From a bacterium (GTDB lineage Bacteria > Patescibacteriota > Minisyncoccia > Minisyncoccales > UBA10102), in contig JAUYMI010000001.1 of the NCBI GenBank assembly GCA_030698665.1, positions 1-35,211 on the forward strand: a stretch of 35,211 nucleotides of DNA, read 5' to 3'. Both the position numbers and the translations under genes were made by a program. Below, piece after piece: positions 1-35,211 of this stretch; position 1 is the stretch's first letter, and the number at the start of each line of letters is the position of its first letter. The notes under the pieces are model-generated. The model did no database searches, was not told the origin of the DNA, and saw nothing but the letters and a program-made list of their open reading frames with translations.

Positions 1-20
1 ATTGCCGCACAATAGGGGGT

Positions 21-536
21 ATGAAGACATTCCTCATCGCCGCCCTGACTGCCGACGGGTTCATTGCCCGCAGTTCAGATCACCTAGCTGACTGGACGAG
101 CAAGGAGGACAAGGTATTCTTCACAAAGCGGACAAAGCAGGCAGGAGTGGTGGTAATGGGCCTCAATACCTACAAGACCATTGGGAGGCCCCTTGGAGGG
201 CGTCTCAACGTCGTGTACGCTCCGGCCACAGAGCGTCTCATTGGGGTTGAGCTTACCCAGAGAGAACCAGCTGACCTCTTGAGGCATTTGGAGTCCCGGG
301 GATACAAAGAGGTTGCCATTATCGGTGGGAGCACCATCTACACCCTGTTTATGAAGGCAGGACTCATTGACACCGTGTACCTGACCGTGGAGCCCCTGTT
401 CTTTGGGGAGGGCCTCACCCTGTTCGCTGACTCTCTTGATGCCAGGTTGAAGCTCAGGAAGGTGAAAAAGATGCGTGAGGATGCTATCCTTTTGGAATAC
501 CAGGTAAAGAAAGAAACCAATGACACTCGGGATTGA
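21..536 (+). CDS. Dihydrofolate reductase / RibD C-terminal-fold reductase
   Basis: The 171-aa protein has the NADPH-dependent DHFR/RibD_C fold. It shows an N-terminal strand with AALTADGFIAR, VVMGLNTYKTIG (the usual MGRxTY region), and IIGGSTIYTLFM, the glycine-rich cofactor loop, followed by LIDTVYLTVEP. The length fits a single-domain DHFR/RibD_C protein (about 160-180 aa). The neighbours are a dCTP deaminase-fold protein and thymidylate kinase, so a role in folate-dependent dTMP supply is the natural inference, but RibD_C proteins also reduce riboflavin precursors and the sequence does not settle the substrate. It overlaps the next gene by 17 bp. Upstream, CACAAT lies at 8-13, which would place transcription start at or next to the ATG. 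An AGGGGG run also abuts the start but is too close to be a good ribosome binding site. Confidence 0.85.
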   Translation: MKTFLIAALTADGFIARSSDHLADWTSKEDKVFFTKRTKQAGVVVMGLNTYKTIGRPLGGRLNVVYAPATERLIGVELTQREPADLLRHLESRGYKEVAIIGGSTIYTLFMKAGLIDTVYLTVEPLFFGEGLTLFADSLDARLKLRKVKKMREDAILLEYQVKKETNDTRD

Positions 537-1053
537 AGAACTGCACAGACTCGTGAAAGAGCATAAGCTCGTTGAAGGACTGGCAGAGCGAGAGCTCACG
601 GAGCCCGAAGGAGCCGGTTTTGACCTGAGGGCGGGGGAGCTGTATGAGATTTCAGGCGCCGGATTCTTGGGAGTGAGCGAGCGGGAAACACCCGAGGTGA
701 AGCTTGTCGCCTCTTTTGAGAAGGGGGACAAGGTCAAGCTCCAGCCCCGCACGTATTACCTGGTCAAGACGGCAGAGTCGGTCAATATGCCAGACGACCT
801 TCTGGCCCTCATGACCCCGCGCTCCACGCTGTTTCGCTCGGGCCTATTCTGTTTTGGCGGCCAGGTGCCCCCAGGATACCACGGAGGTCTCAGCATGGGC
901 CTGTACAACTTCAGAGATACGGCCTTTGAGCTTGAGATGGGAGCGAGGATAGTTCACATCATGTTTTTTGAGGTACGGGGGAAGGGGAACGCATACCGCG
1001 GTCAGTGGCAGGGGGGCCGGGTGACAACAGAGAAAAGGGAGAAACAGGTATGA
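520..1053 (+). CDS. dCTP deaminase / dUTPase-superfamily protein, catalytic Glu replaced
   Basis: This 177-aa protein has the trimeric dUTPase/dCTP deaminase fold. Recognisable blocks are GAGFDLRAGE (31-40), the phosphate-binding PRSTLFRSGL (100-109), GQVPPGYHGG (114-123), GARIVHIMFFE (141-151) and a C-terminal YRGQWQGGRV (159-168) matching the YxGKYQGQ lid of dCTP deaminases. Family members make dUMP/dUTP for thymidylate synthesis. Where dCTP deaminases have the catalytic Glu (xxLExxN), this protein has LSMGLYN, with Gly127. The Asp of the preceding DPG motif is Pro117. It may therefore be a divergent enzyme, a binding protein or a regulator rather than a standard deaminase. It overlaps the flanking genes (17 bp upstream, ATGA downstream), so it is co-expressed with the reductase and thymidylate kinase. 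Confidence 0.8.
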   Translation: MTLGIEELHRLVKEHKLVEGLAERELTEPEGAGFDLRAGELYEISGAGFLGVSERETPEVKLVASFEKGDKVKLQPRTYYLVKTAESVNMPDDLLALMTPRSTLFRSGLFCFGGQVPPGYHGGLSMGLYNFRDTAFELEMGARIVHIMFFEVRGKGNAYRGQWQGGRVTTEKREKQV

Positions 1054-1667
1054 AGACAAGTTCCTATCCCGGCAGGTTTATCGCGTTTGACGGACTGGAC
1101 GGGTCAGGTCAGTCCACGCAGGTGGCTCTCCTGCGCGATTTTCTTTCAGGCAAGGGCATAGAGGTAATCACAACCAAGGAGCCAACATCGGATTCTTCGG
1201 TCGCAGGACGCATCAGGATTGTGCTTGATGGAGAAGAGGCGCTTGATTCCCTTGAGCTTCAGCGTCTCTTTGCCAAAGACAGAGAAGAGCATCTCATCTC
1301 AATTGTCATTCCGGCCTTGGAGAAGGGAATTTGGGTAATCACGGACCGCTATGCCCTCACCTCCTTTGCATTCTCTGAGGCAGGAGGGCTTAACCTCAAA
1401 GAGGTTGTGGGATGGCATGAGGATGTGTTGTCGCCCGACATCACATTTTTCCTCAGAGTTTCTCCTGTGGTTGCTGTTCGCCGCTTGGAAGCAAGAGGGA
1501 GGAAGAGAACGCTCTTTGAGGTTCAAGGGCGCATGGAGAAGAATGCTGAAGGGTTCTTGCGAGTCGCAGAGGAGTTTGCGAACATCGTTGCCATCGACGG
1601 AGAGCAGAGTATTGAGAAGGTCGCAGAGGATATCCGCGTTTCCGTGGCAGAGCGCTTTTCCATATGA
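1050..1667 (+). CDS. tmk: Thymidylate kinase
   Basis: dTMP kinase (205 aa) phosphorylates dTMP to dTDP with ATP. The start at 1050 is preferred over an upstream ATG at 1005 because it forms an ATGA overlap with the preceding stop, has purine-rich AAAAGGGAGAAA upstream, and leaves only a short tail before the P-loop. Seen in the sequence: FIAFDGLDGSGQSTQ (10-24) as the P-loop, the DRY motif (99-101) after WVIT, and SPDITFFLRVSP (128-139) before an Arg-rich LID (RRLEARGRKR). The P-loop lysine (GxxxxGK[ST]) is Gln21 here. I think this variant occurs in related CPR proteins but could not check. Its ATGA overlap with gatB couples nucleotide metabolism to translation genes. Confidence 0.92.
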   Translation: MKTSSYPGRFIAFDGLDGSGQSTQVALLRDFLSGKGIEVITTKEPTSDSSVAGRIRIVLDGEEALDSLELQRLFAKDREEHLISIVIPALEKGIWVITDRYALTSFAFSEAGGLNLKEVVGWHEDVLSPDITFFLRVSPVVAVRRLEARGRKRTLFEVQGRMEKNAEGFLRVAEEFANIVAIDGEQSIEKVAEDIRVSVAERFSI

Positions 1668-3106
1668 AGTACGAACCCGTCATCGGTCTTGAGATTCATG
1701 CCGAGCTCGCAACGAAGAGCAAGATGTTTTGCACGTGCAGGAATGATCCTGAGGAAACAAAGGCAAATGTAAATGTTTGCCCTATCTGTCTTGGGCATCC
1801 AGGAACCCTGCCCGTGCCCAATAAGGCCGCAATCAACGAGGTGATCAAGGTTGGTTTGGCGTTGGGGTGCCAGATTGCCTTGAGGTCAAAGTTTGACCGC
1901 AAGAACTACTTTTATCCGGATCTTCCAAAGGGGTATCAGATTAGCCAGTACGATCTCCCTCTGTGCGAGGCAGGGAAGCTCACGGTAGACGGAAGAGATA
2001 TCAGGGTGACAAGGGTGCACTTAGAGGAGGATACGGCCCGCCTCCAGCACGACAGCAAGGGTTCGTTGGTAGACTTCAATCGGGCCGGGGTTCCGCTCCT
2101 GGAGCTTGTTACGGAGCCCGATATCACTTCTGCCGCACAAGCCAAGCGTTTTGCCGAAGAACTCCAACTCATTCTCCGCTATGTTGGTGCTTCTTCAGCC
2201 GACATGGAAAAGGGACTCATGCGCATTGAAGCAAATGTTTCAGTGCGGGAAGAAGGAGCAAAGAAGCTGGGAACCAAGGTGGAGGTGAAGAACCTCAACT
2301 CGTTCAAGACGGTTGAACGTGCCTCAGAGTATGAGGTTAGACGGCAGAGTGAGGCCTTGGCGCATGGAGGGAAGATCGCGCAGGAAACTCGAGGGTGGGA
2401 CGAGGCGGGTCAGAAAACGGTTTCCCAGAGGAGTAAGGAAGAGGCTCAGGAGTATAGGTACTTTCCCGAGCCGGACATTCCCATTTTGATATTTGAGTCC
2501 CAGGATATTGAAAACCTGAAAGCCCAGCTCCCTGAGCTTCCCCAGGATCGGAGGGCTCGCTTGAGAAGGGAATACGAGCTTGGAGGTGAAGCTGCGGATC
2601 TGTTGGTCAGAGACAAGGCGTTGGGGGAGTACTTTGAGCATGCCGTTTCAGAACTGGGAGAGGACCTGAGTCCCGAGGCGCTCAATCTGCGCATTCAGCT
2701 CACTTCAAATTATCTCACCTCAGACCTCTTGGGCCTTATTCAGTCATCTTCCTTTAGCATAGAGGATGTAAAGATCACGCCAGAGAACTTTGCCGAGCTC
2801 ATCTCAATGATTGCCGAAAAGAAAATCTCAACCCCGGCCGCCAAGACGGTTCTCAAAGAGATGTTTGGTACGGGAGCTGATCCATCTCACATTGTTGAGG
2901 AGCGCGGATTGGCTCAGATGTCAGATGAACAGGGGATTCGCGTCATTCTCCAGCAGGTTATCAGAGACAATGAGAAGGCAGTGTCTGAGGTGCGTGCCGG
3001 GAAAGAAAAGGCCGTGAAGTTCCTGGTGGGTCAGGCGATGGCTCAAAGCAAAGGCGCTCTTGACCCTGAGAGGGCGGAAGAGCTTCTGCGCCAGCTTCTT
3101 TCTTGA
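1664..3106 (+). CDS. gatB: Asp/Glu-tRNA(Asn/Gln) amidotransferase subunit B
   Basis: This is the 480-aa GatB subunit of the GatCAB complex, which converts Glu-tRNA(Gln) and/or Asp-tRNA(Asn) to the amidated forms in organisms lacking GlnRS or AsnRS. It starts with YEPVIGLEIHAEL, followed by the zinc-site cysteines C23, C25, C39 and C42 (CTC...CPIC) and LGHPGTLPV. Later blocks include FDRKNYFYPDLPKGYQISQY, NRAGVPLLELVTEPD, VEVKNLNSFK and RYFPEPDIP. A C-terminal YqeY-like helical tail is present (from about residue 340), so the length is normal. The start overlaps the tmk stop as ATGA. gatA and gatC are not in this window. Confidence 0.97.
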   Translation: MKYEPVIGLEIHAELATKSKMFCTCRNDPEETKANVNVCPICLGHPGTLPVPNKAAINEVIKVGLALGCQIALRSKFDRKNYFYPDLPKGYQISQYDLPLCEAGKLTVDGRDIRVTRVHLEEDTARLQHDSKGSLVDFNRAGVPLLELVTEPDITSAAQAKRFAEELQLILRYVGASSADMEKGLMRIEANVSVREEGAKKLGTKVEVKNLNSFKTVERASEYEVRRQSEALAHGGKIAQETRGWDEAGQKTVSQRSKEEAQEYRYFPEPDIPILIFESQDIENLKAQLPELPQDRRARLRREYELGGEAADLLVRDKALGEYFEHAVSELGEDLSPEALNLRIQLTSNYLTSDLLGLIQSSSFSIEDVKITPENFAELISMIAEKKISTPAAKTVLKEMFGTGADPSHIVEERGLAQMSDEQGIRVILQQVIRDNEKAVSEVRAGKEKAVKFLVGQAMAQSKGALDPERAEELLRQLLS

Positions 3107-3134
3107 CAACTGCTGTATTGTATGGCATAAGGTA
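3103..3134 (+). promoter_or_regulatory. Putative promoter for the 60-aa gene
   Basis: A perfect TTGACA at 3103-3108 lies at the very end of gatB (its last T is the second base of the stop codon context). The AT-rich TATGGCATAA (3121-3130) follows, with GCATAA at 16 bp spacing as a weak -10. The -35 is strong and the -10 is poor. Confidence 0.4.
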
Positions 3135-3155
3135 CTTAGAAAGGAGGGCATCAGC

Positions 3156-3338
3156 GTGGAAACTCCCATTGTTGAGGAATGGACCTCAAGAGACGGCTTC
3201 CTTGCGTACCGCATCAGGCACCCGAGCGGAAAACGCGAGTTGATGGTCACCACACACGACCTGTCACTTCCGCCAGACCGCCTGACGAGCATCAAGAACC
3301 GCATTGAGCGGGAAGTCATGGGCATCGCCATCAGCTGA
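3156..3338 (+). CDS. Small hypothetical protein (60 aa)
   Basis: A GTG start at 3156 is chosen because AAAGGAGG (3140-3147) sits about 8 nt upstream, one of the clearest Shine-Dalgarno sites in the window. An in-frame ATG at 3060 lies inside gatB and is not credible. The product begins VETPIVEEWTSRDG and ends REVMGIAIS. It is soluble and charged, with no transmembrane segment and no motif I recognise. The stop is only 2 bp from the convergent miaA stop, and no terminator hairpin separates them. Function unknown. Confidence 0.6.
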   Translation: METPIVEEWTSRDGFLAYRIRHPSGKRELMVTTHDLSLPPDRLTSIKNRIEREVMGIAIS

Positions 3339-3340
3339 TT

Positions 3341-4288
3341 TCAACCGAAGGGCTTCTCGCAAGAGGAGCTCTTCTGCTTGAGAAAGTCGGCTACGAGGCG
3401 CTCGGCCTCTTTTTTTGTTCGTACCCATCTGATCCTTTTGTCTTTTGCGAACCACTTGAGCTGAAGTTTTGCCAGGCGCAGGCTGTCGCGCACAATCTTT
3501 TCTTGCATCTCCTCTTTTGATATTTTTCCTTGGAGGTATTGAGCGACGTGCCGATACTCAAGGCCGAAGGACTCCAGGCGCTTGAACGAGAGTCCGAAGT
3601 CATGGAGTTTTCGTACTTCAGACACCATGCCCTGCTTGAGACGTTTTGCAAGACGCTTTGTGATATTCTCTTTCAGTTTCTGCTCTTGTATTGCGATTCC
3701 AAGGAGGAGAACGTCTTCTCTCATGCGAGGCGTTCGCATTTCAGGGACGACTTTTCCGGTGCGCAGAACAATCTCAATGGCGCGAATAAGGCGCCGTTTG
3801 TTGTTGGCATCAATATGGCGTGCGCGCCTGGGGTCAAGCTTTTTGAGTTGAGAGAAGAGAGCCGCAGGAGTCTTTTTTTCCAGCTGGCCCCGGAGTTTCG
3901 TGTCAGGCCGTACTTCCGGAAATGATGTGTTCTTGAGGATGCTGTCTATGTATAGGCGGGAGCCTCCAACCAAAAAAGGAAGATGGTTTCTTTTCAGGAT
4001 GCCAGAGATAGTCCTCGTCGCCTGTTTCTGGAACTGAGCAACGGTGAACCTTCTGCGCGGCGAGGCTAGAGAGAGGAGGTGATGGGGGACACCCCGCATC
4101 TCCTCTGTCGTTATCTTGCCCGAGCCAAGATCAAGTCCGACATACACCTGGCGGGAGTCAGCTGAGACCACCTCTCCTGAAAACTTCTTGGCGAGCCGTA
4201 CTCCCAGAGCTGACTTGCCTGATGCCGTCGGCCCGACGAGGACGACTAGTGGATCTCCTCCTTTTTTTCTTTGAGAAACGCTCTCCAC
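3341..4288 (-). CDS. miaA: tRNA dimethylallyltransferase
   Basis: MiaA (315 aa) transfers a dimethylallyl group from DMAPP to A37 of tRNAs that read UNN codons. The P-loop is GPTASGKS (19-26), followed by SADSRQVY (42-49), which contacts tRNA and prenyl donor, then GVPHHLLS, LVGGSRLYIDSIL (the usual GGTGxY region, here GGSRLY) and NNKRRLIRAIE. The length is normal. The ATG at 4288 lies inside the upstream membrane-protein gene, a 43-bp overlap. An AAGGAGG-like run inside the overlap encodes KKGG and has no start codon behind it, so it does not move the start. It is the last gene of the dnaE-thrS-membrane protein-miaA run. Confidence 0.95.
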   Translation of the reverse strand: MESVSQRKKGGDPLVVLVGPTASGKSALGVRLAKKFSGEVVSADSRQVYVGLDLGSGKITTEEMRGVPHHLLSLASPRRRFTVAQFQKQATRTISGILKRNHLPFLVGGSRLYIDSILKNTSFPEVRPDTKLRGQLEKKTPAALFSQLKKLDPRRARHIDANNKRRLIRAIEIVLRTGKVVPEMRTPRMREDVLLLGIAIQEQKLKENITKRLAKRLKQGMVSEVRKLHDFGLSFKRLESFGLEYRHVAQYLQGKISKEEMQEKIVRDSLRLAKLQLKWFAKDKRIRWVRTKKEAERLVADFLKQKSSSCEKPFG

Positions 4289-5835
4289 TGCTCAATGAAC
4301 TCAATGAATATCTGGAGCGGGATTTCCAAAAAAACGTTAAAGAACATGCTCACGGCGTTGTATCTCATGAGACTGCGGGAGAGCCACTTGCCAGCTCTCA
4401 CGATCGGAAGAAAGAAGAGGTCAAAAAGTCCGAAGAAAAAACCCTCCTTTAGCTCCGTCACTTGGAGTTCCTTTGCGCGCTGCCGAATAACTGTTCCCGC
4501 AAAAGCGACAAGGGAGACAAAGAAGAGAAAGATGAGCATGGAGGGAACCGTGAATCCCAGTCTGTTGAGTATCCAAATGAGTGCCCCAAAGGATACGAGG
4601 AAGCTTGAGAGATATGCTAAGGAAACCATGGCTCGCACGAATCCCCCTCTGCGCTTTGGAAGGCGAATCTCATGGGGAGGTCCGGGCTCTTTTTCATAGA
4701 AGAGGGCCATGGTTTCCAGGAGGAGGCGCTGGAAGTTTTCCTCAGAGGAGGGCCGCGTGCCCATCACGAGAAAGAACATGAGCAAGGGGGGGATACTCAC
4801 GCTCAAAGCGAGCGGCAGGAGGCTCGGGTGTTGTACAAGGTAGCGGTCAAGAGGAACCTCAATGGCAACGGCAAGGACCACTTTGCTGACGAATATGGAA
4901 AGCGTGCTGTATATCCCGGCTCTCCTCAGTTTCTTTTTCAGCTTTTGCAGTCTCGCTTCATAGGCTTCCCGCACAAGGCCTTCCGTGGCCGCAGGATCCA
5001 GGGTTAGATCCAGAACCTCTTCTCTGTGCTGCTCTACAATGTCTCCGAGCAGGAGGTAGGGCGTGTCGTGCTTTTCAACATAGCGGTAGACGTATTCTGC
5101 CAATGGGTGATGGAAGAGATCCTCTATTTGTTTTCTGATGTTCCAGATGCGCTCTGATACTGCCAGAAGGGTTTGATGGGAAGGGTGATCCCAATCAGGG
5201 ATGAATTTGAAGAGCAGGTGCTGGTTCAAGGTTGTGTCATCAATCTGAAAGAGCGCCCGTTCCACCGCGATGAGGATGAGGAAGTTGAATTCACTCTCTG
5301 GAAGATCGGCTGTAATACGGCTTTGCATTCTGAGTGCCGCAAACTCTCGGAGCGCGAGTTCTTTGAGGGGAGGAGAGAGAGTCTCTTCAATTTCGGAAGC
5401 CGCAATGCCGAGCAGCCAGGACTCCAGGGAGCGCGGGTCTTTTATCTTTGTTTCTCCGCCCGCCTCTTTTTTCGCGTGCTCTATGAGAAAAAGATACTTT
5501 GTGATGATTTCCTGGACCGCGGGGATGGCGGAGGTCGGGATGCGCCCATTCGGGAAGTGCCCGCCGCGTACGAGCTCGGAGAGAAGGGGTTCTGCCACTT
5601 CTTCTGGTTTTCTGGTCATGAGGAGCCTTCGCTTGAGCATGCGCTCAATAGCGGTCTTGCGCAGGAGGTGTTCCTCTCGCCAGTCCACCACGCCGCGAAT
5701 CTTTTCATAGAAGGCGGCCACTTTTGAGGCGACCTCGTCCACCTCAATGGTGTTTTCCACGGTCTTGGCTTCCTTGCTCACCACCCAGTTCCGGTACTTG
5801 GTTATGAGCTGTTGGGTGCTAGGGGATAGCTCCAT
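4246..5835 (-). CDS. Conserved-looking membrane protein of unknown function (529 aa)
   Basis: I recognise no functional family. The N-terminal ~300 residues are charged and mostly helical, with one conserved-looking block around EDLFHHPLAEYVYRYVE (238-254) and DTPYLLLGDIVEQH (257-270). A basic stretch (KLKKKLRR, 298-305) precedes hydrophobic segments at about 308-328, 339-358, 403-423, 430-450 and possibly 465-483, giving four or five membrane passes, and the C-terminal tail is highly charged. This suggests a large cytoplasmic domain on a membrane bundle. The ATG follows the thrS stop with one base between, and the 3' end overlaps miaA by 43 bp, so it is translated as part of the dnaE operon. 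I recall similar hypothetical proteins in Parcubacteria; that is memory, not a search. Confidence 0.8.
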   Translation of the reverse strand: MELSPSTQQLITKYRNWVVSKEAKTVENTIEVDEVASKVAAFYEKIRGVVDWREEHLLRKTAIERMLKRRLLMTRKPEEVAEPLLSELVRGGHFPNGRIPTSAIPAVQEIITKYLFLIEHAKKEAGGETKIKDPRSLESWLLGIAASEIEETLSPPLKELALREFAALRMQSRITADLPESEFNFLILIAVERALFQIDDTTLNQHLLFKFIPDWDHPSHQTLLAVSERIWNIRKQIEDLFHHPLAEYVYRYVEKHDTPYLLLGDIVEQHREEVLDLTLDPAATEGLVREAYEARLQKLKKKLRRAGIYSTLSIFVSKVVLAVAIEVPLDRYLVQHPSLLPLALSVSIPPLLMFFLVMGTRPSSEENFQRLLLETMALFYEKEPGPPHEIRLPKRRGGFVRAMVSLAYLSSFLVSFGALIWILNRLGFTVPSMLIFLFFVSLVAFAGTVIRQRAKELQVTELKEGFFFGLFDLFFLPIVRAGKWLSRSLMRYNAVSMFFNVFLEIPLQIFIEFIEQWRAFLKEKKEEIH

Positions 5836-5836
5836 G

Positions 5837-7567
5837 TTACTTTAGTAGATCCAGTTCTTTTGAGAGGCGGGCGGCAAAGACCTCAAGTTTCATGGTTCCA
5901 AGGTCTCCCTTTCCTCGCTTTCTCACGCTCACGGTTTTGGCCTTTTTTTCTTCTGAACCGAGGATGAGAAGGTATGGAATCTTCTGCACCTCTCCCTCCC
6001 GTATCTTTTTGCCAAGGGTTTCGTCATTTTCTCGTACTGAAACGCGGATACCGGGAACCAGGGCGGAGAGTTCTTGTGCGGTCTTCGCGGCCAGCGAGTT
6101 GAACTTCGCTGAGACGGACAGGATCCAGACCTGCTCTGGGGAGAGCCACAGAGGGAAGGCGCCCGCGAAATGCTCAATGAGCACTCCGAGGAACCGTTCA
6201 ATGGAGCCAAGAAAGGCCGAGTGAATCATGACGGGGCGCAGTTCCTCTCCCTTAGCTCCCGTGTAGGTGAGGGAAAAGCGCTCGGGAAGATTCAGGTCCA
6301 GCTGAATGGTTGATATCTGTACCTCACGGCCCAGGGAGTCCTTGGCGAGGAAATCCATCTTGGGGCCGTAGAAGGCGGCCTCTCCCTCCGCTCGAACGTA
6401 CGGAATCTTGTTGCGCTTGAGAATCCGCTCCATCTCCGTCTGAGCCTTCTTCCAGGTTGCCTTGTCTCCCAGGTAGGAGGAGGGGTTCTTCTCGTCCCGC
6501 AGGGAGAGCCGGATGCGGTACTCCGTGAGCTGGAATGCTTTCACAAACTTCTGAATCTGCTTGAGGATGCGCTCAAAGAGCTCCTCTGTTTGCTCTGGCG
6601 CGAGAAAGGCATGGGAGTCGTCCTGGGTGATAGAGCGGACTCTTGTGAGCCCGGCGAGTTCTCCGGCCCGCTCGTCCCGGTAGACGGTCGTGGTTTCATA
6701 TATGTTGAACGGAAGTTCTCGGTAGCTGCGAGGACGAGAGGCATATATCTGGATGTGGTGCGGGCAGTTCATGGGTTTTAAGACAAACTCAGAGTCCTTG
6801 CCCTTCACGGTGAAAATGTCTTCCCCGAACTTTTCTAAATGTCCGGAGACCCGGTACAGGTCCTTTTTTGCGATATGGGGAATGTGAACCTCGTGAAACC
6901 CGATATCTTCTTTCAGGCGCTCAGAGAACTTCTGAAGTTCGCGAAAGATGCGTGTCCCCTTGGGGGTAAACAAAGGGAGGCCTGGCCCGACAAGGTCCGA
7001 GAAGGCAAAGAGCCCAAGTTCGCGGCCCAGTCGGCGGTGGTCGCGAAGTTCTGCCTCCTTCATCTGAGCAAGGTAGGCGCTGTGTTCTTCTTTTGAGGCA
7101 AAGGCGACTCCATAGACGCGGGTAAGCTGGGGGCGTTTTTCATCTCCCTTCCAGTATGCCCCGGCCACCCTGGTGAGGGAGAACGCCTTGAGGGGAAGCT
7201 CATTCGTGTTCTTCACGTGTCCTCCCCGGCAGAGGTCGGAGAAGGCCTTGCCCGTGTGGACGATGCCAACCTTGCCTGCGGGAAGATCGGAAATGAGTTC
7301 CAGCTTGAAGGGCTGATCTTTGAAGAATCGTTTTGCCTTGGCTTTGTCCCAGAGTTCTTTTTTAAAGGCGAGGTGCTGGGATGCCAAAGAGCGCACCTCC
7401 TGTTCAATGGTCTTTATATCCTTTTCTGATATCTCAACCCCCTCAAAGTCGTAGTAGAATCCGTTTTCAATAACAGGACCCATACCAAGCTTGGCTTCCG
7501 GGCGAAGCTTCAATACTGCTGCTGCCAGCAGATGAGCAAAGGAGTGCCTGATGTATTCAATATTCAT
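5837..7567 (-). CDS. thrS: Threonyl-tRNA synthetase lacking the TGS domain
   Basis: This class II ThrRS has 576 aa. It begins directly at the editing domain: HSFAHLL gives H8 and H12, and SDLCRGGH gives C113 and H117, matching the HxxxH...CxxxH editing site that removes mischarged serine. The catalytic core follows with LKPMNCPHHIQIY, motif 2 around VYRDERAGELAGLTRVRS, and motif 3 in LGSIERFLGVLIEHFAGAFP, then the anticodon-binding domain (QVWILSVS onward). The N-terminal TGS domain of the ~640-aa E. coli enzyme is absent. The ATG overlaps the dnaE stop (ATGA), leaving no space for a long T-box-type leader directly upstream. Confidence 0.96.
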   Translation of the reverse strand: MNIEYIRHSFAHLLAAAVLKLRPEAKLGMGPVIENGFYYDFEGVEISEKDIKTIEQEVRSLASQHLAFKKELWDKAKAKRFFKDQPFKLELISDLPAGKVGIVHTGKAFSDLCRGGHVKNTNELPLKAFSLTRVAGAYWKGDEKRPQLTRVYGVAFASKEEHSAYLAQMKEAELRDHRRLGRELGLFAFSDLVGPGLPLFTPKGTRIFRELQKFSERLKEDIGFHEVHIPHIAKKDLYRVSGHLEKFGEDIFTVKGKDSEFVLKPMNCPHHIQIYASRPRSYRELPFNIYETTTVYRDERAGELAGLTRVRSITQDDSHAFLAPEQTEELFERILKQIQKFVKAFQLTEYRIRLSLRDEKNPSSYLGDKATWKKAQTEMERILKRNKIPYVRAEGEAAFYGPKMDFLAKDSLGREVQISTIQLDLNLPERFSLTYTGAKGEELRPVMIHSAFLGSIERFLGVLIEHFAGAFPLWLSPEQVWILSVSAKFNSLAAKTAQELSALVPGIRVSVRENDETLGKKIREGEVQKIPYLLILGSEEKKAKTVSVRKRGKGDLGTMKLEVFAARLSKELDLLK

Positions 7568-10500
7568 GGGGTTGTTTCAACGAGGGGTTCAATTGCCTCA
7601 GCTATGAATTTGCGCTCCCCGTTCCTCCTGTCTAGGTGTCCCGTCACAAAGACAATGGCGTTTTCCTGGAAGGCTGAGGAGTATCGCTCAATGACCGAGG
7701 GGAAGACCACGACTTCTATTTTGTCCGTGAGATCTTCAAGGTTCAAAAACAGCATGGGTTTGCCGGTCTTGGTCATGATCTTCTTCATGGAGGAGATGAT
7801 GCCGGCAATCCTTGTGCGCTGTGCCTCTGGGGTGAAGTTGCGAAAGGGGGTTGCAGGATCCAGCTTGCTGATGGCAAGAGCCCTCTTTGTAATGATGTTC
7901 TCCACGCGTTTTAAGGGGTGAGAAGAGACGTAGAGTCCGAGGAGCTCTTTTTCCCAAGCGAGGCATTCCTGCTCTGAGGCCGGTTCAGCCACCTCTAGTT
8001 GCAGGGTGTCGGGCCTTTGAAGCTGGGTTCCCTCAAAGAGGCCCTTCTGGCCAGCCTCCTTTAGTGTATGATGTTCTCGGGAAATTTCCAACAGGCGGTC
8101 AATATTGTTCAACAGTTGCCTGCGCTCCCCAAGGCCGTCAAAGACCCCTGCTTTAATAAGGCACTCCGTGGCTTTGCGGTTGAGGTCGCGGGAGGAGACG
8201 CGCTCCACGAAGTTCTGCATGGAGGTGAAGGAGCCCTTCGCCTTGCGCTCTTCAATGATGGCGTCCACAGCTCCCTCACCCATGTTCTTAATGGCCAGGA
8301 GGCCAAAGCGAATCTCTTTTCTGTTGGGAACCACGGAGAAGTGGCTGAAGCTTTCGTTGATGTCCGGCCTCAGAACCTCAATGCCCATCTTGCGGGTCTC
8401 TGAGATGAGGAAGGCGACGCGCTCAATATCATTTCTCTCCCCGGTCATTAAAGCCGACATGAACTCAACGGGATAGTTTGCCTTGAGCCAGGCCGTTTCA
8501 TAGGCGATGGTGGCGTAGGCGGCCGAGTGGGAGCGGTTGAATCCGTACCTGGCGAAGGGCAACATCCACTCCCATATCTGAGCGGCGCTCCTTTGGTCAA
8601 TGCCGTTTTTGATCATGCCCTGCACCATCTTCTCTTTCTGCTCAAGCAGGAGGGACTCAATCTTTTTCCCGACTGCCTTGCGCAGTACGTCAGCCTCAGA
8701 GAGAGAGAAGCCGGCGAGGTCCTGGGCAATGCGCATGAGCTGTTCTTGGTAGATACAGATGCCCTGGGTGTTCTGGAGGATATCCTTGAGCTTCGGGTGC
8801 AGGTACTCAATTTCCTTTCTTCCGTGCTTTCTGGCGATGTACTCTGGGATGAGCTCCATGGGGCCCGGACGATACAAGGCGACCATGGCGATGATGTCCT
8901 CAAACTCGGTGGGCTTGAGCTGTTTGAGGTACCGTCGCATACCATCACTTTCAAGCTGAAAGACCCCTGTGGTATCTCCCTTCTGCAAGAGCTTGTAGAC
9001 CTTCTTGTCGTCTTGGGGAATGTTCTCAATATCCACGCTCACTCCGTGAACGGCATAGATGCGCTGGAGGGTTTCTTCAATGGTGCTGAGGTTCTTGAGA
9101 CCCAAAAAGTCCATCTTCAGGTGTCCCAGGTCTTCTACTCCGTGCATCTCATACTGCGTCACGATCGTGTGTTCATTCTGCGTCGGGTGCTGGAGAGGAA
9201 CGGATTCATCCAGGGGCTCAGCTGAAATCACTACTCCGCAGGCATGCGTGGAGGCGTGGCGCGCCACCCCCTCCAGTTTTTTAGCAAGATCAATGAGGCG
9301 CTCTGCCCGCTCATCGCTTCTATAGAGCTCTGAGAATTCCTCTGTTTTGTCCAGGGCGTCGCTCAGGGTATAGCCGAAGGGAATCATCTTGGCCACTCTG
9401 TCGCAGTACCCATACTCATAGGAAAGAGCCCTCCCGACGTCCCGGATGGCAGCCCTGGCCGCCATGGTCCCAAAGGTGATGATCTGGGCAACCCGGTCTC
9501 GCCCATACTTTTCAGCGACGTACTCTATGACCTCGTCCCGCCTATGGTCCGCAAAGTCCAGGTCAATGTCGGGCATGGAGATGCGGTCCGGGGTAAGGAA
9601 ACGCTCAAAGAGGAGATTGTACTTAATCGGGTCAATGTTCGTGATTCCGAGAACGTATGCCACGAGAGATCCTCCAACCGACCCGCGTCCGGGACCAACG
9701 ATGATGTGTTTTTCCTTGGCCCAGTTCACGAAGTCCTGGACGATGAGGAAGTATGGAGCAAAGCCGGTCTGCTTGATGACGAGGAGCTCGTGCTCAAGGC
9801 GCTCTGCGGCTTCTTTGGAGTTTGCGTACTGGGGCTTTTTCACCATCCGTTCTGAGCACAGCTCTCTGAGGTACTCGTCTGCCGTTTTGCCTTCAGGCAG
9901 GGGATAGGGAGGAAGCTTGTTGGTTCCGAGCTCAAACTCAAAGTCGCATGAGTCGGCAATCACGGACGTGTTCTCAACGGCTTGAGGAATGTCGGAGAAT
10001 AGCTCTGCCATGTCCTCTGAGCTTTTCAAAGAGAAGTCGTCTGACTTTAACGTGAGGCGCTCTGGGTCCTCTGACTTTGCTCCCGCATTGATGGCCATTA
10101 AGATGTCCTGGGCCTCAGCATCCTCGGGTCTGAGGTAGTGGGAGTCGGCCGTGGCAACAATGGGAAGACCCGTCTTTTCAGCTATTGTGAGAAGCCCTGC
10201 GTTTACCTTTTCCTGATCTGGGATATTCGGGTGACGCTGGAGTTCAAGGTAGAAGTTGCCTTTCTGAAACATGGCAGCGTACCTAAGTGCTGTTTGTTCA
10301 GCCTCTTTGGGGTTGCCCGCCAGAATGTGTTTTGAGATTCTTCCGCTCAGGCAGGCAGAAAGAGCGATGAGTCCTTCAGCGTGCGCGGAGAGAAACTCCT
10401 CGTCCACTCTTGGTTTATAATAGAAGCCTTGCAAGTGGGCTGCCGTCAGGATTTTTACGAGGTTGCGGTATCCCTTCTCGTTCTTCACTAAAAGGATGAG

Positions 10501-10764
10501 GTGGTATCTCTTGTCATCTATTCCGGGTCTCTGCTGCTCCATGCCTTCAAAGGCAAGGTAGATCTCAGCTCCCAAGATGGCTTTAATCCCTTGTTTTTTT
10601 GCCTCTTTGTAAAACTCCACGGCTCCATACAGGTTTCCGTGGTCTGTGATCGCAATAGCATCCATGCCGAGCTCCTTTGTGCGACTCACGAGCTCAGGGA
10701 TTTTAGAGAGTCCGTCTAGGAGGGAGTAGTGGGAATGGACGTGCAGGTGCGTGAAGCGCGACAT
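7564..10764 (-). CDS. dnaE: DNA polymerase III alpha subunit
   Basis: This is a 1066-aa DnaE-type replicative polymerase. The N-terminal PHP domain starts HLHVHSHYSLLDG (7-19) with AITDHGNLYG (38-47). The Pol3 core shows GPGRGSVGGSLVAY (357-370) and the catalytic PDIDLDF (398-404), whose aspartates fall at almost the same positions as in E. coli. Further blocks are HACGVVIS and KMDFLGLKNL, followed by an HhH region and a C-terminal OB-fold (IAGIISSMKKIMTKTGKPM onward). It is somewhat shorter than E. coli DnaE (1160 aa), mainly at the C terminus, and there is no 3'-5' exonuclease domain. A TACAAT element ends 7 nt before the ATG, suggesting a leaderless mRNA. Confidence 0.97.
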   Translation of the reverse strand: MSRFTHLHVHSHYSLLDGLSKIPELVSRTKELGMDAIAITDHGNLYGAVEFYKEAKKQGIKAILGAEIYLAFEGMEQQRPGIDDKRYHLILLVKNEKGYRNLVKILTAAHLQGFYYKPRVDEEFLSAHAEGLIALSACLSGRISKHILAGNPKEAEQTALRYAAMFQKGNFYLELQRHPNIPDQEKVNAGLLTIAEKTGLPIVATADSHYLRPEDAEAQDILMAINAGAKSEDPERLTLKSDDFSLKSSEDMAELFSDIPQAVENTSVIADSCDFEFELGTNKLPPYPLPEGKTADEYLRELCSERMVKKPQYANSKEAAERLEHELLVIKQTGFAPYFLIVQDFVNWAKEKHIIVGPGRGSVGGSLVAYVLGITNIDPIKYNLLFERFLTPDRISMPDIDLDFADHRRDEVIEYVAEKYGRDRVAQIITFGTMAARAAIRDVGRALSYEYGYCDRVAKMIPFGYTLSDALDKTEEFSELYRSDERAERLIDLAKKLEGVARHASTHACGVVISAEPLDESVPLQHPTQNEHTIVTQYEMHGVEDLGHLKMDFLGLKNLSTIEETLQRIYAVHGVSVDIENIPQDDKKVYKLLQKGDTTGVFQLESDGMRRYLKQLKPTEFEDIIAMVALYRPGPMELIPEYIARKHGRKEIEYLHPKLKDILQNTQGICIYQEQLMRIAQDLAGFSLSEADVLRKAVGKKIESLLLEQKEKMVQGMIKNGIDQRSAAQIWEWMLPFARYGFNRSHSAAYATIAYETAWLKANYPVEFMSALMTGERNDIERVAFLISETRKMGIEVLRPDINESFSHFSVVPNRKEIRFGLLAIKNMGEGAVDAIIEERKAKGSFTSMQNFVERVSSRDLNRKATECLIKAGVFDGLGERRQLLNNIDRLLEISREHHTLKEAGQKGLFEGTQLQRPDTLQLEVAEPASEQECLAWEKELLGLYVSSHPLKRVENIITKRALAISKLDPATPFRNFTPEAQRTRIAGIISSMKKIMTKTGKPMLFLNLEDLTDKIEVVVFPSVIERYSSAFQENAIVFVTGHLDRRNGERKFIAEAIEPLVETTP

Positions 10765-10770
10765 GGGGGT

Positions 10771-10798
10771 ATTGTAGCTGAAAATGGGTGTGTTGCAA
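10771..10798 (-). promoter_or_regulatory. dnaE operon promoter (leaderless)
   Basis: Read on the minus strand, TTGCAA (10798-10793), a 16-bp spacer and TACAAT (10776-10771) precede the dnaE ATG at 10764. Transcription about 7 nt after the -10 would begin on the A of ATG. The -35 hexamer TTGCAA is its own reverse complement and is shared with the divergent rnhB promoter. Confidence 0.6.
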
Positions 10799-10819
10799 AG
10801 ACAGGGACCGATATATACT
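10793..10819 (+). promoter_or_regulatory. rnhB promoter (leaderless), divergent from dnaE
   Basis: TTGCAA (10793-10798), a 15-bp spacer and TATACT (10814-10819) end 7 nt before the rnhB ATG at 10827. The predicted first transcribed base is at or next to the start codon. Confidence 0.55.
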
Positions 10820-10826
10820 TGAAGGA

Positions 10827-11396
10827 ATGAGAAGGTGCATTGCTTTTACTGACGAAGCAGGGAGGGGGCCCTTGGCTGGCCCCGTGGTTGCCGCGGTGGT
10901 TGTGGTTCAAGGTGCCCGCGCTCTCCCCGCGGTTAAGGATTCAAAGCAACTCAGTGAGTCCAAGCGGGAAGCGATTTTTGAGGAGCTCATTTCTCATTCT
11001 GGAATCGTGTGGGCAACAGGAATGGTTTCAGAACGGGTAATTGACCGCATCAACATTTTTGAGGCAACCAAGCTCGCCATGAAGCGGGCATTTTTTAGGC
11101 TGCCTTTTTCTCCTGAACTCCTGGTCATTGACGGCAATTTCTTCCTTGACCTTCCTGTTTCCCAGCAGGCGGTCGTGAAGGCCGACGAAACAATCTTCGG
11201 GTGCCAGGCAGCCTCCATCATCGCCAAGGTTACGCGAGACAGGATGATGAGAAGGTATGATGCAAGATTCCCCGGCTATGGATTTGCCCGGCACAAGGGA
11301 TATGGCACGGTTTTCCACAGAGAGAAGATTCAGGAGCTTGGCCCTTGTCCGATTCACCGCATGAGCTTTGCACCCTTGCGGGAAAGAGGGGAATAG
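10827..11396 (+). CDS. rnhB: Ribonuclease HII
   Basis: RNase HII (189 aa) cleaves RNA in RNA-DNA hybrids and at misincorporated ribonucleotides. FTDEAGRGPLAGPVVAA (7-23) is the family signature with catalytic D9 and E10; VIDGNFFLD and ASIIAKVTRDR follow, and HKGYGT lies near the end. The start at 10827 is chosen over an in-frame ATG at 10788 because the shorter protein has the normal short lead before the signature, and because a -10 lies immediately upstream. It heads the rnhB-rpmF-nusB-rnc-rpsP run and is divergent from dnaE, a neighbour with a related role in replication. Confidence 0.95.
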   Translation: MRRCIAFTDEAGRGPLAGPVVAAVVVVQGARALPAVKDSKQLSESKREAIFEELISHSGIVWATGMVSERVIDRINIFEATKLAMKRAFFRLPFSPELLVIDGNFFLDLPVSQQAVVKADETIFGCQAASIIAKVTRDRMMRRYDARFPGYGFARHKGYGTVFHREKIQELGPCPIHRMSFAPLRERGE

Positions 11397-11411
11397 GGTA
11401 AGGTACGGGGT

Positions 11412-11681
11412 ATGGCTGTACCAAAACAACATCGTTCAAAGTCCAGACAGGGCCAAAGGCGTCAGCACCTTTTCATCAAGGCGTCCCGCACGGTTTCGTG
11501 TGGAAAGTGCGCAAAACCCGTTTTGCCTCACACCATGTGCGCAAACTGCGGCACCTACCGAGGCCGGGAGATGGTGGACGTTTTTGCCAAGCTTTCAAAG
11601 AAAGAACAGAAGGTAAAAGCAAAGGACATTGCTGAAGGGAACAAGGGCGAGTTGAGTCTAGAGAAACTTTCTCAAAAGTAG
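11412..11681 (+). CDS. rpmF: 50S ribosomal protein L32 with C-terminal extension
   Basis: This is L32 of the large ribosomal subunit. The first ~55 residues are typical: [19 protein letters not shown], then a zinc ribbon with CGKC (30-33) and CANC (43-46) and the GTYRGREM strand. The 89-aa length exceeds the usual ~57-65 aa; the extra residues form a Lys/Glu-rich tail ([13 protein letters not shown]...). It lies 15 bp after rnhB and 2 bp before nusB. Confidence 0.95.
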
Positions 11682-11683
11682 GG

Positions 11684-12115
11684 ATGGCGTCCCGGCACCT
11701 TTCTCGGTCCATCGCGATGCAGTCCCTCTACGAGTGGGACTTTCACTCTCGCACCCCCGACTTGGACCAGATTGTGGAGCGGAACATTACGGAGTTTGGC
11801 CCGGGGCTGGAAGAGAAGGGGCAGTTTGTGCGCGATCTGGTAAAGGGCGTTCTAGACCACCTTCCTCAGTTAGATCAGATAATAAGCAAGGCGGCTCCCG
11901 AGTGGCCCATAGAGCAGATCACGATTGTGGACAGGAATGTTCTCAGGATTGGTCTCTACGAGCTTCTGTATGCTGACCGAGAGGCCGTGCCTCCGAAGGT
12001 CGCCATCAATGAAGCCATCGAGCTGGCCAAGAACTTTTCAGGGGAGTCCTCGGGGAAGTTCATCAATGGCGTCATGGGGACCGTGTACCGGGAGTTGGAA
12101 GAAACGAAGAAATGA
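11684..12115 (+). CDS. nusB: Transcription antitermination factor NusB
   Basis: NusB (143 aa) pairs with NusE/S10 to bind boxA RNA during rRNA transcription antitermination. The all-helical protein starts [17 protein letters not shown], the basic-helix region of the family, and ends with [13 protein letters not shown] and [15 protein letters not shown], the typical C-terminal signature (KFVNGVLG). Its stop overlaps the rnc start as ATGA. Confidence 0.95.
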
Positions 12116-12807
12116 GCAAGGATATATTGTCATTGGAAAAGAAGTTTGGTATAGAGTTTAGGGATAAGGATCTCCTGCAGCAGGCGTTTGTCCACCGCTC
12201 GTATCTCAACGAGAACCCGGAATTCAAGCTCTCAAACAACGAGCGCTTGGAGTTCCTGGGAGACGCCGTGCTGGAACTGGTGACCACGCGTGAGCTCTTT
12301 TTAAAGTATCCCGATAAGACCGAGGGCGAACTCACGAGCTGGCGGGCGGCCCTCGTGAACTCCCGCATGCTCTCTCAGGTGGCTCAGGAGCTGGGTCTCG
12401 ACGACTACCTCCTGCTCTCACGAGGAGAGACGAGGGAGACGGGCAAGGCGAGAAACTATATCCTTGCCAACACGGTAGAGGCCTTCATCGGAGCCTTGTA
12501 CCTGGACCAGGGACTGGAAGCCGCAGACACCTTTCTCAAGGCGCATATTCTTTCCAAGCTGGACTACGTGCTTTCCCACAAGCTCTTTGAGGATGCCAAG
12601 TCGCGCTTCCAAGAGGCAGCTCAAGCGGAAGCCGCTATCACTCCCGTGTACAAGGTGATTTCAGAGTCGGGTCCCGATCATGCAAAGCGCTTCCTCATCG
12701 GAGCCTACCTGGGGGAGGATTTGGCAGGGGAAGGAGAAGGGGATTCAAAACAGGAAGCTGAAGAACAGGCGGCCAAGCACGCACTGCAGAATAAAGGATG
12801 GGAATAA
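12112..12807 (+). CDS. rnc: Ribonuclease III
   Basis: RNase III (231 aa) cuts double-stranded RNA, including rRNA precursors. The catalytic domain has the signature [14 protein letters not shown] (43-56), and [16 protein letters not shown] supplies the second acidic cluster. The C-terminal dsRNA-binding domain runs from [11 protein letters not shown] to [13 protein letters not shown]. The length is normal. It follows nusB with an ATGA overlap and precedes rpsP by 9 bp. Confidence 0.97.
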
Positions 12808-12816
12808 CATACATAC

Positions 12817-13329
12817 ATGCTCGTCATTCGACTTAGAAGAACAGGAAGAAAAAATCAGCCGTCATTCAGAATTGTCGTCACGGACAAGCGAAGAGCGGCT
12901 GGCAAGGGAGTCCCGGTTGAGGAGGTTGGCTTTTATAACCCTCTCACCAAAGAACGCATTTTCAAGAAAGAGCGCATTTTGTATTGGATCTCCATGGGGG
13001 CCAAACCCTCAGACACCGTGCATAATATGCTGGTGGCAGAGAAGGTGATTGAAGGAAGCAAGGTGGCAAAGCACAGCAAGTCAAAGAAGCCGGTTGAGGA
13101 AGGAAAACCGACCGAGGTGGTAAAGGCAGAAGAAAAGCCCGCTGAGGAGGTTGTCTCAGAGCCGGAAGGGAAGGTGGAAGAAGCTCCGGCACAAGAGCAG
13201 AAGTCCGAGGAGACACCGATCGTAGAGCCAGAAGAGAAGACAGAGCAGGAGCAAGAACAGAAGCCAGAAGAGGAGAAAAAGGAAGACGCAGCACCTTCAA
13301 GCGAGGAGGGCGAGGCAAAAGAGGCGTAG
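12817..13329 (+). CDS. rpsP: 30S ribosomal protein S16 with long acidic tail
   Basis: This is S16 of the small subunit. Residues 1-80 are canonical: MLVIRLRRTGRKNQPSFRIVV, GFYNPLTKER and a DTVHNML-type end of the fold. The remaining ~85 residues are low-complexity, built from Glu, Lys, Pro, Ala and Gln (EEKPAEEVV, EEKTEQEQEQKPEEE), with no recognisable domain. S16 is normally 80-95 aa, so this tail doubles the protein. Similar charged tails are known on CPR ribosomal proteins. It is the last gene of the rnhB run before a hairpin. Confidence 0.95.
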   Translation: MLVIRLRRTGRKNQPSFRIVVTDKRRAAGKGVPVEEVGFYNPLTKERIFKKERILYWISMGAKPSDTVHNMLVAEKVIEGSKVAKHSKSKKPVEEGKPTEVVKAEEKPAEEVVSEPEGKVEEAPAQEQKSEETPIVEPEEKTEQEQEQKPEEEKKEDAAPSSEEGEAKEA

Positions 13330-13332
13330 ATT

Positions 13333-13378
13333 CCGTCCGCTTTTGTAAGCAAGGGCGCTTGTTCGCAAAAGCGGGCGG
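13333..13378 (+). terminator. Long hairpin after rpsP, possible terminator
   Basis: CCGTCCGCTTTTG (13333-13345) pairs with CAAAAGCGGGCGG (13366-13378), with one non-Watson-Crick pair, around a 20-nt loop containing AAGC/GCTT. No T-run follows, so it may act as an mRNA 3'-end stabiliser or processing site rather than a classic intrinsic terminator. Confidence 0.5.
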
Positions 13379-13399
13379 GATAGCGCGGAGGAGGGTAGG

Positions 13400-13594
13400 T
13401 TGCCAAAGCCCACCAAGCATCAGGGACTAGACGGGGAACCCCCGGGGAAAGAGGAGAGGCCAGCTGAGCCAGTTGTCTACGGGGTTGACTCCAATGGGAC
13501 GGTCGTGAGCGGCCCTACCATTGAGGAGGCTCATAGGAAGATGAACCTCGCGTGTGACGATGGGGGTTGGCACTCCAAGAGAGCGTCGGGGTAG
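13400..13594 (+). CDS. Small hypothetical protein (64 aa)
   Basis: A TTG start at 13400 is supported by GGAGGAGGG (13387-13395) about 5 nt upstream. The protein (LPKPTKHQGLDGEPPGK at its N terminus) is Pro/Gly/Glu-rich at first, then has a short possible beta segment, VVYGVDSNGTVVSG, and the helix TIEEAHRKMNLA. No membrane segment or known domain is visible. It lies between the S16 hairpin and the khpA promoter. Coding status rests mainly on the strong ribosome binding site. Confidence 0.4.
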   Translation: MPKPTKHQGLDGEPPGKEERPAEPVVYGVDSNGTVVSGPTIEEAHRKMNLACDDGGWHSKRASG

Positions 13595-13718
13595 CCCCTC
13601 TAGGCGGAACCAGGTCCCAGGAAGAGGAGACGAGCTGAAGGAATCCCGTGAGGGAGCCTGCCAGCTTGTCTCCCTCACCCCCGAGCACGGTTGCAAAAGT
13701 GTGTTCAGGGGTGAGAAC
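13595..13718. other. Intergenic stretch with a 9-bp stem-loop
   Basis: No ORF is supported here. GTGAGGGAG (13648-13656) is perfectly complementary to CTCCCTCAC (13670-13678) with a 13-nt loop. No T-run follows. It could end the upstream transcript or be an mRNA element. Confidence 0.4.
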
Positions 13719-13746
13719 TTGACAGGGCATCTTCCTCACGTACAAT
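13719..13746 (+). promoter_or_regulatory. khpA promoter
   Basis: Perfect TTGACA (13719-13724), a 16-bp spacer and TACAAT (13741-13746). This gives a leader of about 64 nt before the KH-protein ATG, with no clear Shine-Dalgarno sequence. Confidence 0.75.
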
Positions 13747-13816
13747 GCAGGAGCAGGTTTGAAATCTTCCTGAATATATTTCCTGAAAGGTCGCGCAGTA
13801 ACATCCCAAAGCAATC

Positions 13817-14161
13817 ATGGCAGAAGAGACATACGGAGATCAGGAACTTTTAGAGTACATCGTTAAGGCCTTGGTCGACCATCCAGAAGATGTGAAGATT
13901 GAGCGCAAGGTGGACGAGATGGGGGTTCTCCTCATCCTGAGGGTGCACGCTGACGACATGGGTCAGCTCATTGGAAAGGAGGGGTCCACGGCGCGGGCCA
14001 TCCGCACGCTCATCCGCATCCAGGGCCTAAAGAACCACGCGAGAGTGAACCTCAAGATTGAGGAGCCCGAAGGCGGAAGGAGGGTGAGGGAAGTTGAAGA
14101 AACACCCGCAGCTCCCGCCACAGAGGAGAAGAAGGATTCCTTAGACGGCCTTGATCTGTAG
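13817..14161 (+). CDS. khpA: KhpA-type KH-domain RNA-binding protein
   Basis: This 114-aa protein has a single type II KH domain: LLEYIVKALVDHPEDVKI, then VLLILRVHADDMGQLIGKEGSTARAI carrying the RNA-binding GKEG loop (53-56), and a final helix. A ~30-residue Pro/Ala/Glu tail ends DSLDGLDL. KhpA proteins bind many RNAs, often with KhpB/Jag. Its place between rpsP and trmD matches the common bacterial order rpsP-khpA-(rimM)-trmD; no rimM is visible here. It has its own strong promoter and a terminator just after it. Confidence 0.9.
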   Translation: MAEETYGDQELLEYIVKALVDHPEDVKIERKVDEMGVLLILRVHADDMGQLIGKEGSTARAIRTLIRIQGLKNHARVNLKIEEPEGGRRVREVEETPAAPATEEKKDSLDGLDL

Positions 14162-14181
14162 ATCAATTGAGATTTGAGGAG

Positions 14182-14213
14182 AACGATGCTACTCTGGTAG
14201 CGTCGTTTTCTTT
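14182..14213 (+). terminator. Intrinsic terminator between khpA and trmD
   Basis: AACGATGCTAC (14182-14192) pairs over all 11 positions (one G-U) with GTAGCGTCGTT (14197-14207) around a TCTG tetraloop, followed by TTCTTT. It ends 5 bp before the trmD ATG, so readthrough or a very local start is needed to express trmD. Confidence 0.8.
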
Positions 14214-14218
14214 AACAC

Positions 14219-14899
14219 ATGAGATGTGACGTTGTCACCATATTCCCGGAGCTCTTCGACCCATTTTTTTCTGAGTCGCTGATTAAGCGCGCCTCCAGAA
14301 AGAAGCTCCTTTCTTTCAAGGCTCACGACCTGAGAAAGTGGGTAAAGGACAAGCACCGCACCGTGGACGATCGTCCCTTCGGAGGAGGGTTGGGCCAGGT
14401 ATTTAAACTGGAGCCCTTGTCCCGGGCGGTACAGGCTTTAAAGAAGGAGAAGAAGACAAAGGTTATTCTGCTGAGCCCGAGGGGCAAGAAGTTCACCCAG
14501 ACCGTAGCGGCAGAGCTTGCACAGGAGGATCAGCTCATTTTTCTCTGCGGCAGGTACGAGGGGGTGGACGAACGGGTTGCACAGCACATAGCTGACCTTA
14601 ACCTTTCTTTGGGGGACTTTGTGCTCATGGGAGGCGAGGTTGCTGCCATGGCGATTATTGAGACCGTAGCTCGTTTGGTCCCCGGCGTTGTGGGCAAAGA
14701 AGAGTTTCTCAAAGAGCGTGTGCCAGGACGCTCAAAAAGAAACACTCAAGGGTTTTGGGAGTTTCCCCAGTATACGAGGCCCGAGGTGTTTGAGGCAAAG
14801 GGAGGTGAGAAGTGGAGGGTTCCCAGAGTGCTCATGTCCGGGAACCACAAGGAGATTGCAAAGTGGAGGGCGAGGCATGGAAAGGTTATTGGCAGGTAG
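14219..14899 (+). CDS. trmD: tRNA (guanine37-N1)-methyltransferase
   Basis: TrmD (226 aa) methylates G37 of tRNAs reading CNN/GGG-type codons to prevent frameshifting, using a SPOUT trefoil-knot SAM site. The start is MRCDVVTIFPELFDPFF. VDDRPFGGGLGQVFKLEPL corresponds to the family DDRPYGGGxGM block (here with LGQ), then LCGRYEGVDERV and SLGDFVLMGGEVAAMAIIETVARLVPGVVG, the knot. The C-terminal VPRVLMSGNHKEIAKWR is typical. The ATG lies 5 bp after a terminator, with no Shine-Dalgarno visible. The end of the gene contains the tRNA promoter. Confidence 0.96.
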   Translation: MRCDVVTIFPELFDPFFSESLIKRASRKKLLSFKAHDLRKWVKDKHRTVDDRPFGGGLGQVFKLEPLSRAVQALKKEKKTKVILLSPRGKKFTQTVAAELAQEDQLIFLCGRYEGVDERVAQHIADLNLSLGDFVLMGGEVAAMAIIETVARLVPGVVGKEEFLKERVPGRSKRNTQGFWEFPQYTRPEVFEAKGGEKWRVPRVLMSGNHKEIAKWRARHGKVIGR

Positions 14900-14917
14900 G
14901 AGATTTTGTGGTACGAT
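14889..14917 (+). promoter_or_regulatory. Promoter for tRNA-Tyr/tRNA-Thr/rpmG/tRNA-Trp
   Basis: TTGGCA (14889-14894), a 17-bp spacer and an extended -10, TGG-TACGAT (14909-14917), starting inside the last codons of trmD. The predicted transcript begins a few nt before tRNA-Tyr. Confidence 0.65.
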
Positions 14918-14927
14918 GGCTCAGCTC

Positions 14928-15012
14928 GGGTCGGTACCGAAGTGGTCAAACGGGCGTGGCTGTAAACCACGTGGCTCTGCCTTCGGGGGTTCGAATCCCT
15001 CCCGGCCCACCA
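14928..15012 (+). tRNA. tRNA-Tyr (GTA)
   Basis: Acceptor GGGTCGG pairs with CCGGCCC (15002-15008), and discriminator A plus an encoded CCA follow. The anticodon stem CGTGG/CCACG closes loop CTGTAAA with anticodon GTA. A long variable arm, as in type II tRNAs, precedes the T arm with TTCGAAT. Confidence 0.95.
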
Positions 15013-15014
15013 TT

Positions 15015-15085
15015 GCCGATGTAGTTCAACGGCAGAACGGATCCTTGGTAAGGATCAGAAGGGAGTTCGATTCTCCCCATCGGCT
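15015..15085 (+). tRNA. tRNA-Thr (GGT)
   Basis: Acceptor GCCGATG/CATCGGC with discriminator T. The anticodon stem GATCC/GGATC closes loop TTGGTAA (anticodon GGT), and the T loop is TTCGATT. CCA is not encoded. It starts 2 nt after the CCA of tRNA-Tyr. Confidence 0.95.
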
Positions 15086-15111
15086 CAGAGTGAATCAATA
15101 ACACAACGAAC

Positions 15112-15282
15112 ATGGCAGCAAAGAGAAAGACATACGCAAAGTTTCAGTGTACGGAGTGCAAGGAGATCAACTACACCGTGCACAAGGCAAGGCCCAAAGT
15201 AGAGGGCGGCGCGAAACTTGAGTTAAAGAAGCACTGCAAGACGTGCCGCAAGCACACCTTGCACAAGGAAGGGAAGAAGTAG
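15112..15282 (+). CDS. rpmG: 50S ribosomal protein L33
   Basis: This 56-aa L33 protein starts MAAKRKTYAKFQCTECKEIN and has the zinc-ribbon pairs C13/C16 (CTEC) and C42/C45 (CKTC), followed by the basic tail HTLHKEGKK. It lies between tRNA-Thr and tRNA-Trp, the order seen in many bacteria (tRNA-rpmG-tRNA-Trp-secE-nusG), but secE and nusG do not follow here. No strong Shine-Dalgarno is visible. Confidence 0.93.
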   Translation: MAAKRKTYAKFQCTECKEINYTVHKARPKVEGGAKLELKKHCKTCRKHTLHKEGKK

Positions 15283-15286
15283 TAGA

Positions 15287-15357
15287 GGGGGTGTGGTGAA
15301 GTGGTATCACGGAGGTCTCCAAAACCTTCGTCGGGGGTTCGATTCCCTCCACCCCTG
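15287..15357 (+). tRNA. tRNA-Trp (CCA)
   Basis: Acceptor GGGGGTG pairs with CACCCCT (15350-15356), with discriminator G. The anticodon loop CTCCAAA carries anticodon CCA (15319-15321), and the T loop is TTCGATT. No 3' CCA is encoded (CCG follows). It starts 4 nt after the rpmG stop. Confidence 0.95.
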
Positions 15358-15376
15358 CCGATAAGTGCCACTACTC

Positions 15377-15405
15377 TTGACAACTATATTGGTTGTTGAT
15401 AAAGT
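15377..15405 (+). promoter_or_regulatory. Toxin-antitoxin promoter (leaderless)
   Basis: TTGACA (15377-15382), a 17-bp spacer and TAAAGT (15400-15405) end 7 nt before the ATG at 15413. The spacer holds AACTATATTGGTTGTT, a possible imperfect inverted repeat (AAC/GTT) for antitoxin binding. Confidence 0.6.
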
Positions 15406-15412
15406 AATGGTA

Positions 15413-15658
15413 ATGGAAAAAATAGTTTCTATAACCAAACAGGGACAGCTCACCATTCCAAGGAAATTCTTGGTGGATCTTAATATTCGCGGCGCTACAA
15501 AAGCTGTGGTGCGCAAGCTAGGCGACACTATTGTCGTACAACCGAAACATGACTTTTGGTCTCTTTCTGGTTCTCTGAAATCCAAAATTTCTCTGACCGA
15601 TAAAGAACTGCGCACAGCAAGAGAATCTTTTGGCAGAAGCTGGCCTCAGAAGTCATGA
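15413..15658 (+). CDS. AbrB/VapB-type antitoxin
   Basis: This 81-aa protein has a SpoVT/AbrB swapped-hairpin domain at the N terminus: IVSITKQGQLTIPRKFL (4-20), then VVRKLGDTIVVQPK. The C-terminal ~35 residues (FWSLSGSLKSK...) would wrap the toxin. The start at 15413 is chosen over ATG 15407 and earlier codons because it coincides with the predicted transcription start and gives the normal short lead before the AbrB fold. Its stop overlaps the PIN toxin start (ATGA). VapB proteins of this type repress their own promoter. Confidence 0.85.
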   Translation: MEKIVSITKQGQLTIPRKFLVDLNIRGATKAVVRKLGDTIVVQPKHDFWSLSGSLKSKISLTDKELRTARESFGRSWPQKS

Positions 15659-16038
15659 AGAAACAAATTCTTGATACGAATGTCCTCCTCCGTTTTCTGG
15701 TAGGTGATAACGAAAAACAGCAGAAAGAGGCTCATCGTTGGTTTCAAGAAGCGGAACAACGCAAACGAAAAATTGTAGTTGTTCCGCTGGTCGTTGCAGA
15801 AACGTGTTTTGTGCTAGAAAGCTTCTACAAAAAGCAACGAGAAGAGATAGCGGAAACCCTGGAAGTTTTCCTTGCTCAACGGTGGCTTGAGGTAGAAGAG
15901 CGAAACGTGCTTCTTTCGCTTTGGTTTTGGTATCGCAAGGGATTTCATTTTGTTGATAGCTTTCTCCTCGCATGGACGCAAACGTACGCGGGAGATATCC
16001 TTACGTTTGACCGCGCGCTTTCCAAAAAAGCAAGCTAA
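15655..16038 (+). CDS. PIN-domain toxin, VapC-type ribonuclease
   Basis: This 127-aa PIN-domain protein has all four metal-binding acidic residues in place: D7 (LDTNVLLRF), E49 (VAETCFVLE), D101 (FVDSFLLAW) and D119 (TFDRAL). VapC toxins cut tRNA or rRNA when the antitoxin is lost. The partner is the overlapping AbrB-type gene. The pair is visibly more A/T-rich in codon choice than the neighbours (AAA, GAA, TTT, CGA use), which suggests acquisition by transfer. A bidirectional terminator lies downstream. Confidence 0.9.
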   Translation: MKKQILDTNVLLRFLVGDNEKQQKEAHRWFQEAEQRKRKIVVVPLVVAETCFVLESFYKKQREEIAETLEVFLAQRWLEVEERNVLLSLWFWYRKGFHFVDSFLLAWTQTYAGDILTFDRALSKKAS

Positions 16039-16127
16039 CGCCAAAAAGAAGAGGGCAAAGGAGAGCGAGTATGTTCAACTTGGGCTTGGCGGACAATTTT
16101 GACATTCTTCGCGAGTCCCTGCCAAAT

Positions 16128-16154
16128 CAAAAACACCCCGAGAGGGTGTTTTTG
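16128..16154. terminator. Bidirectional terminator
   Basis: AAAAACACCC (16129-16138) and GGGTGTTTTT (16144-16153) form a perfect 10-bp stem (11 with the outer C-G) and a 5-nt loop. The A-run and T-run serve both directions, ending vapC on the plus strand and the membrane gene on the minus strand. Confidence 0.85.
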
Positions 16155-16164
16155 TCTGCATAAC

Positions 16165-16482
16165 TTACATCTTCTCTGATCCCGGCAATGGGAGTCCGAG
16201 GCGGTGAAGGTTGCGGAAGATGGAAGCTCCCACGGCTACCGCAATCAGCAGGAAGGCTGCTGGCACGAGGAATCCGAGAGACGGAATGGCCGTGCCAACC
16301 ATGCGCACAACGGCAAACCCAAAGACGTAGGCGAGGATGGGTTTTTTCATGAACTGGGCCACCTTGCCAAACCGGAATTCCTTTTTGGCTATGGAAGCCA
16401 GGATGCCGGCAACCACGTCCAAGGCAATGAGAATGACAATGATCTGAACCTGGGTGCCAGCGAATGCGTCTAAAAGAGTCAT
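16165..16482 (-). CDS. Small membrane protein, holin-like topology
   Basis: This 105-aa protein has three predicted membrane spans: about 12-32 (VQIIVILIALDVVAGILASI), 48-65 (PILAYVFGFAVV) and 69-90 (FLVPAAFLLIAVAVGASIF). The block LDVVAGILASIAKKEFRFGK resembles phage holin/toxin-secretion families, in which a LDxxxGxxxA helix is followed by a basic segment. Small holin-like proteins occur on CPR chromosomes without phage genes, and no phage genes are visible here. It stands alone, facing the terminator shared with vapC. Function is unproven. Confidence 0.7.
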   Translation of the reverse strand: MTLLDAFAGTQVQIIVILIALDVVAGILASIAKKEFRFGKVAQFMKKPILAYVFGFAVVRMVGTAIPSLGFLVPAAFLLIAVAVGASIFRNLHRLGLPLPGSEKM

Positions 16483-16563
16483 GGCTGTAGCTGAGTATTT
16501 ATGATATAGTTTTCTTGACCTTTTGAGTCAGTATAGCTGAGAGAAAAGAGCCAGGACAACGAG

Positions 16564-16572
16564 TTATCCACA
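16564..16572 (+). other. Perfect DnaA-box sequence before def
   Basis: TTATCCACA, the canonical 9-mer DnaA box, ends 3 nt before the def ATG. It is isolated, so it may be chance or may double as the def -10 region. Confidence 0.3.
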
Positions 16573-16575
16573 CCC

Positions 16576-17061
16576 ATGAAGGTAACATTGTATCCGTCTA
16601 GGATTCTGTTCCGGGAGGCAAAACCCGTTTTTGAGTTTGGGGACGCATTAAAAAAGCTGGCCGGAGATATGGCACAGACCATGAAGGAATATGACGGCGT
16701 CGGTCTCGCGGGGCCTCAAGCCAATCAGGATGCAAAGATCATCATCGTCCACACGCCAGAGGGCGATCATACCTTTGTGAATCCGCAGATTATCCAGAAG
16801 AGCAGGGAAACCGCCGAGGAGGAAGAAGGGTGCCTGAGTCTGCCGGGCCTTTTTGTCAACGTGAAGCGGGCTGAGGAGGTTGAGGTTGCGTGTCAGACGC
16901 TGGAAGGGGAAACAGTGAAGCTGAAAGTGTCGGGCCTCACCTCGCGTATCTTTCAGCACGAGATTGACCACGTTGAGGGTCGGCTCATCATTCACAGAAC
17001 TCCGTTTCTTAAGCGTATGAGATTGAGAAAGAAGCTCAGGGAGATAGCTAACCTGTCATGA
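16576..17061 (+). CDS. def: Peptide deformylase
   Basis: Deformylase (161 aa) removes the formyl group from nascent N-terminal methionine. The three motifs are present: GVGLAGPQ (41-48; usually GxGLAAxQ), EGCLSLPG (84-91) with metal ligand C86, and QHEIDHVEG (127-135) with ligands H128 and H132 and catalytic E129. No Shine-Dalgarno sequence is seen, but TTATCC falls where a -10 would make a leaderless start. Its stop overlaps the mltG start (ATGA). Confidence 0.95.
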   Translation: MKVTLYPSRILFREAKPVFEFGDALKKLAGDMAQTMKEYDGVGLAGPQANQDAKIIIVHTPEGDHTFVNPQIIQKSRETAEEEEGCLSLPGLFVNVKRAEEVEVACQTLEGETVKLKVSGLTSRIFQHEIDHVEGRLIIHRTPFLKRMRLRKKLREIANLS

Positions 17062-18071
17062 GAAGGGTTGTTCTTGCGGTTCTCGCTCTTTTTTTGTTCT
17101 CTCTGGTTGCGGGGAGTTTTATCCCGCGGCTCCCCGGATCTGATCGTCAGCAGGTCTTTGTCGTTGCAAAAGGGGAGGGGAGTCGGGAGATTGCCTATGA
17201 GCTTGAGAAGGAGGGCATCATCTCTCTGGCTGCTTTCTTCCGTCTCTATGTGGCGAGTACGGGTATTGCGGCCAAGCTTCAGGCGGGAGAGTATCTCCTT
17301 TCTCCCTCAATGTCAGTCGTCCAGATTGCTGGTGAGATGAGGCAGGGAAGGGTCATTCAAGAAGAGCTGACCATCATTGAAGGATGGAACCTGAGGGACA
17401 TTGGGTATTATTTGGAAAACAGGGGATTGTTCCAGGCAGAAGAGCTTCACGAAGTGGCGGGGTTTCCCGCCGTGGACTACGCCAAAGCCACAGACCTTCC
17501 ACGGCCCAAGGACTTTTCCTCGCAGTTTCCTTTTTTACAAGACAAGCCAGGTGCAGTAGGGCTTGAAGGGTACTTGTTCCCAGACACCTACTATCTCCGG
17601 TCGGGGGATGGAGTGGAGGGCTTGGTGGTCTCACAGCTCAAGAACTTTCAAGACAAGACATCTGGGCTTGATCTCAAAGGGAAAAACCTCTTTGAGGTTG
17701 TGACCATAGCATCCATGTTGGAAAAGGAGGTGAGAACATACGAAGACAAGCGCATGGTTGCTGGCATCCTGTACAAGCGTCTGGAGCACGGCATCCCTCT
17801 CCAGGTAGACGCCACCGTTGCCTATGCGGTTGGCAAGCGGGGAGAAGCCATCACCAAGCAGGACCTTCAAGCAGACTCTCCTTTCAACACGTACAAGTAT
17901 CCCGGGCTTCCCCTGGGACCTATCGCGAACCCGGGGATTGAGAGCATCAGGGCAGCCCTCAATCCTCAGGACTCCCCGTATCTCTACTACCTTTCAACCC
18001 CGGATGGGGAGACGATATTCTCTGAGACCCTAGAGGAGCACAACCGGGCTGTGGGCCAGCATCTGAGGTAG
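17058..18071 (+). CDS. mltG: Endolytic murein transglycosylase MltG (YceG-like)
   Basis: MltG (337 aa) is an inner-membrane lytic transglycosylase that cuts nascent glycan strands. It has an N-terminal signal anchor (VVLAVLALFLFSLVAGSF, 4-21), a LysM-like region (KGEGSREIAYELEKEGII) and the YceG catalytic domain. Catalytic Glu222 lies in IASMLEKEV (217-225), and YLFPDTYYL, LQVDATVAYA, SPFNTYKYPGLPLGPIANPG and YLYYLSTPDG are all family blocks. The length is normal. It is coupled to def by ATGA, and its 3' end is 3 bp from the rplJ promoter. Confidence 0.95.
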   Translation: MRRVVLAVLALFLFSLVAGSFIPRLPGSDRQQVFVVAKGEGSREIAYELEKEGIISLAAFFRLYVASTGIAAKLQAGEYLLSPSMSVVQIAGEMRQGRVIQEELTIIEGWNLRDIGYYLENRGLFQAEELHEVAGFPAVDYAKATDLPRPKDFSSQFPFLQDKPGAVGLEGYLFPDTYYLRSGDGVEGLVVSQLKNFQDKTSGLDLKGKNLFEVVTIASMLEKEVRTYEDKRMVAGILYKRLEHGIPLQVDATVAYAVGKRGEAITKQDLQADSPFNTYKYPGLPLGPIANPGIESIRAALNPQDSPYLYYLSTPDGETIFSETLEEHNRAVGQHLR

Positions 18072-18074
18072 GGC

Positions 18075-18102
18075 TTGACATTCGGGGAGAGGTGGGTAGA
18101 AT
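18075..18102 (+). promoter_or_regulatory. rplJL promoter
   Basis: Perfect TTGACA (18075-18080), a 16-bp spacer and TAGAAT (18097-18102). The predicted start near 18109 is just upstream of the L10 leader element, giving a leader of about 138 nt. Confidence 0.8.
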
Positions 18103-18110
18103 GGGACTTG

Positions 18111-18188
18111 TACCGCAGACAGCAGGCGACCATAAGAACCATTGCTTCGCAAGAACCTTGGTTCTCATGGAACTAAGACCTGCCGAGG
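18111..18188 (+). ncRNA. Ribosomal protein L10 leader
   Basis: The conserved L10-leader core is visible: ACCGCAGACAGCAGG (18112-18126) at the 5' side and CCTGCCGAGG (18179-18188) at the 3' side, with GCAGG pairing CCTGC. Between them, AGAACC (18135-18140 or the second copy 18152-18157) can pair GGTTCT (18160-18165), and TTGC/GCAA makes an inner hairpin. In other bacteria this element binds the L10-(L12)4 complex for feedback control of rplJL. Confidence 0.85.
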
Positions 18189-18209
18189 AAACACATTGAG
18201 ATGTTTTTG

Positions 18210-18238
18210 TCTGCGGATCCCCGCAGATTATTTATTTT
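18210..18238 (+). terminator. Attenuator terminator in the rplJ leader
   Basis: TCTGCGG (18210-18216) pairs with CCGCAGA (18221-18227) around ATCC and is followed by TTATTTATTTT. The 5' arm, GTCTGCGG (18209-18216), is also fully complementary to CCGCAGAC (18113-18120) in the L10 leader, so an antiterminator is possible. Confidence 0.75.
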
Positions 18239-18246
18239 CATACTTG

Positions 18247-18771
18247 ATGCCAAAGACAAAAGCTCAAAAAGAAGAGATCGTCTCCAAGCTCACGCAAGAC
18301 ATGGGTGCTCAAAAGTCCATGGTTTTCGTGGATTTTGCCGGACTCAGCGTGAAGAATATGGAAAAACTGAGGAATGAGCTCAAGGATTTGGGGGCTCGCC
18401 TGACTGTTTCAAAAAAGACCTTGTTTGCGAGGGCTGCTGTAAAGAAGGGGATTTCAGCTGACTTTGTCGGACTTGAGGGGCAGATTGGCACGGTCTTTGC
18501 TTTTGAAGATGAGGTGCTCCCCATGAAGACCCTGTACAAGGCCTCAAAGGAGATGGAGGGACTCAAGATTCTCGGAGGGTATGTGGAACAGGAGGCAAGA
18601 GGAGCTGAATACGTTGAGGCGTTAGCAAAGCTTCCCGGACGTGAGGTATTACTTGGACAGCTGGTTGGGACGATTGCGAACCCGCTTGCGGGCTTTGTGA
18701 GAGTTCTTGAGGGGAACATTAAAGGTCTCGTGGTGGCGATGAACGCCATAGTAGAAAAACGTAACGCATAA
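18247..18771 (+). CDS. rplJ: 50S ribosomal protein L10
   Basis: L10 (174 aa) anchors the L7/L12 stalk to the ribosome. It starts MPKTKAQKEEIVSKLTQDM, with VFVDFAGLSVKNMEKLRNELK and LTVSKKTLFARAA typical of the rRNA-binding domain. The C-terminal LVGTIANPLAGFVRVLEGNI leads into the L12-binding helix. The start at 18247 is used because it follows the leader attenuator and gives the normal L10 N terminus; the upstream in-frame ATG at 18142 falls inside the leader RNA. It lies 7 bp before rplL. Confidence 0.95.
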   Translation: MPKTKAQKEEIVSKLTQDMGAQKSMVFVDFAGLSVKNMEKLRNELKDLGARLTVSKKTLFARAAVKKGISADFVGLEGQIGTVFAFEDEVLPMKTLYKASKEMEGLKILGGYVEQEARGAEYVEALAKLPGREVLLGQLVGTIANPLAGFVRVLEGNIKGLVVAMNAIVEKRNA

Positions 18772-18778
18772 TATCAAC

Positions 18779-19204
18779 ATGACTGACGAGGTACAAACAG
18801 AAGAGAAGGTTGAGGTTCCAGCGAAGTTCAAGTCCTTGGTGGAGGGGATTGAACAGCTCTCGGTTGTTGACTTAGCTGAATTGGTCAAGCTTTTAGAAAA
18901 GAAGTTTGGTGTATCAGCTGCAGCTCCAGTTTCCGTGGTAGCGGCCCCCGTGGGAGGCGAAGCCGGGGAAGCGGTGGAGGAAAAGAGCGCCTTCACCATT
19001 GAGCTGACTGGCGTTGGTGGTCAGAAGATTGAAGTCATCAAGGTGGTGCGCGACGCGACGGGCAAGGGCCTCAAAGAGGCCAAGGACCTCGTGGACGCAG
19101 CGGCATCTTCTCCTCAGGTCGTAGCTGAGGGCGTCAAGAAAGAGGACGCGGAAGCTCTCAAAAAGCGCTTTGTGGATGCTGGAGCTACGGTTGAGTTAAA
19201 GTAG
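18779..19204 (+). CDS. rplL: 50S ribosomal protein L7/L12
   Basis: This 141-aa stalk protein has an N-terminal dimerisation region (LVEGIEQLSVVDLAELVKLLEKKFGV), an Ala/Val/Gly-rich hinge (AAAPVSVVAAPVGGEAGEA) and a C-terminal domain (FTIELTGVGGQKIEVIKVVR, GKGLKEAKDLVDAA, AGATVELK). A ~15-residue acidic N-terminal extension makes it slightly longer than E. coli L7/L12. Its last 20 bp overlap the convergent 626-aa gene, so no separate terminator fits between them. Confidence 0.97.
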   Translation: MTDEVQTEEKVEVPAKFKSLVEGIEQLSVVDLAELVKLLEKKFGVSAAAPVSVVAAPVGGEAGEAVEEKSAFTIELTGVGGQKIEVIKVVRDATGKGLKEAKDLVDAAASSPQVVAEGVKKEDAEALKKRFVDAGATVELK

Positions 19205-21065
19205 CGGGAATACGGTAGACCTCAGATCCCGACAGGAGATAGAGAGAGGAACCGTCGGGTGAAACGGCAAAGTCAGTGATTGAGTCAGGGCCCGTGATGC
19301 GATACTGTTTCACAACCTCTCCGAACTTGGTGAGCAGAATTACCCGCCGCCCAGATGGATCCAGAAGGTAGAGGTAGGGGAGTTGGGGAGAGGTGCGAAT
19401 CTTTGTGATTCCGTCCAGAAAAGGGAAGATCAGGGGTTCAAGGTTTTCCTTGAATACTCCCGCAAAGTATCTCTGGATTTCCTTGCCGTTCGTGATAATC
19501 CATAGGTTTCCGTCGATTGCCAGGGAGGCGCCAGCTAAGGTGCTCCCTGGTTTTCGTTTTGTTTCTGATTCTAGCCAAATGGTTGGCTGCAGGGATCCTG
19601 CGGAAAAGTCGGGATTCGCATACTTTATGATTTCTTTCGCTTCAGAGTCAAAGAAGTAGAGGCTGTCAGTGAAGGATGCAACGGCCGCAAAGCCGGGGTC
19701 TTCATAGGGGAAGCGAAGCGGAATCTCCTGCCATGTGTCGTCCGGGAGAAGGTGCAAGAGAATCCCCGGGTCAGCGTAGAAGACGGCAGTTCCTCCAAAC
19801 GGGGCCGCTATTCTCACGGGCTTGGGAGCTGAGAGGATTGTCGTTTCTCCTGTTTCAATGTTCACAACGCTCACGTCGGAGGTGAAGGGAGCTGAGAGAT
19901 AGAGCCGGTTCCCTGACAGGATGATCTGTTTTGCCGTGTTTTTAGAGGAGGTGTGCGCTATGGCTTGCCCGGCGTCAACCTCCTCCACCATGTTCAAGGG
20001 GTAGAGAGATGACTCAATCTCGGCCACAAGACGCTGAAACTCAGATGACCTGGGTTTGCCGGGTTTCGCTTGGGGAGCGGCTTGCCGCCATGCCTCTTGA
20101 AGGAGCTTGTTGCTCTGCGTTGCGTCCCGTAAGCTCTCAGCTTGTATTTGGAGAGAGGTCACCCGCTCCTCTATGGCCAGGGCTTCTGCGAGCTGTGCCT
20201 CCCGCTCCCCTTTAAAGAACAGGAAGCCGACCCCGAGGAGAAGGAAGAAGGTGGTTACAAGGCCGACTTTCCAGTAGGGGAGCGCTAAGGGAAGATGAGG
20301 GCTCGGAACACGAATGACGGGAATCCGGAGGGAGGGGAACGAAAGAGTGGGCATGTTTCTCGTCTTTTTCCGTTTCGCTTTCACGGGCTCAACCTTCTCT
20401 TCTTCTATCATCAGGCCATAGAGAAGGCCCGAGACCTCTGAGAGTTCATTTTTCTTCGCCTCAAAGAGCTTTTGGAGCTGTTTTTCGGAACTCAGAAAGG
20501 TGAGATCTGAGAGAAGTTTTTCTTTCTCAAAGACGTCAAAGAGATCTCTTGTAAGGCAGAGCACCTTGTCTCCGGGCACGACTTGGCCTGAGATGATGTT
20601 GGAGAACATTTTTACCCCGGAGCTTTCCAGCTTGGAGTTCTTCACCTCCTGATCCACGTCACGGAGTTTTCCCGATCTGGACACGAGAACCTTCATGTTC
20701 CCGGCCTTGGCGACCGTGAGCATCTGCTTTCCTTTTCGGTCCACCCTGAGGTTCAGGGCCGAGAGATGAAGGTTTCCCAGCCAGCTGACATTCCCTTTCT
20801 TAGTTTCCTCTCGAAGCTTTGCGTTGATCTGGCGCACAGCTGTTTGGAGTTCGTGCTCTTTGCTTGCTCTGGGAGCCTGAGCGAAGAGATCAAGGAGGTC
20901 GGAGAGCACCTTTTTGAGGAACGGGGCCTGATGGGGGAGCGCGTGCTGGAGCTCGCCTATGAGGTAGAGTCTACCGAGGCGAGGAGGGAGGGATTCTTCA
21001 GTAAGCGTCTTGAAGAAGCGATCTCCTTTGGCTTTTGGATTGAAGTAGAACTCAAGAATTTTCAT
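19185..21065 (-). CDS. Membrane protein with phosphatase-like N domain and propeller-like C domain
   Basis: This 626-aa protein has three parts. Residues 1-220 resemble a divergent PP2C/PPM phosphatase (LGRLYLIGEL, ALNLRVDRKGKQMLTVAKAGNMKVLVSRSGKL, VPGDKVLCLTRDLFDVF), but the metal-binding Asp-Gly motifs of active PPM enzymes are not evident, so activity is doubtful. A basic linker leads to one transmembrane helix (about 266-285). After a coiled segment (290-330), residues ~365-626 carry repeated strands such as LYLSAPFTSDVSVVNIETGE, LWIITNGKEIQRY and SPDGSSLYLLSGSEVYRIP, consistent with a beta-propeller, probably outside. A TATACT box 10 nt upstream gives a very short leader. Function is unknown; the architecture suggests sensing or a scaffold. 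Confidence 0.75.
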   Translation of the reverse strand: MKILEFYFNPKAKGDRFFKTLTEESLPPRLGRLYLIGELQHALPHQAPFLKKVLSDLLDLFAQAPRASKEHELQTAVRQINAKLREETKKGNVSWLGNLHLSALNLRVDRKGKQMLTVAKAGNMKVLVSRSGKLRDVDQEVKNSKLESSGVKMFSNIISGQVVPGDKVLCLTRDLFDVFEKEKLLSDLTFLSSEKQLQKLFEAKKNELSEVSGLLYGLMIEEEKVEPVKAKRKKTRNMPTLSFPSLRIPVIRVPSPHLPLALPYWKVGLVTTFFLLLGVGFLFFKGEREAQLAEALAIEERVTSLQIQAESLRDATQSNKLLQEAWRQAAPQAKPGKPRSSEFQRLVAEIESSLYPLNMVEEVDAGQAIAHTSSKNTAKQIILSGNRLYLSAPFTSDVSVVNIETGETTILSAPKPVRIAAPFGGTAVFYADPGILLHLLPDDTWQEIPLRFPYEDPGFAAVASFTDSLYFFDSEAKEIIKYANPDFSAGSLQPTIWLESETKRKPGSTLAGASLAIDGNLWIITNGKEIQRYFAGVFKENLEPLIFPFLDGITKIRTSPQLPYLYLLDPSGRRVILLTKFGEVVKQYRITGPDSITDFAVSPDGSSLYLLSGSEVYRIPATLTQP

Positions 21066-21075
21066 ATGTTGCCTC

Positions 21076-21081
21076 AGTATA
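21076..21081 (-). promoter_or_regulatory. -10 box for the 626-aa membrane protein
   Basis: TATACT on the minus strand ends 11 nt before the ATG at 21065, predicting a leader of only about 4 nt. The matching -35 (TTCCAG at 17 bp) is weak. Confidence 0.4.
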
Positions 21082-21088
21082 CCAGAAC

Positions 21089-21117
21089 TTGAGGTTTTCT
21101 GGAAAATCAGATAGCAT
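21089..21117 (+). promoter_or_regulatory. Promoter for the tRNA fragment and tRNA-Val
   Basis: TTGAGG (21089-21094), a 17-bp spacer and TAGCAT (21112-21117). The predicted start falls about 2 nt before the tRNA-like 5' acceptor at 21126. Confidence 0.5.
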
Positions 21118-21125
21118 GCGTTTGC

Positions 21126-21187
21126 GGGCGCGTAGCTCAGCTGGCCAGAGCGGTCGCTTGGGGTACAGGTCCCATGTATTATACCTA
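21126..21187 (+). pseudogene. Broken tRNA (5' half only, Pro- or Val-like)
   Basis: GGGCGCG acceptor arm, TA, a good D arm (GCTC...GAGC) and the start of an anticodon arm are present. After GTCGCTTGGGGT the expected GCGAC stem partner is missing, and no T arm or CGCGCCC 3' acceptor follows; tRNA-Val begins immediately. With GGG in the loop it would be tRNA-Pro; a TAC slightly further on could suggest Val. Either way it cannot fold as a normal tRNA. Confidence 0.65.
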
Positions 21188-21262
21188 GGGCATTTAGCTC
21201 AGCGGTAGAGCGCTTCGTTCACATCGAAGAGGTGACAGGTTCGACACCTGTAATGCCCACCA
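21188..21262 (+). tRNA. tRNA-Val (CAC)
   Basis: Acceptor GGGCATT pairs with AATGCCC (21252-21258), then discriminator A and an encoded CCA. The anticodon stem CTTCG/CGAAG closes loop TTCACAT (anticodon CAC). The T arm ACAGG/CCTGT has loop TTCGACA. Confidence 0.95.
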
Positions 21263-21289
21263 TATCTGGTTTTCCTCTCAGAATTTGCG

Positions 21290-21298
21290 TGGTACAAT
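21290..21298 (+). promoter_or_regulatory. Extended -10 promoter, leaderless gene
   Basis: TGG-TACAAT is an extended -10 whose last base lies 7 nt before the ATG at 21305. No good -35 is seen. Confidence 0.55.
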
Positions 21299-21304
21299 GC
21301 CCTC

Positions 21305-21688
21305 ATGAGAGACAACCTCATTGTCTGGTATCTCAAGTGGCATTTTTTGGTCGTTCCTCTCGGGATTCTTTCAGCGTGGCGGAATGTCCTGCTCTTTAAT
21401 CTTGATTACTTCTCCGTGCCCCAGCTGTCGCGAACCCTGTTTGCGCCCTGGAGGAGGAACGAATGGTCGTACGGCAAGGGGTTCAATCCTCAGGTGTGGG
21501 CTGAGGCCCTTGCATCCAATCTGATTTCAAGGACCCTCGGGGCCATTATCAGAAGCTTTGTGATTGCAGCCGGTCTCGCTACGGAGGTTGTACTGGTGCT
21601 GAGCGGTCCTCCTGTCGTGGTAGCTTGGCTTCTTTTGCCTGGTATAACTGGAGCTGGAATCTTCTATGGAATCACGGCCCTCTTCTAG
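21305..21688 (+). CDS. Small membrane protein upstream of the AAA+ ATPase
   Basis: This 127-aa protein has hydrophobic segments at about 8-25 (WYLKWHFLVVPLGILSAW), 82-102 (IIRSFVIAAGLATEVVLVLSG) and 103-125 (PPVVVAWLLLPGITGAGIFYG). Between them is a conserved-looking polar block: RTLFAPWRRNEWSYGKGFNP. I recognise no named family. It overlaps the AAA+ gene by 23 bp, so the two are translationally linked and may form one membrane complex; that partnership is inference. The start codon coincides with the predicted transcription start. Confidence 0.8.
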   Translation: MRDNLIVWYLKWHFLVVPLGILSAWRNVLLFNLDYFSVPQLSRTLFAPWRRNEWSYGKGFNPQVWAEALASNLISRTLGAIIRSFVIAAGLATEVVLVLSGPPVVVAWLLLPGITGAGIFYGITALF

Positions 21689-24098
21689 CATCACTCAGGT
21701 TCTCGGGTTAGAGAAACTCGGCCTCAGGCAGGTTTTGAGAACTGAAGTTGTTTCAAAATGGATTGCCATAGCTTCCTGGAGCGTCTTTGCTATAGGGTTT
21801 TTTGGCGGTGCCTTCTCTCACGGCACCCTTTCCCAGCTCCTGGGGATTGCCTTGATTTCTTTTGGTTTTTGGCTTTTCCTTTTTCAGATTCGCCACTTTG
21901 TCGGCTTTTTAGAGTCAAAGGGTAAGGAGAGTTTTCTCGTGCTTGCTGTTAAAGCCCAGGCGCGGAAGTTTGCCGGGGGAAAGGATCCCACGCCCTCCAT
22001 GCTCCTGTGGTTCTTCTTTAAGCGCTATGCGTACACGGCGCCCTTGTTTTCCCGTCTCCTGTTGAATCGTTCCAGTGTTCTCTCAACCCTTGAAGCGGCG
22101 GCGGCCACGGATCGTAGGAACGGGATCTCCGGAGGGGCAGAGGACATCATGTCGCAGACCGCTACAGCAGAGTTCCTGGAGGCTTTAGGTAAGGTCCATG
22201 AAGGGATGCGTCAGATACTCATATCAGCCAATCTTGAGGCCAAGGACCTCAAGGATGTCGCCGTATGGTTTGACCACGCATTCAGGGAGATTTCAGAGAG
22301 CTCGCACTTTTGGAGTATGGAAAATCTGAGAAAGCGGGGGAGTTTTGGGAAGGCCTGGGCTTCGGGTTTCACCTCGACTCTGGACCGATTTTCCATTGAG
22401 CTCACGGACGCAGTAAAGGCTGCCGGATTTCCCAAGGCGGTCGGGCACGCTCAGGAGATTGCCGCTGTGGAGCGCATTTTGAGCCGTCAGTCGCTCAATA
22501 ATACGCTTTTGGTGGGGGAACCTGGTTCCGGGAGGCGCACCATCGTGCTGGATCTGGCATCCCGGGCCGTGCTCGGGGAGAGCGCCGGGGGGATTCGCCA
22601 CAAGCGCATCATGGAGCTTGATGTCTCCTCTCTGCTTGCGCATACCAAAAGCATGAGGGAGGCTGAGGCGCTGCTGGATGCCATGTTCCAGGAAGTGGTG
22701 CGGGCGGGAAACGTCATATTGCTCATAGATGAGTTTCACAACTATGTGGGGGAGCGGGGGCAGGGAGCTCTGGGGGTCGCTGACATTACGGGTATCATTG
22801 CAAGGTACCTGAAACTTCCGCGCTTCCAGTTGATTGCCCTTACCACGTACGCCGGTCTTCATCGGCATATCGAGCAGTCCCCAGGACTCCTCACGCTCTT
22901 TGAGAAGGTTGAGGTAACCCCTATTCAAAAAGAACAGGCGCTTGTGATACTAGAGCGCCTCGTTCCAGCACTTGAGCGCAAGTACCGGCGCTTTGTCTCG
23001 TGGCAGGCGCTCTCCTCGGTCATTGAATACTCTGACCGGTATATTGAGTCAGATCCCTTTCCCAGGAAAGCCATTGATTTGCTGGATGAGGCTCTGGTCT
23101 ATCTTTCCACAAGCAAGGAGCAGGTTCTCTTGTCAAAGCACGTTGAAAAGGTGGTGGAAGAACGCACGCAGATTCCGATCGGGCAGATGGAGTCGCAAGA
23201 ACGCACCACTCTCCTGAACCTGGAGAGTTTGATTCACGAGCGCATCATTAACCAGGAGGAGGCGGTGAACGAGGTTGCCTCGGCCCTCAGGCGAGCGCGA
23301 TCTGAGGTGACAAGCCGCAAGGGTCCCATGGGAGGGTTCCTCTTTTTGGGCCCCACAGGCGTGGGAAAGACGGAGACCGCAAAGGCCTTGGCCGCAATAT
23401 ACTTTGGCTCTGAGTCCCGGATGATCCGGCTGGACATGTCCGAGTTTCAGGAGATCAAAGATATTGCCCGGCTTCTGGGAAGCGCGACACAGGACGGACT
23501 CCTCACCACTCCGGTGCGGGAAAATCCTTTTTCCCTCGTTTTATTAGACGAGCTGGAGAAGGCGCACCCGAACATCCTCAACCTCTTTTTGCAGGTGCTG
23601 GACGAGGGTTCTGTCACGGACGGGCTCGGGCGCAAGGTGAGTTTTAACAACACCATCATCATTGCAACATCAAACGCCGGCTACCAGATCATTCTCAGGA
23701 CGATCAAGGAGAAAAAGGCGATGTCTGAGATCAAGGAAGAGCTTTTAGACCAGCTCTTCGCTGAGGGGGTATTCCGTCCGGAGTTCATCAACCGCTTTGA
23801 CTCGGTTGTGATCTTCCAGTCCCTGAGTCAAGAACATCTGCTGGCCATAGCGGGACTCATGCTCAAAAAGCTCCAGCGAGGGCTGGAGGAAAAGGGGATT
23901 CGATTCGTCCTCACCGACGAGCTCAAGGCAAAGATGGCCGAGCTGGGGTACGACCCGACCTTTGGAGCCCGCAACATGAAGCGTGTCATCCAAGACAAGG
24001 TGGAGAATGCTCTAGCTGAGGCTCTGCTGGCTGAGACGATAAAGCCGGGAGATACGGTTTCAGTGAATCCAGAGACCTTCCTGCCTGAAAAGATATGA
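21666..24098 (+). CDS. Membrane-anchored Clp/Hsp100-type double AAA+ ATPase, degenerate D1 Walker A
   Basis: This 810-aa protein has two N-terminal transmembrane helices (about 32-50 and 57-75), a helical region (90-250) and two AAA+ modules of ClpC/ClpB type. D1 has GEPGSGRRT (284-292), where the Walker A Lys and Ser/Thr are both Arg, but keeps Walker B LLIDEF (352-357). D2 is intact: GPTGVGKTE (562-570), LVLLDELEKAHPN (624-636), sensor-1 IATSNAG, Arg finger region FRPEFINRFD (703-712) and sensor-2 GAR (767-769). I see no obvious LGF/IGF ClpP-binding loop after D2 Walker B, and no ClpB coiled coil. It is probably a membrane unfoldase or remodelling ATPase powered by D2. It overlaps the small membrane protein and, by ATGA, the pilin-like gene. 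Confidence 0.88.
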   Translation: MESRPSSSITQVLGLEKLGLRQVLRTEVVSKWIAIASWSVFAIGFFGGAFSHGTLSQLLGIALISFGFWLFLFQIRHFVGFLESKGKESFLVLAVKAQARKFAGGKDPTPSMLLWFFFKRYAYTAPLFSRLLLNRSSVLSTLEAAAATDRRNGISGGAEDIMSQTATAEFLEALGKVHEGMRQILISANLEAKDLKDVAVWFDHAFREISESSHFWSMENLRKRGSFGKAWASGFTSTLDRFSIELTDAVKAAGFPKAVGHAQEIAAVERILSRQSLNNTLLVGEPGSGRRTIVLDLASRAVLGESAGGIRHKRIMELDVSSLLAHTKSMREAEALLDAMFQEVVRAGNVILLIDEFHNYVGERGQGALGVADITGIIARYLKLPRFQLIALTTYAGLHRHIEQSPGLLTLFEKVEVTPIQKEQALVILERLVPALERKYRRFVSWQALSSVIEYSDRYIESDPFPRKAIDLLDEALVYLSTSKEQVLLSKHVEKVVEERTQIPIGQMESQERTTLLNLESLIHERIINQEEAVNEVASALRRARSEVTSRKGPMGGFLFLGPTGVGKTETAKALAAIYFGSESRMIRLDMSEFQEIKDIARLLGSATQDGLLTTPVRENPFSLVLLDELEKAHPNILNLFLQVLDEGSVTDGLGRKVSFNNTIIIATSNAGYQIILRTIKEKKAMSEIKEELLDQLFAEGVFRPEFINRFDSVVIFQSLSQEHLLAIAGLMLKKLQRGLEEKGIRFVLTDELKAKMAELGYDPTFGARNMKRVIQDKVENALAEALLAETIKPGDTVSVNPETFLPEKI

Positions 24099-24886
24099 GG
24101 CGGGGATTCACCCTCATTGAGCTTCTTGTTGTTATAGCGGTCATAGGGCTTCTGGCCTCCATTGTATTGGTTAACCTTCAAGGGACGCGCGGACGAGGAA
24201 GGATTGCAGCAGGTAAGCAGTTCGCTTCCTCCCTAGAGCACGCATTAGGGATTGAGGCTGTTGGCATTTGGAGATTTAACGAGGGGTCAGGCACCACGGC
24301 ATATGACAACGCCGGATACTCAAACAACGGAACGCTTTCAGGGGCAACTTGGCAGACCGAGGCTCAGTGCGGATTGGGATTGGGAACCTGCTTGTTGTTT
24401 GACGGGGTGAATGATTATGTTTCAGCTGGCACGACCATTGGGAATGGATATACGAGCATTACCGCTTCAGCATGGATTTATCCAACCTCAACCGCCACAG
24501 GCCCCATTGTTATTAAAAACGGGCCCTTCTATCTGTATCACGGCTCGCAATTCCTTCGAGGGGGAATCTACGATGGTTCCTGGACGTATGCGGTCGGGAG
24601 TACGAAGCTTCGCATGAACGAATGGTCCCATGTAGTCATGACCTATGATGGATCCAGCATACGCGTGTACGTGAATGGGGCGCTGGATGGATCTGCCGCA
24701 AAGACGGGAACGCTCGCTACCACAGGAGCGCTTGTTCTTATCGGAGCTGATACGAACCCGGGGGTGAATACGTACTTTACGGGGATGATTGATAACGCGC
24801 ATGTCTTTTCAAACTCGTTGACCACGGTGGAGGTTGAACAAATGTATGCTCAAGGGAAGCCGCTTCACCCCCTAGCAAAGGAATAG
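24095..24886 (+). CDS. Type IV pilin-like protein with LamG/concanavalin-like domain
   Basis: This 263-aa protein begins MRRGFTLIELLVVIAVIGLL, a textbook class III signal: prepilin peptidase would cut after Gly4, leaving Phe1 and Glu5. Then comes a LamG-like jelly-roll of ~210 residues (GIWRFNEGSGTTAYDNAG, LLFDGVNDYVS, ITASAWIYPT, EWSHVVMTYDGSSIRVYVNG, GMIDNAHVFSNSLT). LamG domains bind glycans or proteins, so this is likely a surface adhesin or minor pilin. Its ATG overlaps the AAA+ stop, tying its translation to that ATPase. No pilin assembly genes are in the window. A terminator follows. Confidence 0.9.
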   Translation: MRRGFTLIELLVVIAVIGLLASIVLVNLQGTRGRGRIAAGKQFASSLEHALGIEAVGIWRFNEGSGTTAYDNAGYSNNGTLSGATWQTEAQCGLGLGTCLLFDGVNDYVSAGTTIGNGYTSITASAWIYPTSTATGPIVIKNGPFYLYHGSQFLRGGIYDGSWTYAVGSTKLRMNEWSHVVMTYDGSSIRVYVNGALDGSAAKTGTLATTGALVLIGADTNPGVNTYFTGMIDNAHVFSNSLTTVEVEQMYAQGKPLHPLAKE

Positions 24887-24921
24887 GGAGGGTTCTTGGT
24901 GGGGAAAACATGGGGATAAGG

Positions 24922-24944
24922 TTCCGATTTGTTCGGGATTTTTT
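24922..24944 (+). terminator. Terminator after the pilin-like gene
   Basis: TTCCGA (24922-24927) pairs with TCGGGA (24933-24938, one G-U) around TTTGT, followed by six T. It isolates the AAA+/pilin operon from the mraZ cluster. Confidence 0.7.
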
Positions 24945-24960
24945 GTTTGGGTCAAAGTGG

Positions 24961-24990
24961 TTGACTGGGGTATGATGTGGAAGATATGAT
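24961..24990 (+). promoter_or_regulatory. mraZ cluster promoter
   Basis: TTGACT (24961-24966), an 18-bp spacer and TATGAT (24985-24990). The predicted start near 24997 places the TGGGG repeats in the transcribed leader and initial region. Confidence 0.65.
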
Positions 24991-24998
24991 GTAAGCAA

Positions 24999-25047
24999 TG
25001 GGGGATTGTGGATAAAAGTGGGATAACGCTTCAAGTCTGGGGATAAC
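24999..25047 (+). promoter_or_regulatory. MraZ-operator-like direct repeats
   Basis: Three consecutive 10-bp units start with TGG: TGGGGGATTG (24999), TGGATAAAAG (25009) and TGGGATAACG (25019); a fourth, TGGGGATAAC, is at 25038. The 10-bp period and TGGG core match known MraZ-binding boxes, suggesting autoregulation. Two further copies (24900, 24911) lie upstream of the promoter. Confidence 0.65.
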
Positions 25048-25048
25048 T

Positions 25049-25480
25049 ATGTTCATCGGTGAATACACATACTCAATAGACGACAAAAAGCGGCTCTCAC
25101 TTCCTCCGAAGTTTCGCAAGCTCCTTGGCAAAACAGCGGTGGTCACACGAGGACTGGATCAGTGTCTCTTTCTGTATCCGGCCAAAGAGTGGGAGAAGAT
25201 GGCAGAGCGCCTGAGTAAGCTGCCTGTCACGCAGGCTGACGCGAGAGGATTTGCCCGTCTCATGTTGGCTGGCGCCATGGAGGTCAGTATTGATGCCTTG
25301 GGCAGGATCCTCCTTCCCGAGTACCTCAAGGGATACGCCAGCCTTTCAAAGAAGATCGTGGTGACCGGGATGTACAACAGAGTTGAGATCTGGGATGAGA
25401 AATCCTGGAACTCATACAAGCTCAAGGCGGAAAACGAGGTGGGGGATATGGCAGAGAGGCTAAAAGAGCTCGGGCTATGA
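25049..25480 (+). CDS. mraZ: Transcriptional regulator MraZ
   Basis: MraZ (143 aa) regulates the division/cell-wall cluster by binding TGGG-type repeats at its own promoter. Two AbrB-like repeats are seen: GEYTYSIDDKKRLSLPPKFR (4-23) and EVSIDALGRILLPEYLKGYA, each with the DxKGR/DxxGR-type turn (here DKKRL and DALGR). The C-terminal helix includes EIWDEKSWNSY. Repeat-like boxes lie directly in front of it, and rsmH follows with an ATGA overlap. Confidence 0.96.
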   Translation: MFIGEYTYSIDDKKRLSLPPKFRKLLGKTAVVTRGLDQCLFLYPAKEWEKMAERLSKLPVTQADARGFARLMLAGAMEVSIDALGRILLPEYLKGYASLSKKIVVTGMYNRVEIWDEKSWNSYKLKAENEVGDMAERLKELGL

Positions 25481-26343
25481 CGCACATTCCCGTTCTTTCA
25501 AAAGAAGTGATCTCCCTTCTGCGCCTGGGGCCCAACCAGAACTTCATTGACTGTACTCTTGGAACGGCGGGGCACACGCTCCAGCTCTTACAAGAAACCC
25601 GGCCCAACGGACGGACTCTGGGTATCGAGCGGGATCCAGAGCAGGCAAAGAAGGCCAGAGAGGTTATCTCCAAGGCGGGATTCGCCTCCCGGGTTACCAT
25701 CGCGCAGGACACCTTCGCCAACATAGCTGAGATCGCGAGAAGGGAACGTTTCCGTGCGGTGCACGCTATCCTCTTTGATCTCGGGTTTTCCTCAGAGCAG
25801 CTGGGATCTGGGCGCGGACTCTCCTTTTCAAAGTCAGAGCCTCTGGACATGAGGTATGATCCTTCAACCCAGACCACGGCCGCAAAGATTCTCAACTACC
25901 AGAGCCGCCATGAGCTAGAGCGCATCCTCAAAGAGTACGGGGAAGAGCGCTATGCCAGGCAGATAGCCGAGGCAATCGTCAAAGCTCGCCCTTTGCACAC
26001 TACCTTCCAGCTGAGAGAACTCATTGAGAAGACAGTGCCCGGAAAACACCAGCCGATCCATCCTGCGACAAGAACCTTCCAGGCCTTACGGATCGCGGTG
26101 AACGAAGAACTTGATCATCTGAGAGCGGCCCTCCCCCAGGCGGCAGAGACCCTGGCTCCTGGAGGAAGGCTCGCTGTCATTTCCTTCCATTCGCTGGAAG
26201 ACCGGATCGTGAAAGAGTTTTTCCGAGACGAGGAAACCCTGAACATAGTTACCAAGAAGCCCGTTACCGCAAGCGTCCAAGAAATACAAACCAACAGAAG
26301 CTCGCGCTCAGCAAAACTGCGTGTCGCTGAAAAGACATTATGA
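25477..26343 (+). CDS. rsmH: 16S rRNA (cytosine1402-N4)-methyltransferase
   Basis: RsmH/MraW (288 aa) uses SAM to methylate C1402 in the ribosomal P site. It starts HIPVLSKEVISLL, then FIDCTLGTAGHTLQLL (SAM motif I), GIERDPEQ, LFDLGFSSEQL, HPATRTFQALRIAVNEEL and VISFHSLEDRIVKEFF, ending with NRSSRSAKLRVAEK. All are diagnostic. The usual DGTxGxGGH motif is DCTLGTAGH here. It sits in the standard mraZ-rsmH-ftsL-ftsI order with ATGA overlaps on both sides. Confidence 0.97.
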   Translation: MTHIPVLSKEVISLLRLGPNQNFIDCTLGTAGHTLQLLQETRPNGRTLGIERDPEQAKKAREVISKAGFASRVTIAQDTFANIAEIARRERFRAVHAILFDLGFSSEQLGSGRGLSFSKSEPLDMRYDPSTQTTAAKILNYQSRHELERILKEYGEERYARQIAEAIVKARPLHTTFQLRELIEKTVPGKHQPIHPATRTFQALRIAVNEELDHLRAALPQAAETLAPGGRLAVISFHSLEDRIVKEFFRDEETLNIVTKKPVTASVQEIQTNRSSRSAKLRVAEKTL

Positions 26344-26645
26344 ATCTCAGCATACAGAAAGTCGCCAACCCATACCTGATCCTTGGAGCAGGAGCATTCC
26401 TGGCCTCGCTTCTCTTTGGCTGGTATCTGTTTCAGCTTCAGGGGCTCACGGAAACCGCGTACCGCGTTTCGGTTTTGGAAGCTCACGCGCAAGAGCTCCA
26501 ACGATCTCTTTCCACCATGCGTTCTGTCTCAGGGGCATCCTCAACAGCTTCCTTGGAGGGGTTGGCCGGTCAGCTAGGATTTGAGCGCGCTAAAACAATC
26601 CAGTATATTAGAATATTGGAACCTGCTGTGGCACAGAACAGATAA
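26340..26645 (+). CDS. ftsL: FtsL/DivIC-like division protein
   Basis: This 101-aa bitopic protein has a transmembrane helix at about 13-32 (LILGAGAFLASLLFGWYLFQ), followed by a heptad-like segment (YRVSVLEAHAQELQRSLSTM) and the C-terminal block LEGLAGQLGFERAKTIQYIR, which resembles the FtsL A-xxLGM region. FtsL scaffolds FtsB and FtsQ and activates FtsWI. Sequence identity in this family is low; the call relies on topology and on its place between rsmH and ftsI. It overlaps ftsI by one base (TAATG). Confidence 0.8.
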   Translation: MNLSIQKVANPYLILGAGAFLASLLFGWYLFQLQGLTETAYRVSVLEAHAQELQRSLSTMRSVSGASSTASLEGLAGQLGFERAKTIQYIRILEPAVAQNR

Positions 26646-28327
26646 TGAAAGACTGGAGAATTCTCCTCAGCTTTGCTTTCCTGTTTGCATTTGGAGCGGC
26701 CATCACCGGCCGCTTAGCCGTTCTGCAGATCGTGAATCATGGCTTCTACGGCGCCTTGGCTCAAGGCCAGCAGAATCTCACTGAGCCACAGTGGGGAGAA
26801 AGGGGAAGTATCTTCCTCCAGGGGAGGAGAGGAGAGCTTGTTCCTGTTGCCACAACCAGGGAAACAGCACTCGTTTTCCTCTCACCTCCCGAGGTTGAGA
26901 ATCCTGAGGAGACGGCCCAGGTGTTAGCTGGCATCCTGAACATCAGCCCGCAAGAGATTCTTAGCCGAGCCCTGAGAGAAAATAGCTTGTTTGAGGTATT
27001 GAAAAAGGACATACCCGCAGATACGGCTTTTCTTGTTGAAAACCTCAAGCTTCCTGGCGTGTACGTGGAGTTTGAGGGGGTGAGAGTGTATCCCGAGGGC
27101 GAGTTTGCCGCCCAGATGCTGGGATTCACCAATGCGGATCGGCAAGGGCAGTACGGCGTGGAGGAGGCATATAATAGGGAGCTGGCGGGAAAAGAGGGGT
27201 TCGTGCGCCTGGCAGCAAATCCCGGTACATACCTGAGACCTTCTGGCTTGTCTGAGCCCGAGGACGGGCAAGACCTCGTTTTAACGATAGATTACAACAT
27301 TCAAAGGGAGGCTGAGCGTTTGCTGGGGGCGGCGAGAGAAGATTTGAACTTTGAATCAGGGTCTGCTTTGGTCGTGGAACCGAGTTCGGGAAAGGTCCTG
27401 GCGATGGCCACTGTTCCAAGCTTTGACCCGAACCAGTACGGCAAGGTTTCTGACCTCTCGGTTTTCCAGAACCCCATTACTCAAGGACTTTTTGAGCCGG
27501 GTTCCATCTTCAAGCCCATTACCATGGCTTCCGCGATTGAAGAGGGCAGGGTGCTTCCCACTACGACCTATATGGATACGGGCAGGGTGCAGATCGGAGG
27601 TGCGAGCATTGAGAACTATGACCAGCGGATGTGGGGGGAACGCACCATGACCGAGGTGCTGGAGTACTCCATCAACACGGGGGCGGTCTTTGCCGAGCGT
27701 CAGCTCGGAAACAAGAGCTTCCTCTCGTACATTGAGCGTTTCGGGTTTCTTCGTCCGACCGGAATTGATCTTCCGGGAGAGGCCTTCTCTGAGAACCGGG
27801 AATTCAGAAAAGGATATGAGATCAACTTTGTCACGGCTGCTTTCGGACAGGGCATTGAGATGACGCCTCTGCAGATAGCTCGCGCCTTCACCGCTTTGGC
27901 GAACAATGGGGTCATGACGACCCCTTATGTCGCTGAGCTTGCGGGGGACAGGGCATTGGGACCACAAGAGGATCCTCAGCGCGTCATCTCAGCTAAAACG
28001 GCTTCCCAGATTACCTCTATGCTCGTGTCGGTCACGGAACACGGGTACGCAAAGTCAGCCCGCGTGCCCGGGTACTACGTGGCCGGCAAAACGGGAACAG
28101 CCCAGATATCATATTCTGCCCTAGGTATTCCTAAAGCAGGGTATTCTGAGAAAACAAATCAGTCCTTCATCGGGTATGCTCCAGCTTTCAACCCGAGGTT
28201 TCTCGTTCTCATCAAACTCCAGAACCCTGAGACCAACACGGCCGAGTATTCAGCTGTCCCCATCTTTCAAAACTTGGCAAAGTACATCATTGACTACTAC
28301 GAAATTCCCCCGGACTACGAACCTTGA
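26645..28327 (+). CDS. ftsI: Division-specific transpeptidase FtsI/PBP2B-type
   Basis: This 560-aa class B penicillin-binding protein has an N-terminal anchor (ILLSFAFLFAFGAAITG, 6-22), a dimerisation/pedestal domain (ERGSIFLQG, VRVYPEGEFAAQMLGFTN) and the transpeptidase domain. The active-site motifs are S287-I-F-K290 (EPGSIFKPIT), S342-I-N344 and K482-T-G-T485, all intact. It cross-links septal peptidoglycan. It is the last gene of this reduced cluster; mraY, mur genes and ftsW do not follow. No terminator hairpin is obvious after it. Confidence 0.96.
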   Translation: MKDWRILLSFAFLFAFGAAITGRLAVLQIVNHGFYGALAQGQQNLTEPQWGERGSIFLQGRRGELVPVATTRETALVFLSPPEVENPEETAQVLAGILNISPQEILSRALRENSLFEVLKKDIPADTAFLVENLKLPGVYVEFEGVRVYPEGEFAAQMLGFTNADRQGQYGVEEAYNRELAGKEGFVRLAANPGTYLRPSGLSEPEDGQDLVLTIDYNIQREAERLLGAAREDLNFESGSALVVEPSSGKVLAMATVPSFDPNQYGKVSDLSVFQNPITQGLFEPGSIFKPITMASAIEEGRVLPTTTYMDTGRVQIGGASIENYDQRMWGERTMTEVLEYSINTGAVFAERQLGNKSFLSYIERFGFLRPTGIDLPGEAFSENREFRKGYEINFVTAAFGQGIEMTPLQIARAFTALANNGVMTTPYVAELAGDRALGPQEDPQRVISAKTASQITSMLVSVTEHGYAKSARVPGYYVAGKTGTAQISYSALGIPKAGYSEKTNQSFIGYAPAFNPRFLVLIKLQNPETNTAEYSAVPIFQNLAKYIIDYYEIPPDYEP

Positions 28328-28375
28328 GAAGGGGGGTAGGGTATGGTAGGGTCGGAGTAGAGTAGGCGGACGGCA

Positions 28376-28406
28376 CCTCCTAATCTTTCTCTCTGAGAAC
28401 GGAGGG
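28376..28406 (+). promoter_or_regulatory. Hairpin masking the ribosome binding site of the 101-aa gene
   Basis: CCTCC (28376-28380) is complementary to the Shine-Dalgarno GGAGG (28401-28405), and TTCTC (28387-28391) pairs GAGAA (28395-28399) inside it. The nested hairpin would hide the ribosome binding site of the ATG at 28410. Confidence 0.45.
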
Positions 28407-28409
28407 AGC

Positions 28410-28715
28410 ATGGTGGTAGAGGATCGTCTCAAGATACTGTTGGAGCTGAGGCCCCGGCTGAATAGGCCCACTCTCTTGCTCGAGTACGCTGAAGCAGTGA
28501 TCGCCCATCGGCGAGAACTACAGCGGGAGCTCCGGAAAGAGGGCGGGAACAGCGGCCGGACGTTTACTGAGGTCAACACGATCGCAAGGCGGCTGTCGGA
28601 CGCGGGGGCTCACAAGGAGGACATCACCCGCGTCACCACTTTCATCTCGCAAGAGGACAGCGCTGGGAGGTTTGATCTCGATGAGGTCAGGAAGATCTTG
28701 CTGGAGGGGAAGTAA
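28410..28715 (+). CDS. Small hypothetical protein (101 aa)
   Basis: The ATG follows GGAGGG by 3 nt. The protein is all-helical and charged with no membrane segment: MVVEDRLKILLELRPRLN, LLLEYAEAVIAHRRELQREL, FTEVNTIARRLSDAGAHKED and GRFDLDEVRKILLEGK. No family is recognised. The inverted repeat around it and the possible masking hairpin at its start suggest a regulated small gene. It lies between ftsI and tRNA-Glu, on the same strand. Confidence 0.6.
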   Translation: MVVEDRLKILLELRPRLNRPTLLLEYAEAVIAHRRELQRELRKEGGNSGRTFTEVNTIARRLSDAGAHKEDITRVTTFISQEDSAGRFDLDEVRKILLEGK

Positions 28716-28742
28716 GGGAAGTTGCCGTCCGCCCCTCCACCA

Positions 28743-28815
28743 GGTCCCATCGTCTAGTGGCCCAGGACGCCAGGTTCTCATCCTGGTAACAGGGGTTCGA
28801 CTCCCCTTGGGACCG
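28743..28815 (+). tRNA. tRNA-Glu (CTC)
   Basis: Acceptor GGTCCCA/TGGGACC (28808-28814) with discriminator G. The anticodon stem CCAGG/CCTGG closes loop TTCTCAT (anticodon CTC). T arm AGGGG/CCCCT with loop TTCGACT. CCA is not encoded (CAA follows). Confidence 0.95.
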
Positions 28816-29048
28816 CAAAGCACTCTGACCCACTGCTTAAGTCGCCTTGGGGTTTTTGCGTCGCTTCGTTACGCTCACTCCTATTTTTCCACCACGGAGT
28901 GATTTGTGGAGTCGAACCCTAAGAGAGGGGACGGGAGAGAAGAATTCTTTCCCGTGGCGGAAATATTAAAACCGAGGGGTTTTAAAGAGCGAAGCGACGG
29001 GTTCCACTCCCCTTAGACCGCCACGTTATTAAAAACTGCCGGAGTTTG
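28816..29048. repeat. Hairpin-dense intergenic block with tRNA-Glu-3'-like duplications
   Basis: No ORF is supported. CGTCGCTTCG (28859-28868) is the exact inverse of CGAAGCGACG (28990-28999). GAGTCGAACCC (28909-28919) is an inverted copy of the tRNA-Glu T-arm sequence. GGGTTCCACTCCCCTTAGAC (28999-29018, continuing to 29022) is a near-direct copy of the tRNA 3' end. Perfect hairpin TTAAAACC/GGTTTTAA (28966-28985) and an AGAAGAATTCTT-centred hairpin (28930-28955) lie between. Confidence 0.6.
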
Positions 29049-29049
29049 A

Positions 29050-29055
29050 TACAAT
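29050..29055 (+). promoter_or_regulatory. -10 box of the P-type ATPase gene (leaderless)
   Basis: TACAAT ends 8 nt before the ATG at 29063, so transcription would start at or next to that codon. This supports 29063 over the in-frame ATG at 29054, which overlaps the -10 itself. No clear -35. Confidence 0.5.
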
Positions 29056-29062
29056 GTATTCC

Positions 29063-31648
29063 ATGGAACAGCAGCCATGGCACTCGCTCACGGCAGAAAA
29101 AACAGCCGAGCTTCTCAGTACGGATATTGAAACCGGACTCTCCTTACAAGAGGTTGTCTTGAGACGAAAAGAGTTTGGGGAGAACAGGCTTCCCGAAGAG
29201 AAGGCTCCTTCGCGCCTCCTCATTTTCGCAAAGCAGTTCCGCAGCCCTCTCATCCTCATCCTTGTCGCCGCTGGCGCGGTGACGCTCGTGCTCGGAGAGC
29301 ATACGGACAGCGCCGTTATCTTCGGGGCGGTCGTGCTCAACACCTTCATAGGGTACTTCCAGGAGAACAAGGCAAGTCAGACGCTCGCGGCCCTCAAGAA
29401 GGTCCTCAGGGTGCGGGCTTTGGTTTTTCGGGGAGGCAAAGAACACGAGGTCGCTGAGGCAGATCTTGTCCCGGGAGATCTCGTCAAGCTCGCGCCGGGC
29501 AGCAAGGCCCCGGCAGACGGGAGGGTCGTGGCGAGCTCGGGACTCGAGATCAACGAGGCCGTGCTGACAGGGGAGTGGATTTCCTCTGTGAAGAGTGCAG
29601 AACCCATTTCGCAGGATACCCCGTTAGCTGATCGCGATAGCATGGCATACCAGGGAAGCGTGGTTACGGAAGGGGAGGGCATGATGCTTGTGACCGCCAC
29701 TGGAGCGACAACGGAACTCGGAACCATTGCACAGCTTGTACAGAGAGCAAAAGAGGAGGAGACGCCGTACCAGGCGCGCCTCAAGCGCTTCTCGTGGTTA
29801 ATCGGTGGAATCGTCGGCATCCTGGCCATCCTCATCTTTGCCATTGGCATTGTGAAGGGAGGGGACTTTCTTGAGATGTTCACAACCGCTGTTGCCGTGG
29901 CCGTTGCAGCGGTACCAGAAGGCCTTCCCGTTGCCATCACCGTGGTCTTGGCCATTGGCATGCGCCGCATTTTAGCTGAGCGGGGACTGGTCCGCCACCT
30001 CACCTCAGCTGAAACCCTTGGGAGTACCTCTGTAATCGCAACAGACAAGACCCTCACCCTTACTGAGGGAAAGATGCGCATGGAAGAACTTGAGCTTGGC
30101 TCAGGAGTAGCCAGAGACGAAGCCCTGAGTGTCGCAGCGCTCGCAAATGAGGCCTTTGCAGAAGAGGTCAAGGGAAGCGTCATACTCCGTGGCAGGCCGA
30201 CTGACAAGGCGCTTTTAGAAACTGCCATGGAGGAGGGAATCGTGCCAGAGGAACTCATTCTGGACTTTCCGCTTCTCAGGCGCGTACCCTTTAATACGAA
30301 GAATAAGTACGTGGCGTCATTTCACCAGCACGGCAAGAACATCCTTCTGGCGGTCGCAGGAGCTCCTGAGTCCGTCATCGCCGCCTCTCGTCTTACGAAG
30401 CTGGAGGCAGAGGAGGCGCACAAGCGCCTTGAGGCAATGGCAGGCAGGGGACTCAGAGTCGTTGCGCTCGCCAAGCGTGAGATCAGAGGCAAGACCCTGG
30501 ATCCCAGCCAAGAAATCTCCCGCCTGACCCTCTTGGGGTTTGCCGGGTTCAAAGACCCTCTTCGTCCTGGAGTCAAAGAAGCCATCCTGGCCGCGCGACT
30601 GGCTGGTGTGAGGACGGTGATTGTCACGGGAGACCACGCTCTTACGGCAAAGAGCGTCGCTCTGGAACTCGGCATGGAGGTTGAGGATGGTGGTCTCATG
30701 GAGGGCAGGGAGCTGGATACCGTCTCAGATGAAGACCTGGATATGAGGCTTGAGCGTGTCGTTGTCTTTGCCCGCGTGGAACCGGCCCACAAGCTGAGGA
30801 TCATTGAGGCGTGGCAGAGGAAAGGGGAGGTCATTGCGATGACCGGAGACGGGGTCAATGACGCCCCCGCCCTCAAGAGGGCGGATATCGGAATCGCCCT
30901 GGGTTCCGCTACCGATGTGGCAAAAGAGTCCTCGGACCTCGTGCTTTTAGACGACAACTTTCAGGTTATCTCATCTGCCATCCGAGAGGGCAGGGTCATT
31001 TTAGACAACGCCCAGAAAGCCATCACCTTTCTCCTCTCAGGTTCCTTTTCTGAAACGCTCCTCATTGGTTCAGCCCTGTTCTTCGGACTTCCCCTCCCGG
31101 TTACTGCCATTCAGATTCTCTGGATCAACATCGTTGAGTCAGGACTCCCGGGCATAGCCCTTACCTTTGAGAAAATGGAAGGAGATGTGATGTCTCGCCC
31201 GCCGCAGAAAAAGGATGGGGAGCTTCTGAATCCTGAGATGAAGGTCATTATTTTTGCCGTCAGCATATTCACGGATATCCTTCTCATTCTGGTCTTTCTC
31301 GGACTTCTCTCCACGACCTACTCCATTGAGCACATCAGAACCTTTCTCTTTGCTGCGCTCGCCACGGACTCCCTCCTCTATGCTTTCTCCTGCAAGAGCC
31401 TGCGCCGCAACATCTGGGAGTATTCCCTATTTTCCAACAGGTATTTGAACATGGCGCTCGCGGGAAGCTTCGCTCTCCTGCTAGGCACAATATACCTGCC
31501 GTTCTTCCAGAATCTCTTTCATACGGTTGCCCTGAACGCGATTGATTGGGGGGTACTGGCTCTCATCGCGTTTCTCAATGTCCTTCTCATTGAAGGTGCA
31601 AAGTGGTACTTTATTAAAAAGCGTGCGCCATCACTCTCCGGGTCATGA
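29063..31648 (+). CDS. P2A-type cation-transporting ATPase with DKTLTLT motif
   Basis: This 861-aa P-type ATPase is of the Ca2+/SERCA-PMR1-like class. It has an N-terminal cation-ATPase domain (PWHSLTAEKTAELL), the A-domain LTGE (168-171), PEGLP in M4 (285-289; the ion-binding Glu of SERCA-type pumps), a P-domain with D328, TGDHALTA (522-529), TGDGVNDAPAL (594-604) and six C-terminal helices. Two oddities appear. The near-invariant DKTGTLT is DKTLTLT (328-334). In M6 the SERCA NxxTD site is N689-IVE-S693, so the Asp ligand is missing. Substrate is therefore uncertain (Ca2+, Mn2+ or other). An exchanger gene overlaps its stop (ATGA), which supports a shared role in cation homeostasis. Confidence 0.92.
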   Translation: MEQQPWHSLTAEKTAELLSTDIETGLSLQEVVLRRKEFGENRLPEEKAPSRLLIFAKQFRSPLILILVAAGAVTLVLGEHTDSAVIFGAVVLNTFIGYFQENKASQTLAALKKVLRVRALVFRGGKEHEVAEADLVPGDLVKLAPGSKAPADGRVVASSGLEINEAVLTGEWISSVKSAEPISQDTPLADRDSMAYQGSVVTEGEGMMLVTATGATTELGTIAQLVQRAKEEETPYQARLKRFSWLIGGIVGILAILIFAIGIVKGGDFLEMFTTAVAVAVAAVPEGLPVAITVVLAIGMRRILAERGLVRHLTSAETLGSTSVIATDKTLTLTEGKMRMEELELGSGVARDEALSVAALANEAFAEEVKGSVILRGRPTDKALLETAMEEGIVPEELILDFPLLRRVPFNTKNKYVASFHQHGKNILLAVAGAPESVIAASRLTKLEAEEAHKRLEAMAGRGLRVVALAKREIRGKTLDPSQEISRLTLLGFAGFKDPLRPGVKEAILAARLAGVRTVIVTGDHALTAKSVALELGMEVEDGGLMEGRELDTVSDEDLDMRLERVVVFARVEPAHKLRIIEAWQRKGEVIAMTGDGVNDAPALKRADIGIALGSATDVAKESSDLVLLDDNFQVISSAIREGRVILDNAQKAITFLLSGSFSETLLIGSALFFGLPLPVTAIQILWINIVESGLPGIALTFEKMEGDVMSRPPQKKDGELLNPEMKVIIFAVSIFTDILLILVFLGLLSTTYSIEHIRTFLFAALATDSLLYAFSCKSLRRNIWEYSLFSNRYLNMALAGSFALLLGTIYLPFFQNLFHTVALNAIDWGVLALIAFLNVLLIEGAKWYFIKKRAPSLSGS

Positions 31649-32628
31649 TATTCCATATCCTTTTAGTTCTCGCTTCGGGATTCCTGCTCTTTAAGTCAGC
31701 TGACCTTTTGGTATCCGGGGTGACGAAAGTTGCCCGCTATCTGGGATGGAAGGAGTTTGTCATCGCCTTTTTCTTCATGGCCATCGCAAGCTCAATCCCA
31801 AACCTCTTTGTCGGCATCTCTTCCGTGCTCCACGGCATTCCAGAACTCTCCTTTGGAGACGTCGTTGGCAACAGCGTAGTTGACCTTACCCTGGTAGCCG
31901 CCTTGGCCGGACTCATTGGAGGCCAGATTTCCTCAGGCGGGCGCCTCATTCAAACATCGGTCCTCTTTGCCATTGGGGTGGCATTCTTGCCGCTTCTCTT
32001 GATCCTGGACGGAACCCTGGAGCGCGGGGACGGGGTGGTTCTCATCCTCGTCTTTCTCTTGTACTCAGCGTGGCTTCTGGCCCGCCGCAAAGAATTCACG
32101 CAGGTCTACAACCATGGGGGACAGGTACCAGAACCCGTGAGGCATTTTCGCACCTTCTTTGTCAGCTTGGGGGCCATCGCACTCAGTGCCGCCATGCTTC
32201 TGCTCTCAGCTGAGGGAATCGTCAGGTCCGCCACGTTCTTTGCTGGGGCCCTGGGTATCCCTATTTCCATGATCGGGATTCTGGGTGTGGGCCTTGGATC
32301 GGCTCTCCCTGAGCTGTACTTTGCCGTTGCGGCCGCCAGACGGGGAAACAGCAAGATCATTCTGGGGCAGCTGCTCGGGTCAGTCATCGTGCTGGCCACA
32401 CTTGTCATTGGGATCGTGGCTCTCCTACACCCGATTGAGATTCAGGACTTCTCGCCCTTCTCCATCGGCCGCTTCTTCCTCGTCATCTCAGCCTTCTTCT
32501 TCCTGCTCTTCACGAGGACCGATAGGAAGATTACGAGAAAGGAGGCAGGATTTCTCCTCTTTCTGTACCTTGCCTTTGTGGTCACGGAGATTGCTAGCAA
32601 GGCGATAATGGGAGGGGCATTCCGTTGA
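31645..32628 (+). CDS. Sodium/calcium exchanger-family (CaCA) transporter
   Basis: This 327-aa, roughly ten-helix membrane protein has the two inverted alpha-repeats of the YrbG/CaCA family. Repeat 1 is MAIASSIPNLFVGISSVLHG...FGDVVGNSVVDLTLV; repeat 2 is GVGLGSALPELYFAVAAARRG...LGQLLGSVIVLATLV. The acidic residue of repeat 2 (LPEL) is kept, but repeat 1 has SIPNL, with Asn where Glu is usual, and GNS replaces GSN. This could change ion coupling. It overlaps the P-type ATPase gene by ATGA, so both are made together. Likely role: cation/Na+ or H+ antiport at the cytoplasmic membrane. Confidence 0.88.
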   Translation: MIFHILLVLASGFLLFKSADLLVSGVTKVARYLGWKEFVIAFFFMAIASSIPNLFVGISSVLHGIPELSFGDVVGNSVVDLTLVAALAGLIGGQISSGGRLIQTSVLFAIGVAFLPLLLILDGTLERGDGVVLILVFLLYSAWLLARRKEFTQVYNHGGQVPEPVRHFRTFFVSLGAIALSAAMLLLSAEGIVRSATFFAGALGIPISMIGILGVGLGSALPELYFAVAAARRGNSKIILGQLLGSVIVLATLVIGIVALLHPIEIQDFSPFSIGRFFLVISAFFFLLFTRTDRKITRKEAGFLLFLYLAFVVTEIASKAIMGGAFR

Positions 32629-32653
32629 ACGGAATGAGGGAGAATGATATTGT
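32625..32653 (+). promoter_or_regulatory. rmuC promoter (leaderless)
   Basis: TTGAAC (32625-32630), a 17-bp spacer and TATTGT (32648-32653) end 7 nt before the rmuC ATG at 32660. No Shine-Dalgarno sequence lies in front of it. Confidence 0.55.
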
Positions 32654-32659
32654 GGGTAT

Positions 32660-33697
32660 ATGTCAGCTGTCATCATTGCGGTTCTGGCGCTTCTCGTGGT
32701 TCTTTTGAGCGCCCTTGCCATATCTCTCTTTGTGCTTGGCAGAAAGCGTCCTGAAAGCTCGTCTTTGCTTTTGATCCAGAACCAGCTGGCCGAGCTCAGG
32801 GGAACCCTGGACTCCAAGCTCGGAGACACCAACAAGATGGCCCAGGAGCAGTACCGAGCATCAACCTCCGTGATTCGCGACATCACAGAGAAGCTTGCCC
32901 GACTGGATGAAACAAACCGACAGGTGATGGGTTTTGCCGATCAGTTACGGTCGCTTCAAGACACCCTCCAGAACCCAAAGCAGAGGGGGGTGTTCGGCGA
33001 GTACTATTTAGAGACCCTGCTCAAGAACGCCTTCCATCCAAAGCAGTATGCAATGCAGTATAAGTTCCCAGACGGGGAGATTGTGGATGCCGTTCTATTC
33101 ATGGGAGACAAGATGATTCCCATTGACTCCAAGTTCTCTTTGGAAAACTACAACCGGTTATCAGAAGAACAGGACAGCAACCGGAGGGCCGAACTGGAGA
33201 AGATGTTTCTCTCCGACCTCAAGAACAGAATAGAGGAGACCTCAAAGTACATCCGGCCCCAGAATGGGACCACCGAGTATGCCTTCATGTTTATTCCCGC
33301 TGAAGGAATATACTACGATCTCCTGGTCAACAAGGTGGGGGCGGTGAAGAGCAACACGAGGGATCTGTTGGAGTACGCGAGGAACGAGAAGAAGGTGCAC
33401 ATTGTTTCCCCAACCACCTTCTACGTCACGCTGCAGGCTCTGTGGCAGGGGATGAGGGCGTACCAGATTCAGGAGTCCACCAAGGACATACTAAAGAACG
33501 TGGGCCTGCTCCAGCGCCACATGAAGGCATACCAGGAGTATCACGGGAAGCTCGGGGGGCACCTGGGGACCGTGGTCAACGCGTACAACAGGTCCTCAAA
33601 GGAGTTCCGGAAGATAGACAAGGACATTCTCAAGCTCACAGGGGATTCCAACGAAGTTGATCTCGCAGAGCTTCAGGCTCCTGAGCAAGAGGAATAA
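32660..33697 (+). CDS. rmuC: DNA recombination protein RmuC
   Basis: RmuC (345 aa) is a PD-(D/E)XK-fold protein that limits inversions at short repeats. It has an N-terminal anchor (VIIAVLALLVVLLSALAISLFV, 4-25), a coiled-coil region (NQLAELRGTL to DQLRSLQDTL) and the nuclease-like core: KQRGVFGEYYLETLLKN, GEIVDAVLFMGDKMIPIDSKF (putative catalytic D/D-x-K), then YAFMFIPAEGIYYDLL and IVSPTTFYVTLQALW. The length is at the short end for the family. It has its own promoter and is followed by the 509-bp non-coding block. Confidence 0.94.
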   Translation: MSAVIIAVLALLVVLLSALAISLFVLGRKRPESSSLLLIQNQLAELRGTLDSKLGDTNKMAQEQYRASTSVIRDITEKLARLDETNRQVMGFADQLRSLQDTLQNPKQRGVFGEYYLETLLKNAFHPKQYAMQYKFPDGEIVDAVLFMGDKMIPIDSKFSLENYNRLSEEQDSNRRAELEKMFLSDLKNRIEETSKYIRPQNGTTEYAFMFIPAEGIYYDLLVNKVGAVKSNTRDLLEYARNEKKVHIVSPTTFYVTLQALWQGMRAYQIQESTKDILKNVGLLQRHMKAYQEYHGKLGGHLGTVVNAYNRSSKEFRKIDKDILKLTGDSNEVDLAELQAPEQEE

Positions 33698-33954
33698 CTT
33701 CGCGGTACTTGTTTTCCGTATCCTCGTTTGTTCTCTCATTAACTGTCTTTTATCCGTAAATATTTGTTCTTTAGAGCAAGTATTTTCTTTTACGGGTACT
33801 TGCTTTCAAGGAAATTGCAGGATCGCCTCTTTTCCAGCAAAGATTTTGCTTGATTCTGATGGCTCAGATCCATGATGTTGACATCCTTTTGGCCTGTTTG
33901 GAACGCTAATTTGAAATACACGAGGGTTATCCCATAGCGTATGGCATAACCCTC
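33698..33954. other. Gene-poor stretch downstream of rmuC with stacked inverted repeats
   Basis: No credible ORF. CCGTAAA (33754-33760) with TTTACGG, and GCAAGTA with TACTTGC, form overlapping hairpins at about 33754-33808. AGCAAA/TTTGCT and the palindrome GATGTTGACATC follow. A 33-bp near-perfect palindrome (33922-33954; arms GAGGGTTAT/ATAACCCTC and CCATA/TATGG) ends exactly where the next promoter begins. Confidence 0.6.
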
Positions 33955-33978
33955 TTGACGAATATTTGTTCTTTAGAG
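33759..33978 (+). repeat. 18-bp direct repeat pair
   Basis: AATATTTGTTCTTTAGAG occurs at 33759-33776 and again, identical, at 33961-33978. The second copy fills the spacer of the promoter at 33955-33983; the first copy has no matching -35 and -10. Confidence 0.8.
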
Positions 33979-33983
33979 ATAAT
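33955..33983 (+). promoter_or_regulatory. Strong promoter with adjoining palindrome
   Basis: TTGACG (33955-33960), a 17-bp spacer and GATAAT (33978-33983). The 33-bp palindrome touches its -35, so it may be an operator. The predicted start at 33990 is an A that is also the A of an ATG. Confidence 0.7.
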
Positions 33984-33989
33984 AGAGTA

Positions 33990-34165
33990 ATGCCTGGTAG
34001 GGCATTGGAGTATCAGCGGTACTATATGGAAGACAGCTGGTTTGGAAAGATTCTGCATCAGCTGTAAACGAAAACCCCGTCTGAAGCTCGTATCATAACA
34101 TGAGTGGCGCTCACAACAACACGATTTTCATTTGGAGTGCGATGCACTCTCGGGGTTTTCAATTT
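33990..34165 (+). ncRNA. Putative structured RNA or leader RNA
   Basis: From the predicted start the transcript folds into AATGCC/GGCATT (33989-34006), ACAGCTG/CAGCTGT (34033-34065) and a 10-bp closing stem GAAAACCCCG (34070-34079)/CGGGGTTTTC (34151-34160) that encloses TGAG/CTCA and GAGTGC/GCACTC hairpins, a three-way-junction shape. A 25-codon ORF starting MPGRALEYQRYYMED (33990-34067) shares the first part, so it could instead be a leader-peptide attenuator for the gene at 34207. No known RNA family is recognised. Confidence 0.5.
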
Positions 34166-34206
34166 GATTATATGGGGAATGTGAAGAGGTGTCAAGGCCT
34201 TGCGCA

Positions 34207-35211
34207 ATGAAGATGAAACCGACACGCTACATCTCCCTTAAGGAAGCAAGTAGGGTCTGTGGGTATTCGCAGAAGTATTTGAACCTGCGAGCACGACAGG
34301 GAAAACTGAAAGCAGAAAAGGTTGGAAGAAACTGGGTAACCACGAAGGAGTGGCTGGATGATTATATCCGGGGTGTGGAAAACTTTCGTGAGGCCCAGAG
34401 CCGATCTGCCGTAGCCGCAAACCTGCCCGTTCAAGAAGCGGGCGTTCTGCTTGAAAGAGAGAGGGTTTCCTTGCCGCTCAAGGGAGCTTTGGTTCTTGTT
34501 GTTGCCGCTGCCATTGTCTTTATTGGGATTACGTCAGGAGAGCAAGGAATGCAAAAGGGGGTAGCAGCTGTAACAGAAGTTCTCGCTCAAACAGAGAGGA
34601 CGGGAAAGCAAGTAGTGCTCGGGGCACAAGATCTTCCAGAAGATCTCAACAAACTCAGTCAAAATGTTGGTAGAGGAGTGAAGTACGCCGTAGAATCTCC
34701 AAGCGAATTTGCTTACACATACGCAGATTGGCTTGCAAGGGGTGCAACCTCTCTCACAAAAGGCATTGGCAAGGCATACGTGCAAGCCGACCAGGCGCTC
34801 AGCCATGGCATTCGCTCTGACCTCTCTGGTATTGCTGCTGGGTACCGCAGCTTCAATGACACAGTGGACTCCCTGTTTACCAAGGCCAGTGGCTTTAAGT
34901 TCTTTGCCAAGGGAGAACCGGCAGGGGAGCAGCCGCCCCAGCAAGAGGAGCCCCTAGCAACTCCAGGAGAACCTGCCCCAGAGCAGGGTCCCACCGTCAT
35001 TGTGCAGCAACCCGTGCGCGAGGTTGTCCGCGAGGTTTTGGACTCTTCCGCCCTTGAGGAGCTGAGAGCCCAAGTGGCAGATCTCCTCACTCTGCAGGGT
35101 GACCTTCAGTCCCTCCGCGCGCTCGCAGAACGCATCCAGTCCCACCCTCCTGACATCGTGAACCCCGTGGCCCCCGTGTACATTGGTTCTTCTGGCATCC
35201 AGGTTGGGGGA
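34207..35211 (+). CDS. HTH-TM-surface protein, 5' part (runs off window)
   Basis: At least 335 aa; open at the window end. Residues 5-55 form a MerR/excisionase-type helix-turn-helix (TRYISLKEASRVCGYSQKYL, GRNWVTTKEWLDDYI). A transmembrane helix follows at about 91-109 (LKGALVLVVAAAIVFIGIT). The outer part has helical stretches, a Pro/Glu/Gln-rich linker (about 237-262), a coiled-coil-like segment (REVVREVLDSSALEELRAQV) and begins a new region, VAPVYIGSSGIQVGG. The design resembles CPR proteins that join a cytoplasmic DNA-binding module to a long surface fibre; the fibre itself would lie beyond the window. The ATG at 34207 is used; GTG 34189 and ATG 34213 are alternatives, and no good Shine-Dalgarno marks one. 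Confidence 0.75.
   Translation, partial: MKMKPTRYISLKEASRVCGYSQKYLNLRARQGKLKAEKVGRNWVTTKEWLDDYIRGVENFREAQSRSAVAANLPVQEAGVLLERERVSLPLKGALVLVVAAAIVFIGITSGEQGMQKGVAAVTEVLAQTERTGKQVVLGAQDLPEDLNKLSQNVGRGVKYAVESPSEFAYTYADWLARGATSLTKGIGKAYVQADQALSHGIRSDLSGIAAGYRSFNDTVDSLFTKASGFKFFAKGEPAGEQPPQQEEPLATPGEPAPEQGPTVIVQQPVREVVREVLDSSALEELRAQVADLLTLQGDLQSLRALAERIQSHPPDIVNPVAPVYIGSSGIQVGG

Follow-up and report, generated by a model that had tools for sequence, protein, structure and literature searches.

CopA and the attenuation antisense RNAs of the pT181/pIP501 type are short, folded, terminator-ended RNAs that run head-on to an mRNA leader, and RNA-OUT is one stable hairpin. The RNA-OUT of IS10 is transcribed on the opposite strand, from a promoter 35 bases 3′ of that of its target, and pairs perfectly within the target 5′ UTR, with repression of translation, and plasmid R1 CopA is an antisense RNA to the repA leader (PMC1994261). 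In E. coli, DnaA regulates nrdAB via DnaA boxes in the promoter, for which TTATCCACA is the consensus box (PMC8203912).

The window, by which we mean the whole stretch of DNA analysed (35,211 nt), is contig C19 of a 572-kb assembly of 29 contigs with an estimated completeness of 100%. The locus is flanked by rmuC (32660-33697; Pfam RmuC, E 3e-51) on one side and by a gene for an HTH-transmembrane-surface-type protein on the other. As in IS10 RNA-OUT, an opposite-strand promoter would drive a short RNA fully complementary to the target 5′ UTR; unlike IS10 RNA-OUT, the locus lacks a transposase, the target is the HTH-membrane-surface gene, and the predicted sRNA leaves the start codon uncovered and has a terminator-like stem of its own at its end. 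Like CopA at the repA leader, it is short, folded and head-on to an mRNA leader, whereas it is chromosomal and its target is a surface gene, not a replication gene. Unlike the pT181/pIP501/CopA-type attenuation RNAs, the window locus has no demonstrated second attenuator fold. IS10 RNA-OUT is the closest functional model, with CopA/repA similar.

The predicted RNA forms a new family, functionally of a known type, and its regulatory setting is unusual. It is absent from Rfam: there was no match in Rfam 15 at the gathering score, and a relaxed search of the locus gave chance-level matches only. When the element itself was searched as DNA against relatives, the matches were short and again at chance level. 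No description of the RNA was found in the literature on Patescibacteria/CPR small RNAs, 6S RNA and DnaA, in a search that covered few subscription papers. To our knowledge, gene regulation in the Patescibacteria, to which these bacteria probably belong, is nearly unknown. Many Patescibacteria live on other bacteria and probably make contact with these hosts through large surface proteins. The features of the locus are as follows.

33919-33957, no strand: near-perfect palindrome, where relatives have a DnaA box; possible HTH operator
33955-33983, plus: forward promoter of the HTH gene, TTGACG-N17-GATAAT, 10/12 consensus
33984-34206, plus: leader of the HTH mRNA, ~220 nt, which includes the exact complement of the sRNA (direct reading)
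34062-34160, minus: predicted antisense sRNA, ~95 nt, start 34160, end approximate (covariance model and fold)
34070-34079, minus: P1 helix 3′ arm CGGGGTTTTC, then a weak U-tract GTTTAC; covaries in relatives
34151-34160, minus: P1 helix 5′ arm GAAAACCCCG, beginning 6 nt past the −10; covaries in relatives
34167-34195, minus: antisense sRNA promoter, TTGACA (34195-34190), 17 nt, TATAAT (34172-34167), 12/12 consensus
34207-35211, plus: HTH-transmembrane-surface-type protein gene, 5′ part, ATG at 34207, cut by the contig end

Promoter and predicted antisense RNA in the window

An earlier note on this DNA had proposed a structured plus-strand transcript beginning at 33990. The stems and the 10-bp closing helix that it described exist and were recovered when the leader (33985-34206) was folded; the plus-strand fold (MFE −69.9 kcal/mol, z −2.2) is moderately unusual only, and the RNA is probably better read on the minus strand. 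For the same segment, z is −4.1 on the minus strand, which forms one closed structure, versus −2.4 on the plus strand. The minus-strand promoter at 34195-34167, overlooked in that note, is the sole 12/12 promoter within 33690-34300. The P1 helix GAAAACCCCG/CGGGGTTTTC is 10 bp long in the window, and the U-tract 3′ of the hairpin is weak (GTTTACAG). The covariance model R2, for which the window copy is a training member, gives 38.8 bits on the minus strand (34160-34064) and 13.8 bits on the plus strand.

The predicted sRNA (34062-34160) lies wholly inside the leader (33984-34206) and is thus fully complementary to the 5′ region of its target. The start codon of the HTH gene is outside the sRNA span, and the minus promoter overlaps the likely ribosome-binding region of the gene. 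The suggestion of an uncharacterised small RNA holds, but this RNA is best explained as a predicted antisense RNA made on the minus strand from a promoter of its own, and less well as the beginning of a transcript from 33990. The leaderless 25-aa ORF can be read as 25 codons from ATG 33990, but it is not conserved (13, 2 and 5 codons in L048, L018 and L023), and a leader-peptide attenuator is unsupported because the short ORF before the hairpin is not conserved.

Recurrence and covariation of the module among relatives

Among 99 non-redundant HTH-gene upstream regions from relatives, 27 module copies were identified by eye and by folding, each with a TTGACA-type promoter on the minus strand and a closed hairpin behind it. 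The layout, present in approximately 27 of the 99 regions, is TTGACA-N16/17-TAnnaT, 6-8 nt, and a blunt hairpin usually with a U-tract at its end. At 28/99 loci a minus-strand TTGACA lies no more than 160 nt from the HTH codons and has a −10 that matches in 4/6 positions or better; mononucleotide shuffles give 0.9 such loci (maximum 4). The gap from −10 to hairpin is 6, 7 or 8 nt in all 27 curated copies, a normal start-site distance, and since the closing helix always lies 6-8 nt past the −10, transcription would begin with the first base of the helix. In 14 of the 27 copies at least 7 of the 8 U-tract positions are U, the inner arm of the hairpin ranges from 44 to 101 nt, and an inner motif, GAAAAAUC.CC, recurs across families. 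Instances come from at least 12 families of one order, and in the window's genome there is one for each of the two paralogues; the module is missing from ~70% of HTH loci and from most genomes.

Compensatory changes, whose absence from relatives the earlier note had named as counting against a functional RNA, were found. The sequence of the closing helix varies jointly with its partner (GAAAACCCC, GAAGGCCC, GAAGACCC, GAGAGCC and CAAAATCCCC), and among 23 aligned copies P1 has double changes at five of its eight pairs, with 95.6% of cells paired. When the register of P1 and P2 was slid by 1-3 columns, pairing fell from 86% to 36-65%, and shuffles were also clearly worse. The wobble cells of P1 comprise 16 G.U in the minus orientation versus 4 A.C, the plus-strand counterpart of G.U (p 0.012). 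In P2 they are reversed (3 G.U versus 18 A.C), a contradiction that is probably due to a misregistered P2 alignment, and P2 is not relied on. The MFE is lower on the minus strand in 23/27 copies (Wilcoxon p 3e-4), the plus strand folding better at the four loci L040, L086, L108 and L119, and the mean T/U content of the 8-nt tail is 5.8 on the minus versus 4.8 on the plus strand (p 0.035). RNAalifold found no pairs on a plain MAFFT alignment, in which the arms of the closing helix were not in register, and the sequence-only model (R1) that came from it was not kept.

The training copies had been picked partly by their promoters, which are therefore not independent evidence. R2 contains no promoter sequence, and in a search against 246 genomes of the order it matched six copies outside the training set: L169 (G158), L181 (G157), L188 (G091), L198 (a second copy in G085), L179 (G025) and L180/L197 (G063). 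Promoters with 11/12 consensus and gaps of 6-8 nt accompany 6/6 of these, whereas in six other weak matches (E 4e-5 to 2e-3) the promoter scores just 6-7/12; E-values divide these two sets imperfectly, that of L188 being 4.5e-4. Five of the six copies lie 5′ of an HTH-membrane gene, and for four of them, in antisense orientation, this is an HTH gene of the same family. Judged by eye, the gene that the G025 copy precedes combines a MerR-like N-terminus with a membrane segment and fibre-like repeats. The G063 copy is found between rodA and rpoB with no adjacent HTH gene, a distant version of the gene lying elsewhere in that genome without the module, so the cis linkage is not absolute. A class-wide search with the model outside the order gave one weak match, which was promoterless.

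Individual loci depart from the simple arrangement. The hairpin module is doubled in tandem 5′ of one HTH gene in L196 (G001:C1:79800-81300), with similar hairpins, and in L039 (G023), with diverged hairpins. At L037/L198 (G085:C4) what appears to be an inserted GIY-YIG-like reading frame separates the sRNA from the HTH gene, and L031 (G022) has an apparent decayed module in which the minus −35 and one helix arm are left and the hairpin is lost.

The HTH gene and its forward promoter

The gene next downstream, at 34207, does encode an HTH protein, as had been read from the sequence, and is truncated by the contig end. Pfam HTH_17 matches the window protein weakly (18.4 bits, E 0.0026) and the homologue L169 at the cut-off (27 bits). 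Homologues occur in 87/247 genomes of the order, and one was found in Doudnabacteria (L047), which, like the size of the genome, points to the Patescibacteria/CPR; a hydrophobic TM-like segment follows the HTH in 44 of the 49 homologues with at least 110 readable residues. They are often immediately 3′ of rodA (flanks read by eye), whereas the window copy comes after rmuC. A paralogue in the window's own genome (C10:8456, L048), 73% identical, lies 3′ of rodA and has Kelch repeats at its end. The window HTH has K16 and N19, at which positions most relatives have E/D and S. We hypothesize that the window copy is a transposed or duplicated paralogue in which the operator and the recognition helix may have evolved in concert. 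Tandem double HTH domains precede the membrane segment in many of the order's HTH proteins (at L018, L029 and several further loci).

The forward promoter TTGACG-N17-GATAAT is present as reported, and in relatives it is kept as TTGAC-N17-GATAAT/GAAAAT. Its distance to the HTH codons is 152-316 nt where the module is present versus 12-127 nt in 49/55 loci where the module is absent. The DnaA box TTATCCACA, matching in 8 or 9 of 9 letters, is found at 64/81 recognisable forward promoters, for which shuffles expect 0.35, and is almost always 8-10 nt 5′ of the −35. A search of 60 genomes for the DnaA box-promoter pattern gave 40 promoters, and the reversed control pattern gave 0. The paralogue L048 keeps the box (TTATCCACA-N9-TTGACG); a DnaA box was looked for at the window forward promoter and is absent. 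The likeness to E. coli nrdAB lies in the consensus TTATCCACA in the promoter region of relatives and in a ribonucleotide-reductase-like gene with the same layout; unlike in nrdAB, the putative DnaA box of relatives is fixed 8-10 nt from the −35 of a surface-protein gene, and the window copy has lost it. The DnaA box-N8-10-TTGAC layout also occurs 500-640 nt 5′ of another gene in several family members (L219, L221-L224), which we take to be a ribonucleotide reductase from its appearance. A further occurrence, at L220 (G000:C5:23153) in the genome of the window, precedes a different gene.

The near-perfect palindrome is likewise confirmed, as GGGTTATCCCATAGCGTATGGCATAACCC, with 18-nt arms (33919-33936 and 33940-33957) that are 89% complementary around a 3-nt centre. 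Its core, GGGTTATSCCATA, has exact matches genome-wide only in the two arms. The arm sequence TATCCCATA is one mismatch from TATCSGATA, a motif found with at most one mismatch in 81/99 HTH-gene upstream regions versus 2/99 shuffled, and its density in the upstream 250 nt is 23 times that of the flanks. This enrichment and the one-mismatch arm make the proposed self-regulating surface system plausible, and the palindrome may be bound as an operator by the HTH protein. An exact 18-nt direct repeat, AATATTTGTTCTTTAGAG, places a copy of the forward-promoter spacer 202 nt upstream (window 33758-33778 and 33960-33980); it is not conserved in relatives and is perhaps a local duplication. As a common promoter element AATATTTGTTCTTTAGAG was rejected, since at two mismatches it gave about the same count as a reversed-pattern control, in unrelated contexts.

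A proposed convergent antisense pair and its alternatives

The promoter-hairpin-terminator module, its covariation, recurrence and position are established at the level of sequence, and the predicted sRNA gene itself is well supported. We consider it fairly probable that the RNA is a cis-antisense sRNA of the RNA-OUT/CopA type that represses the surface-protein gene; transcription, repression and the binding of DnaA and of the HTH protein are what we infer from the arrangement. The forward sigma70-type promoter would transcribe the HTH-membrane-surface gene via the ~220-nt leader, and the independent minus promoter inside that leader would start an RNA of ~95 nt at 34160, head-on. Paired from its first base onward, the sRNA would form a single closed, imperfect hairpin, with its end at about 34062. 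Its exact complementarity to the mRNA leader makes repression in cis most likely, through base-pairing to the nascent leader, collision of RNA polymerases or both, and the surface protein would be produced only if the forward promoter outruns the antisense RNA. Since the sRNA is wholly 5′ of the start codon and its promoter lies on the likely RBS region, pairing, RNase III, attenuation and collision could all contribute; by analogy we favour pairing plus collision.

The DnaA box and TATCSGATA at the forward promoter of relatives suggest that the gene is probably under DnaA control and HTH autocontrol, and the circuit may tie surface-protein expression to the replication cycle. A recurring covarying RNA family with its own promoter, facing a usually DnaA-boxed promoter, is a concrete and testable circuit. 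We propose only tentatively a wider scheme, in which DnaA at a fixed box would drive the membrane-tethered HTH-adhesin gene, the HTH would feed back on TATCSGATA, the blunt hairpin antisense RNA would gate the leader, and the RNA might also act in trans, as its persistence in G063, where the HTH gene is not alongside, suggests; this would be a widespread, as yet undescribed circuit coupling an adhesin to chromosome replication in small-genome bacteria.

An alternative to the cis-antisense RNA places the function in the plus-strand leader, which would be a structured 5′ UTR carrying a terminator-like hairpin (attenuator) ahead of the HTH gene, the minus promoter being secondary. The leader does fold (z −2.2), its hairpin is stable with T-rich tails (4.8 of 8) that make a leader terminator possible, covariation alone cannot distinguish the strands, and G012 (L025) has the hairpin in the absence of a good minus promoter. 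We regard this as unlikely, because a consensus minus promoter is fixed 6-8 nt from the hairpin in the 27 curated and in 6/6 independent copies, minus-strand folds and U-tracts are stronger, and the leader peptide is unconserved.

That the minus-strand RNA has trans targets, either other mRNAs or a protein, its site opposite the HTH leader being historical, is quite unlikely in our judgement: nearly all strong copies are antisense to and upstream of an HTH-membrane gene, and each paralogue in the window's genome carries its own copy. It would account for the promoter and hairpin retained without a neighbouring HTH gene in G063 and for the recurrence of GAAAAAUC.CC across families.

We give low probability to convergent transcription alone being what matters, through promoter interference, with the hairpin a short terminator that spares the upstream gene. 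Hairpin and terminator are indeed a single structure and the inner arm length is highly variable (44-101 nt), but a minimal terminator needs no 60-100 nt with a recurring inner motif, and the transcript is too short for strong occlusion of the distant forward promoter.

A short 6S-like RNA that binds RNA polymerase is highly improbable: its ends do pair into a closing stem and Rfam 6S is not above cut-off in 40 relatives, but at 45-100 nt versus about 180 the RNA is too short, the large central bubble is absent, and the element is tied to one gene family and absent from ~70% of HTH loci and most genomes. The 6S identity was rejected on its length and on the lack of a family match above cut-off, 6S RNA (RF00013) having no match at the locus or elsewhere in the window's genome. 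Weak below-cut-off 6S matches do occur at L192 (G020:C33:9246-9383) and L193 (G010:C1:36535-36670), both genomes being of the same family and without the antisense module.
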